NCBI GenBank assembly: GCA_009733575.1
Contig: ML769460.1
Location: forward strand, 145,676 to 209,675
Direction: 5' to 3'
DNA from: Gymnopus androsaceus JB14
Taxonomy: Eukaryota; Basidiomycota; Agaricomycetes; Agaricales; Omphalotaceae
Length of the DNA: 64,000 bases
Shown here: in pieces, positions 1-64,000 of the stretch
How positions within the stretch are numbered: the stretch's first letter is position 1
How the letters are laid out: the number at the start of each line of letters is the position of its first letter
Translations under genes and position numbers: made by a program
Notes under the pieces: generated by a model
Databases searched by the model: none
The model's input: only the letters and a program-made list of their open reading frames with translations
Told to the model about the DNA's origin: nothing

Positions 1-5
1 TCGTT

Positions 6-785
6 ATGGAAAAAGTCCCTGAGGCGAATCGAAAACGCAAGAACCCTCCGACTATTGAAGAAGTCATGACGATCCTATACGACAGACTCGGGAAAGAGGC
101 TCTCGACTGGAACCCTTACGAATACGCTAAACGCAGATCCACAAAAGGTTCGAAGGTCCATTTTGATGACAAGGATTCGGAAAGTGACGACGACACCAAG
201 ACTGACACAAAACCTGCCGTCACTCCCAAGAGTACTAACACGGGGAAGAAGGTAACTCCTGCTAACAAGCCAACTATATCGGAACATGACAAATACGAAG
301 CTCTCGTCAGGAAGATGAACGAGATGTCTATTGCTCTTGCCAACGCCAACCGAAGACCACCTTCTCCTAGATACGACGCTGAAGGTCGAAGATGTTTCAT
401 ATGCGGTCAAGTCCATCAATACCCGCTTAGTCCTGGTAGGTGCGCCGAGACTGGTAAGCTCGTACGTGAAGGTATTCTTGTTCAGGATCAGAACGGTCAT
501 TATACCTTACCGAACGGTATGGAACTACCGAGGTGGGATGGTGTTACGCCTGGCGGTCTCGCAGAGATGCTACGTGCTGAACGACTTGGTACAAACACGA
601 GGAGAAACGCTAGAGATGCACCTCCTCACCAAGTGAACATGGCGATGACGAACACCGTTACCCTCTCTTACGGAGACAGGTGGCAGAACGGAGTCTTAGA
701 TGGCGATGTGTTCGCTGTCTCACCTGTATTACGAAGACGAATACGAGTACGACGAAGAGGCTGCATACTACGAGAACGTTTATAA
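6..785 (+). pseudogene. Gag-like region of Gypsy element 1
   Basis: This frame encodes a charged Gag-like segment: a basic N-terminus, an acidic Lys/Asp stretch near residues 50-65, and a zinc-binding motif near residues 130-146 of the form C-x2-C followed by a spaced Cys (begins CFICGQ). Upstream Gag sequence is presumably outside the window. The frame continues past about position 705 only as arginine-rich noise, while coding-like sequence moves to the next frame, a net +1 shift. It could be a true Gag-to-protease frame change, as some Ty elements use, but the many other shifts in this element make decay or assembly error more likely. Confidence 0.7.
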
Positions 786-2202
786 TACTGACGCTGCTAC
801 TCGTTCTAACAGAAATAACGATAACAGATACGACCCCGCAGATCAAACTGGACGACACAACCGTAGGCCTGACAACTTAGGACCCGCGCGACAAGTACTT
901 CCTCCGTCGTCGAACACTCAGAACAAACAACCACAACATCCTCAGCAGTCTCGCCAACCTCCTCCGAAGATAATTTCACATCGAACTGACGACCACGATC
1001 CCATGGAAGGTGTCGAAAGGGCTCCTCAAAAACCGTCGCAACCTCCTCCGTCACAGCACCAACAACGTATGCCAGCCCCGCCTAACCCATCTACGAGCAA
1101 GATTCCTCCTCCTCCAAATCCGATAAACAGAAAGGATGGATGGAAAGACTCGCTACCCTCGAAGAACTCCGACAATTATCAAAGCTCGAAACCTCCGAAC
1201 CAACAGCAACAAACTCTTCCTTCCGGAACCCATTATCATTACACGTCCGATATACAAGAACGAACTGATCCCAGCAAAATTATGAATCAGCTACTTCAAA
1301 CGAAGGTCGAGATCACGATGGGCGAACTCATAGGGGTCAGCCAACCCTTACAGAAGTTGGTCTCAGATATGGCTCGAACGAAAAGAGCTTATACGAATGG
1401 GAAGGAAGGTAAAGCGAGTTCCGCGGTAGCGGAAGTCTACGATACGATGCAGATGTCCAGCATCGCGGAGAATCTAGAAGTCGAGGTCTCTGACCAACGA
1501 GAGTTCGACAATTTCTTGGTCAGGTACTCTAACTCTGTCACTCAGATGCCCGACAAAAGATACTTTGCGATGACGACGGGTATTATGGAGATTAAACTCG
1601 GTGGAGTCTCATTCCGAGCGATGATAGACTCAGGTTCCGAGTTAAACGTTGTTTCTTTCTTTGTTCCTGAACACGCAAGACTCGTGTTGGATACGTCGGG
1701 GATGAAGTGGAGCCTGAAGGGCATCCACGGCGACGCAGAACCTTTGCGAGGAGTTATCCTCGATGCTCCCATTCAATTAGGCTCACACGATTTTCCTCAT
1801 CACTTATTCGTTTCTTCTCATAAGGTCAGCAACAACTTCGATATCATCCTGGGCCAACCCTTCCTCCAATGGTACGCTAGTCGCCTCGACTACTGGCGTG
1901 AAGGCCACGTCAAGCTTTTCCTGTGGAAAGACGCCAACAAACGCAAGATCCCGCACGTTTCCATTAGTCTAACCGACCCGAAGGACCGTCGAAACACCCA
2001 AACGATGCACCGAGAACCTGAAGACGGCGACGATAGGCCCATAGGGTACTCGAAAGTAGAGGATGTAACGGAAGAAAATTTCTTGAGGGGAACGAGAAAC
2101 GGATTCCGAGTAGGGATTTTTGGTAGAGACGCCAACTTCGACCTTCCAATCGACGTCTGCTACGGTGGGGAGGTCACTAGAAGCCCTTATGGGCAACGAT
2201 GA
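700..2202 (+). pseudogene. Aspartic protease region of Gypsy element 1
   Basis: The region opens with a Tyr/Glu/Asp-rich and then Pro/Gln-rich linker. It reaches a retropepsin-type active site, MIDSGSELNVV, near nucleotide 1,625, and a later ILGQPF block near 1,848 that matches the second conserved protease region. In Ty3/Gypsy elements this enzyme cleaves the polyprotein. The frame ends at 2,202, and the pol sequence resumes one frame over from about 2,170. The family match is firm; whether the frame change is programmed, decay or an assembly insertion cannot be told here. Confidence 0.75.
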
Positions 2203-3674
2203 GTTTTCCGATTTTGACTCTTTATTTTCTGTACATCCTGCTGCTGATACTTATGACCCATTTCTTAGAGAATACGCCGCTTTGACCGGTACTTATTATG
2301 CTGACATACCAAGAACTCCATGGACGGCTAGAGCATTCGCTGACTCGCCCCAACGCATCTGTAACTTCAATCAATCCGAGCCAAAGCTCGTCGCTGCATT
2401 AACTTATTCGACAGCTCTTTCAAATACTTATTCTGTTTCTCATTCAATGCTGCCAACTACATCCTCGAAACCGAAACAGGTTCAACAAAAACGCCCATAT
2501 AAACCGGCTGCTCGAAAATATCGTCCTGTACCCACCTATCTTCCCGACACTGGGACAAACCGTGCTCAATACCGTCCTATTCCTCCTCCTGAACCGCTCG
2601 AACTACCTACGAACCCTCCTCCTCGTGCCTCCCTCAAATGCGGGACGCGTCTCACTCGAGATCGACTAGACGACATGTTCACCAGAATCGAACCAAATAT
2701 CCTTTCCGAGGTCGAATTAAATCTTTTAGCGTGGATCGTCGTCCAACGAGAACAAGCCTTCGCTTGGGAACACGTAGAAAGAGGCTCCTTCTCGAGAGAG
2801 TATTTCGACGACTACGAGATTCCAGTTATCGAACACACACCTTGGCAACGCAAACCAATTATCGTCCCTAACGCTATCCTCGACGCCGTAAAGCAGGAGA
2901 TCTATAAGGGTGATCTTGCTGGGCGATTCGAACCCACTCAATCAAGTTACCGTTCCGCTCTATTTGCAGTCATGAAGAAGAACGGAGTTCGATTAGTGGT
3001 AAACCTTGAAGAGCTGAACGCAGTCTCTATCAAGGATTCTAGTCTTCCCCCTAACATTTCCGAGTTTATTCAAGATTTTGTAGGTTTCTCCATGTACGGT
3101 CTCTTCGACTTATTCTCCGGATTCGACGCGAGATGGGTGTCCGTCCGCTCAAGACCTTTACAAGCGTTCCATTCTCCGGCTGGTGCAAGACAACAAGCCA
3201 CACTCGTTCAAGGCCATACGAACTCTGTCCAAGAGTTTCAACGATGCGTTGATTATTCTCTCACTCACGTACGAGACTATGCTCGGGCATTTGTGGACGA
3301 TTGTGCTGTGAAGGGCCCTCGTTCTCGATACGATAGCGTCGAGATTCATCCTGGAATCAGAAAGTTCGTCTGGGAATACGCACAACGCATGGATCTCATG
3401 TTGGGATGTCTCATTCGGGCAGGGATGACCGCCTCTGGTGCGAAAGTTATCCTCGCTGCCTTTAAACTGAAGATTGTAGGTTCGATGGTATCACACGAGG
3501 GCTGGTGGATGGACGTTACGATGGTCTCGAAAGTCCTGAATTGGCCGGTACCGACCAACCTCACGCTTCTCTGCGGCTTCTTAGGAACTGCGGGAGTTGG
3601 AAGGAGATGGATCAAAGGGTTTGCAATTATCGCTAAGCCTTTGACTATTATGCTCCGTGGAACTGACAAAATTA
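2120..3674 (+). pseudogene. Reverse transcriptase segment of Gypsy element 1
   Basis: After an N-terminal region of about 230 codons the RT core follows: a block resembling the RT substrate-binding region near nucleotide 2,950, a FSGFD block near 3,115, and FVDD (the YxDD-type catalytic motif, with Phe-Val) near 3,288. A thumb-like region with FLGTAG follows near 3,580. The segment stops where the Tc1 element entered at TA 3,673-3,674. Skipping the insertion joins it in frame to sequence starting at 5,289, so the Tc1 insertion came after this part of the frame was formed. Confidence 0.8.
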
Positions 3675-3882
3675 CTGTGGCGGCGAAAATTAACCGAACA
3701 CGTGAAATTTTTGATCGCAATGTCAATAGCGCAAGAACGAGTACAGTTTAGAACTAGCTCTAAGGGACAAATTTGTAGCGTTTTCGATTCTGCAGATACT
3801 CCATTTCATACGATAAAAAAATATTAAGATTTGGGCAAGTAATAGAGCGTACAAACTGAAGCATCATTTTTGATGGTGTAAT
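3675..3882 (+). repeat. Left 208-bp terminal inverted repeat of the Tc1 element
   Basis: Matches the reverse complement of 5,079-5,286 from CTGTGGCGGC through GGTGTAAT, with differences at offset 11 (G/A) and near the CATACG/CATACA position. Homology stops sharply at 3,882. Confidence 0.95.
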
Positions 3883-3995
3883 ATTTCGTAATTTTCAATA
3901 TCTTGACTTTCAACCACCAGTATACGACGCGTTATTGCTCTTTTTCCGCAATTCTTTTTGCACAATCATCCTTAACGGCACCCTACGCTTCCATA

Positions 3996-5010
3996 ATGCA
4001 CTTCACTCCCACCAAAAGAGCGCGTGTTTGCACTCTCCGTGACCAAGGAATGACATTCCGCCAAATTCAGGAAGTTGTTGGTGGAAGCGTGTCATTGGTG
4101 CATGCTGTCTACTCCAAATACCATGAAAATGAAGATTGGTATACCACCATCCCTAACCGAGGCCGAAAATCTGCTTCTTACTGACTCTGACCGCCAATTT
4201 GCTGTGCGTTTGATCAAACGTGGCAAGTGCCTGACAGCTGCAGACGTCCAGCGCAGGTATTTTCCGCATGTTAGCGAGAGAAGAATGCGTGAAATCCTTG
4301 CAGAAGAGGGTCTCCATGGTTGCCGAAAGCGAAAGAAGTTCTTCCTTACCTAAAAAACACATCCAAAAGCGCGTTCAGTGGGCAGCAGATCATGAAAATT
4401 GGACCACGGAAAATTGGCGAGCTGTCGTTTACTCTGATGAGTCTAAATTTAATCTCAGAGGGTCGGATGGGATTCAGTATTGTCGAAGGAGGTCTGGGGA
4501 AGAGTTTGAGCCACAAAATGTACGGCCAGTGCTGAAGCATGGTGGTGGAAGTGTGATGGTGTGGGGATGCATGACCTCGGCGGGCTGGGGTTGGCTCGTT
4601 TTGATCGAGGGCACAATGGATGCTGAGCTGTATTGCTCAGTATTGGAGGAGGGCCTTCTCACGACATTGGATGACCTCAAAATCAACCGTTCAGACATCA
4701 TATTCCAACAGGATAATGACCCCAAGCACAAATCCTGCCGAGCAATGCAATGGCTCAGTGACCAAGGCTTCGATCTTTTGCCTTGGCCGCCAAATTCTCC
4801 GGACCAAAACCTTATTGAAAATGCCTGGTTCGAACTCGAGAAGCGTGTCAACTGTCGGGCACGCCGTCCAAACAATAAAGCTGCTCTTTGGGAGGCTTTA
4901 CAGGAGGAATGGAGGAATTTGCCGGCAGAGCTGCTGGACAACCTTTATGACAGTGCACGTGTCGTTTGGTTGCTCTCCAGGCTTCGAAGGGCCAGTGGAC
5001 CAAGTATTAG
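3996..5010 (+). pseudogene. Tc1-family transposase, frameshifted
   Basis: An ATG at 3,996 opens a helix-turn-helix N-terminus with the RDQGMTFRQI block. The DDE core shows YSDESKF (first Asp), FQQDNDPKH (second Asp) and LIENAW (Glu). Exactly 34 residues lie between the second Asp and the Glu, the DD34E spacing of Tc1. The likely natural end is a KGQWTKY-type tail with TAG at 5,008-5,010. Reading through needs frame changes near 4,170 and 4,350 (each one extra base) and another near 4,965. As assembled it cannot make a full transposase. It might be an assembly problem, because the terminal repeats look fresh. Confidence 0.88.
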
Positions 5011-5078
5011 TATCATTCTTTGTACTACTTTGCAGTTTACTTTTGACATCGTACATATTTCTTCCATTCCGACTCAAA

Positions 5079-5286
5079 ATTACACCATCAAAAATGATGC
5101 TTCAGTTTGTACGCTCTATTACTTGCCCAAATCTTAATATTTTTTTATTGTATGAAATGGAGTATCTGCAGAATCGAAAACGCTACAAATTTGTCCCTTA
5201 GAGCTAGTTCTAAACTGTACTCGTTCTTGCGCTATTGACATTGCGATCAAAAATTTCACGTGTTCGGTTAATTTTTGCCGCCACAG
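5079..5286 (-). repeat. Right 208-bp terminal inverted repeat of the Tc1 element
   Basis: Inverted partner of 3,675-3,882. It lies downstream of the transposase stop and ends at the TA duplication. Confidence 0.95.
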
Positions 5287-7542
5287 TACCTTCGAGATGT
5301 CAACCGAAGCTTTAGAGGCGTTTGAAGAACTCAAGCATCGCGTTTCCATTGCGCCTGTCATCATCACTATAGACTACCAGGTCGCAATACTCGTACTACG
5401 CAAGATCTTACGCAAATCCGACGAAGGATTAGTCATAGTTGCCACGGATGGTTGTTCTACAGGTGCTGGTTGGGCCGTTTACCAATATCGTGAAGGGAAG
5501 AAGAGGCCCGCTGGGTTTGGGTCGTGCACGTTCAACGAAAGAGAACAGAACTACGGTCAGCCCAAATCCGAATTATACGCTACTTACCGTGCTTTCAAAG
5601 AGCTCCGCCACCAAATATGGGCAATCCTTTTTAGACTCAACCACGACGCTATATCCCTTGCCAAGATGATCTCGGATCCTGACGATGTCCCCAACGCTCC
5701 CATTATGCATTGGATTGCTTACATCCGGCTATTCAATTTTGAAACGAATCATGTCCCCGCACTCAATCACAAGGTAGAAGATGGTCTATCAAGAAGACCC
5801 CACGTCGAGGGCAAACACATAGAGACATGCGAAGAACAAGATGCTTTTCTGGACGCTTTTATAAACACAATCAAGGTTTCGAGATCAGCTAAGTACATTT
5901 TCGATTCGCTTTTTATTAAATTTTCCCCCAACTATGATGATACATGGAGAACACAGCTTGTGACCCATTGCGTGGCCAAGTCCAGTGCACTCCAGCTCTA
6001 CGAGCATCATCCTGGGCGAGTTTCTCGCTTTTCTGATGCTTTCTCGTCTTTCTCGTCACGTTCCGCTCTTCGTTTTGTTTCTCAATACGATATTCGCTCA
6101 CTTCCTGAGTTCCTCGAGAGACGAACCCCTAGGAACATCATACAAACGTACTCCATTGGAGGCGAACTGATATCCACAGAGATCACGACGTACGACGTGT
6201 TCTTGACACGCTCAAATATCCAAGAACCGAAACCGCACTCCTTCAAGATACTCGATAGTGATGGGATGGACTACTGGAACGAGATCAGGAAATTTCTCGA
6301 AACAGGTGTAGTCCCCTCCTTTTGTGATACCGATTCGAGGAGATTGGCGTTTTACAAACATGTGAGAAGGTTTTTCTTGCGAGACAGAAAAATTTGGCTT
6401 ACTCCGAAGAGGAACGGAGATGATTCACTGCCTAGACTCGTGGTTGTGGACGTAGATCATCGTGGATCGTTGATGGCGGAAGCTCACAACAAGACAGGGC
6501 ATCGTGGTCGAGACGCGACCTACATGCACTTGAAGCTCCGTTTTTATTGGCCAAACATGTATGATGCCGTGTCGTACTTCGTACGCTCGTGCATCGAGTG
6601 TCAGAAACTGATTCATCCTCTCCCCGTAGTTCCGCATAACATCTCATGGCAAACTCCCTTGCTTCGTCACTTCAATCTCGACAGTATCCATATGCCGGAC
6701 GGAATAGGTGGTTACAAGTACATCATCCAGGCCATTGAACCAAATATTCTCTGGGTTGAGGCTGATGCTTTGAAGAAGCTGAACGCTAGATCGGTCACCA
6801 AGTTCATCTATACTAACCTCATTTGCAGATTTGGGTGCATCCCGGTTATCTCCATGGACGGTGGTCCGGAGTTCAAGGAAGAAGTCTTACAACTCCTTTC
6901 GCACACAGTATCGATGCAAGATTGTCCTTTCGACTCCTTACCACCCTCAGGGAAACGCTACAGTCGAAAGAGCACACATTCCTCTCATGGAGGCCATTGT
7001 CAAGTCGTGTGGTGATCACATTGGCCAATGGCCAAAGCACTTAGCTCCCGCACTATTCGCGATTCGAGTTACAATTTCGAGATCTACCGGTTTTTCCCCT
7101 GTTTTATTTGCTGTATGGCACTCACCCCGTTCTTTCATTTGATCTCGCAGAATCCACTTGGTCGACACTCGATTGGGATCAGGTAGACGATACAGTTTCT
7201 CTCCTGGCGACACGTATTCTCCAATTGAGACGAAGGGATCCAAAACTTCAAGAAGCAAACGAGTCCGTTCGATGTTCAAGACAGCGCGCTATCGACGATC
7301 TCATGAAACGTCATCACAACCAGCTCGATTTCCATGAATACGAACCCGGTATGTACGTCTGGCTGAGGGAATCCCAGCTCGAGACCCAGAAAGGTAACAA
7401 GACTGACTGGACGTACTCGGGTCCATACGTTATTCACGCTAAACGAGAGTCGGGTTCAGTTTGTCCTCAGAGAGCTCGACGGTGCTATCATGCACGGACA
7501 CGTTCACGTCCAGAGACTAAGACTCTTCTTCTTTCGTCCTGA
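5287..7542 (+). pseudogene. RNase H and integrase segment of Gypsy element 1
   Basis: Downstream of the Tc1 insertion, pol resumes with an RNase H domain (VATDGCSTGAGW near 5,440; an acidic catalytic-like LYATYRA block near 5,575). The integrase follows: a His/Cys zinc finger (HRGRD ... CIECQ, about 6,500-6,602), the catalytic Asp residues in FNLDSIH near 6,680 and SMDGGPEF near 6,855, and the Glu in TVERAH near 6,965, which lies in the next frame. Further +1 changes occur near 7,100, where one T too many in a T-run would explain it, and near 7,450. A GPYVIHA block near 7,420 fits the integrase C-terminal region. Confidence 0.8.
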
Positions 7543-8023
7543 CAACCAATCGCTAAATTCTTCGATTCCTTCCAGACCAAAGATCCGCAGAACCAAAGTC
7601 CACTTAGCGCAACAGATCGACACCGAGATGTCCGAGGGGATTTCTGAAACGAGTCTGACGTATTCAGACGTTCACTCTGGTCACTTCTCCACAGTCTCTG
7701 CGAGGATTCAAGAATTCGTTAGAAACGAGGCCATGGAGGCTCTCGAAAACGGTGTGTCGTCATCCAATTCGACTTATTTCGTTCGTCCTTTTCCGTTCCG
7801 TTCAAGTTGGTTCGAGTTTCACTCGAACTATCCCTCTCTGTGTTGACGTGACGCGTTAGCGCTCCCAGCGCTTACGCGCTTCCCGATTGAGCACTCAGAT
7901 TGCTTGATCAATTCAATTCGCTGCTTCTATTCGTCACGTTACTGTTGCTTCTGTCGGCTGTGGACTCAGATATAATCCCTCGTCTCTTTTGATCGTAAAA
8001 ATTTCTCTTTCTTTTCCCCCGTC

Positions 8024-9501
8024 ATGTCCATCTCTCCCGACTTGGGTGGGATGTCGCATTCCACTACCGTTTCTACCGATATCGACACAGCTCAAGGCTA
8101 CGATTCCCGCTCTTTCGACCCCAAGTGCCTATCGAGATTCTTCCACTGCTTTCTCTTCCCGTTCTTCTTCCGTTGTTTCCAGTCGCTCGACAGCGTCCTC
8201 TCTCATCTCCTTTTACGCGGAAGCTGAAGCCCCAAATGATTTGGCTTTGGTACCGTACATTGGTCCAGATTCGTCGGCGTTTCCGCCTCTGCCTGTAGTC
8301 CCTATGCAGCGCAGAGTCATTGATTCTTTTGAGGACCGCTTGTCCACATGGTCCGTGGAGGAAAAGTTGTATTTCGAACATCACGACGCTATTTTTGCTC
8401 AATTGGTTACTGGAGACCCGCCTCATTTTCCTTCAACAGGTTACACTAATTGTCTTCGAAGCGAGGTTCGCCACTTCTCCGTCATCGCTCCCCGGTACCC
8501 TCGCAGTTATACAAGATCGAGGCCTGTGGCTACTGATAACGAGTACGAGAGAGCATGGCGCGAGTCTCACTTCGATGAGCACCGTGATTGGCTAGAGTAT
8601 GGGCGAGCTTGGCACGCCATTCGTATCGCGTACGGCGACAATGGTTGCCAACCTATCTTCTATTTTCCTATTGCTTCGTTCACTCCTTCTAGATCGTCCA
8701 AACGTCCCTGGGGTGTCTTCACACCACATGGTATCCTGCGGGGTGATTTCTACAACGAGATCATTCCTGCTCCTCTCAACGAGTATCCGCGCAACTTGGG
8801 TACAGGTCCTCGCAAGCGCTTCTCCATTCTCGGTGCTCATTACGACAAGCGGGAAGAATATATCGACCGTTATCCACACGACTCCCCTGTGCGCCAGGAC
8901 CTCGCTATCCGTTTCATGTACGAGGAGACCGCTGAGGTCGAGCTAGGTGGTGAAGTTTTCTTCGTTCCCATCACAAAATTCGCCTTTCGTCGCGATTCCG
9001 ACCTTTCATTTATCGAAATCTACGGAACGGTCGCCGACTACAGTGTCACGAACCGTTATAGCGTTCCACAAAACGTGTCGTCCTGTCTCAGCAAGAAATC
9101 CTTCAAGGCAATGGTCAAACGTTTCCGCCTCCCCACAGATTCCGAGCGCGTTGAATTTACGTGGTCATCCATTAGGTCCTCTCGAAGTTCTCATCGATCG
9201 TCATTCAGGTCGTGCTCTTTACCGGAAAGCTTCTCGTAATATGGTAGAGGAAGAAGCGTTCGTGTTGTGGTTGAAGACCTCGACTCGGAACGAGTATTGG
9301 AGCAAGGACTGGTTTGACTTTTACTCATGTTTTATTGATTCTAGCGCAGCTGCTCGTCGTGTCTGGACCCCAGACTTTGATGCTCGTGTCGAATGGGCAT
9401 TCTACGATCTGCCGGATATCTCGTGGGACGTGGAATTGGTGTATGGTGGGATGAATTCGTCTGGATATTGGCAAGGGATGGTTAGATGGTTCCATGGTTA
9501 G
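8024..9501 (+). pseudogene. Accessory ORF downstream of pol in Gypsy element 1
   Basis: Coding-like sequence of about 490 codons lies between the integrase and the 3' end of the element. An ATG at 8,024 starts it; the frame moves by +1 near 8,130 and again near 9,165, and the final stop is at 9,499-9,501. It begins Ser-rich and becomes a soluble-looking domain rich in Tyr, Trp, Arg and Asp (EKLYFEHHDAIF, GWLEYGRAWH-like blocks). I see no signal peptide, membrane segment or catalytic motif and do not recognise the family. Most Ty3/Gypsy elements lack an ORF here apart from env-like genes. Its start and joins are inferences. Confidence 0.5.
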
Positions 9502-10605
9502 TTTGTATCCGTCACGCGTCCACGATTTTCCCTCCCGCGTCCATTACTTCCCGGTCACCATCCTCTCTCTGCCAAGCTCCCTCCTTCGTGTTTGTTATTT
9601 CTTGTTGTTCCCTCACGCGTCATCGTTCCCATTCGCCTTCACCTGCTGCATTTGTCTACTCACACTCCCTTTTCTTCGCGTTTGGTACATGACCGTTTCT
9701 CTCTTCCCTTTTCTTATACATATATTTCTCCTTTAGTTCCTTCCTTTCTTTTACTTACGAGTACGAGGCCGTACTCAAACTATCCCTCTCTGTAGAGGAG
9801 TTGGTCGCTTCACTCATCGATATAATCATTTTCGATTCGTTCTACGATACTCCATAATTTTCTTAACCCTCAATGTCCTTCACTCCCTTTCTCTTCCCTT
9901 TCCTCACTACTTACGCTTCAAGGGATACGAGGAGAACGTGAAGGAGAGTCCGGGCCTCCACTACGACGCCAGAGACTTGCCAACTCTGCGGAGAGCTTTG
10001 TCCACTCTCTATCGTCGTAGGGGAACGCGTCAAGAGGTACCCCGACTCTTCCTGATCCGGAACCGAGTTGAACTATCAAAGAAGCCCGACGTCAATCCTT
10101 AATTAAAAAGTCACGCATGAACCTTATTTTCCGGTCTCTCTTATACTACGTCGATTTGTTCCCCAATATCATCTCTTTTCCCCCCAAAACCACCACCTGC
10201 GTGAACGGTAGTTTAGCAGGATCTCTTCGACACTGACTGTCTACGGAGTAGCGGTTTTCTTTGTTGTTTCTTCGTACGAGATCTTGCTTGATAAGCTCAA
10301 TCTCATAATCTATCCGATCTCTTCGTGACCTTGTCCTTGTCGCCACTCGCGACGCGTCGAACATATAACTTGTTCGATTCTAGTTCCACTTCTTCAATAT
10401 CCGAGCCTGTAGACTCGGATAATCGCTACCTACTATAGGTGAAGCGTTGCTTCGACCCGACTAGCGCACTGCTCGTTCTTTCTTAGGACGATTCTCTCTT
10501 CTACACTGGTTGCATGTTTTCAGATTGCTTAGTTTGTTCGGCTAGAATCCCCATTGCAGAACACTAGGATATTGTGAAACTTCGGATTGGGCAGAAGCAA
10601 ATCGG
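9502..10605 (+). other. Non-coding 3' part of Gypsy element 1
   Basis: Pyrimidine-rich sequence (long T/C runs 9,500-9,910) followed by about 600 bp without a convincing gene. The 3' LTR presumably lies here, but without the 5' LTR in the window I cannot set its borders. Confidence 0.5.
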
Positions 10606-11272
10606 ATGGGGAGAAGCAAAACTGCACCCGCAGGTAAGTTTCCTTATTTTCCACTTCATTAATATTATTACACTCATGATATTCAATATCAATAGAAAGC
10701 TAGCACTCTCAACAACTTCCTCATCCTCTCCGGCACTTTTGTCTTGCAGAACTGATGAAGAGAGCAGCTTGTGAATGTTGAACTTCAAATACATTGGTTT
10801 AAACCTTTGGTGCATCTGTTCTTTGAAATTCTTGCCTCTTTAGTTGCTTATTGGCTTGCTAAACATTTAGCTTGCACATGTAGCTACTTGGTCTGGAGCT
10901 TTTTTGGGTTTTCGGTGTCTTATTTCTTTGAAATTATTGTTATTCACTCTCTCATTGGCTGGTAAAGTTTTTGATAGCACAGGCTTTCGGATTTTTTGGA
11001 CATTGCAGAGACCCCAGATGTAACATATATAAACTATACATATTTTTGAACCTCTACTGGACTACCGCCTCATTATTTGCTATGGGGAAGTCAGTAAAAA
11101 CCCTGAAGCTCCCCATCCTATCAAAAAATCTTGCAAAGGTCGTGCTCCCAGCTTTGATGCTGGTTCCAAAAAATCTACTTCATCACTTAGCTCTGTGGCT
11201 TCAAAGGTCATTGATGGACTCAAGAAAATCAGCAAGTCAGTCCACAAGTCAGTGAAATCTTGACTTCCCAAA

Positions 11273-12766
11273 GGATAATTCTACTCAACAACCCTGTTGA
11301 AGGGGTTGTTGGGATCTAACAACCCTCAAAATTTCGGCGTAACGGTGACAGTGACACTAGTGTTGCAATGGGTCACAGCAGAAAATTCTTAAGTCTAAGT
11401 GTATTGGAGCTATCAAGAATGTAGAATAACTGTTACAAACGTGAATTGTTTACTGAAAATAAGATGGCCACAGGCATCTGGGACTGAGTGTCATGGACCG
11501 CGCAACACTGCAAACACACCAAGTCATGCACCTGCCACCCTGGCAGTGGGTTTGCTGTTGTCCTAGGATTATTTGAATGATGAGTGTTTTGATTCAAGGG
11601 ACTATGTTCTGCGGCAACAGCGAGTGGAGCAGTATCTGGCATATAGAAAAGCTGGTGAGTCCGAGGGTATCTTGCAAGAAAGAAAAGCGCACCTAGGTCC
11701 TATTACCCATACCAACCTCCACTGCTACTCTTCTTTGTCACTACCACTCCCAAGTACTTGCCAAGTACAACTGAAAAGGTTTGGCTTTGTGAGCGTGTTG
11801 GTAGGCTGAAGAGGAGGGCAAAGAATAGCGCGGCATCGACGCGATGGACGCAGATGGCATATGTGTCAAAGTTACATCTTGGTAGAGTTTAGAGGTCCAG
11901 TCCAATCCAATTCATTTGCCTCAAGTTCAATGAATCATGAATTGGACCGGTCCATAAAAAAACAGATTTTCAATGAATTATGGACTGGCACTGATTGGAC
12001 TGGTCCATTGGTCCAATTTAATGCAGTTCATACCGGTCTAAACTGGTCCAAGTCCAAATGATTTAAATCAGTTTAGACTAATCTAAACTATGGAAATCAG
12101 TACATGCAGTATATTATGATACATAAGTAATACTGACCTGTTTGTGCAATTTTCAAGCCAAATGTTTATATACATGTCATTATTATTGTTAGATGTACAA
12201 AGAGATAGTGAGTATACTTACTCATGCCATGCCAAGTACTTACCACTGCATCAACATTCAAGTACATAAGAAACAAATCTATAACATCAGTTCTGAGTCA
12301 TGTGCTCATTGAGATGATGTTTGTGCATGTTTGGTTTCCTGTCTGTCTTGCAAAGTGTAATGGCTGAGGCTGATTAATGTAAATATAAATCATGAATTGT
12401 GCCATATCTAGTTTGGTTTAGTAACAAGTTAGGATAACTAGTAAGATATATTATTTCACCATGATTTGAACTAGTTGAAAACCATGATTTAGACTGGTCT
12501 AAACTGGTCTTTTGCCAGTTCATATGTTTTCAGAAGATTAGATGAACCATGAATTGGACTCAGTTTAGACCATGGACTGGTCCATTCTCAATCAGTTCAT
12601 TTTGCAGTCCAATCCAGTGCAATTCATGGTTTATTTGCAGTTCATTGGATTGGACCTCTAAACTCTACATCTTGGTCAAAATCCGGCATGACCGGCGATC
12701 ACGAGATACAAAGAGGTTGCCAGAAGGGTTGTTTCGGATCAACAGGGTTGTTCATTAGAATTATCC
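11273..12766. mobile_element. MITE with 28-bp terminal inverted repeats and 9-bp target duplication
   Basis: Both ends read GGATAATTCTA.T.AACAACC (inverted at the right end). The 9-bp duplication CTTCCCAAA flanks it at 11,264-11,272 and 12,767-12,775. Excising it rejoins hAT transposase sequence. Without the nested element it is about 700 bp and has no transposase. A 9-bp duplication suits Mutator-like elements, but 8-bp hAT-type trimming is possible. Confidence 0.85.
11883..12667. mobile_element. Nested non-autonomous hAT element, 785 bp
   Basis: Starts TAGAGTTTAGAGGTCCA and ends in its inverse, flanked by the 8-bp duplication CATCTTGG (11,875-11,882 and 12,668-12,675), the hAT signature. 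Both subterminal regions are dense in TGGACTGGTCCA-like palindromes, resembling hAT subterminal transposase-binding repeats. No coding capacity. Confidence 0.9.
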
Positions 12767-13620
12767 CTTCCCAAAGGCAACAAGTCTCAGGCCTCATCAT
12801 TTCAGGGCATGGCGCTTCCTGTTGTAAATTGATTGTTAAACTAATGTATATTCATTAGATGTAATCAATGTCAATGATGATGATGCTGGGTTTAATACAG
12901 CTTCAGCTCAAGCAGAAGCTGACAAGGCAGAGATTGGTATGTCTCTTTATTTCTTTCATACTGTGTAATGCTCAGGTTAATTATCTAGAACATTTGCATC
13001 CTGGGTGGGGGTCTCCAATCTACACTTTTTTCAAAACTAATGTCACAGTTGGTTATGAGAATGGTCAGAAATATCACTACTTCGCTTGTAATGCTCATCA
13101 CTGCAAAAGTAAAGGTGGCATTTGTTGATACCAAGACAGCAAGGACAAAAGTTCCACTGGTAATCTCCAGAAGCACACTGCAGCATGTTTTGGCCAAGAC
13201 GCTGTTGATGCAGCCATGCAAGGTCACAAACACTTGCAGCCTGATGGTTCCATATATGCTGCATTTGGTCGAAAGGGTTCTGTGCTGGTCAATGTCACTC
13301 ATTGTGCTCATATGGATAATCAGATACAGTGATTAATCCATTGAACACTCATGGCTTGCTTTTTAATTTTAATCTCTCTAGTGCAAACATTGTCCAATGG
13401 ATCACAGAAAACAACCGCGCTGTTAATATTGTTGAAGACTGGAAGTTCCAAGACCTCATGCTCGCTGGATGCCCTCAATCATCTCTTCCTAGCTATAGCA
13501 CTGTTGCACGTGACATTCAAACCAGTTTTGCTTGATGTGATGAAAAGATTAGCAACTTACTTCAAGTAGGTTTTATTCATTACAATGTATTTCTCACCAC
13601 TCACTCTCGATATCTAGAAC

Positions 13621-14102
13621 CAAGGGGTGTTCAAAAAAAATAAGCGCCGACATGACCTTGGGGGGGGGGATCTGAGAAGTCCTTATGGCCGAAAATTTTT
13701 TCATACTATTGAGGCTCTGAGGGGTGTTCTAGGTCAATTCAACCACTGAAATAAGGCTGTAAAGCCCATTTAAAGCACTCAACATGGATTTTATAGGATA
13801 TGATGCAATTTAGTACCAATTTAGCACCTCCATCAAAAAATATTGTCAATGCAAGTGCACTTACACCAGGTTGAATTGAACTTAGATAAACTGCTGTGTA
13901 TTAAATTGCCTCTGGAAATGTTGTTTAAAGGTGCAAAGGAGAAAAATTTGTTATGTAATACAAATTTGAAGTTGGAAATCCTCCGAAGTGTGGGAAAATT
14001 TTACTATATATAGGCGGTGGAAGGGGGGAGGGGGGGGCTTCATGAATCCTTATGACCCAAAAACAAGGTCATGTCGGGACTTAGTGGGTTGAACACCCCT
14101 TG
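13621..14102. mobile_element. Non-autonomous hAT MITE, 482 bp
   Basis: Perfect 14-bp ends CAAGGGGTGTTCAA, with imperfect inverted homology continuing inward (GACATGACCTTG), and the 8-bp duplication TCTAGAAC at 13,613-13,620 and 14,103-14,110. It landed exactly across the 3' splice acceptor of an intron in the hAT transposase gene. Confidence 0.93.
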
Positions 14103-14366
14103 TCTAGAACTACCCAGGATGTATCAATTTTGCCACAGATGCATGGACATCACTGAATCATTGTGCTATGGCTGCCTGGACTGCACACCTTTAGCACAAG
14201 GGACAGCCACTTGTTTTTCTCTTAGATGTTTTTGAGATCCCTGAGGTGTGTTTACTTCAGTGCTCTGTCCACCACCGTGCCAATATAGCCTTGCCATCCA
14301 GTCTCACACTGCTATTCTCAAAGGACACAATTAGCATGATCTCCCAGGTTATTCCAATGATGGATA

Positions 14367-14708
14367 TATTAGAGTTACATTCCTAAATAGGAAGTAGCAG
14401 CAGTAAGTCCACACAGGACTTAGTGGTAACGATCACACAGATCGATGGGGGACAACGGTGTTTTACAGGGTATGCTACCTAGGCTTATATACAGTCCTAT
14501 GTACAAGAGACATATTGGGCAAGTGGCTACTGCGTGAACATGTGTGGCTACTATGCATACGAGTAAAGTGGATACGGCGAGAGACTGAGTGGAGTCTGAG
14601 AGACGATAACAGTGGTGTGCATGGGATGGTGATACAAACAAGTGGATACTACGAGAAAGCGTTCCATGTATAGTTCGATAGAATATATTTACCTTTGATA
14701 TTCCAACA
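14367..14708 (-). repeat. 3' LTR of the Copia element
   Basis: On the minus strand it begins TGTTGGAATATC and ends TCTAATA. It matches 19,747-20,087 almost throughout. Confidence 0.95.
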
Positions 14709-14720
14709 CTCCCCTTCAAA
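14709..14720 (-). promoter_or_regulatory. Polypurine tract of the Copia element
   Basis: Minus-strand TTTGAAGGGGAG directly abuts the start of the 3' LTR, the usual position of the plus-strand DNA primer. Confidence 0.8.
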
Positions 14721-17700
14721 CCTTTGCTAATCCCATGGATGCTGCGAAGTGTTTGGCTTTCATCGAAGGTAAGGCTTTGGTGAAGATGTCTGCCGTCATG
14801 TTTTCGGTAGGGCAGTATGTAAGACGAATTTTACCTTCCTCAATGACGTAGCGGATGAAGTGGTATCGGATATCGATGTGTTTGGTCCTAGCGTGAAAAC
14901 GATCATCCTTCACCAATGCGATGGCGGACTGATTGTCTGACATGATGGGGATCGCATGAGTAATTGGACCAAAGATTTCCGACAAAAGATTCCTAAGCCA
15001 GATCGCTTCCTTTGCCGCATGGGTCAAAGCGATATACTCGGCTTCCGTGGTGGATAAGGAAATGGTATCCTGTCGTTTTGACGACCAAGATACTGCTCCA
15101 CCATTCAACATAAAAACGTACCCGGAAATAGCATGTCGATCTTCTTGGGACATACCATCCGCATCCGTATAGCCCTGGACTGTCTCCTGGTTGCTCGTAC
15201 TGAGCCAAAAGTCTCGGGTGTATTTGAGATAGGCGTAGACACGGCGTACACCGTTCCAATGAGTGATGCCGGGGTTTTGTGAAAAGCGAGCAAGGATAGA
15301 GACTGCATACGTGATGTCAGGTCTCGTAGCGACGGATAAGTACTGGAGGGCGCCAAGTGCCTCTCTGTAGGGTTTGTCGCTGCATGAAAGCGATATCCTC
15401 GACCGTTTTTGGTGACTGGTCTTTGGTGAGGTGAATGTGGGGATCGAAGGGAATAGAGAGTGGCTTTATATCCGAGAATCCATAGCAAGAGAGTATGGCG
15501 TCAATGTATGACCGCTGGGATAGGTGAATCGTCCTATTATGAAGAGATCTTTGGATCTCGATCCCAAGTAGCCAATGGATTTCTCCGGAATCAACAACTT
15601 CGATTATAGCCCCAATATCTTTCTTCAATTTCTCCATGATGGCCAGGGTTTCGGTAACCAATGTCATGTCGTCAACATGTATAAAAATGATGGTGAAGGG
15701 ATTAGTGCGGTAGAAAACAGCGTGATCAAAATCAGACCGTTTAAACCCTAGTTGGGTCATGATTTCCCTGAATCGCATGTACCATCATCGACCGGCTTGT
15801 TTAAGTCCGTAAAGTGCGAGTTTAAGCCGTAAAGTTTGACCTGGTTTTACCCCTATATCAATGCCTGGAGGTGCCTTCATAAAAATGCGCTCGTTGTCGT
15901 CCAATTTCCCGTAAAGGTAAGCTGATTTCATGTCCATTTGGTGAATAATCATGCTCTTTTCAGCTCCAATGCTGAGTATAGCACGGACTGATGCAAGTTT
16001 CGCGACAGATGCGAAGGTTTCGTCTGGGAAGTAGTCAACGTCTGGGATCTGATTAAATCCACGTACAACAAGACGAGCTCTGTGTCCTGTAATGTGACCT
16101 CGTTCATCCTTCTTGGTCCGATAGACCCATTTGGATGTGAGAATGTTTGCATCTGGAGGTGGAGTGACAATTGTATAGGTTCCACGCTCCTGGAGTCTGG
16201 AGATTTCGTCCTTCATGGCATCGTACCATTTGGAGCTGTCAGGTTGTCGCATAGCTTCTGCAACAGATAAAGGATCAGATTTGATTTCTGATGTTACCTG
16301 ACCTAGAGATGCGGTAAGATGTCGCAACTCATCACTTCCTTCTCCAAGTCCTTCAATGACGTCCCTGATCTTCTTGGTGGGTCGTCTGACTCGTTTCCCA
16401 GATACTTCGTCTGGTGCAATTGGTTCGGCGATTTCTTCTGGAACTGGTATGACAGGCTGTTCCGACTCGGTGACTGATGTTTCTAAATTTCCCAAATTTC
16501 CATCCTCCCCTTCAACGGGTTGGATCTGCCTGTCGGAGAAAACTACGTTCCTCTCTGTCGTGACAGTGTGACGTGTTGGCCAGTAGATGTAGTGACCATT
16601 CGATTCGGGTTCGAGTCCTATCCAGCGTCCTTCCTGGGCCTGTGGTTCCAATTTGCCGGGTTCCTTTTCTCGTTTGACATAAACGATACTGCCGAAGATT
16701 CGAAGATTAGTAATGTCCGGTTTAATACCAAACTGTTTCTCGTATGGAGTGGCCATTCCAATGGCTTTCTTCGGCGTCCTGTTCCAAACATATACCGCAT
16801 ATTTCATCATGAATCCCCAAAGCCATTTCGGGAGTCCTGATGAGATTAAAAGACTTCGAACTGTGTTAAGCAAAGTTCGATGTGCGCGTTCCGCTATACC
16901 ATTGTGTTCCGGGGTGTCGTGTACCATGAGACGTCGTCATGTCCCAATGCGTTCCAGATATGCTGTGAATTCGTTACTGAGAAATTCTCCCCCTCGATCA
17001 GAGTGGAGAACTTTAACAGTTGTGCCGTATTGAGTTTGGAGACCTGTTTGGAGAACCACGTACTGTGCGAATGACTCGTCCTTCGACTTCATTTGGGGTT
17101 CCTCCAACCAGTCAGTTGCTTCGTCAACTAAAGTCAGCGTGTAAGTACAGTGGTTTACCATCCTGACTTGTGATGGTCCCCACACGTCCATGTGGAAGAT
17201 GTCTCCAAAATTTTCCGCACGTGGAGATGATCGCACCTGAGCGATAGGATACCTGGATGCTTTCCCAAGCATACAAGCGTGGCATTCTGGTTCGTCCATT
17301 TGCTTCGGATCCAATCCGATTCCACGAACCTGGTTGTCTCGGAACATATGCTTCACGTAAGCATAGTTGAGGTGACCTAAGATGCAGTGTGCCTCGTAAA
17401 GAGATACCAATCTGCCGATCTTAGTCGAATAAGCGTGTTCCCTTGATGGGATCTGGTATAGTCCGTTAATCTTTGGGATAACTCCCACGAGATTTCCCTG
17501 GCGATCTCTGATCGTCATTTTACCATTTGCGGTGTGGATGGCATAACCATCATCGTCGAGTTTTCCCAATGATACGAGTGTGTTGGGAGTGTCTGGACAT
17601 AGAAGGGTGTTGGGGAGCTTTAACATTCTTATTTCTTGTTCGAATGTTGGAAGTCCCAGATGGAGTGTGCCGGAGATGTTTGCCGTGAAGGTTTCCGCGT

Positions 17701-19027
17701 TAGCGGCCTGAATGACTCGTGTTGGAATCTCCCGTTGATTCCTGAGTTCGTCGGTGAGTGGCGTCATGTGGGTAGAGCATCCGGAGTCAAAAAGAATTGC
17801 TCCGTAACTGTGGGCTGCAGCGTAAGCGTGATCACCTTTTCCAACTCCTTCTTCGGTGTCATATCCAAATTTGAAGGAAGGAAAGAGATTAACGTCGACG
17901 TATACTTCCTCCTCCTCTTCATTGTTAAGAGTAAGAGGTGGCGGACTGTCGACTTTGATGTTTTGCACTATATCAGAATTGTATTTCTGACATTTGTGAT
18001 CGCTCGGCGATGAAAGAGCTAATTCGAATTTATCAGCTATTTCGGAAAAATCGAAAACAAGATTCCCATGCTTAGCGGGAATTTCGATTGCTGCCCATGA
18101 TGACTCTGGTACTTCCTCAATCATAGATGAGGATGCCACTTCGCTATTCTTCGGCCTATCTCTCCAGTTTCCATCTGACTTCTTCTTCTGCTTTTCTTTA
18201 GGAGCCTTCGTCTCCTTGGCCTCGTTGGCCTGACTGCGTTTCTCCGATGGACATTGATTTCCAAAGTGACCTTTACCTCCGCAGTTATAACAAACGGAGT
18301 CCTGACGACTCGTCGATCCTCCGCGGCCTCTGCCTCTGCCTCGGGAATTTCCCCTAAAGGAATTTCCACGACCTCGGAAACCTCCTCTTCCCCTATTACC
18401 GGCATAGTTTGCCGATTCCTTCTTGTGATCATGTCGCATTTGGTGTACCATTGATTCAGCACGAATGGTAGAGATGAGTTCCGCAGGACTGAGCTTCTTG
18501 TCGGATTTAGCGGAGAAAACAGCCAATGCGTTTATCGTAGCTTTGAAGGTGTCAGGGACAGAGGACATAATGGTGTTGACGAATATATCGTCGTTGATAT
18601 CGATTCCCCTTGTCGTGAGGTCGTCGCGGATGCTGATCATGTCGTCCAAATGTTTATTGACCTTGGATGGGTCCGTGCATCGCATAGTGTGGAGTCGTCT
18701 TTGCAAAAATGATTCAGTAAGAGCGTTTTTAGAATCATAATCAGCGAGTAAATTTTCCCACAACTGCTTCGTGTTGTCGTAGTGCCTATACCTTCGGAAT
18801 ATTCCATCCGATAACCTGCCAATGATCGCATTAAGCAAATCACTATCCTTTCCCCTATGCTTCCTCGTTTGATCCTTGAGCAAGATCAGGTTGCGGATTC
18901 CATTCCAAATAACGCTGATAGCCGATAGATCTGGCTGCGAATTCCACTCGAGTTTTCCACGTGTCCCAATTTGATCCGTCTGACTTTAAGGTTGTAACCT
19001 TATCAAAGCTTTTAGTGCTTTAGACAT
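14716..19027 (-). pseudogene. Copia gag-pol polyprotein, broken by two TGA codons and frameshifts
   Basis: In order on the minus strand: a Copia-type gag N-terminus (LKSDGSNWDTWK) near 18,980; gag core; RG-rich stretch and CCHC knuckle CYNCGGKGHFGNQC near 18,290; protease ILFDSGCSTHM near 17,790; integrase zinc finger (HCILGH ... CHACM) near 17,270-17,400; catalytic FHMDVWGP, LHSDRGGEF and HNGIAERAHR; RT with FIHVDDM near 15,670; RNase H with STTEAEYIAL near 15,030; stop at 14,716. In-frame TGA codons occupy 16,937-16,939 and 15,785-15,787, each next to CGA and each where Arg is plausible. One-base frame changes occur near 18,870 and 15,388, with more confusion near 19,015. Confidence 0.9.
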
Positions 19028-19046
19028 TTCGTCGTCGTCGTCGGAA

Positions 19047-19697
19047 TCAGCAATTAAAGCGCCTGGTGATCCGGGATCTGATGGCGATGGGGTTCTGTGT
19101 GGAGAAGGTGGTTCCGTATTTGAATATGGAATTTGGGGTGCAGTGCCCTGTGGAAATGATTGTGGAGGAGTAGGTGGGGTTGGTTCGCGTTTTGGTGCAG
19201 GTGATTGTGTTGGAGCGGGAGTATGCTGTTGTGAGGATGATGCTATAGTCTGAAGCAACAGGTGCTTCAGTATCCTCTTCTTCGTCGTTGTCTTCGTTGT
19301 CGTCGGCGATGTGTCGTAGGTGACTTCTGATGATTTGCTCCTGCTCTTTTGCAATGGGTTTCGCAAAATCTGCTAATTTACCTGTCCAAAGTACGTCGTA
19401 TCGATTTAGGCAATGTTGTTTTTCGCACTGGCTCCACCTTCCAGTGGTTCGGCTTTTGTATCTGTCGACTAATTCGTCGATATCAAAGATGTGTGGGTGT
19501 CCTTTACAAGGAACAGTGTCGTCTGTGGGAGGTAATGGTGCTGATCTCTGCTGTGGTGTTACAGCTTTGCTACTCGATGAGCTGGCTTGTTCCGATGCAA
19601 TGGAACGTTGTCGAGTTACTGGTGGTGGTGCTTGTTGTGATTTTATCTCCTGTCGAGTTCGTAGTGGTGGAGGGTCTGGCCTGGGTGGCATGAACAA
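19047..19697 (-). CDS. Upstream ORF in the Copia leader region
   Basis: Between the 5' LTR and gag lies an open frame of 216 codons starting at 19,697. It begins Pro/Arg/Ser-rich, has a compact middle (residues about 65-115 with several Cys, Trp and His, including RWSQCEKQHCLNRYD) and then an acidic tail; coding-like Pro-rich sequence continues in the next frame to about 19,030. It may be an N-terminal extension of gag or a separate ORF. I do not recognise the domain. It could be broken by the same frame problems as the rest of the element. Confidence 0.4.
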   Translation of the reverse strand: MFMPPRPDPPPLRTRQEIKSQQAPPPVTRQRSIASEQASSSSSKAVTPQQRSAPLPPTDDTVPCKGHPHIFDIDELVDRYKSRTTGRWSQCEKQHCLNRYDVLWTGKLADFAKPIAKEQEQIIRSHLRHIADDNEDNDEEEDTEAPVASDYSIILTTAYSRSNTITCTKTRTNPTYSSTIISTGHCTPNSIFKYGTTFSTQNPIAIRSRITRRFNC

Positions 19698-19730
19698 GCG
19701 TTACGGCAATATGATGCGTCAATGGTTAAG

Positions 19731-19746
19731 GCTGGGGCCCATAACC
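19731..19746 (-). promoter_or_regulatory. Primer-binding site of the Copia element (half-tRNA type)
   Basis: Minus-strand GGTTATGGGCCCCAGC follows the 5' LTR immediately. It is complementary to the anticodon arm of initiator methionine tRNA (GGGCYCATAACC core), as in Drosophila copia and yeast Ty5, not to a tRNA 3' end. Confidence 0.75.
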
Positions 19747-20087
19747 TATTAGAGTTACGTTCCTAAATAGGAAGTAGCAGCAGTAAGTCCACACAGGACT
19801 TAGTGGTAACGATCACACAGATCGATGGGGGACAACGGTGTTTTACAGGGTATGCTACCTAGGCTTATATACAGTCCTATGTACAAGAGACATATTGGGC
19901 AAGTGGCTACTGCGTGAACATGTGTGGCTACTATGCATACGGTAAAGTGGATACGGCGAGAGACTGAGTGGAGTCTGAGAGACGATAACAGTGGAGTGCA
20001 TGGGATGGTGATACAAACAAGTGGATACTACGAGAAAGCGTTCCATGTATAGTTCAATAGACTATATTTACCTTTGATATTCCAACA
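19747..20087 (-). repeat. 5' LTR of the Copia element
   Basis: Partner of 14,367-14,708; ends TGTTGG...TAATA on the minus strand; abuts the GGATA duplication. Confidence 0.95.
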
Positions 20088-21654
20088 GGATATTATTGAC
20101 AACTTCTTTAGTGAGACACCTACTTGTGATCTCCATTCTGCAGTGAGATCAGCTCTGTGGCTAGCTCAAGGGACACTCAATTGGTATTACTCACAAATGG
20201 ATGAATCAAATGTGTATCATATTGCCATGAGTGAGCTTTGGTTTAAAAGTCAAATCTAATTTGTCTCATGCATTTTTTTAGTTCTACACCCAAAGCTCAA
20301 GCTTGATTACTTTCGGAATTGTGGTTGGGAGAAAATGTGGATTGACACTGCTGAGGCCATTGTCCGCAAAGAATTTCAGCACTATGTGGACAATGCTACT
20401 GATGATAACAAAAGTGAAACTACGGTACATTCTTGTTTTATGTTTTGAATCTGCAAGATTCATTGTCTTCCATAGCCTGCACCTAGTGTTGCATCAACCT
20501 CAACTTTTGATATTTTTGCTCATGTCAACCTGCCCGCTGCTTTGACATCACGAAATGAACTTGATGACTACCTTACAACATCCTGTGAATCCAATGTTGA
20601 TGATCCTCTGAAGTGGTGGTGGGAGAAGTGTCGTGTTTATCCACTTCTTTCACAGATGGCACTGGATTATCTTTCTATTCTGGGTAAGTTGTCCCTCATT
20701 CAATCATGGAGAGTACTAATGCTTCTTGTAACTACTTTGACTACTGTTGAATGGGTCTTCTCACATGGTCAGCACCTTCTCCACTTTACATGCAATTGAC
20801 TATCTGGAAAATTGATCCGAACATTCCTCTGCCTTGGTTCTTGGAGTAGTAAGGATCTCATACTTGATGAAGACATTCTTAGCGCTATCAATATCAAGAA
20901 AGGGAAATACAAGGCAGTTGAGTTAGATGAAGATGACCAGGAGGAACACTAGTCATCAGCGAACATTTATACTAGAATACTTCCATGTTTCTTTAATTAT
21001 TTTAGACTGTTCAGCAATCAACTCCAATCTTGTATCCCTTGGTTAGCTGTATGTATGTTGGGACCTGCGGTAATTCTGCGGTAATACCGGGACTGTTGTG
21101 GGTTCCAACGGGTGTCATTAGACTGTGGTACAAAGGGTATGGTATTGATGGGTCCGGGTACAGTATGCCTCCAGGATACCTGCAGTGATACCTGTGAGCA
21201 ACACTATTTGTGTGTGATTACTGCCAACCTTATCCTTGCTCTTACTTCAACCAGTGACCACTATCTCTCTAGATTGCATACAGAACTATTTCTGAGCAGT
21301 GAAATATTCTGTAAGTGTGTGATCTATGGCTTTCTCACTCTTGCCAGAGTATATGAGTGCATGTAAATGTGATTACATAGGTATGCGGCAAGGTTTCGGG
21401 CTGAGTCAATCCATGGACTGAGTGCCTACAGACTGACTCCAGCTCAACAGACTCCAAAACATGGTGTCTGTGATGCGCGATGATACCTGTCTACGTAGGA
21501 GCCTGCGATGCATCAAGCAAAGTGCGGATACCCCCCTATGTAGGAGGAGGCCCCTACAAGCAGAAGCCTTGCCACTACCAATAGAACCACCAAATGAAAT
21601 TTTGAACTCACCTTTTACTTGACCTACCTTTACTCAACCAATCCACAAAACCAA

Positions 21655-21915
21655 ATATGTGGATGTGGGGGTGAATACATGGAAACACCCCTACATATGT
21701 GAATGCAAATGTTTATGCATATATGGGGCGAATGCATGGAAATGCCCCATGAATGCAAATGCGATGCAGATGTAGATATGGGGGAAAATGTGTGGAAATG
21801 CCCACCAAGTTATGCAGATATGGGGACAAATGCATGGAAGTGCCCCATGAATGTGAATGCGAATGCGATGTGGGAGCAAATGCGTGGAAATGCCCCCTGA
21901 ATACGAATGCAATAC
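21655..21915. repeat. Degenerate minisatellite around GGAAATGCCCC
   Basis: The pattern ATGCATGGAAATGCCCC followed by GAATGCAAATGCGATG recurs about five times with drift and spacing of roughly 50-60 bp. It produces long spurious frames on both strands. Confidence 0.7.
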
Positions 21916-23885
21916 GATTTCTCAACAAGGACCCCGGAGCTTCTGGGGTCTTCCCTGCCCTAATCCTTTTCCTTCAGTTTGCAAGTGCAGATTGAAGAGA
22001 GAAAAGGAATGGCAGAAAAGATGAAAACAAAGAGAAATGAAGTGCAAGAGGCAACTGTTTACTGGTGGTGCTCGCACAAATGCAGGGAGCGGCTCTTCAT
22101 GAGAGTGAGAAGCAAGATGTGCTCCCCGGCAATCACGTATGTCAGCCGTAGACAACCTATATGTGCGACTCATACCTCATCGCACTCATACTACACTCTA
22201 TGAGATTCAAGTGATTTACCCTGGACCTTCCATCAAGCACTTGGGTAGTAGCTGATCAGGAATTGGAGACAGCCACAGCTTTTCCCTGATTACTACAACC
22301 TCTTAATGTTCAGTTATATGGAAGTAGGTACTTCAAGGTTTGTTTCAATTCAAATTGCTGAAGGACTTTTCTTAAGTCAGTGAGGCTATAAGCATTTCAA
22401 TTGACTAAACTCACATATTATGATTTCAGGCTTGAATCTGCAATGGAAGTCAAAGCTTGAGCCTTGCTTGGGGATTAACATCACCAGGCACTATACATTT
22501 TACCCTTCCTTATTTCGAAATTTCTTATTATTTCTATGGACCTTTTTATGCTTCATTTTATCCCTTAGACAGTCTGGGACACTTTCTGCAACTGAACTGA
22601 AGACTTTACTACAATCTGTAGTTACTAGTTACGTGGTCTGGTACTTATAGTTGGACATTTTCATTGTGACACTCTCAGTTTTTTGACACTAAACTTGTGT
22701 CCAAACTGAGGATGACCTTAATTTACTTTTCACACCAGTTTATTGAGCTAATCATACTTTATTTATAGTAATTACTGGTTCATGGATTATGGCTGTGGAG
22801 GCTTATTGCAGCATTTGCCCAATATAGCAATGCCTGATGACACAATCAAATTGATTCATTACTTTCTGCCATCAATCTTGGTGCTCCGCCATTGTGAACA
22901 ACATTGACTGTGTGCCCACCTCCGAACTAAAGGTTACACAGTCTAGATTGTAGGTACATGACAATGTATACTATATATAATAAAAAATTCAATTGAATTT
23001 ATTCTACTTTAGAGGGTGCAAATTGGGTGCACAAATAAGGTGGATAGAAGAGAGAATGTTAAAGAACATGGTGCTAAAAGTACACCAACCAGATCAGGAC
23101 CCAAATGAAATACCACTCATATAGAAGAGACATTGTCAGTGCATGAAAAATAGTTGTTGAAACAAATTAAGCATAAAGGTGGAATTGTGCATAGCATGCA
23201 TGCATGCAAGCTTACCAGTGCTCAGAGCTGTACTGTAGATGTCTTATAAATGCTATTGCAACCTGTAATCTAACCATTCATCCTCCTCAAGGTACCAGCT
23301 ACAAGAAAATCCACAATTTTATGGGCCCAAAGAGAATAACATGAAATGACAATTTCGCAACTCGAGAAACACTGTAGTTGGATATTGTGCCTCGCTTAAG
23401 GTACAGTCCCGCTCTGGATGTTCCAATGATTCCTTCAAGATTTGACTCAATGAGATTCAGTGGAGAATGACCCACAACACTAAACGAAAGAAAGCACTGA
23501 GCAGAGAAAATGGTGCTGCACCATGTATCAGCACCAGCGCCTGTGTGAGCGCTCCACAACTTGAAACCATTGGCTGGGGCTTATCACAAATGGAGGTTTG
23601 CTCAAAACGTGATAAGCCTTGAAAAGTGTTCCACCCGCGGATTGATTTTTGATTTCAAGATTGCTCAGAAGATAAATTGTGACCTTGTGAAGCTACAGTT
23701 TGTTCCAAAACTTCACATTTAGCTCACACAGGATTCTAGGTAAAACTCTCTCTCTTTCTTTTTCCTCTTGAAAAAAATTGAAATCCCCCGACTCTCCACA
23801 GACATAAACCATAAGCCTAATTACTTGATTAACAGGTATTTAATAGTCTTTTAACACTAGACTTGTGTCCGAACAAAACAAAAAC

Positions 23886-24180
23886 CAAATAAGCTCCATG
23901 GTCACAGCAAGTTCAAGTGAAAAAGTTCAATTTCAATTTTCATATGCAGTATGAACCTCTTGGACCTCACAATACTCATGATTTACATAATCTATACATG
24001 GCAGCATCCTATGATACTCAAATAAGTTCCACATCCATGGTGAGTTCAAGTTGGCTTGAGAAAGTTTGATTTCAATTTTCATATGCAGTATGAACCTCCT
24101 GGACCTCATAATAATCAATCTATACATGATTCATGCATGGTAACATACTCTGATACCCAAACAAGCTCTATGTCCATGTT
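23886..24180. repeat. Two-copy tandem duplication, ~135-bp unit
   Basis: The block TTCAATTTTCATATGCAGTA with its flanks repeats with about 135-bp spacing, and a third partial unit begins near 24,155 (CAAACAAGCTCTATG). Confidence 0.75.
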
Positions 24181-24182
24181 CA

Positions 24183-24965
24183 CCGAATTCAAAGTCACCC
24201 AAGAGTAACTTTCACTAAATCCAAAGTAACCTTCACTGAGTTCAAAGTCACCCAAAAGTAACTTTCAATAAATCAAAAAGTAACCTGAAAGTAACTTTCA
24301 CTAAATCCAAATGAAATCCAGCATCACCTCAAGTGCTCATAATATGGAGAGTGCTGGGATTTGGAAGGTTAGGCTTGGCTGGGTAAGCCTGGGCATGAAG
24401 TCTCGAGCCTGGCCTTGTAGATCATTGGCTCATATCATGTTAACTCATTTCAGAGCTTCAAAGCACATTAAGGATGACTTGGAGTCTAGCATCAAAGAAC
24501 AATAACCAGTACAGCAAGGTGCACCCTGCTACTTGAATCTTGATTTAATTTAAAAGTATGGAATTTGGCTGATAGTATCTACCTAAAGTTTCCACTTCCT
24601 TGATTGCCTTGCTTTTTTGCTATGGGATGGCAGTCGGTATTTCTGTATTGGTGTATGGACAATCTTGTGGACTTAGAATTTCTATATCATGGGTAAGTAC
24701 TGAAAGCTTAAGTTACTTTAGACAAATTCCCTAGCATGGCTTGAGATGCCGAGCCCAGATGTGAATAAGATGATGAGGGTGCATGCTGTTTTTATGTTTG
24801 TTGTAACAATTGAAATATAGGGTTACTTTAAATGTGTCAGGGGGACACTGACATATTCAATGTCCTCCCAGTGTAACCCAAGAGTAACCCAAGAGTGACC
24901 CAAAAGTGACCCAAAGTAACCCCAAAGTAACCCAAAGTAATGGTTACTTTGGGGTTACGCTAAAA
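24183..24965. repeat. Pair of AAGTAACTTT / GTTACTTTGGG arrays in inverted arrangement
   Basis: Short 10-15-bp units with the core AAAGTAAC cluster at 24,183-24,300 and again, with CCCAAAGTAAC and its inverse GGTTACTTTGGGG, at 24,820-24,960. The outer parts are inverted relative to each other, so this may be one old foldback element. No target duplication found. Confidence 0.45.
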
Positions 24966-24974
24966 GCTATAGGC

Positions 24975-25890
24975 CCGTTCATTTGAATACACATCCATTG
25001 TATTGTCTTACAAACCACCTAGATATCAAGATGGGATTTGAATGATGGGTAATGTGTACCATATATCTGACAGAAATGTTCCAAACATATCAACAAAGAG
25101 TTCAGAGCATCAGACTCTGCATGAAGGAGAGAAGGCAGATAATCCAACTGGACTACAACTGGCATAAGGACATGAAACTCATATGCTGGAGAGCCAACAT
25201 CAATATCTATTTCCTGTTTTGAACATTAGCTTATTTTTGGAATGGCCATCAGAGAAGGAGAGAGTTCTGTTAGATGGCCTGCATTGCAACTGTTTGAGCA
25301 TTGAGGCCCAGGATCTGATAGTGTCATTGATGATCTTTTCTGCGGACTCAGACACTGACTTTGTTGGTTGTTTAGAACCCAATGTTGAGTGTAGATCTAG
25401 GAATAGGGATAGGTGGAACAGCCCCCATAACCGCAAAGCTTTGAGTCCAAGTGAGTCACTTGTCATTGAACATTGAAGTTTGAACATTCCATATATGAAG
25501 GAGTAGGAATGGAAATAGGTGTGCCCCACCGCCTCTGTCTCTATTCCCTCATCCCCTCTGGCTCTTCTAAGCCCCACCTTGCCCACTGAATCCCAATGGG
25601 ATCTTGTACTCCTCTGCCTCCTCCTTCAATAGGCCCCTCCCCTGAGTCCCATCCTGTCCTCCCAAATCTGACCCCCACCCTGCCTCCTGTGCACAGTCTT
25701 GTACTGGAATTCTCATCATTCAATGATTCCACATGCATGCCAGCCACTGAGGGAAATGCTGATGGTGATCAAATGTGATTCAGATTGAGAGGTTGGAAGC
25801 CCTAGTGCCATCATGGAGAGGGTGCAGGGTATTTGGCTGGTAGGCTGGATGGAGGGATTAAGAAGCAGAAGCAGAGGAAGTCAAAAACAA
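24975..25890. repeat. CpG-decayed copy of the 5' flank of the membrane-protein gene family
   Basis: Matches flanks at 29,820-30,250, 33,120-33,540 and (inverted) 52,075-52,640, for example GAAGGAGAGAAGGCAGATAA. Differences are mostly CG to TG or CA (here CCAACTGGACTACAACTGG where others have TCGACTGGATTGTGGCTGG). It marks an older, gene-less duplicate of the unit. Confidence 0.75.
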
Positions 25891-26085
25891 TTATGAATCC
25901 AATCCTCCTGCTAAGCCTCAGCTATCCTATGGCCAATGACTTCTCTCTCTCTCCACACTGAAGGTGTCAAGCCTCAAAGTCAAGTCAGAACCCTGCTTCC
26001 CAATTCCAATTGCCAAAGGGAAAGGAAGAGATATACATGGTGAACTGTGAGTGGTGTGCATGAATTGTCAATTGCTGCCTCACAT

Positions 26086-26353
26086 CAGCAAAACCTGGAT
26101 AATTGCCATAGCTGTTATAGCAAGCCATAGCAGGCCATAGCAGCCATAGAACTATTAACTGCTATAAATTGCTATGGGTAGCTATGAGTTACTATGAGCT
26201 TCCTGAATTATATTGCCTGTTGACAGATGTCATGCTCTGATCCATAGCAGCTCATAGCAGCCCATAGCTCTGGATAGATGGGGACCTTGCTATGAGTGCT
26301 ATGAGTGCTGGACAGCACTATCCAGTGCTGTCCAGTTCACCCAGGTTTTGCTG
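26086..26353. mobile_element. MITE with CAGCAAAACCTGG ends, copy 1 (268 bp)
   Basis: Left end CAGCAAAACCTGG, right end CCAGGTTTTGCTG, both flanked outward by AT/ATG. The interior is dense in CATAGCAGCCATAG on the left and CTATGAGTGCTATG on the right, so it can fold back. Confidence 0.8.
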
Positions 26354-26502
26354 ATGTCAATAGTCCCACTAGAATGTGAGACTCTGTATGGTCAGGGCAG
26401 GGAGGCACCTCCACTGTGAGATATGAGTTGAAGTTGATGGGATGGAATAGGACTTGGAGAAGATGGTGATGAAAATGAGGGGAAGGATGTGGATGAGGAC
26501 AT

Positions 26503-27182
26503 CAGCAAAACCTGGGTGATGCTCATAGATTCTATAGTAGTTTATAGCAAGCCATAGGAGGCCATAGCAGCCATAGTTCTCTACAGAACTATGAGGTGCT
26601 ATAGATTCCTATGGGTTTCTATGAGTTTCTGTGGGTGTATCGCCGTTTGACAGCCAACTGACAGCTGTCATTCTCTCCCACCGACAGTATATAAGAAATA
26701 TAGAATCATCCAATTGTTGAAACTTCAACTTTGCATCTCGATTCTCAGTCACCTAAGTTCATTGGGCATTCATGGTAAGTCTCATTACAGTCTTGAGCTT
26801 CCTTTTGATTGAAGGTTGCTGCTTGTGGTATGGTCTATTTACAGATAGTTATATCAAGTAGTACTAGAGTTATGGTTTCGCTATACTATTGTTGTCCTTA
26901 CTAGTACTGGTAGTACTATAGTCTAGTACAATAACATAAATGATTTTATTTTGCTGTTTGGTTTTATGATTCTTGTACAACATCAGGAAACAATTCAAAC
27001 AACTAATATATTTAGCCCTGACAGTTGATGGTGACAGCATGCTATAGCATTCCATAGCAGCCCATAGCAATCTATAGCACTCTATAGTTCTCCACAAAGG
27101 GTACCCTTGCTATGGGCTCTATGAGTGCTATGAGTGCTGTGGAAAACTCTACAGTTCTCTACAACACACCCAGGTTTTGCTG
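26503..27182. mobile_element. MITE with CAGCAAAACCTGG ends, copy 2 (680 bp)
   Basis: Same ends (CAGCAAAACCTGGGTGA ... CACCCAGGTTTTGCTG) and CATAGC-rich arms as copy 1, with a longer centre containing TGACAGCTGTCATTC, also seen in copy 3. It could be two partly deleted copies joined. Confidence 0.7.
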
Positions 27183-27274
27183 ATGGAGGACTAGGAGGAG
27201 GACAAAGAATGATCAATGATTGTGACAGTGATGTGAATGCTTGAGTGGGATGGAACATCAGCAAAAAGGGGTTA

Positions 27275-27560
27275 AACCTATGATGACCTAGGGAACCTAG
27301 GCTACCCTGGTCACCTTGGGTCTTCCAGGCTACCCCAGGCTACCTTAGGCTACCTCAGGTTACCTCAGGTTCCTCAGGTTAGCTCAGGTTTACTCAAGTT
27401 TACTCAGGTTGCCTCAAATTCCCAAGGTTTATCCCTAAATCCTAGGCAACCTAGGTGACCTCAAAGAAACTGAGGCAGTCTAGGCAACCTAGGTGGCCTA
27501 GGAGACCTAGGTATCCTTAGGTTCCCTTAAGTCTCTTTAGGTCATTGTGGGTCAACCTAA
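27275..27560. repeat. Array of ~10-bp CTCAGGTTAC-like units with inverted arms
   Basis: Units such as AGGCTACCTT, AGGTTACCTC and AGGTTTACTC run in tandem in the centre, flanked by CCTAGG-rich palindromic arms on both sides. No gene. Confidence 0.7.
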
Positions 27561-28159
27561 AGTCAGCCCTGGGCCCAGACCATTTTTCCTGATGAAGACA
27601 GTCACTTGACTCACAGAGGCTCCCATGCAGTGGTGGTGCACCAGACATACTACACCTAGGCTATAATGTAGCTTGTAATCTTGAGATCTTTACATGGAAT
27701 AAGAGCTGTAGAAAGGTCATTTGTGGTATGGATCAAGTTTCGGCCTTCCATAGGCCTACTACCTACTAAAATTCTCAAGCTTGTATATTCTGTCATGTGG
27801 ATTCTTGTGAGTTGCTGCGCCGGTGCCAGTGGTAAGTAACCTTACCCATAAGTAGTCAGAGTTTTGTCAGTTGCAGAAAAAAAGGCAGTGCACGCTAACG
27901 TCTAAGCGCTGTGGCCCTTTGGGTAATGAGTCAGAGTTTTTTCTTATCTTTGAACTCTTTTATTTGTAAGATTAAGTACCAAGATACAGGGTGGAGTATG
28001 AGGAATCAAAAATCACTTTCTTATCATCTTAGTGATAAGTGGACTTTCCAGGGATTTAATGAACCTATCCACCAAAGGTGCCAGCATCAACAAAACCTGG
28101 GTGATTTACACTTTGATTCCCACTCCGCTGAGCACATATAAAGGAAAATACCATAAAAT

Positions 28160-29584
28160 ACTAATAGAAGAGCTTGTGGCGGTAGCTGAAGTAACCTGTA
28201 TCACTGGTAAAGAACCTCCGACATACATTCCATCTACCGCAGTTGATTCTTCCTTCGAATCATCACTTTCCATATCTTCACTAGTAAGTACTACTACTTA
28301 TCAGTTCCACTCGCAAGATTTTTTTCAAACAATCCTCCTCAATATCCTAGTTCCAATTCTTGCCACCTCGTCGTTGTGTTCTTTGTAGAGACTAGTCGGG
28401 ATACAGAGTCAGAGGGTGCCAAAGTTGAGAAATCTGACAGTGTCTCTGTATCCCAAACGGTCCCGGAAAATAAAGCACTATCTCGAGGTGTGCTTCCTCG
28501 CAAGTTTGAAGCGCGAAGAACTACCATTATTGTGCAATAGTACTACTCTCTATTGGATTAGAGGGCGCCATAGAATTCAAGCTGTGTCGGCGTCGGCGAC
28601 ATAGCTGTACAACTGCAACCGATAGGAGAAGAATGAAGAAGATTGTCGAGAAAGTAGCTGCAAGTATTACAGCTGTCAGACTTGATTTTCTAGTGGTTTC
28701 AGTTGATATAGATGAACTCGCAGGTTCGGAACTGGAGGACATGCTTGATGTTGAATGGATTTGGGTAAACTCGGACATTGTTCCTGACAACAAGGAAGTG
28801 AAAGTCCCAGTGGTGCTAAGTGGGTTATTTTATCAAATTGGCCACTTTATTGACGGATCTCTCTATATGATAGATAAACCTACCTCGGATTGAGTTCACT
28901 GGTAGTGGTCGACGTCACAGTGTTATTATTAGTCTTGGACGGCATGGATGAGCCCGCTGGGGATGTGGATCTACTTGACGGGGGGATATTGCTAAAGAGG
29001 TTCAATGAATACTCAAATTAATTATCAGTCACCAGTAGATGTCCACTCACCCTGTCTCTGTCCCCCCTGCATCTAAATTTCCTATGGTGAAGTCTGAGCT
29101 ACTCGCTCTGTGATTGTCCATCAAAGCTTTAGATACGATGTGATGCTAAGGTGATTGCATGCTCACAAGTCACTCATGAACGACGGTAATACGATCTGTA
29201 GACGGTGTATCCTGTGCAAAATTAGTGAAGGCGCAGATTCGAATTGTACCAAAAACATACCCCGTAGAAGTTGCGGTGAGTTTTACTGTCCCTGTAGACT
29301 TTTTTTGGGGGTTGACCGTTGTGTCGTCTTCTAATTTTTCGCCACTGGGTCCATCGCTCAGCAATTGAACAATAAAAGCCTGGCTCACTTGTGGAAGATC
29401 TCCTTGCTGAAGGACCCAGGTCCCTGTCACCGTAGGGGAAGCAGCTCCTGTAGTAGCACTAATCTGTGCAGACAAAGTTGTATGAATACTATGCAAAAGT
29501 AGAACTGAATACAGCGGCCTATATTGATGCGTTAGAAGGATGCTCAAGCGAAGGAATATCAGTTCACCAGGCTAGTAAAAACAT
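28160..29584 (-). pseudogene. Copy A of the stalked single-pass membrane protein family, decayed
   Basis: Homologous to copy B (31,098-32,894). Recognisable exons: 29,568-29,584 (17 nt, start ATG), 29,174-29,518 (345 nt, signal peptide end plus extracellular domain), 29,051-29,107 and 28,884-28,991 (Ser/Thr-rich stalk), then a last exon with a hydrophobic membrane segment and an Arg-rich stop-transfer near 28,630-28,690. It has no micro-exons: the 57-nt exon is followed directly by the 108-nt stalk exon. The cytoplasmic tail is broken by a CAA-to-TAA change near 28,527 and later stops, and the last exon joins out of frame by +1. Expression of a truncated receptor cannot be excluded. Confidence 0.75.
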
Positions 29585-29819
29585 TACAGGGAGAGACAGT
29601 GGTCAGTGGAGTATGAACAAATGAGAGGAAAGGCAGGGTCCGCCGCAGGGAGGAAGCTATAGTTATGACACTGTACATCGTTCGAATCAATGTCGACGCC
29701 GAGCAGATATGATTGAGCTCCAAATTCTCACTGGTCTATAGACATGACACCGCCATAAAGCACTGATTCTGAACTTGTTGCTTAGCTCTGTTGCGAAGTT
29801 GTAAGGTGGGTTACAATCT

Positions 29820-30250
29820 CTCATCAGTTGTCCATCTGAATACGCATCCATCCGAGTATTGTCCTATGAACCATCTAGATAATGAGATGGGATTCAAGTC
29901 TTGACACGTACCATATATTCAACAGCATATTGACGTGAAGGAGAGAAGGCAGATAATTCGACTGGATTGTGGCTGGCGCCCTCCAATAAGCCCTCCCCGA
30001 ATCTCATCTCGCCCTCCCGAATCTGATCCCCGCTTATTCCTCTATCTCCGGTCCCTGATCCTACCCCGGCCTCCTGCGCCTGATCTCGTACTAGAATTCC
30101 GATTCATCACTCGTGCCAACCACCGAGGGAAATGCTGATAGTGTTCAGACGAGATTCAGAGCGAGAGGTTGGAAGTTGATACCGGCGCTAGCGCTAGGCC
30201 CCAGTAGGCCCTATGAAGAAGGCGGAGGGTATTCGGTTGGTGGAGTGGAG
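29820..30250. repeat. 5' flank of copy A (family flank repeat)
   Basis: Shares long blocks with 24,975-25,890 and 33,120-33,540, placing the boundary of a tandem duplication unit of roughly 2.8-3 kb between copies A and B. Confidence 0.7.
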
Positions 30251-30253
30251 AGC

Positions 30254-30277
30254 AAAAAAAAAAAAAAAAAAAAAAAA
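30254..30277. repeat. 24-nt A homopolymer
   Basis: Uninterrupted run of A. A shorter A-run precedes the same GCGCGCTAACGTCTAAGCG-like sequence in the sister flank near 27,880. Confidence 0.95.
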
Positions 30278-30385
30278 GGTGGTGCGCGCTAACGTCTAAG
30301 CGTCGCGGCCCCTATTAGGCGCCTGAGTGTAATAATATAGATCATTAATGTGATAAGTCGGGGATTTGAACCCATCCACCAAAGG

Positions 30386-31028
30386 CACACCGCCAATAAT
30401 TATGCTTCAGCTTGGCTGAAGCATAATGGGAAATAAATTATTTCAATCCCTATATGAAGTGTACTTTTTCAGAAAAATGTAGAAGTCGTATATTTCAATA
30501 GAGCAATGAATAAATTGAATTCCGATATTCTGAATTGAGAACTTTATATAGATGTGAAGAGAAGCTTTCAATCGGACTCTGGAAATAATAGATTCAATGT
30601 GGACTTGAAAGCCCTGCTTTCACAATAAGAGCAAAAGTAATTGTTTTGAAGAACAATTCAATTTTCCACTGAAATATTGCCTTTCACTGTGCGGTTTGGC
30701 AGCGGCCCGGATCGGCCCGAGAATCGAAGTATTGTCTTTTCGGGAACCAGCTGAAAGGTTCTTCGAAATAGTTGCTTTCACTCTTATTGTGAAGTAAAAG
30801 TATTCAGTCCGCATTGAAACTATTGTTTTTAGAGCTCAATTGAAAAGCACTCTTTCGGAAATCTGTTTAAAATTCAAAATTCAGAGGGTCTAAATGTAAT
30901 TCCTTCATAAGTTCATTGAAATATTTATTTTATATACTTGTATGAAAAAGTACATTTAGCTTATATACTGAAATAATTCATTTCTCACAGTACTTCAGCC
31001 TGGCTGAAGTATAATCATTGGCGGTGTG
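30386..31028. mobile_element. Foldback MITE with CACACCGCC ends and 3-bp target duplication, CACTA-like
   Basis: Left end CACACCGCCAAT, right end ATTGGCGGTGTG, flanked by AGG (30,383-30,385 and 31,029-31,031). The sister flank at 28,070 shows the empty site (CCACCAAAGGTGCCA). Inverted homology continues about 60 bp inward and includes a hairpin, GCTTCAGC..GGCTGAAGC. A CAC start plus a 3-bp duplication is the CACTA (CMC/EnSpm) pattern. No transposase inside. Confidence 0.85.
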
Positions 31029-31097
31029 AGGTGCCACTGGCACTCTGAATCCCACTCCGCTGAGCATGCATAAAAGAAAACACTATAAAATACCTAA

Positions 31098-32894
31098 TTA
31101 CGACACTATAGAAGAGTTCGTGGCGGTAACCGAAGTAACCTGTATCACTGGTACAGGACCTCCGACGTGGATTCCATCTACTGCAGTTAATTCTTCCTTC
31201 GAATCATCATTTTCTATATCTCCACTAGTACTACTGCCAGTCCCACTCGCAAGATTCTTTTCAAACAATCCTCCTCGGTATCCTAGTTTCAATTTTTGCC
31301 ACCTCGTTGTTGTGTTCTTTATAGGGACGAATCGGGATACGGAGTCGGAGGGTGCCAAAGTTGAGAAATCTGACAGTGTCCCTGTATCCCAAACGGCCCC
31401 GGAAGGTGTAGCACCATCTCCAGGTGCACTTCCTTGCAAGTTCCATTTGAAACGCGAAGAATTGTACCATTGTTGTGCAATAGTACTGCTCTCGCTTGGA
31501 TCAGCGGACTCCATAGAATTCAGACGGCGTCGGCGACATATCAGTACAACTGCAACCAGTAGAAGAATAATGAAGAGGATTGTCGCAAAAATGACTGAAA
31601 GTATGGTAGCTATCAAGTTTGGTTTTTCGGTGGTTAACTTGGCTCCGTCAGCTGGTATAGAGGAGCCCGTAGCGATGGAGGAAGCGTTCGGTGTTCGAAG
31701 TGTATCCAGTGCAGTTGTTGAAGAGGGGAGAATGAAGGTGGAGGGTGAAGTGGAAGTGCTGCTAACATCGTTCCTAGATCATGCTATGAATTATTATGGT
31801 AGAGCTTACTTTAAAGTGGTGCTTACGATGTCAGCTTTGTTGAATCAAAAGTTGGTTGAGAGCTATTTTGACAAATTGCCAGTGTGTGTTAATTATTGAA
31901 GGATCTTTCTATATGATAGATAAACTCACCTCGGATTAGAAGCATGAGATTCAGTGGTCGACGTAGTTGTACTAGTCTTGGACGACACGGATGAGCTCGG
32001 TTTGGATGTGGATTTGATAGATTGCGATGTACTATGTTTCGAGGAGCCACTGCTAAAGAAGTCTACTTGATTCAATTATTGGTTGATACTAGATGAACAC
32101 TCACTCTGAGGGACCATCGGAGGACTCGTTATCGCTGAAGTTTACTTGTATCAACTACCAGTTAGTACTAGATGAACACTCACCCTTTGGCACTATCCTT
32201 GTCATTGTTGCTGCTAAAGAAGTTTGCTTGAATCAACTACCAGTTAGTGGTAGTAGATGAACACTTACCTTGATCCTGAGGATGGTTTTTCGGTCGAGCC
32301 ATTGCTAAAGAAGCTCAATCAATTTCCAGCTAGTACTAGATGGTCACTCACTTAGAATCAAGTTGATCTGGTCCCGTTGTATCCAAATTCGCTATGTCAA
32401 AACTTGAGCTGCTCGCTCTACCGATTGTCCATCAAAGCTTCAGATGCAATCGGATTCTAAGGTGAGTGTCATGCTCACAAGTTACTCGAGGGCGATGGTA
32501 ATACAATCTGTAAACGGTGCGTCCTGAGCAAAATTAGTGAAGGCGCAGATACAGATTGTACTAAAAATATACCCCGTAGAAGTTGCGATGAGTTCTACCG
32601 TCCCTGTAGACATTCGTTGGGGGCCGACCGTTGAGTCATCTTCTAATTTCTCGCCACTGGGTTCATCTCTCAGCAATTGAACAATGAAACCCTGACTCGC
32701 TTGTGGGGGATCTCCTTTCTGAAGGACCCAGGTCCCTGTCACCGTAGGGGAAGCGGCTCCTGTGGGAGCACTAATCTGTGCAGAAAAAGCTGCGTCAATA
32801 CTATGGGAAACTAGAAGGGAATACAGCAGCCTATTGATGTGTTAGAAGGATGCTCAAGCAAAGGGATATCGGCTCACCAGGCTGGCGAAAACAT
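31098..32894 (-). CDS. Copy B: secreted-domain, micro-exon stalk, single-pass membrane protein (440 aa)
   Basis: Exons in transcript order: 32,878-32,894; 32,486-32,830; 32,352-32,417; 32,269-32,304; 32,184-32,213; 32,105-32,134; 31,930-32,052; 31,098-31,773. They sum to 1,323 nt, and every junction is GT...AG in phase 2. The first exon is only 17 nt (ATG plus five codons); its frame is fixed by joining to the hydrophobic signal-peptide core. A domain of about 95 residues follows, probably a beta-sandwich like other agaric cell-surface proteins (TGTWVLQKGDP start), then a Ser/Thr/Asp stalk encoded partly by micro-exons, a membrane segment of about 25 residues near 31,590, an Arg-rich stop-transfer, and a cytoplasmic tail of about 145 residues. 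It resembles cell-wall sensors in layout only; the function is unknown. Confidence 0.8.
32105..32417 (-). other. Micro-exon array of copy B
   Basis: Three exons of 36, 30 and 30 nt (32,269-32,304; 32,184-32,213; 32,105-32,134) follow a 66-nt exon. They are separated by introns of about 47-55 nt that resemble each other closely (GTGAGTGTTCATCTAGTACT ... CTTCTTTAG). Every micro-exon starts after AG with C and keeps phase 2 on both sides. They encode Asn/Ser/Asp/Lys-rich decamers to dodecamers in the stalk. Confidence 0.85.
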
Positions 32895-33540
32895 TGCAAG
32901 GAGAGACAGTGGTCGGTGGAGTACTAAGAAGAAATGAGATGAAAGGCAGGGAGGAAGCTATACTTATGATGATGCACATCGTTCGAATCAATGCAGTCGA
33001 CGCCGAGCAGAGATGATTGAGATCCAAATCCTCGATGGTTGGTAAACACCACCATATAGTGAGCCCTAAATCGTTGCACAGCCCTGCTGCGGTTGAGGTG
33101 CGATACTACGCTATTAGTATCATGTCAATTATCCATCTAAATACGCATCCATCGCATCATCCATCTTGATATCGAGATGGGATTTAAATGACTGGTAGCA
33201 CGTACCATACATTTAACAGCAATATCCTGAAAGTATCGACAGAGTATCGAGAGTTTGAGAATGAGAATCTGCGTGAAGGAGAGAAGGCAGATAATTCGAC
33301 TGGATTGTGGCTGGCGTAAGGATGTGAGCTCGCTTGCATAAGAGTTTATATTATACCACTCTGAGCCCGGTCGAAATCTTTCTTGTATTGACAAATGACT
33401 TGCTTCTGAAATGCTTGTCAGAGAGAAAAATGTTCTGTTGGATGATGCCCTGCATTGCGATCGTTCAAGTATTCAGGGCCCAGGTCTATTGACAGACTTG
33501 CAGTGCCATTGATGATCTTTTTTGTGGGTACCGTCGAGCT
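32895..33540. other. 5' flank of copy B
   Basis: Presumed promoter region, homologous to the flanks of copies A and C (for example GAAGGAGAGAAGGCAGATAA near 33,280). No gene seen. Confidence 0.7.
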
Positions 33541-34203
33541 GACTCATGCTCATCAGTCGACAGATGTCAGTCGTCGAAAAGGAAAAGGCATCACTTTCGC
33601 TTGACTTTCGCAGAATCCGCCGCAAGCTCTGCTCAAAGCCTCGGAGAACTTTTTCCAGACCCGTTCATCCATGAGATAAACTTAAAACAACATTGGCTCT
33701 CGCCTCCATCATGTCGTATCTCATATGTACATCATTTGCTACCTCTAATGTCAATAATAATGAGTGACACACAGCAGAGAGATAAATAGAATCTAGATTT
33801 GATCTAGATAGACTTGAAAATCCACAATGCCGAAGTAGTAAGAGCAAAAACGAGAATTTCCAGCTAAAAAAAACAAAAACAAAAAACAAAAATTGTTACT
33901 TTGGAAAGTGATAAATAGGTATTTTATGCATTATAATTTACTTATTCTGTGAGACCTGGGCAACAATATGTAGTATATATGTTCCTGAATCCCATCTTTG
34001 TACTAGGGCAACTCAAGTGCCAATGTAATGTCAAGTGCACTGCACAACTTTATGTCCTATACCCCTAAAATTTCTTTCTTGTCAATCCTCAACTCCAGTT
34101 TTTCAGAGTAATAGGTTGATTCTTGTGATGCTACCAGTGCTTTGCATTCTTTGGATCTGTACACTTACTAAATGAAGAAGTACAGTGCTTCAGAGAATTT
34201 GAC
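33541..34203. other. AT-rich intergenic sequence
   Basis: CpG-poor, with an A-rich stretch near 33,865-33,895. I see no gene. Confidence 0.6.
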
Positions 34204-35406
34204 TTACTTTGACCTGAGGAAATGGATGTATATGGCATATATGTGCAAAAGAGTTTCAATGATTGCCCCAACAAATGATACAAAGTTGAAAATAGAATAG
34301 GCATAACTGAAAAGAGATGTGAGTATTGGAAAAACCCAATGGTAAAGAAACTTTAAATATGGTAGAGCACATACTACTTCCAGATCCAGGTAGGAATATA
34401 AAATGCACATCCCATTCCTGAGGTTACCAAGTATAGCTTTGTTACAGCTTCTGGTGCTTCAGGGAGCTGTTCTAGCATGTATAATTGGGGTACAATAGTG
34501 ACAGAGTCCAGAACAATGGAAAAGAACCATGAAGTGTTTGTGATCCATGATACAGGCCATTTCAACACAAAATTCTTGCAAAATTCTGCACATATTCATA
34601 GTTGAATGGCATGAGGTCATTACCCAGGAAGGTTAGGATAGTGCAGGGAATGAGAAGGGCCCCAAGTGGAAATGTGTCAAGAGCATGGTCATATGTTTGT
34701 CTGTGAATTTAAAAGATAATGTCAGATAGATAACATTCAGCTCAAGTCAAGTGAGGTAAACAAACCTGTATTGGTACCTCATCAGGTACAGAATGGATCA
34801 GGTGCTGGCAATAAAGAAGATCTTGCCCAGTGTATTGTAAGGAGAAAAATAAAATATGAAGACATCCAAATAACAAGTGACAAAGACAATAAGATAGAGG
34901 AGTTGTGTTTTGAATGAAACACCTATAGCAGTAATATTCAATGTGTGCAATAGTTAGAAAATTTTACAAGTTGCATCAGCAAAACCTGTTTTTTGCCATA
35001 GCATGCTATAGTAGCCCATAGAACCCATAGAGCCCATAGAACTGTACAGTGCTATGGGACACTATGGGATGCTATGAGGTCAATGGTTTTGACAGCTGTC
35101 ATTTTATCTCAATAGATACTCTTGACAGCTGTCATTCCATCTCAATAATACATGCAGATCAGTACTCCATAGCAATCCATAGCAGTCCATAGTTCTGGAC
35201 AGATGGGGACCTTGCTATGAGCCCTATGAGTGCTGTGAGGTGCTATGAGTGCTGTAAAAAAGTGTACAGCTCTGTGCAGTTCACCCAAGTTTTGCTGGTA
35301 TGGGAATAGGCCTGGAGAGATCCTAACCTTGGCATGTCTTCAAGTTGTAAATTTTATACCCAAGAATAAATATAGACAAGAAACAAGCAGTATCTGCTAG
35401 ATATCC
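34204..35406 (-). pseudogene. ER lumen protein-retaining receptor (Erd2/KDEL receptor)-like gene, decayed
   Basis: Exon-like pieces on the minus strand: 35,339-35,406 (LSIFILGYKIYNLKTCQG), 34,766-34,922 (VSFKTQLLYLIVF ... ILYLMR), a segment from 34,700 down to 34,378 (TYDHALDTF; SWFFSIVLDSVTIVPQLYML; YIPTWIW) and 34,204-34,306 (NFVSFVGAIIETLL). Order and spacing match the seven-helix Erd2 family, which returns HDEL/KDEL proteins from Golgi to ER. A TGA at 34,798-34,800 sits in the conserved block before ILYLM, and sequence from 34,630 to 34,560 is unclear. The first exon was not found. The first visible intron contains a MITE. The gene is AT-rich and diverged, so it is probably a relic duplicate of the essential gene. 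Confidence 0.7.
34977..35298. mobile_element. MITE with CAGCAAAACCTG ends, copy 3, in an Erd2-like intron
   Basis: Ends CAGCAAAACCTG and CAAGTTTTGCTG, CATAGC-rich arms and a TGACAGCTGTCATT centre as in copies 1 and 2. Lies between exon-like pieces 34,766-34,922 and 35,339-35,406. Confidence 0.8.
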
Positions 35407-35777
35407 TACATTAAATGAGGACTGTGAGCTATGAGAAAGAATATTGAGAGAAAAAATGGAAACATATGAGAGTAAGAAAATAGATCAAAAATAACTCCTG
35501 CACTAGGTAAGGCAGTCAGGATAATAGAAATTGCATGCATATTTGGGAATTGAGGCCTGATGATATGCTTTGGAGTTCAAGTAAGAACAATGTAATGCCA
35601 CAGTGGTGAAGATTGAAGGGAAGAATACCTTGAAGCCTGTTCGGGCACCAGTTTATATCTTGTACTCTGAAGCATCAGATGGTCACCCATCTGTTTCCCG
35701 GGCAGTTACTGTTGACCAACTGCCACGGATTGTTGGGGTTACATCTCTCCATTCCCTCTGAGGCTATCTGGGTATTC

Positions 35778-36138
35778 TATTAGAGTTGTGTTCCTAAATA
35801 GGAAGTAGCAGCAGTAAGTCCACACAGGACTTAGTAGTAACGATCACACAGATCGATGGGGGACAATGGTGTTATTACAGGGTATGGTACCTAGGCTTAT
35901 ATACAGTCCTATGTACAAACAATATATCAGGCAAGTGGCTACTGTGTGAATGTCTGTGGCTACTGTGCATACGGTAAAGTGGGTACTGCAAGATAGTAGG
36001 TGGATACAGCAAGAGACTGAGTGGAGTCTGCAAGACAATGGATGTGGAGTGCATGGGATGATGATACAAACAAGTGGAGACTATGAGAAAGTGTTCCATG
36101 TATAGAGCAATAGTAAAATTACCTTTGATATTCCAACA
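35778..36138 (-). repeat. Solo Copia LTR with 5-bp target duplication
   Basis: Aligns end to end with the Copia LTRs at 14,367 and 19,747 but is more diverged (361 bp). TATTC flanks it at 35,773-35,777 and 36,139-36,143, so a full element inserted and was removed by LTR-LTR recombination. Confidence 0.95.
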
Positions 36139-36349
36139 TATTCATAAGAAGTATCAAGACTATTCTCATTAGTAGTCTTTTACCTGGAGTACAGGCTACA
36201 ACAGCCTTGTTTAAATATTCAGCACATTTTCTTTTGCTATTTTGAGACATATTTTGAGTCCTTACAGCAAAAGAAGTGCCAAACAAAATGGTAGGTGCTT
36301 AACCCTTGAGTCTACCGTGATTCATTCTTCCTTTTCTTTCTATCCCATC

Positions 36350-36615
36350 CTTAGCGCTGTGGTGCCGGAATGAGCTTTGAGCATGGCTCAAACCTGCGCA
36401 AGTTTGAGGGGGAGATACTGAGGGAATCTGAGCATCCCCATACCATCGCTGAGTACTCAGCAGCGGATGTAGCTGAGATGGTGGTTACAAACAAAAACCA
36501 ATCTGATTTGTAATACGTAAGTAACTACTTAAATACTACCGGAATAGGGTTAAGAATCAGATGAACACAAGTCCAAAGGACTTGTCGAGATTCATGCACA
36601 GGCATGCATGAGGCT
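36350..36615 (+). repeat. LTR-like dispersed repeat, forward copy
   Basis: About 260 bp shared, inverted, with 51,821-52,075 (GGAATGAG ... CTGAGGGAATCTGA ... ACGTAAGTAACTACTTAAA ... GGACTTGTCGAGATTCATGC). A purine-rich GTTTGAGGGGGAGA precedes CTGAGGGAATC, as a polypurine tract precedes a 3' LTR, so both may be 3' ends of the same retroelement family. It lies just upstream of the small secreted protein gene. Confidence 0.55.
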
Positions 36616-36738
36616 CGACACCTTCAACTTGCTGGTCAAGTTCTGCCTCCGCTCAAAACCTTCTGGAAAGTTTAATACGGTACATACCTCCTCCTTCAGC
36701 CTTCATCTTCATTTGATTTTGGAGGCTTGCAGTCTAAG

Positions 36739-37529
36739 ATGCGTTTAATCGGCTCTTTTCATATCGCGGCTCTTGCTTTGGTCTGCGGTGTGTGTGCAGT
36801 ACCACTCTTCCGAGGCGTAAGTAACAAGTTTTTATCCCATTAAATTAACCTCACACTTATTATACGGCCGATTCTTAGGTCGATTCAAATGCTCCAGCTT
36901 TGTCTATGGCGAAAACATCTAAACCAATGGCTCGGAAGGTCCAGTTATCCCCCCATCCTTCAGCAGCCAATTCCAGCGTTCATGATAAACCCTCACACGT
37001 CCCAAAAGTCGCCGCCCCTGCTGTAGCCGACTCCCAAAAACCCAAGGAAAATCCTAAAGCCAAGAATAAGAAGCTCCCCGAAGACGAACCCGACATATCC
37101 GAAGTCGACTACGATGTGAAGGTTACCTTTCCTAGTGACGTAGATCTTCGCCGCACTCGTCCCTACATAGCGTTTACCACATGCACTAAAACCCAGAGAG
37201 GACAACACATGCAGGCAGTAAAAGATATCTGCAAAAGCGCGAGAGACGTGCCAGAGCTCAGAATAGTACGCAATCCGCCCGTGGTCACCTTCACGAACGC
37301 TCTCAGCTGCCAGTGCTTCCCGCCCAATCCTGAATATCAAAACCTTGATTTTCAGTTCTCCTTCGTAGTGAGAAGTGCAGGAGGACCGAAATGCCAGGAG
37401 GGGGGACCGGAATGCAAGGGATTTACTAGACCGAATGTCTTATGGACGACCAGGGGAATACCATTTTTCGAGGACGAGTGTCGGAGCCGCATCTTAACCA
37501 TGTCGTTTCGGCTGAACCGGAGGAATTAA
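36739..37529 (+). CDS. Small secreted Cys-containing protein (242 aa)
   Basis: Two exons, 36,739-36,816 and 36,879-37,529, joined in phase 0 across a 62-nt GT...AG intron. The first exon is almost exactly a signal peptide: basic Met-Arg start, hydrophobic core LIGSFHIAALALVCGVCA, likely cleavage before VP. The mature part begins with a Pro/Ser/Lys-rich low-complexity region (about residues 27-85), then a compact C-terminal domain of about 150 residues with seven Cys, mostly in the last 70 residues. I recognise no known domain. Size, secretion and a transposon-rich setting are what effector-like secreted proteins show, but no function can be claimed. TAA stop at 37,527-37,529. Confidence 0.75.
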
Positions 37530-39120
37530 AATAGCAATAGTTCTTTGCTTTGTTTCTCAATCCTTGATAAACGAAATCCATGGAAATGGCTGAGCAACGG
37601 GGTGCGGCCTTGAATACAGTCTTGAAGTCTCGATTGAAAAATCATCGAGAGACTGAGTATTGTCTCGTCCACAGTGGCCGGGAAGGCCAGTCTGAATCCT
37701 CTTCATCGTAAAGGAAATAATGTTTTTATTACACAGCACGGAACAGTGCTCGCGACCTGAACAACCAATCTCAGAATGGCGCAAGCTCGTTATTCGAACC
37801 TCGCTGTTTTCGGAAGATCTATAACTAACTTTGAGTCTAATGGGATTAGATTTTAAAGAGAGGAGTACCTCAAGTTTGAACTGCTCAAATCAACGTTTGA
37901 CGCTACCTCCAGAGACAGGATGCTTCACAGTGCCACCTTTCGGATCGCTGGCAGTAGTTCCTGTTCCTCCTCCAAAATCTACAGGGTTCGAGGCATCCCA
38001 ACTTATCCGAGTCATTGGGACTCGTAGAGCATGAAAATGATAAAATCTATGCAAACATTGACAATGTCAGTTAGGTACCATATCCCAGCCTCAACAGTTT
38101 CTCACCGAGTCTGAATCATGCTTGAAACTAAAATACTTGTGAAAGGAGTCTGGACAAGAGGGCAACTATTTCGAATCCTTACATACTCTTTTTTTGCGCG
38201 TCAGTGGGCTATTTAGCTGTATCATAAGAGCTATTAAAGCCATCGTAAGTTTTGACTCTCTACACGATTGCCACAGGATTGCATATATTTAATCACCGCA
38301 GAACACGCACTTGAATCCTAAGCCCCAAAGTGAGTCCGAAGCTATAATCCTAGCGATACACAGACCGGTTAGAGAGTTTCAAGGACCAACATAGATGCCG
38401 GTCGTACACCGCCCAGATAACCAAATATAAACCACCGTCCCCGAGATGAAGCTAGCATATCTCCACTCTCAATACAATTGGGAGGCGCTGGCACAGCGTG
38501 AGTAAAGAGTGTAGAGGTAGAATCGTAGGAAGTATTCTCCACAGGCATTCGAGGAAGGACGGGCTGTAGGACGAGAATGAACCCGTTAATGCACACAAAT
38601 CTTGCATCAAGCTTCAAGTCTGACTCTCGCTCAGGTCAGTATCCCCGAGCAGAGAATACTCTTTTTAAGTAGGCGGCTCCGTACAGTGTCTGGATCTACA
38701 GCAGCAACACGCTGTGTCTGTTGTTGTGAGCTCGTCCTTACAGCTATCGGAAGTCCCAGAGATAACGGTGCTTGCCACATTGAATGCTCTGAAACCGGCA
38801 TTCAGCACTTGGACCAGGCCGTGTAATAGACCTTCCTTCCTTCCCGTACAAATCTCGATGGACACCACGGGCGTGGATGCAATCGAGAATGAGTCAATAG
38901 CAAGAAGATCATAGCTGGGTTGTGTGCAAACGGTAGTTCCTTCAGCACTAGCATTACTGTGGGACATTCAGACAACACAAGAGCGATATTTCGAGCTTGG
39001 AAGTAGCGAACTCAACTGGCAAAGATGGATATCAGGTGAAGAAATAGGCTAGAATCTTGGACGATATAATGAGAAAAGTTACCTAGCTTTCAGGATACAT
39101 TTATCATTTCCAAGGCGTTA
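37530..39120 (-). other. Unresolved region with minus-strand coding traces
   Basis: Minus-strand open stretches at 38,665-38,967 (starting ATG at 38,967) and 38,369-38,617, and a coding-like tail near 37,860-38,030 (PMTRISWDASNPVDFGGG), could be exons of one multi-exon gene, possibly a membrane protein. I could not join them with convincing splice sites, and no family is recognised. It may be a decayed gene. Confidence 0.3.
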
Positions 39121-39124
39121 TTTG

Positions 39125-39340
39125 CAATTAATGAGGACATGCGCACAGACTCCTCAAGTTTTAAAGATCGGGTGCTGGGAGTTTACGTCGCGAGCAAGGT
39201 CTCGTTGAAAGGACAAGCGATTGGACGGTACGAACCACTTGGGGGTTGTAGAGAAGGTACTGGACGACTTTCCGCGCATGATTGTAGTCTAGCAGTTCCA
39301 GATTTTTTTAAAACGGGTATATATTACGGATCTGCTTCCA
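39125..39340 (-). pseudogene. Relic of an F-box/LRR-type gene exon
   Basis: Reverse-strand sequence such as TACAATCATGCGCGGAAAGT ... CCCCAAGTGGTTCGTACCGT parallels exon 2 of the F-box gene at 49,118-49,483 (same order of YN..K.VQ.LL.NPQV.RTVQSLVL), with stops in frame. A single-exon remnant. Confidence 0.6.
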
Positions 39341-40228
39341 CGATAGAGTAATTGACTTACAGTGAAAGATAAGTAGGTTAAAAACGTCGAACCCAGAGCT
39401 GGATAGAGTCTCACTGGGAAGGATTGGGATTGCCAAAGGCGAGTCCAGTGAAACGTATGGAAGCTGGAATGTAAGCTAATATGCCCGACTCGGTTAGCGA
39501 ATTATCAGCAGGATGAGATGAATCGAATAAAACGAAAGCTTGAAGTTGATGAGAAGGAAAAGGAAGGCAGTCCTAAGCGCCCATCAGATCATGAACGTTC
39601 GTTTTTGACAGTTTTGACCATCATCACCTTCTCTTTTTCATACAATGATACATGAACTAGGCTCGCTTTTCGTGGTTCCAGAGTGAAATTAGAGCCTTCA
39701 TTCCTGCAGCTAACATTGAAGTGTCTGTGCACCCACGATTCCTCCTCCATACTCCCCGGGTCAGTACCATGCTCATACAAACAAATATCTTGCGTTGCAG
39801 CGATCTTTGCAACCCAAACGGAATGAGGATTTATTACACCGCGTGTTGCACACCAGTTTCCAGATTACGTTGACTGCGTATACCACTTTTAGTAAGGCCC
39901 TTCATGTTTGCAAGACCTGATCTTCGAACCTAATCTAGACATTGTAGCTGGACTGTCCAATGCTTCGAATAATAGATAGGGATACCTTTCAAGTACATAA
40001 CAACCGCATGGCGGTACGATGGGGGTCCATTGAAGCTTCTGATCATGACGCCTTTCTGTCTTTGTTCTTTCAAAGTCTTTGTTATCGTTCTCCCTCATTC
40101 TCATTGGATCGATTACTGCCGTACTCTGTGGGTCCAAACTGTTATGGGCGCCCCTCTTTAGCTGTGCAATCACAACACGTTCCTTGTGGTGTGTCTTTCT
40201 TCCTTCACTTCTTTCAACTACTCAATCC
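39341..40228. other. Intergenic, probable promoter region of the helicase gene
   Basis: No convincing gene. A minus-strand open stretch at 39,589-39,780 (63 codons) remains unassigned. Confidence 0.5.
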
Positions 40229-43200
40229 ATGTCTACCCCTCGTAGACGACTCTGCAAGTTCATCGACGCTCCTAGGGGATGTAATCGAGGTGTGAACTGC
40301 ACTTTCTCTCATGATCGTAGTGCATCCGCCAGCGCTGGCGGGATACGCAGTGGCACACGAGATCCTCTATCTCCCTCCCCATCGATTCCACGTCGCAACG
40401 AATCCGGGGCTCCTCGAAACACATGCGACTTCTTTTGGTCCACTGGACAATGCACTCGTGGATTCGATTGCACTTTTAGGCATATCCAGAAAACCAACGA
40501 TGGTTCGAGTCCACAACCAGAGACCCATTCTCGCAATGACCAGGACTTGGACTTCTCGACCGTAGAAGGTCTGGCTGATATAAACAATATTGTCCTCGAT
40601 CCCCAGTATCGATGTAATCCATCGGAGGCTCATAATGAAATCAAAGAGTTTATCGGCGATCGTTACATTTTCCCGAGTCACAATGCACCTTCTGCAATGA
40701 CCCAGTTTGCTAGAATCCTTGCTAGCGTAGACCGAAGAAACGGACTCTGGGTATGTTTCTTGTATAATGCTCCCGTCTCAATCATTAATGAGGACTATTC
40801 CCAGAATTCCGATCATGCTCAAGTGCGTTCACTGACTAAACCTTTACCTCTTTCCTAAAATATCTATGTTGCAGGCGTTTCTACAAATGATCATCCAAGT
40901 AAGTGTCGGACGATGTTCGTATCAGTGGCTCTATAACTCATTTCCCTTGATAGGGTAACGCTCTCAAACGTATCAATGAGATCCTCCAATACAAGAGCGT
41001 TTCTTCACGATCGGGAATGGGTTTCAACACGCTTTCGTTCCAACGCGGCTATTTTGCTGTTCTTCAGGTGTGTTGAAGCGCGCTTTACTTAATGAATGCT
41101 GACGTTCAATTTCGTCCAGTTTCTTGCGTCGGATCTTATTTTGAAAAGCACCCTTCATCACAATCTCAAGTGCGTTCTATAGCATCCAATACTTGTATCT
41201 GCGCTGACATCGGATATGCCAACAGCGCCCTGTACACTGCTCTTGACAGTAGCTTTGAAACTCTCTGTGATATTGTCACGCAATGCATGAACGAGATGAT
41301 GGAAAAGAAGACATGGAAGGATCCTACACCAGGGCTTCCTCATCATCGACAGTCCCAACTAACAGGTGTTGTGGTATTCACTACTCTCTGCACTCTACTT
41401 CAACAGTACGCATATTCACTTTATGTCAACCTGTTTCCACTGAAGGATCCATTCCAGGTTCTTTTTTCGTTTCAAGAAAGTGCTTCACAACCACCCCCGT
41501 ATCATTCCGTTGGTCACTAACCTGCGATCATGGTTCGACGAATGGGACAAGGCTATCTCTCAGCGTTTTCCTAGTTTCGAAGACAACCTAGATGATGAAC
41601 TCCGCGCATTAACTGTGGATCAGATACGCCAATCGATAGGTCGTCTTCAAGAAATCATACGGCGAGAACACGCTACCGCGGAGTCCCGAAAAAAGCCTGT
41701 AATTGCGACTTCAGCACTTAGCGAAGCCGACAGAAACTTGGCTTTGCTAACCCGTCTGAACCAGAGCTACGACCCTCCAGGTCATCTCCGGAAAGAAGGA
41801 CCTCGTCATGACAATGATGCTGTCGAGATTTCTGCCATCCGGATAGTCCCGACCCATGCTGAATTGCTTTCTCCGGTACCAGCGTATCTTCCTATCAATC
41901 TTGCGGATGCTCCCCACCATTGTCGCAAGGATTCGATGGAACGTGTCCTAGATATCCAGTTTCGCCTGTTGCGCGAAGAACTTGTGTGAGTACTAGTACC
42001 TTGACATAGACAAGCACTAATCCTTATTCTCAATACAGAGCTCCTATACGAGAATCCATCTCAATCATCCAAGATGACCTCTACACTATCAATACCCGCC
42101 GCGGCAAGGGGAATAATCCTACACAACTTGAAGAAGTTGTAGCTAGAAATGGAGGGATGTACCGCACCAAAGGACACAATTCGGTGATGTTTCAAGTCTA
42201 TACCAATGTTGAATTCGCGCCCTTGAAGGCTGAACGCAGAGGTTTCACGGTGGGCCTTGCAATCGACGCTCCCCCTGGAGGAGCCCGAAATGCCGAGGCA
42301 AACGCTCGACAAGATTATTGGAAGCATGCTGGCTCCAAGCGACTCACGTCGGGCTCCCTGGTTGCACTCCTTCTCGTCGCAAACCACCGTCTTACCATTT
42401 TTCTTGGAAGCGTAGCCTCCTCCAACTCTGAACTTGTAGACTCGTCCAAGTTCCACGAGTCACGCGTCGAGATTCGTGTCAATTTTTTGGACCCAGAGGT
42501 AGAGCTTATGGCCTTGAGACGCGACAAGGCAACTGTGAACGGCTCGCGGTTTGCAATTCTGGTCGATAACAACATTATGTTTGAATCGGTTCGACCGTTT
42601 CTGGACACATTACAGTCTGTGGAGCCAACCTCGATTCAGTTTGGGCGTTATCTTTGTCCATCTGGGCGACTGAATGAAGTCCGCGTTCTTCCTCCAAAGG
42701 TATCGACTGCTCCGATGTTCAGATATAATCTGGAATGTTTGGCTAAACCTGGAGAGTATATTCATCCTCTGAAATCTACTGATGAGGCTTCAGTTCACCG
42801 GGCACGTTTGGAACTCAAAAATTTGAGTATTTTAGATTCCAGTCAGGCTGATGCAGTAGTCGATGCACTGACTCGAGAAGTGGCTCTCATTCAAGGGTAA
42901 GTCTGTGCGCATAACCTGTTTCCACTTCAACTAATGATGCCTTTACAGTCCTCCCGGTACTGGAAAGGTACGTTGATCTATGTTACCCTTGTCAGTACAG
43001 ATGTCTGATGAATCCCAGAGCTTTACAGGAAAGGAGATTCTCCGTGTTCTGTTCAAGAGCAAAATTCGCCCTGTGGTTCTCATAGCGTTCACGAATCATG
43101 CGCTTGACCACATGCTTCTCTCACTGCTAGATGCTCAAATCACGTCGAGCTTTGTGAGGTTGGGATCGCGTGCTTCCAGCGAGCGTATCGCTGAGTACAG

Positions 43201-46200
43201 TCTGGATAAACTCGAGAGGACTGCTTCTCAAACTTCGAGTTTGGAACGTACAGTGCGAAAGGAGTACTACGAGATGAAACAACTCGAGGACCGAATGAAG
43301 AAGATCCTGGAAAAGATTCAGATTCCTGAGGTTACTTTAGCCGGTATAACGGAGTACCTTGAATCTTTTTCTCCTTCCCAGCTTGAATCGATTCAGCAAC
43401 CTCCCTTTTGGATAACAAAACTCTCCGAAGAAATACTTGGAGATTCCAAAGACAATGACAACAATCAGTGGACTAAGGTTTCTCACAAGAAACGTCGCTC
43501 GGAAGACAAGCAAATCGTCAATACTATATATGGATTCTGGAAGTTTGCTCACGACTTGGAGTTTATCCGACCTCCAATCCTCGACACTTCGAGTCAACTA
43601 GCGCCTAAGAAAGGGCAGAAAGGGCAGAAGAAGGCAGTAAAGCCCGAGTCTAATGCCCAAGATGTTACCGCTGATTATCGCTCCCGTATGAGCACATTCT
43701 TTGGAGCACTCGGTTTTGGCGATCAGATACCCGGTGTACCTAATGGTCGCCGACCTGTTACCAATCTTCTCGGCGTGGAGAATGTCTGGTCAATGTCGGC
43801 AGAAGAAAGACTGGATCTAGCGATGTTTTTTGAAGATGGAATGAGGCGGGATGCGTATACCTCATGTTTGCATGAGTATGAGCTTGCGAGGAAGGAATAC
43901 GAGGAGGCATGTCAACGGTACAATGATGTCAAAGATGAGGTGAGTGAATGTATGAGATTGCGTCTCTGGCACTGATAGTTTGGTTTAGAATCGTCGACGG
44001 CTACTGACCTCTGTCGATCTCATTGGTTGCACTACGAACGGTGCCGCTAAGCTCACTTCGCTACTCACGGTCAGTTGAATTATCGTTTTCAATTCATAGA
44101 GTCATTAAATGCATAGACAGACTGTAGCACCGAAAGTACTCATGGTAGAAGAAGCGGGCCAAGTTCTTGAGGCTCATATCCTGGCATCTCTGGTTCCATC
44201 TGGTCAGTATTGAATTATGTTCCAATTGACGTTGTTGACGCCTTTTCTATGAACCATTAGTTCAGCACTTGATAGCTATTGGCGATCCACAGCAACTTCG
44301 ACCAAACATTGCGAACTATAGTATGTGCACTTCTCAGTTCACAATCCGAAGTTAACATTTTCTCTATGAAGATTTGTCCATGGATAGTGAAGCGCGGAAA
44401 AGAACTCTTCAAATTTGATCGCTCGCTTATGGAGCGGTTATCTGACATGGGTTTGCCAATGTCCCAAATCAACGTACAGAGACGAATGAGGCCAAGCATC
44501 TCCGCACATATACGGTAAGCGTATCTCAATAATCGGAGCCAACGATTTCTGACTGTAGAGTTCAGGACCATTTTGTATCCAAAACTCGGAGGATCACCCG
44601 CAGGTTACGAGATATCCTTCGGTGCAGGGGATGCAAAGCGATGTATTCTTCCTGAGCCACATGAATAGTGAGAGTGGCGGAGGAGATGAATCATCGGTTT
44701 CGAAATCAAACGCGTTTGAGGTAGGCTATATCACAAACGTTATTTTTAATGGTCTTTCTGATGAACTTTGGACTGATGAAGGTCGCTATGATTGTGGATC
44801 TTGTCATGTATTTCCTGAAACAAGACGGATATAGCGCTCCTGGTGACATTGCGGTCTTATGCGCTTATCTCGGACAGCTACAGAAAGTCAAGGCTGCTTT
44901 AAAGGACCTTAAAGTAGTGGTATCACTTGACGAGCGTGACGAAGAGCAGCTAGTGCGACAGGGAATAGAGGATGAAGGAACCACTGAACAAGTGGTCGTT
45001 GCGCGCCATGTCAGTTGTATTCAAGACACTTTTTCAATGATGCTCATAGACATTTTATCAGATTCGCCTTGGAACAGTTGATATTTTCCAGGGAGAGGAA
45101 GCAAAGATTGTGATAGTGTCTTTAGTTCGAAACTCTGGATCGTTTGAAGGAAACGGTGCTCCAATAGGATTTCTGAAGGTAAGCGTCATTCTTGTGCATC
45201 TATCGAAGCAGTTTCCAAACCGAGTTTCTAGTCTGTTAATCGATTGAATGTTGCATTGTCTCGCGCTCAACATGGACTATATGTCCTTGGGAATGCCTCC
45301 AATCTGCGGCAGAACGAGGCTTGGCGTACTATCATCGATGGAATGGAAAAAGAAGGCCAAATTGGATACGGCTTCCCTATCGTTTGCCCTCGGCACCCGG
45401 AACAGCAAAGCATCATTACTGAACCAGGAGAGCTGTCTCGCAAATCGCCTGAAGGTATGCAAATATTTTCAACAGGATGGAAATTTCTGACTGACATTTT
45501 TGTAGGAGGATGTCTTCTGAATTGTGGCTATCGAATGGAGTGTGGTCACAACTGCCCTTCCGTGGTGAGCCCTCTTTATTCACGTAGCTGCTATGGCCTT
45601 CATAACGTGGGTTTTAGTGTCATTTGGACCGCGATAATCATCGTAGCATGAAATGTATGATGCCTTGTCTTCGAACACCGTGCCCTAGGTCACACCCTTG
45701 CGACAAGTTTTGCTCTGATCCTTGCGGGCTTTGCGAATTTGACGTTGGTGAGATGGCCCTTCCATGTGGTCATCCCGCACAATCCGTCCTTTGGTATACA
45801 AACTTCAACATTGTATTCGTACAGACTGATAATTTATGTTCACAGTTACGAAGCTGATAACCTCAAATCCGTGTATTGCAGCGAACTAGTACGAAAAGAG
45901 CTTCCGGGGTGCGAGCACTCTGCCTTTATGCATTGTTCTATGCCGACAGAGAATTTCCGCTGCACGAAGACTTGTGGTGGTTTGATGGCTTGCTGTGGAC
46001 GAACTTGCAAGTCGTCTTGCTCGGATTGTCAACAAAAGTCGAGTCCTACACCGGGGGCGACCGGTCCAGTACAACGTCTCTCTCATAAAGAGCATCACTG
46101 CGAACGCCCCTTGTACTGTGAACATTTGTGTGGTCAAATCTGCCATTCTCCTAAAGATAGTGATTGCACCGCGTTTTGTAAGGAGAAATGCCGACAGATT

Positions 46201-48294
46201 TGTGCTCACCATGAATGTCCGAAAGCATGCGGAGACGCTTGCGCCCCTTGTGCCGAACCGTGTCCTTGGATTTGTCCGCACTCTTCTTGTCCAGTTAACG
46301 TGCGGAGCTGTACGTTTTTCATTCTTTACCAATCGCTTAGTCTGATACTGAACCTTCGATAGATATGCGCCCGACTTCCTTGCGATGTACCGTTGTCAAG
46401 AAACGTTAAAATGCGGACATCCAGTGCAATTCAAGTAGGTCTTTTTGCCATCTGAAGCAGCTGCAGTTTGTTGATCAGGGAATATCAGTTTGCGGGGAAG
46501 ACTGCGAGCAAGCAGAAATGCGTCTCTTGTCTTTCTGAAGATGCAAAGCAAGACATTGTCGATTTCGTGCTCCAGAGATCTCTCGCGGATATTCCCTTGG
46601 ATTCAACCGACAGTCAGCGAGCGGCTAATCACGCTTGACTGTGGCCACATCTTTACCGTGGAGACTCTCGACGGTCACTGCCATATGTCCGACTTTTACG
46701 AGATTGACCAGCTAGGTCGGTATTTATCCATGAAAGCCCCTCCAACCGGCGAGTTTCAGAAACCGCCAACTTGTCCTACGTGCAGAGGCCCAATCACCGC
46801 ACGCAGGTACGGACGAATCATCAAGCGTGCTAATCTCGATATTTTAGGAGCAGAATGTGGCTAGTGAATCTAGCTAAAGCGCTTAACGATGTCAGCCCTA
46901 CAATTCAGATTCTTCACTCCCGAATTCCGACTCTGGAGACAGTCGTTGAAAGGATTTGAAGTACGAAGGGTCCAGCGATGCGCTTCCAGATCTCGAAAAG
47001 CTCAAAGCTGGAACGAGAGGCAAAGTTCGGAGGTGCCAATGAAATATTACCATCGAGCATGCTTACCAGAAATGCGATGTCTAAATTCCATGGGATACCA
47101 ACAGGAGAAGCGAAGGCCTGGTCGGATTTGATTGCAAACTTCTTTGGAGTTTACAAGAAGGTAGAACGGGTCGTATCAACACACGCTCGGCCCATGTTCG
47201 CGCCTATGAAGCGGCACTCTCCACGCTCTATCGCCTCGAACTGTCTGAATATGGCCTCAGACGCATCTTCCAATGGACCAAATCCTCAGAAACATCGCTT
47301 TCCAGAATGTGAACAGAAAGATCGGACCAGCCTCCTCCCAAAGCTGATCGTCGCTACCAAGCTTGAGGCTTTCCTTATCTCTCTTGAACTGAGGTTTAAC
47401 ATTAGGGAGCTTGGCACGAATCCGGGTGGAACAGACTTCCGCTGACATCGAACGACGAGGAGATACGAAATGTCAGACGTCCTGTGGGCCTCCTTTGTGG
47501 ATTTTCTCTACCATTCCTGTGAAGTAGATTGCCGGAAAGCGATCGCTATTGCAGACAAGTCGTCTTCTTCCGGCTTGGCAGCTCGTTCTACGGCTCTACT
47601 CTCTGTTTCCGAATTCGAACGCTTCCGTTTCGACATTATGCAGAGAAGGGCTGAGAGCGTGATCTCGACGGAGCAGAACCTAGGAGATTGGAAGGCGGAA
47701 TTTGCAACGGAGATACGCTTGCACGCTAATGGTATGCGTGCCTTCCTGGAAAAAGCGGAAAGCGTGTACATGCGCAGCCGACCGATGAAAACCCCCCAGA
47801 AATTTCGGGAGGAGCAGTGGTTGGTTCCAGGATAATTGTCGAACTCGGGTGAACCGCTGCATGGACGATTTGGGGAATTGGAGAAATCATGTTGTCAACG
47901 GCGCGGTGTATCAGGCTGTATCGGATTGCAGGAGAAGGAAGATATTATAAAGGCATTTTGGTTTTCGCATCGGGGTCACTTTTACCAGTGCCCTAATGGG
48001 CATCCCTTTGTTATTACGGAGGTAAGCAATTGGTGTTTTTGCGAGATGTAACATCATTAACTGACGAAAATCAAAGTGCGGAGGAGCCATGGAAGCTAGC
48101 TTATGGTAAATACTTAATCTCTCAATCGGAGTACAGAAGCTAATACTTAGTTCCATAGCCCAGAATGTGGAGAACAAATCGGAGGTCAAGATCATAACCT
48201 CAATACTTCAAATTCTCGTGCAAGAGAGCTCGAGGATCTCGCAGGGCGAGCGGGTGCTGAAAGAAGTCCTTGGGCGTGGGCCCGGGATGCGTAG
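40229..48294 (+). CDS. NFX1/ZNFX1-type SF1 RNA helicase with CCCH, NFX1 and RZ zinc fingers, 24 exons, frameshifted as assembled
   Basis: Exons: 40,229-40,822; 40,875-40,898; 40,954-41,067; 41,120-41,169; 41,226-41,424; 41,477-41,985; 42,039-42,896; 42,949-42,967; 43,019-43,939; 43,989-44,069; 44,121-44,202; 44,261-44,320; 44,372-44,514; 44,566-44,720; 44,782-45,009; 45,062-45,178; 45,232-45,454; 45,506-45,564; 45,618-45,793; 45,846-46,309; 46,363-46,434; 46,479-48,021; 48,077-48,105; 48,159-48,294. Two CCCH fingers lie near residues 9-27 and 66-85. Helicase motifs: GPPGTGKS, VEEAGQ, IGDPQQLRP, QRRMRP, TVDIFQGEE, NVALSRAQHG. NFX1-type Cys/His fingers follow, then a C-terminal RZ finger (CPNGH ... 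CGGAM ... CPECG). Homologues include human ZNFX1 and fission yeast Hrr1, which act in RNA silencing. One-base shifts near 44,385, 44,600, 46,295, 46,395, 46,610 and 46,850 break the frame. Confidence 0.82.
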
Positions 48295-48977
48295 TTTGAC
48301 TCTTTTTCTATGTAATGTTGTTTACCATTTTGTTCGTTATAAATGTAGTATCGACATATGTACAATTCTGGTCAATTTAGAATATACATACTTTTTCACC
48401 AATCTCAGCATCTACGGTTTTGCGGTTTCGCAGGAATTTGCGACAGCCGGCCGGGGATCCAAAATTCCATTTTCCTCGAAAATGCTCCGAAAGTTTTCCT
48501 CTCTCTCAAAAGAGGCCTTGGCGAGCACGATACCCTCAGAAGATTCGAGCTTCGGTTTAGCACGTCACCATTCACCCGGTGGACCTCGGGACTAATACAA
48601 AGCTATCACGGTCCCTTTCGGTCTTCCCGGAGGGGGAGAGAAAACGCCAACAAAATTTTGTCTCCAGCTTGAACCATCAAAGGCAGTAAGCTGTAGATTC
48701 GTCCTGCAGTGCCTAACGGGAGCCCCTGTACTCGGCTTTGCCATCCTGTAAGGCTCGTTCCAAGGAGTTCCAAGGGCTGGCGAACTTCGATGAGATCAGT
48801 CCCACGAAGACAAAGCGATCTCTAACGCCTTCCATCAACTTCAACATTTGACTCATCCTTCTCCAACGCGTCCAGCTGATAATCAACAAAGTAGCAACAG
48901 TGGGTGAATCAGCTTACCTTACAACATCGGACTCGGCATTTCTACCCGTTTCAACAGCATTCTCGCCTTTAGCAATC
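48295..48977. other. Intergenic between helicase and F-box genes
   Basis: No gene seen; 3' flank of the helicase and presumed promoter of the next gene. Confidence 0.6.
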
Positions 48978-51257
48978 ATGAACCCAATCCTTCTCAATGA
49001 TATTCTAGTAGAAATCGGCTCTCATGTCAACCCTGGACCCGACCTTCTTAACCTATCTTTAACTGTGAGTCAAGCTTGGATTCTATTGTCGAAGCGACTT
49101 TACTAACCCAAACATAGTCGAGATGGATTCACAGCAATATTTATCCATTACTTTTCCGCGATATAGAACTACGGGACTACAACAATTCGCAGAAAATCGT
49201 TCAGCATCTTCTCCTCAACCCTCAAGTAGCTCGTACTGTCCAGTCGCTTGTACTGCGACCCAGTTTCCTCCAATTGTCTTCCGAGGAACTTCTTGCACGC
49301 GAACAAGACCTTGCTCGCAATGTAGAACGGCTGGCACCTAATCTTTACAACTTGCGGAAGTTTGTCTGGGATGGTATCGAAATTCCAGCGAGTAGTCTGT
49401 GGGCCAGTTTGAAGCTTGGATGTCCTTATTTGAAACAGATTGGGGCAAATCTTGGAAATGAGAAACTGGACCCTGACAGCGAGGTAAGTTCTTCGATATC
49501 TTGTCAGAAGCAATTTTCACGGTTGAATCCCATTAGTTGTTTTCATTTTCTGATCTGACAAGCTTCTCTCTGACCTCGGAACTTCATTACAACATTCCAA
49601 CGTTTCTTAACGGTAAATCCCTTGCTCTTCGTGCTCTCATGATCAAGACCTTGAACATAATCCGATGTTAGAAAATATGATTCGTTACGGAGAAGAGTTC
49701 CCTCTGGCTCTCTGGACCATGCTGATTGACCGATCCCCTCGTCTTCGGACCCTTGCTCTGGGTGACGGTGGTATCACTATGTACACTGAACGCCTATTCA
49801 GTCTATGTCCGATTCTTCATGCGCGTTGGCCTTACCTACACACTCTCTCAATCTCTGGAGCTTGCGTTGGCGACCGGCTTGATTTCGACTCACTCAATGA
49901 AAAACGATTCGCGGCCTTCATCGAGGCTCATCATGAAACTCTGAAGCACATATCTTTCTATCAAGTTCACGTCCAGTCCGGTGATCGAGACCCACCACTT
50001 CTTGAGCATCAAAGGGCGATATGGTTTCAAAGATTTGAAACTAATGCCGGTTGTGCCACTGTCGCTACACGAAGTGGTCTTTACGGATAGAGCATTCTGC
50101 GGGATATCTATGCCAGAACTGACGCGCTTTCTGAGAAGTCTGAGAGCGTTGAGAAAGCTGGAAGTTCGGTTGGATTTCTCGGAACTTGTGCCGATAAATG
50201 CAGAAACCGAGAAACTAAAGTTGCTCTACAGGCTTCAAATTAAAGATCTAAAGGAGCTGGTCGAAAGTTGTCCCAGTCTGGAGAGCCTGAAACTGTTCTT
50301 ATCAACCTCAAAGGATGAAACAATCTATTGGGTGAGCTCTCTTCTTTCTTTCTTCGACCATCATTACTCATATCATTGTGTTAGCGTGATATCCCTCTCA
50401 TCCTCGGCCAACATCAGCTCAAACATCTCGAGGTGTGGAAGACTCCGAAATCAGACGATCTCGGATTAAAGGATGCCGCGATTCAGATTGCTCTGGCTGA
50501 AAACTCCTCCAACCCAGATAATAGTCACAGTCCTTCATCTGACATCCCACTATCCTCGCCAATCGAATTCGCTACTCCCAGACTCGAAACTATCACTCTC
50601 GCGGGTTGTCTTTGGATTGGCCATCGACTCGCCGACGATAAACTGATCCAGGTACTCTTTCATGGAACATACCGCATCCATCGACAGACAGTTTCCAATG
50701 AAGGGGATTCAGACTTACCTTCCGTGGACGAGACAAGAAGCGACAAACCTAGTCCCTCGATGTCCACCGGGAAAAATGGATATCAAGCTACACCCCAAGT
50801 CGAGACTATCCCAAAACAAACCATTGTTACTCTCATGGCAAATGAACGAGGCGGTGAATTGGGTTGGCCTGTTCGCCATTACCCCATTCAGCTGGGTGCT
50901 TTGATGGGCTCGAACAAGGTGATGATGAAAGGGAAGATGAAAGGGGAGAAGTTTGTCGCTGGTCAGAGGGAGTGGCATATGATTGAGCCTAATGAGACTG
51001 TTCTCCGACGAACTCCCTTTCTACTTTTGGAACTTTTTGGATTGTCGATGATGATAATATGTTTCATTTGCTCCCTGGAGGTCGATAACCCTTGGCTAGG
51101 TTGGGATCTTATCGCGTTGGCGGTAGTGGTGGTGGGTTTCATTACTGTTTTATTTTCTGGCCCCCAGTCCCTCTCCCGGGACATCGGTCGAATTGTTTTC
51201 CAAATTGGTGCAATGGGTGTTGGACTTCCGCCGTTATGGAGGTCGTATAAAGCATAA
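48978..51257 (+). CDS. F-box/leucine-rich-repeat-like protein, one frameshift as assembled
   Basis: Exons 48,978-49,064; 49,118-49,483; 49,537-49,612; 49,672-50,331; 50,385-51,257, with 53-59-nt introns. The N-terminus (LLNDILVEIGSHVNPG, then LLNLSLTSRWIHSNIYPLLF across the first splice) fits the degenerate F-box of agaric F-box/LRR proteins, which recruit substrates to SCF ubiquitin ligases. The middle has LRR-like Leu spacing (LRTLALGDGG; LRKLEVRLDF; LVESCPSLESLKLF). A +1 shift near 50,030 is needed within exon 4. The last ~100 residues contain two hydrophobic stretches (LLLELFGLSMMIICFICSL and LIALAVVVVGFITVLF), unusual for this family; the true C-terminus may instead lie in the next frame, ending near 50,904. 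Confidence 0.6.
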
Positions 51258-51820
51258 TAAATCGTTAGACTCAAACACATGTTCCTTTCTCGCGACACAG
51301 ATCCTTTCTCCACGCTATACCTGATGATTATCCCTTTTCTTTTCTCGCTTCAATCCGTTCCCCAGCATCTAGTGCGCTCCTCCCGCTTGCGACATCCTAA
51401 TACTTTCATTAATACCGTCTTTTATTATTATTGAACCCGTTCTTCCTCGGCCTACATACTGTACCAATTTTTCAGCGACGAACGACCATGTCTCAAGATT
51501 ATTACTTATTGAAACAGACACGGCCTACTATACCTTTTTCTTCGGCCACACTGGATTTGACGGACCTTTCGCGCGCGCTCTACCGATGAACTTGAAATGA
51601 CCAAGATCGATACTTTTGTATCAATACAGTCTTTTCTTTCCAAGCATGCACTACTTACTACTACTTTGAAGTTGCTAGCACTAGCCCTCAAGTTCATTAG
51701 TTAATACTGTAATATAATTTTGTGTAGTTCCTTAAGTATAGAAGATCCAAGCGACATAGATCTCCCTGTAGTGTTTCCAAGTCCCCTGCACTACTGTTCG
51801 GCACAATCGATACCGAGCTT
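51258..51820. other. Intergenic, pyrimidine- and AT-rich
   Basis: I see no gene or repeat boundary here. Confidence 0.6.
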
Positions 51821-52075
51821 CATACGCACTTTTGCATGAATCTCGACAAGTCCTTCAGACTTGCGTTCATCCGATTACCCCTATTCCAGTAGTGTTTAAG
51901 TAGTTACTTACGTATTACAAATGCAGATTGGTCTCTTGTTCGTAACTACCATCTCCTCAGCTACATCCGCTGCTGAGTATATCTCAAAGACGGTACGGGG
52001 ATGTTCAGATTCCCTCAGTATCTCCCCTCGAACTCGTGCAGGTTTGAGCCACGCTCAGCACTCATTCCGGCGCCA
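51821..52075 (-). repeat. LTR-like dispersed repeat, inverted copy
   Basis: Reverse complement matches 36,350-36,615 over most of its length. It directly adjoins the 5' flank repeat of copy C. Confidence 0.6.
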
Positions 52076-52764
52076 CACCAACAGAACATTTCTCTCTCTG
52101 ACAAGCATTTCAGAAGCAAGTTGTTTGTCAATACAAGAAAGATTTCCACAGGGCTCTTGAGTATACTATGCATAGTATAAACTGAGGCTCTTATGCAAGC
52201 GAGTTCACGTCCTTATGCCAGCCGAAATCCAGTCGAATTATCTGTCTTCTCTCCTTTACGCAGATTCTCATTCTCAAACTCTCGATACTCTATCGACTCG
52301 GATATGTTCGGAATATTGCTGTTAAATGTATGGTACGTGTTATCAGTCATTCAAATCCCATCTCGATATCAAGATGGTTCATAAGACAATGCGTATTTAA
52401 ATGGATAACTGACAAGATAGCGTATCACACCTCAACCGCAGCAGGGCTGTGCAACGATTTAGGGCTCACTATACGGTGGTGCCAACCATCCAGGAGTTCG
52501 ATCTCAATCATCTCTGTTCGGCGTCGACTTCATTGATTCGAACGATGTGCATCATCATAAGTATAGCTTCCTCCCTGCCTTTCATCTCATTTCTTCTTAG
52601 TACTCCACCGACCACTGTCTCTCCTTGCAATGTTTTCGCCAGCCTGGTGAGCCGATATCCCTTTGCTTGAGCATCCTTCTAACACATCAATAGGCTGCTG
52701 TATTCGCTTCTACTTTCCCATAGTATTGGCACAGCTTTTTCTGCACAGATTAGTGCTCCCACAG

Positions 52765-52997
52765 TGTAACGGGTATAATTCCCTATTTGGTTAAATATTA
52801 CTTTATTAGGAATTAGCCCCGGACTACTTAAATAGATTACGATACAACTACATATCTTATCTATCTACTTAACCTCTTACCACTACTCTCGATTACTCGA
52901 CTATCTACGCCTGTACTTCTCGTACCTAGTGCTCAATACTAAGCACTGTCTGGCTTAGCTCCCGAGTGATTTAGAATCCACGGTAAGAGCCCTTACA
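52765..52997 (+). repeat. 5' LTR of Gypsy element 2
   Basis: Begins TGTAACGGGTATAATTCCC and ends GAGCCCTTACA. Identical to the 3' LTR except for one base. Confidence 0.97.
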
Positions 52998-53230
52998 TAT
53001 TTTTTAAGCCTCAGAATATTGTCCGCTAGGGACGACATTACTGGCATAGGAGAAAATTTTATTCTCCCTCCTTTGTGCTTTACACGGTGGCCACACAACC
53101 ACTGAACAAACGGCATAATCGCTCGGAAACCCGAGCGATCTTGGAGGAGAGTAAACAACTCCCTTATTTTAACTATTCCCCATCGTCGTATACAGTCAAC
53201 TCCGACCAAGTTTTGACTTATAATAATAAA
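52998..53230 (+). other. Leader of Gypsy element 2
   Basis: Between LTR and gag ATG. No standard tRNA-complementary primer-binding site is obvious after the LTR (TATTTTTTAAGCC). An in-frame open stretch from 53,075 would extend gag upstream, but the ATG at 53,231 in an A-rich context is the better start. Confidence 0.5.
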
Positions 53231-56200
53231 ATGTCTTCTACTGCTACAATAAAACCTGGTAATACGGCACAAACCAAAGTGCGTAAGGTATTCCCCCACA
53301 TTAGAAAATCACCTGGGGCTTCAGAGAATAATTCTGAAGCTGGGTTAGAGAAAGTGGGGGAAAAATCGCAACAAATCCCAGGAGGCTTCGAGACCCCCAA
53401 AGCTGGTGACACAATTGAAACTCCAGCACAGTCCTCACAGCCTTCGGGATCCGTCATCGGCGGGAATGTGTTGAACAGGACGGAAGCATTAGACCTGATG
53501 AAAAATGAACAGGCTAACATTTCCGGCAGTGGGAGCAGACGAGGTGGGAAAACAAAACTGGCTGGAAAATCCAATCCAGGAAGAAGTCTGGACCATGAAA
53601 CGCCCAGCAGGAACCCTAGGGGTTCTTCAAAAATTCCGACAGATGCAACCAAATTGTCGAATCAAGTGACAATTGGTGAAAGTGGATCGGAATCTAATTC
53701 CAATTTGAGTGACGGTACTCCAGCGAGGCCACTATCGAATTCGATGATGCCCTCGCGAAGCACACCTGATCCCAGCCGCGTCGACCATACAGAGATCGAT
53801 GAGGATGGGACAGATATACCACTCTCGCGATTTATTTCAAGCTTACCTAGGGACGATCCAGGTCGGGTTGATCGTTCACGATCAAGATCCCCGGATCGGG
53901 GTCCTCGGTCGGCATCACCTGTGCTAAGCAACGCTCAAGGAAAGAAGCGGAAAGGCAAGGAACGCGAGATTAACCCACCGGAGAAAAATACCGGTAATTC
54001 GGAATTGTCTCCCAACGACTCTGCATCACAAAGAGGAAGCAGGGAAGTAGTGGGAATTCCGAGGTTGACTAAAGCTGAACCGAAACAGTCGGCCAAAGCG
54101 TCGAATATATCGATTAATACCAGTGCCACGCAGGCTAGAGCATTGCGGGATAACTTACGAAAAAGAGTTATATTGCAGATGTTACACGACTTGGATTGCA
54201 TGACAAATGGTGTAACGAATGTCCCAAACCAGGGTATTACTTTCGTAGAGGAATGGGGATTCGACCCGCGAACACCAAACGTAAGGGTGAACGCTGACCA
54301 AATCCCAGATGAGGAAGCTAAACCGTTTCAGGAACAATACCCCGAAATAAAGAAGCAGGCCCAACCTCAATTACCGAAGGTGAATAAGCGAGCTGATGGA
54401 CAAACCATTGACCGGAATTCCCAAAATAAGAAGGGGCGGGCAGATAGAAGGCGTAAGCGTAACGATAAGCAAGATCGTAACGTAGGAAAGCCTACACCCC
54501 CACCCAATGATGGTAATAACAACTATCATCGAGGAGGAGCTGGTGGTGGCCCCCCTGATGGATCGTCCGGATCGTCAAATGACGATGGAGGCGATGATGG
54601 CACTGGCAGTGAGGATGATGACTCTGAAGAAGAGAATGCTCGGAATAGTGAGCAGGAGTATAATTCTCGAAAAAAGAAAACCAAATCTCGAGGATTGACA
54701 CCTGCACTTACTCGACGCTATCATTCAGAAGCACCGAGTGATAGTATGGAAGTTAAATTTGAATATGACCCAACTCCCCGTTCTGAAGAAGAAATTCTTC
54801 GAGTAGCTTTTGAACAATATCAAAAGTTGATTGAATTCCAATTGTATGGGTCACCGGTGAAAATAAACTCGGCGGCACATAAAACAATTGTTCAGAACAC
54901 CCCAAAACCGGGGAAATACGGTGGAAGCACGAATTATGCGGTATTCGACGATTGGATAGTGGGATTCATCCAATGGTTGAATATCGTAGATAATTGTGGG
55001 CCAGCGACACGTTGGAGCCACAGTCGTCAAGCACATGTATTGACGTCTGCTGACATAGTGCGAGTAAATACCCTTGGGGCGTTCCTGGAAGGGGAAGCCT
55101 TGAGGTGGTATAGATCGACGGTTCAACGGGTTCCAAGTGGTTTTCATGTGGAAACAACAGATCCATTGGTAAACCGCTGGTCATTTATGCAGGTAGTGAA
55201 CGGCCTGTATCAGAGGTTCATTCACGAAGCTTCTATTTCGGAAATGTCTGACAAGTTTTATCAAGTTAAGTACATTCCTAGTAAAGGTGTTCAGAGTATG
55301 TTCGAAGAATTGGAGAGATGGGCTACCTGTATGCCTACCCCTCCAGATATCCATACATTCAAGAAGCGAATCATGCTCTTGGTGCCATCTGATATCTGCA
55401 AAGACATGACCAAGATTAGGGGTGTCACAGCAGAATCCTCGACAGTTGACGAGTTAGTCAAGGCAGCTATTGCTTGTGAGAAAAGCGAGCGCGCCAACAA
55501 ATATTATGACAATGCGAGAGTTGCTGCAGCACAAAACCAGAGTGCAATGCGCAGTGCTTACAGGGATAATAACTCATTGAGGGATCGGAATACATCTTCC
55601 GTGAAACCTAATGAGTCTCGTTCTCCCAAACGTCTACAAATTGTCGAAGATCGACGGTATTCTGTACCTGACCACAAAAACCGTGTCAAATACAACGAAC
55701 GGAAGGATGCAAAAGAAAGACAGCGTACATCCAGATCGGTTCCCCCGGGTGCTTGCTTTGATTGTGGAAAAATAGGCCATTTCAAAGGAGATCCTAAATG
55801 TGAGAAACCTAGTACCAATGTCAAAAGTGATTCGAAAAATGCATCTCGTCCCCCACGTATGTACAAGATCACGGAGGAGGTGCAGAAAGATGGTGAACGT
55901 TTATTCCGACTAGAGATTTCAGAGTCGGATGGGGACGTTGAAACCACGGATGAAGAAATATATGCTCGTTATGCATCGTCCACAGAGGATGATGCAACGG
56001 ACCAACGGCTGGAATCCTTGTCTGAGGATGAACGCGACCCTTGGGGAGGATCTCAGTATGATAGTGATGATGCGGATGAGGATTACTTACCGTCTAGCGA
56101 GAATACCGCTGACGCACCACCGTTGGAGGAGCGATTAGGCCATATGAGTGATTGGGACTCCTTCGCAAATCACTGGAAGTCGAAACTGGATGAACAGTTC

Positions 56201-56908
56201 AATGCCGCATGTGAGGAAACAGATACTTCACTCGACATTGAAAAAGATCCAGATGAGATTCACACGCTCAATGTCACGGAGTATATTCGATCCATGGACA
56301 CTACCAAAGACGGTGGTTTCCAGGCTACGTTAAAACCACGAAAGATAAGGAGTTCTCGTGTTGGTCAAAGACCCACCCGAGGTAGCAACCAGAATAGATG
56401 TCTGTGTGCTATGGTGGAGATCAACGGGGTAGACTCTTTCGCGTTATTCGACAGTGGTAGCACTGCGGATGCACTAAGTCCTGATTTCGCTAGAATAGCT
56501 CACACGGAAGTTTTTCAGTTGGAAAACCCGGTGACTTTGCAGCTTGGAACTAAAGGCAGTCGTTCGCGAATATCTTATGGGTGTTACGTACCTTACAGAC
56601 TCCATGGAGGAAAAGACCATGGCGATGTAAGCGGAAAAGATTATATGGACATTGCTAACGTGGATCGTTATGATGTTGTTTTAGGTACAGTGTTCATGCG
56701 AAAGCATGGGATAGCTTTGGACTTCGAAAATAACACAATCCGTGTGAAAGGGAAGAAAATACCTACACTCACGGAAGAGGAAGAGCATAGCGAGCTTGCT
56801 CGTCGCTATGCCAAGACTGTATCATCCACTATCCATATAAAGGATGGGGAGGAGATCCCGGTAAAGCATCGACCCAATAAATATGGGACTGTTGAAAGTG
56901 AGAACTGA
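53231..56908 (+). CDS. Gag-protease polyprotein of Gypsy element 2 (1,225 aa)
   Basis: A single uninterrupted frame. The N-terminal ~480 residues are Ser/Pro/Gly-rich and charged with low complexity. A capsid-like Gag core follows (about residues 500-760). Near residue 840 is a zinc knuckle, CFDCGKIGHFKGDPKC, with two residues more than the standard spacing before the last Cys. An acidic linker precedes a retropepsin domain with LFDSGSTAD near residue 1,070 and DVVLGTVFM near residue 1,150. The frame ends with TGA at 56,906-56,908; pol continues in the same frame. Gag and protease together before a stop is consistent with the stop regulating the amount of Pol. Confidence 0.9.
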   Translation: MSSTATIKPGNTAQTKVRKVFPHIRKSPGASENNSEAGLEKVGEKSQQIPGGFETPKAGDTIETPAQSSQPSGSVIGGNVLNRTEALDLMKNEQANISGSGSRRGGKTKLAGKSNPGRSLDHETPSRNPRGSSKIPTDATKLSNQVTIGESGSESNSNLSDGTPARPLSNSMMPSRSTPDPSRVDHTEIDEDGTDIPLSRFISSLPRDDPGRVDRSRSRSPDRGPRSASPVLSNAQGKKRKGKEREINPPEKNTGNSELSPNDSASQRGSREVVGIPRLTKAEPKQSAKASNISINTSATQARALRDNLRKRVILQMLHDLDCMTNGVTNVPNQGITFVEEWGFDPRTPNVRVNADQIPDEEAKPFQEQYPEIKKQAQPQLPKVNKRADGQTIDRNSQNKKGRADRRRKRNDKQDRNVGKPTPPPNDGNNNYHRGGAGGGPPDGSSGSSNDDGGDDGTGSEDDDSEEENARNSEQEYNSRKKKTKSRGLTPALTRRYHSEAPSDSMEVKFEYDPTPRSEEEILRVAFEQYQKLIEFQLYGSPVKINSAAHKTIVQNTPKPGKYGGSTNYAVFDDWIVGFIQWLNIVDNCGPATRWSHSRQAHVLTSADIVRVNTLGAFLEGEALRWYRSTVQRVPSGFHVETTDPLVNRWSFMQVVNGLYQRFIHEASISEMSDKFYQVKYIPSKGVQSMFEELERWATCMPTPPDIHTFKKRIMLLVPSDICKDMTKIRGVTAESSTVDELVKAAIACEKSERANKYYDNARVAAAQNQSAMRSAYRDNNSLRDRNTSSVKPNESRSPKRLQIVEDRRYSVPDHKNRVKYNERKDAKERQRTSRSVPPGACFDCGKIGHFKGDPKCEKPSTNVKSDSKNASRPPRMYKITEEVQKDGERLFRLEISESDGDVETTDEEIYARYASSTEDDATDQRLESLSEDERDPWGGSQYDSDDADEDYLPSSENTADAPPLEERLGHMSDWDSFANHWKSKLDEQFNAACEETDTSLDIEKDPDEIHTLNVTEYIRSMDTTKDGGFQATLKPRKIRSSRVGQRPTRGSNQNRCLCAMVEINGVDSFALFDSGSTADALSPDFARIAHTEVFQLENPVTLQLGTKGSRSRISYGCYVPYRLHGGKDHGDVSGKDYMDIANVDRYDVVLGTVFMRKHGIALDFENNTIRVKGKKIPTLTEEEEHSELARRYAKTVSSTIHIKDGEEIPVKHRPNKYGTVESEN

Positions 56909-56959
56909 CGGTCAGTGGGCGGTGCTGAGCTAGCGCTTTCTGACAGGGCAGCGCCACCC
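56906..56959 (+). promoter_or_regulatory. Candidate stop-codon readthrough signal between gag-protease and pol
   Basis: AAC-TGA-CGG at 56,903-56,911, with pol open in the same frame right after the stop. An 8-nt spacer (56,909-56,916) is followed by a potential stem pairing 56,917-56,927 with 56,949-56,959 (ten pairs, one of them G-T, and one C-A mismatch; loop about 21 nt). UGA-CGG with a downstream hairpin is a known readthrough context in several plant RNA viruses, and murine leukaemia virus has an 8-nt spacer before its pseudoknot. A point mutation from CGA remains possible. Confidence 0.55.
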
Positions 56960-59900
56960 TGGTCGAGGTTCAGTCCCTCTGTTGAAAACGTTACGGAGGA
57001 ACTGGAGGAGAGAATAGCATTAGATCGAAACTTACCTGTATTACTAGGCCCCGAGGACGAAATATCCATAGAGGATATGGAAGCCATGGTGGATGGTGTA
57101 ACCTCCGGATCGTTCATTGATAAAGGTTTCAATGCACGGTTACATGAGGTTGGGAAGCTGGTAGACGAATTTCAATTACAGAAATTCGGTTCTACAGCAT
57201 CTGAGGAGGTGAAAGTGCGAAAGCCCCCAGAAGTAATGGAGACTTTAAACGCAGTATCGGAGAAGTTTAAGAATAAAATAAACAACTCTACTCCATTATT
57301 GGATCAAATTAAGTACACGGAAAAGGATATACCTAAGCTCCGTGAACGATGGCTAGATACATGTAAAGACATCATGGGTGGGGTCCCCGAAGAGATACCA
57401 CCCTTACGCGAGGTAAACCATACCATCCCGTTAATTGATGAATCAATACACTATCGATTGTATCGTCCGAGGTGCCCAGACTCCTTGAGAACCTTGTTGA
57501 CTGAGAAGATCGCGCGTTACACGCGAGCTGGCTGGTGGAAACCCATGTCCGTTGGCCAGGCATCGCCAATGTTATGTTTACCAAAGAAAGATGGTGGATT
57601 AAGGACTACCATCGACTGTAGAGAACGAAATGCAAATACGTTCAAAGACGTTACCCCGCTTCCAGATCAGGATGCGTTGAGGATGGACGTTGCAAGGCGA
57701 AAGATTAGATCAAAAATAGACTTATCTGACGCATACGAACAAGTCCGAGTGGTTGCTGAGGACGTGTGGAAGACAGCGTTCTCAACTGTTCAAGGTACTT
57801 TTGTAAGTACGGTATTGCAACAAGGTGATTGCAATGGACCGTCCACTTTTCAGCGTTTGATGAATACAATTTTCCGAGATTATATCGGTGTATTCATGCA
57901 CGTCTACATAGATGATATATTCGTGTTCAGCGACACAGTAGAAGAACACGAGCAGCACTTACAAATCATATTCGACACCCTTAGGAAACAACATCTCTTC
58001 CTAAAGGCAAGTAAATGCGAATTATATGCAGCGGTAATGGACTGCATGGGTCATGTAATCGATGACAAAAGTTTACACGCGGATGCTGATAAACTTGCAA
58101 AAATTTGCGAGTGGAGGCAGCCACGTAACTATAACGATGTGCAGAAGTTTTTGGGACTCGTGAATTATCTGGCTCACTTCCTACCTGATGTGACCGCATA
58201 CACGAACCCGCTATCGGAAATGTCAAGAAATAACCAGCCGTTCTTCTGGCGGCCGGTCCATGACCTTTGCTTTGAGAGAATAAAGAACTTATGTTGCAAG
58301 GTTCCGATTTTACGACCCATCGACCCCAGATTGAAGATCCCTATCTGGGTGGTATGTGACGCGTCAGTATCTGGCGTTGGTGCCCTATATGGGCAGGGTG
58401 AATCTTGGCAAACTTGTAGACCTGCTGGGTTTATGTCAAAGAAGTTCTCGGATGCGCAGAGAAATTACCGCGTATTTGAATGCGAAATGTTGGCGGTCCT
58501 TGAGGCACTCTTGAAATGGGAGGACAAATTGATTGGCTACAAAATAAACGTAGTAACGGACCACGAGGCCCTGACTTTCTTCCAAACTCAAAGGAAGTTG
58601 AGCAGTCGTCAGATGCGTTGGATGGAATATTTAGCGCGTTTCGACATCGAAATCACGTATATAAAGGGCGTGACAAATAAGGTCGCTGATGTACTTTCAA
58701 GATATTATGAAAGTGACAACGAGGATGAGCAGCACGCGTGGAGAGAATACGTCAACGCTGATGCTCGTCTGGATAAATTGAGTGAGGACTTACCTCTAGG
58801 AAGGAAGGAGGAGATAATTCGTCGCGCTGAACAAATGATGGCACAATGGGAGGCCCGAGATCAGGTTGAACCTCGAGAGTTGGAAGCAGAAACACTGGAA
58901 CAAGCGAGGGAACCTGAGATTCCCGTTAAAGAGGTCAATGGTCCTAATCCCACAATTCTTGAGTCCAGAAACAATATAGCGGGCAAAACCGAGCGAATAG
59001 AGTCGGATCCCGAGTTTTTGGAGGACATAAGGAAATGCTACAAAACGGATACGTTGTTTACTAAGGTTCTGACAAAACCGATTGATCATCCACGCTTTGA
59101 CATCAAAGATGGACTGATTTGGACGGAGAACCTAACTGGTGAAAAGGTGCTATGCATACCTGAAAGTTCTAAAGGTATGCGTTCATTACGTGGTACTATC
59201 CTAGAGCAAGGTCACCACAGTGTTGGACATTTTGGCCCCCAGCGTACTGCCGACTACGTGAGACGTTGGTACTGGTGGCCAAGGATTTATAGCATGTGTG
59301 ACAAGTTTTGCAGGTCATGCGAGCACTGTCACCGTGCAAAGGCCGAGTATCGTGCTCCGGCGGGTAAGCTTCACAACTTGCCAATACCATCTCGGCCTTG
59401 GGAATCCATTGGGATGGACTTTATAGGTCCGTTCCCAGAGATGAAAGGTTATAATTATCTGTGGGTGGTAATTTGTCGACTTACGTCGCAGGTCCACTTA
59501 ATACCGTGCAACACACGAGACACGGCAACAGACCTATCTTTGAAGTACATGCAGGAGATTGTGAGATTACACGGTCTACCTGCATCTATAGTCTCAGACA
59601 GAGACCCGAAGTTTACCTCCACATGGTGGAGAGAATTACATCGATTGCTGGGAAGCAAGTTGTTGATGTCCACATCGTTTCACCCTCAAACGGATGGAGC
59701 GACTGAGCGGGCGAATCGCTCAATTGCGCAAATTTTTAGGAGCGCCATCAGGGCGGATCAGCATGATTGGCTGGTAAAAATACCTTATGTTGAATTTGCA
59801 CTCAACTCCAGTAGGAATGAGTCGACAGGGTATGCTCCCTTCGAACTGACTTATGGTTATATGCCATCGATGATGTTCAAAATTGAAAATAGCAGTGAAC

Positions 59901-59962
59901 TACTGCCTGGGATCAGAGCTTTTGGAATCCAGGCAATACAGAGCTGTCATGGATGCGCATGA
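56909..59962 (+). CDS. Pol of Gypsy element 2: RT, RNase H, integrase
   Basis: No ATG is needed if translated by readthrough. RT: LPKKDGGLR near residue 225, KIDLSDAYEQ near 270, FMHVYIDDIFVF with the YIDD catalytic pair near 333. RNase H begins with VVCDASVSGVGA near 484, with an FECEMLAVLEAL block after it. Integrase: zinc finger (HHSVGHFG ... CEHCHRAK) near 768-812, catalytic GMDFIGP near 835, SDRDPKF near 897 and GATERANRS near 932. The frame runs into a stop at 59,962 just after a one-base shift near 59,930; the remainder is in the next frame. All catalytic residues are present. Confidence 0.92.
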   Translation, partial: RSVGGAELALSDRAAPPWSRFSPSVENVTEELEERIALDRNLPVLLGPEDEISIEDMEAMVDGVTSGSFIDKGFNARLHEVGKLVDEFQLQKFGSTASEEVKVRKPPEVMETLNAVSEKFKNKINNSTPLLDQIKYTEKDIPKLRERWLDTCKDIMGGVPEEIPPLREVNHTIPLIDESIHYRLYRPRCPDSLRTLLTEKIARYTRAGWWKPMSVGQASPMLCLPKKDGGLRTTIDCRERNANTFKDVTPLPDQDALRMDVARRKIRSKIDLSDAYEQVRVVAEDVWKTAFSTVQGTFVSTVLQQGDCNGPSTFQRLMNTIFRDYIGVFMHVYIDDIFVFSDTVEEHEQHLQIIFDTLRKQHLFLKASKCELYAAVMDCMGHVIDDKSLHADADKLAKICEWRQPRNYNDVQKFLGLVNYLAHFLPDVTAYTNPLSEMSRNNQPFFWRPVHDLCFERIKNLCCKVPILRPIDPRLKIPIWVVCDASVSGVGALYGQGESWQTCRPAGFMSKKFSDAQRNYRVFECEMLAVLEALLKWEDKLIGYKINVVTDHEALTFFQTQRKLSSRQMRWMEYLARFDIEITYIKGVTNKVADVLSRYYESDNEDEQHAWREYVNADARLDKLSEDLPLGRKEEIIRRAEQMMAQWEARDQVEPRELEAETLEQAREPEIPVKEVNGPNPTILESRNNIAGKTERIESDPEFLEDIRKCYKTDTLFTKVLTKPIDHPRFDIKDGLIWTENLTGEKVLCIPESSKGMRSLRGTILEQGHHSVGHFGPQRTADYVRRWYWWPRIYSMCDKFCRSCEHCHRAKAEYRAPAGKLHNLPIPSRPWESIGMDFIGPFPEMKGYNYLWVVICRLTSQVHLIPCNTRDTATDLSLKYMQEIVRLHGLPASIVSDRDPKFTSTWWRELHRLLGSKLLMSTSFHPQTDGATERANRSIAQIFRSAIRADQHDWLVKIPYVEFALNSSRNESTGYAPFELTYGYMPSMMFKIENSSELLPGIRAFGIQAIQSCHGCA

Positions 59963-60506
59963 TGCGATTATAGAAGCACGAGTGTTCCAAACGCATCAGG
60001 CAAATAAGAAACGCCGTGCAGAACCGGATATTCAAAGAGACTCGCTGGTTTATTTGTCAACGAAAAATCTTAATCTCCCAAAAGGTAGAGCTTCGAAACT
60101 TTTACCGAAGTTCGTAGGCCCTTATCGGGTGGAGGAAGCTTATCCGGAAACGTCGAACTACGTTCTGGACCTTCCGGATGAACTAAAGGGTCGTAGGTTA
60201 CATGATAAATTTCATGTGAGCTTGCTACGACCGTACGTTGAAACAGATGCGATTCTGTTTCCGAACCGGTCAAAACCTGAGCCTTACGATTTTGGCGCAC
60301 CGCCAGATGCGGAAGAATTTGTGGACTCAATACGGGCCCACGTCTGGAAAGGAAAAAAGGTCTTTTTCGAGGTATGGTGGTCCCTGGGTGATGTCACTTT
60401 GGAACCGTATGACACAGTGAAGAAGTTGAAGTCATTAGACGATTACTTTGCGACACAAAGCGTGTCGAGATGGCAGGACTTATCAAAGTCAAAGCGTCCC
60501 TCTTAG
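59925..60506 (+). CDS. Pol C-terminus of Gypsy element 2 with chromodomain-like end (+1 frame)
   Basis: Continues the integrase C-terminal region (MDAHDAIIEARVFQT; KFVGPYRVEEAYPET; DKFHVSLLRPY) and ends in a chromodomain-like block, VDSIRAHVWKGKKVFFEVWW ... TLEPYD, which in chromoviruses is thought to guide integration to marked chromatin. Joining it to the preceding frame needs removal of one base near 59,930 (CAGAGCTGTC). Because the rest of the element is intact and young, a sequencing insertion is a reasonable alternative to mutation. Confidence 0.85.
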   Translation, partial: ESRQYRAVMDAHDAIIEARVFQTHQANKKRRAEPDIQRDSLVYLSTKNLNLPKGRASKLLPKFVGPYRVEEAYPETSNYVLDLPDELKGRRLHDKFHVSLLRPYVETDAILFPNRSKPEPYDFGAPPDAEEFVDSIRAHVWKGKKVFFEVWWSLGDVTLEPYDTVKKLKSLDDYFATQSVSRWQDLSKSKRPS

Positions 60507-60673
60507 ATCTAGATTGAGATCATGATGGGAAAGAAACGCGATGCAAGTCTCGATCAAATTTGATTGGAACGAGTGCCTAAGCCTCTCGATGTTACAAATA
60601 GTAGGAGTGGTTGAGGAATTGAGAAACTACGCTCAATTCAACCTATCCCGTATCTTCTATACTACACAAGAAA

Positions 60674-62686
60674 ATGCAAGGTTATGGTTTCCCGGGTCCT
60701 TTTTACTACGGAATTCCTGCGCCACACGGTCATGTTCAAGGTCATTCGGGTTCCCCGGGACAAGGGGGACAAGCTTGGACCTTTGGAAACTTTGGCGATA
60801 ACGCCGAAGGTACGTATTGACTACAAGTCATTCTCCGCCAACTCTAAAAATTTGAAGGGGGAGGGACAGCTACCACGCCGTCAGCAGAAGTCTCGGCTCG
60901 AAATCAAGATTTGGGGCAACCGAGTCCAGCTCCGTTGCAGAATCAACCTCTAGCTACACAAGGATACCCCAATCCGAGCATGTATGCTGGCCCAACTCAA
61001 GCATACCCCAATCCCAACATGTATGCAAGCCCAACTCCTGTGTACGCGATGCCCCATATTCCACACCAACCCGTTTTCACACGTCCAGACCCTTACATTG
61101 GACAATTCACCGGAAATCCTTATCATCCGGTGATGTACGCTAATGGACACCAGGTTGAAACGTACCGCAAAGGTAGAGGTAAACGGAATAGAAACTTCCA
61201 CCCATACCAAGGCCCCGTGGTAATGCCCGGTCCAAACCACTTCCAGTCGATAACAGCCACCATCCCCACTCGAAAACACGCGAATGGAAATGGTCAACCT
61301 AAAGTATCGACACGAAACCTCTCGTCCTCAATGCACGCCCCATCAATGACTTACGAGGCTAAACTACAAGCCTTGGCGTGGTCAATCTGGGGACCTCTCT
61401 TGGCCATTTCGCGACCTAACGACTTCAAACCAGAAGCAATCAGTGGTCCTAGGGACGCTGAACACCTCTTCTACGCAACTAATGAGCAGCTCAACTACGC
61501 TGCTGCACTCATCGAGTTCCGTCCTGACGAAGGGCTTCCTGATGAAGTTGGATGGGGAACGGAGGATGGATCTCTGGTACCTACGGGATCTGTACTCGAA
61601 GCCATTCAGCAAGGTCGTGTACCGATTGAAGCTGAACCTCCTACGAAGGAAGAGCAGGAGAAGCTCAACCACGAAGTTCGGAGTGCTATCGAGCGATGCC
61701 AGAAACCTGGAGACTTCAACGCAGCGTATACTGTGTTTCAGAACGAGGTCCTGTTTACCTTATGGAACCTCCTTGCCAAAACAATTCCGAGTCATTCGGC
61801 TTCCAGACTGGTAATTCCCCCTCATCTCGCGTTACACGGTCAACTCTTCCGACCAGAAATGGTTTTCTGGCTAGGAAGATTCATGCCGGATCGACGAGAC
61901 CACGAAGAATCGATCCGTGAAGGTCGTAAGCGACTACAGACGGTGAGCGCGCCAGGGGTTAACGACGATGACCTAGACTGGCACTGTCTTTGGCTAGCTG
62001 TGCACGGCGACGCTAGCAACGCTCCCGGGGTGATGATCACACATACCGGGCAAGTCGACAAGTATGGGGTCCTTGGTTGGCTAACTATTCGGAGGCTCTG
62101 GGACTCGATCTACAAAGGTACCTTGGTGGACACATCGAAAAGAGCCGCTCAGAAGGCTAACTTAACTCGACACTTTCTTGAGTTAACTTGTACCCCCAAC
62201 CTATACGAGCAGGAGCTTAAAGGTGAAGGTCTCACTATCGGACCTCAGCGACTCTACTACCCCCCTGACTCAACCTTCGAAAACCGCACCGAAGTCGCAG
62301 CACACTTGGCCAAGTGCGGGATCTCCCTTACGGATATGGCACGTTACATGTCCTGGGGACTACAATACGTCTGCGACACGCTAAACCATCCTGGAACGGA
62401 CTCGGAAACAAGGAAACTCTACGTCGAGTTCTATCGAAAAGGTTTGGCACGTTTGCAATTCATTCGGATAAACGAAGGAGGTCGAGACCGCACATATAAT
62501 CTTCCCAGCTCGTTCCCCTTAGACGCGGTTCACGAACAACGACGACAGCGTTGTGAGAAACGGGAAATTCGCCATTACCAACCTGGGAAATCATCAAACA
62601 TAGTAACTGGGGACCACGACACGGAAATGGTCAACGTTACTAATAGTGTACAAGGTATGAGTATGATTGACGCTCCTCCTTTTTAG
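60674..62686 (+). CDS. Third, spliced ORF of Gypsy element 2 (654 aa), unknown function
   Basis: Exons 60,674-60,809 and 60,858-62,686, joined across a 48-nt intron (GTACGT ... TTGAAG). The joined frame is 1,965 nt. The ATG at 60,674 opens a Gly/Pro/Tyr-rich segment (QGYGFPGPFYYG); short repeats follow (YPNPSMYAGPTQA, YPNPNMYASPTPV), then a basic patch (KGRGKRNRN), then about 450 residues of ordered-looking sequence rich in Leu, Trp and Glu (QALAWSIWGPLLAISRPNDF; LFRPEMVFWLGRF). No signal peptide or membrane segment is evident, so it is not a typical env. I do not recognise the family. It occupies the place where Gypsy element 1 carries its own, different-looking accessory ORF. Confidence 0.75.
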
Positions 62687-62707
62687 ATTTAGGCTATAGC
62701 TCAATCT

Positions 62708-62719
62708 GGTTGGGGAGGA
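62708..62719 (+). promoter_or_regulatory. Polypurine tract of Gypsy element 2
   Basis: GGTTGGGGAGGA directly before the 3' LTR start TGTAAC. Confidence 0.8.
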
Positions 62720-62952
62720 TGTAACGGGTATAATTCCCTATTTGGTTAAATATTACTTTATTAGGAATTAGCCCCGGACTACTTAAATAGATTACAATAC
62801 AACTACATATCTTATCTATCTACTTAACCTCTTACCACTACTCTCGATTACTCGACTATCTACGCCTGTACTTCTCGTACCTAGTGCTCAATACTAAGCA
62901 CTGTCTGGCTTAGCTCCCGAGTGATTTAGAATCCACGGTAAGAGCCCTTACA
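62720..62952 (+). repeat. 3' LTR of Gypsy element 2
   Basis: Partner of 52,765-52,997; followed by the CACAG duplication. Confidence 0.97.
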
Positions 62953-63359
62953 CACAGGAGCCGCTTCCCCTACGGTGACAGGGACCTGGGTCCTTCAGAA
63001 AGGAGATCCTCCACAAGCGAGTCAGGGTTTCATCGTTCAACTGGTGAACGATGGACCCAGTGGCGAGAAATTAGAAGACGAGTCAACGATCGATCCCCAA
63101 CACATGTCTACAGGGATGGTAAAACTCGCCGCAACTTCTACGGGGTATGTTTTTGGTACATTTCGAATCTGCGCCTTCACTAATTTTGCTCAGGACACAC
63201 CGTTTACAGATCGTATTACCATCGCCCTCGAGTAACTTGTGAGCATGACACTCACCTTAGAATCTGATTGCATCTGAAGCTTTGATGGACAATCGGTAGA
63301 GCGAGCAGCTCAAGTTTTGATGTAGCGAACTTGGATACAACGGGACCAGAGCAATTTGA

Positions 63360-63666
63360 GTGAGTGCTCATCTGGTACTAGCTGGAAACTGATTAAGCTT
63401 CTTTAGCCATGAATCGGGCGAAAATTCATCCTCAGGATCAGAGTGAGTGTTTATCTGGTAATACTAGCTGGTAATTGATATAAGTAAACTTTTTTAGCGG
63501 TAACTCCTCGGATACGGACAGTGCCACAGAGTGAGTGTTCATCTAGTACTAACTGGTATCGATACAAGTAAAAATTCTCAGCGATAACTCCTCCGATGGG
63601 GACAGTCCCTCAGAGTGAGTGCTTATTTAATACCAACCGATAATTGATTCAAGTAGACTTCTTTAG
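63360..63666 (+). other. Micro-exon array of copy C
   Basis: Exons of 36, 33 and 33 nt (63,407-63,442; 63,498-63,530; 63,582-63,614) alternate with introns of 47, 55, 51 and 52 nt. The introns share GTGAGTG at the 5' end, CATCT.GTACTA.CTGG inside and TTTAG/TCTCAG at the end. The 33-nt exons are near copies of each other (GATAACTCCTCCGATG-like) and encode Asp/Asn/Ser-rich 11-residue repeats. Confidence 0.9.
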
Positions 63667-64000
63667 CAGTGGCTCCTCGAAACACAGTACATCGCTTTCT
63701 ACTAAATCCACATCCCAAACGAGCTCATCCGTGTTGTCCAGCACTGAACCTCATGCTTCCATTCCGAGGTGAGTTTATCTATCGTGTAGAAAGATCCTTC
63801 AATAATTTGCAATTCGTCAAACTAGCTCTCAACCAACTTTTGATTCAATAAATCTGCAAACGGTGTAAGCATCACTTTAAAAGTGAACTCTGCCATATAT
63901 AATTCATAGCGTGATCTAGGAACGTTGTTAGCACCACTTCCACATCCTCCTCCACCTTCACTTCCCTTTCTTTGACAACTGCATCGTCTACCCAAATGTA

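Follow-up and report, generated by a model that had tools for sequence, protein, structure and literature searches.

Can a gene lengthen its protein by multiplying an exon together with its intron? The question is raised by a locus at the right end of the window, as we call the whole 64,000-nucleotide stretch of DNA analyzed here, which covers positions 145676-209675 of a contig in the 83.3-Mb assembly of Gymnopus androsaceus JB14 that we searched. We consider it fairly likely, taking the observations together, that this locus and its relatives carry tandem exon-intron units in genes for predicted surface proteins, and that such units can be added without harm to the reading frame and would lengthen a stalk. 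The gene at the locus, copy C, has the database protein model P0002, and its 3' half reads as follows.

63360..63406, forward strand: intron 0, 47 nt (sequence)
63407..63442, forward strand: micro-exon 1, 36 nt, phase 2-2 (sequence; present in P0002)
63443..63497, forward strand: intron 1, 55 nt (sequence)
63498..63530, forward strand: micro-exon 2, 33 nt, phase 2-2 (sequence; present in P0002)
63531..63581, forward strand: intron 2, 51 nt, with CTAAC (sequence)
63582..63614, forward strand: micro-exon 3, 33 nt, phase 2-2 (sequence; present in P0002)
63615..63666, forward strand: intron 3, 52 nt (sequence)
63667..63768, forward strand: Ser/Thr-rich stalk exon, 102 nt (gene model)
63826..63864, forward strand: fourth candidate micro-exon, 39 nt, phase 2-2 (sequence and database model)
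63920..64000, forward strand: start of the transmembrane (TM) and tail exon, which continues past the window (region L006) to the equivalent of 64606 (gene model)

A sequence-only reading had given the micro-exon sizes as 36, 33 and 33 nt in C and 36, 30 and 30 nt in a second copy, B, with none in a third, A, and had each exon following AG, beginning with C and keeping phase 2 at both ends. All of these particulars were confirmed, every array micro-exon being bounded by AG..GTRAGT. The core of that description thus stands, but it had omitted the fourth micro-exon, which interrupts an apparent long last intron in both B and C, and the 5' part of C, which lies 10 kb upstream. With the fourth included, the micro-exons are symmetric in four cases out of four in each gene. 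From the sequence we infer that those of B and C would be spliced into the mRNA as exons. The two further copies within the window are these.

31098..32894, reverse strand: copy B, whole gene, 10 exons, CDS 1317 nt, 438 aa, 9/9 introns in phase 2
32304-32269, 32213-32184, 32134-32105, reverse strand: copy B array, micro-exons of 36, 30 and 30 nt (sequence; absent from the database model P0001)
31827..31862, reverse strand: copy B fourth candidate micro-exon, 36 nt (gene model)
28527..29584, reverse strand: copy A, without micro-exons; its open frame (257 aa) stops early in the tail compared with B

Among the array genes found, the open frame is complete in B only. Its exons measure 17, 258, 45, 66, 36, 30, 30, 123, 36 and 676 nt, so that the four micro-exons (36+30+30+36) make up 132 of the 1317 coding nucleotides, and its nine introns are GT..AG introns of 47-67 nt. 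A branch motif of the C/TTRAY type is found in seven of these nine introns and in six of the eight of C, the other two in each gene having no clear branch-site motif. A model of B that reads exon 2 through a 49-nt intron was discarded: it runs into trouble with an in-frame stop at the following donor, and database proteins show the intron. In copy A, otherwise laid out as B, a single 59-nt intron separates exon 4 from the stalk exon. Beyond the 3' end of A, at 27326-27416, lies a 10-nt CAGGTTACCT-like repeat in about nine copies.

These genes belong to a family of at least six copies (A, B, C, D, E and E2) among the best-scoring candidates when the assembly was searched with DNA and protein queries. 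A and B lie on the minus strand of the window and C at its right end; D follows directly past that end (in L006), while E and E2 are on another contig (L008). Three JB14 database proteins, P0001, P0002 and P0003, are encoded by family loci, and a protein database search found 16 relatives in Lentinula; the query of the search that matched the three JB14 proteins and of the first Pfam search was a first, partly wrong model of B, and the matches still fit the rebuilt one. In the open-licence papers searched we found no account of the family. E2 has a layout similar to that of A and B, without micro-exons, and with the junctions used here its exon 3 carries a 2-nt shift, whereas its database model, P0003, takes another junction and stays open. 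Comparison of the six paralogs gives 0, 0, 0, 3, 3 and 4 units, with three each in B and C, four in the decayed D and none in A, E and E2. Trees of the outer-domain exons and of the TM exon both split B, C and D from A, E and E2 (supports 0.998 and 1.000), so that the presence of the array requires one gain or one loss. A tail ending in LPPEYSSV is common to D and E2 (L006:5990-6290; L008:8230-8396) and unlike that of B and C; since D otherwise groups with B and C, this tail seems to reflect an exchange between paralogs.

What is repeated in the array is the exon and the intron together. When the units were aligned across copies, exons and introns both proved homologous, and the six within-array pairs (three in B, three in C) all scored above each of 1000 shuffles, which upholds the proposal of a tandem exon-plus-intron repeat. 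Tandem Repeats Finder (TRF) reports the array of C (63439-63679, period 84, score 268) and that of D (score 322); the array of B was not reported by this program, being too diverged. The B, C and D regions were each put through 500 dinucleotide shuffles, and no array with a period above 20 appeared in any of them. Exon identity between second and third units is 27/33 in C, 15/30 in B and 31/33 in D, and a complete intron with flanking exon sequence is contained in the tandem unit. The array introns had been called nearly identical; they are alike, but at 70-92% over aligned bases and 65-82% when gap columns are counted. The first intron of the array has one homolog each in A, E and E2, at the junction of exon 4 with the stalk exon, similar at its ends but with about one half to two thirds identity to array introns. 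The exon-intron unit had also been held to be frame-neutral, and so it is, at a length of about 80-90 nt: because all introns of B are in phase 2, a unit can be added, lost or skipped in frame, with a change of 10-12 residues in the protein.

That exons and introns alike are homologous is accounted for by tandem duplication of the whole exon-intron unit. In the mechanism that we propose, the segment would have been duplicated by slippage, unequal exchange or conversion, the unit being one symmetric phase-2 micro-exon (30-36 nt) with its downstream intron (about 50 nt), now in three to four copies in B, C and D. Each added unit would place its 10-12 residues after the folded N-terminal domain, ahead of the Ser/Thr-rich stalk. 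The stalk would become longer and more hydrophilic, and its role would most likely be a passive one, setting the distance of the outer domain from the membrane.

Whether the array still expands is another matter. The sequence-only reading had called it expandable, and this is right in so far as the number of units differs among paralogs and D has an extra one; as a statement about an ongoing process it is not supported, for B and C agree in their three units and in the order of these, and D is decayed. Judging from the alignments, unit gain has occurred in the past of the family. A reading that comes close to an even chance is that the array is old and static, its three units having formed once, before B, C and D split, and having since diverged, with their number fixed in the living copies. 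Units of B and C correspond position by position (intron 2 is identical at 45 of 48 bases), units inside one array are much less alike than these counterparts, and the sole change of number observed belongs to a decayed gene. Against this, the second and third units of D are 94% identical in their exons and have similar introns (42/49), from which it follows that the D lineage, once formed, gained at least one unit, and the closer resemblance of these units in C than in B suggests later homogenisation. D itself has a stop in exon 2, units of 35 and 25 nt and a lost acceptor. Its last unit shows a run of 1- to 3-nt deletions (L006:5350-5460), and these could be decay or, in part, assembly error. 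The boldest version of our own reading takes B for a live minisatellite, in which a strain-variable number of units and in-frame skipping would let one locus yield variants, some heritable and some produced by splicing, in the length, charge and N-glycosylation sites of a surface sensor or recognition protein; on present sequences we find this quite doubtful.

The state of copy C bears on which gene could be at work, for its 5' half is split by a mobile element.

52630..52764, forward strand: 5' piece of copy C, with exon 1 (52630-52646), intron 1 and the opening 71 nt of exon 2 (52694-52764)
52765..62952, forward strand: Ty3-type LTR retrotransposon interrupting copy C in exon 2 (LTRs at 52765-52997 and 62720-62952; CACAG duplicated at the target)
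62953..63359, forward strand: the rest of exon 2 (to 63144), exon 3 (63194-63238) and exon 4 (63300-63359) of copy C

The element is 10,188 bp long and has 233-bp LTRs that differ at one base of 233, TG..CA ends and a 5-bp target duplication. A domain search of its frames found reverse transcriptase, RNase H, integrase and a Tf2-1-like SH3 domain, in the order of Ty3-type elements. An assembly search with its LTR gives 14 matches, of which two are the element's own. A further frame of 591 aa follows pol, in the position of env (window 60911-62686), and has no match in Pfam (E up to 10) or in a phage collection. The insertion is probably young, and C a recently interrupted gene. Read into the LTR, exon 2 meets an immediate stop; with 10.2 kb inserted, the signal-peptide exon of C is no longer joined to the rest, and the interruption accounts for P0002 starting at an internal Met. 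Being broken, C does not now tune a surface protein, barring an unusual transcript; of the array copies, B is the one that could be functional.

The symmetric exons might instead serve alternative splicing, a single gene making several stalk variants, and this we regard as unlikely. Each internal exon can be skipped in frame, and the database models differ in this very way, with the micro-exons included in C and left out in B. In Lentinula raphanica, two pairs of similar models (P0004 and P0005, P0018 and P0019) differ by whole in-frame blocks at the same junction of domain and stalk. However, the database models are predictions, B and C are separate loci, and P0001 has other doubtful cuts. 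P0002 contains four micro-exons in the same places as our model of C, whereas P0001 omits exon 4 of B together with its three array micro-exons, has a different 12-nt exon instead of the fourth, and cuts five stretches from the TM and tail exon, so that it may be a poor model. P0001 contradicts our 10-exon model of B, and the two database models are discordant with each other. Since the predictors kept the micro-exons in one gene and dropped them in the other, similar arrays in mushrooms may be under-annotated.

The omission of the array from P0001 would also suit a degenerate, non-coding repeat, that is, a minisatellite inside one long intron or dead segment that the mRNA skips; C and D are moreover broken genes. 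Conservation is in line with this. In a codon-aware alignment B and C are identical at 74 of 93 micro-exon bases and at 175 of 202 bases of the array introns (p = 0.12), the micro-exons thus being conserved no better than the introns and giving no indication of purifying selection at the sequence level. Faster evolution of the micro-exons had appeared in a plain alignment (27/96 differences versus 27/202, p = 0.003) and was abandoned with the codon-aware one (19/93, p = 0.12). Their dN (0.31, plain alignment) does not exceed their dS (0.48), and we therefore make no claim of positive selection. Still, the three micro-exons are in frame in both B and C, while the dead copy D has units of 35 and 25 nt; P0002 includes them; and the array introns have strong donors (GTRAGT in eight of eight across B and C). 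Left unspliced, the arrays of B and C contain 7-13 stops in each forward frame. Of the non-zero length differences between B and C, five of the six in exons are multiples of three (6, 3, 3, 21 and 3), the sixth being in the last exon, where C has a 1-nt gap near its end that shifts the frame; none of the three in introns is (2, 10 and 2). We judge a non-coding array improbable.

Very improbable is the insertion of introner-like mobile introns that split a pre-existing Ser/Asp-coding exon, for although the array introns are alike and of comparable size, the exons are homologous too (second and third units of C and D), a 28-nt intron motif (up to three mismatches) occurs at three places in the 83-Mb assembly, all inside arrays and none in unrelated genes as dispersed near-identical introns, and DNA searches of the assembly yielded no further locus with an array among the best-scoring candidates.

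We return to tandem exon-intron units that lengthen a stalk, and to the protein in which they would act. The predicted protein of B begins with a hydrophobic part, continues with a domain of about 90 residues and a Ser/Thr-rich region, and after one hydrophobic segment and the residues RRRR ends in a tail, signal peptide and topology being judged by eye. The AlphaFold model of the array-less P0003 has a beta-rich domain at about 21-99, low confidence at 106-203 (pLDDT <50) and a long helix at 201-243. An extracellular stalk had been proposed, and this layout fits it: hydrophobic N-terminus, beta-rich domain, Ser/Thr-rich low-confidence stretch, one hydrophobic helix and tail. The membrane topology and stalk role of the B, C and D proteins are nonetheless predictions. 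The array falls at the start of the predicted disordered stalk. In the 13 of 21 sequences where a stalk could be measured, Ser and Thr make up 38-61% of it; it is 158 residues long in B, compared with 95 in A and 98 in E2, and ranges over 54-107 residues among ten Lentinula relatives. Tuning of charge, also proposed earlier, suits C, whose array micro-exons have net charges of -3, -3 and -4, but hardly B (0, 0 and -3); N-glycosylation sequons occur in all three array micro-exons of C and in two of the three of B.

Among known proteins the family resembles sensors of the Wsc1/Mid2 type, which in the excerpted text of PMC2885430 have a folded outer domain, a Ser/Thr-rich stalk, a single TM helix and a cytoplasmic tail, an arrangement predicted for our family as well; its outer domain differs in being beta-rich, without a cysteine pattern like that of the WSC cysteine-rich domain. 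Pfam gave no match above the curated cut-off for the first B model or six relatives, and neither WSC nor Mid2 was among the matches to that partly wrong model (E up to 10) or to the six relatives (E up to 0.5); UniRef labels P0003 and P0005 as 'Mid2 domain-containing'. The mannosylated Ser/Thr region of Wsc1 is described there as behaving like a nanospring (PMC2885430), and by analogy the number of micro-exons may set the length of the stalk.

Micro-exons in fungi and at animal parasite surfaces offer further comparisons. An abstract of 2024 describes functional microexons as previously undescribed in filamentous fungi. A Tuber gene family with multiple microexons is mentioned in PMC4986451, which cites work of 2012; it too is fungal, but as far as that mention goes its exons are codon-sized, alternative splicing is reported and the products are intracellular receptors, whereas in Gymnopus the exons measure 30-39 nt and the protein is a predicted surface one. 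The micro-exon genes of schistosomes, in the portions of PMC4350168 and PMC10526429 consulted, encode surface or secreted proteins with very small symmetric exons that can be skipped without loss of frame. Small symmetric exons and surface proteins (predicted in Gymnopus) are shared, but the coding region of the schistosome genes consists mostly of micro-exons and their introns run from 100 to nearly 5000 bp, while in B they account for the modest share given above, its introns are 47-67 nt and the lineage is unrelated. Were B a live minisatellite, it would be a fungal counterpart of these genes.

The closest parallel is CNN00420 of Cryptococcus neoformans, in which, according to the available extracts of Sharpton et al. 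(2008, PMC2395259), a repeat of about 107 nt comprising a whole intron and exon ends has been multiplied within the gene. The introns of that gene differ from each other little or not at all, splicing is supported by ESTs, the number of repeats varies among resequenced strains, and unequal crossing over, conversion or slippage were proposed (PMC2395259). Both are basidiomycete genes with an intron-containing repeat (about 80-90 nt in Gymnopus) through which introns are gained and the frame is kept; the Gymnopus introns differ in being 70-92% alike, the variation lies between paralogs, and the splicing is predicted. The Gymnopus case is a combination of known elements in a family absent from the open-licence literature searched. 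If spliced as predicted, its repeat unit would bring its own splice sites, so that copy number would alter the length of the protein in frame-safe steps while exons are not lengthened, and it would stand beside CNN00420 as a second basidiomycete example, in a predicted surface protein.
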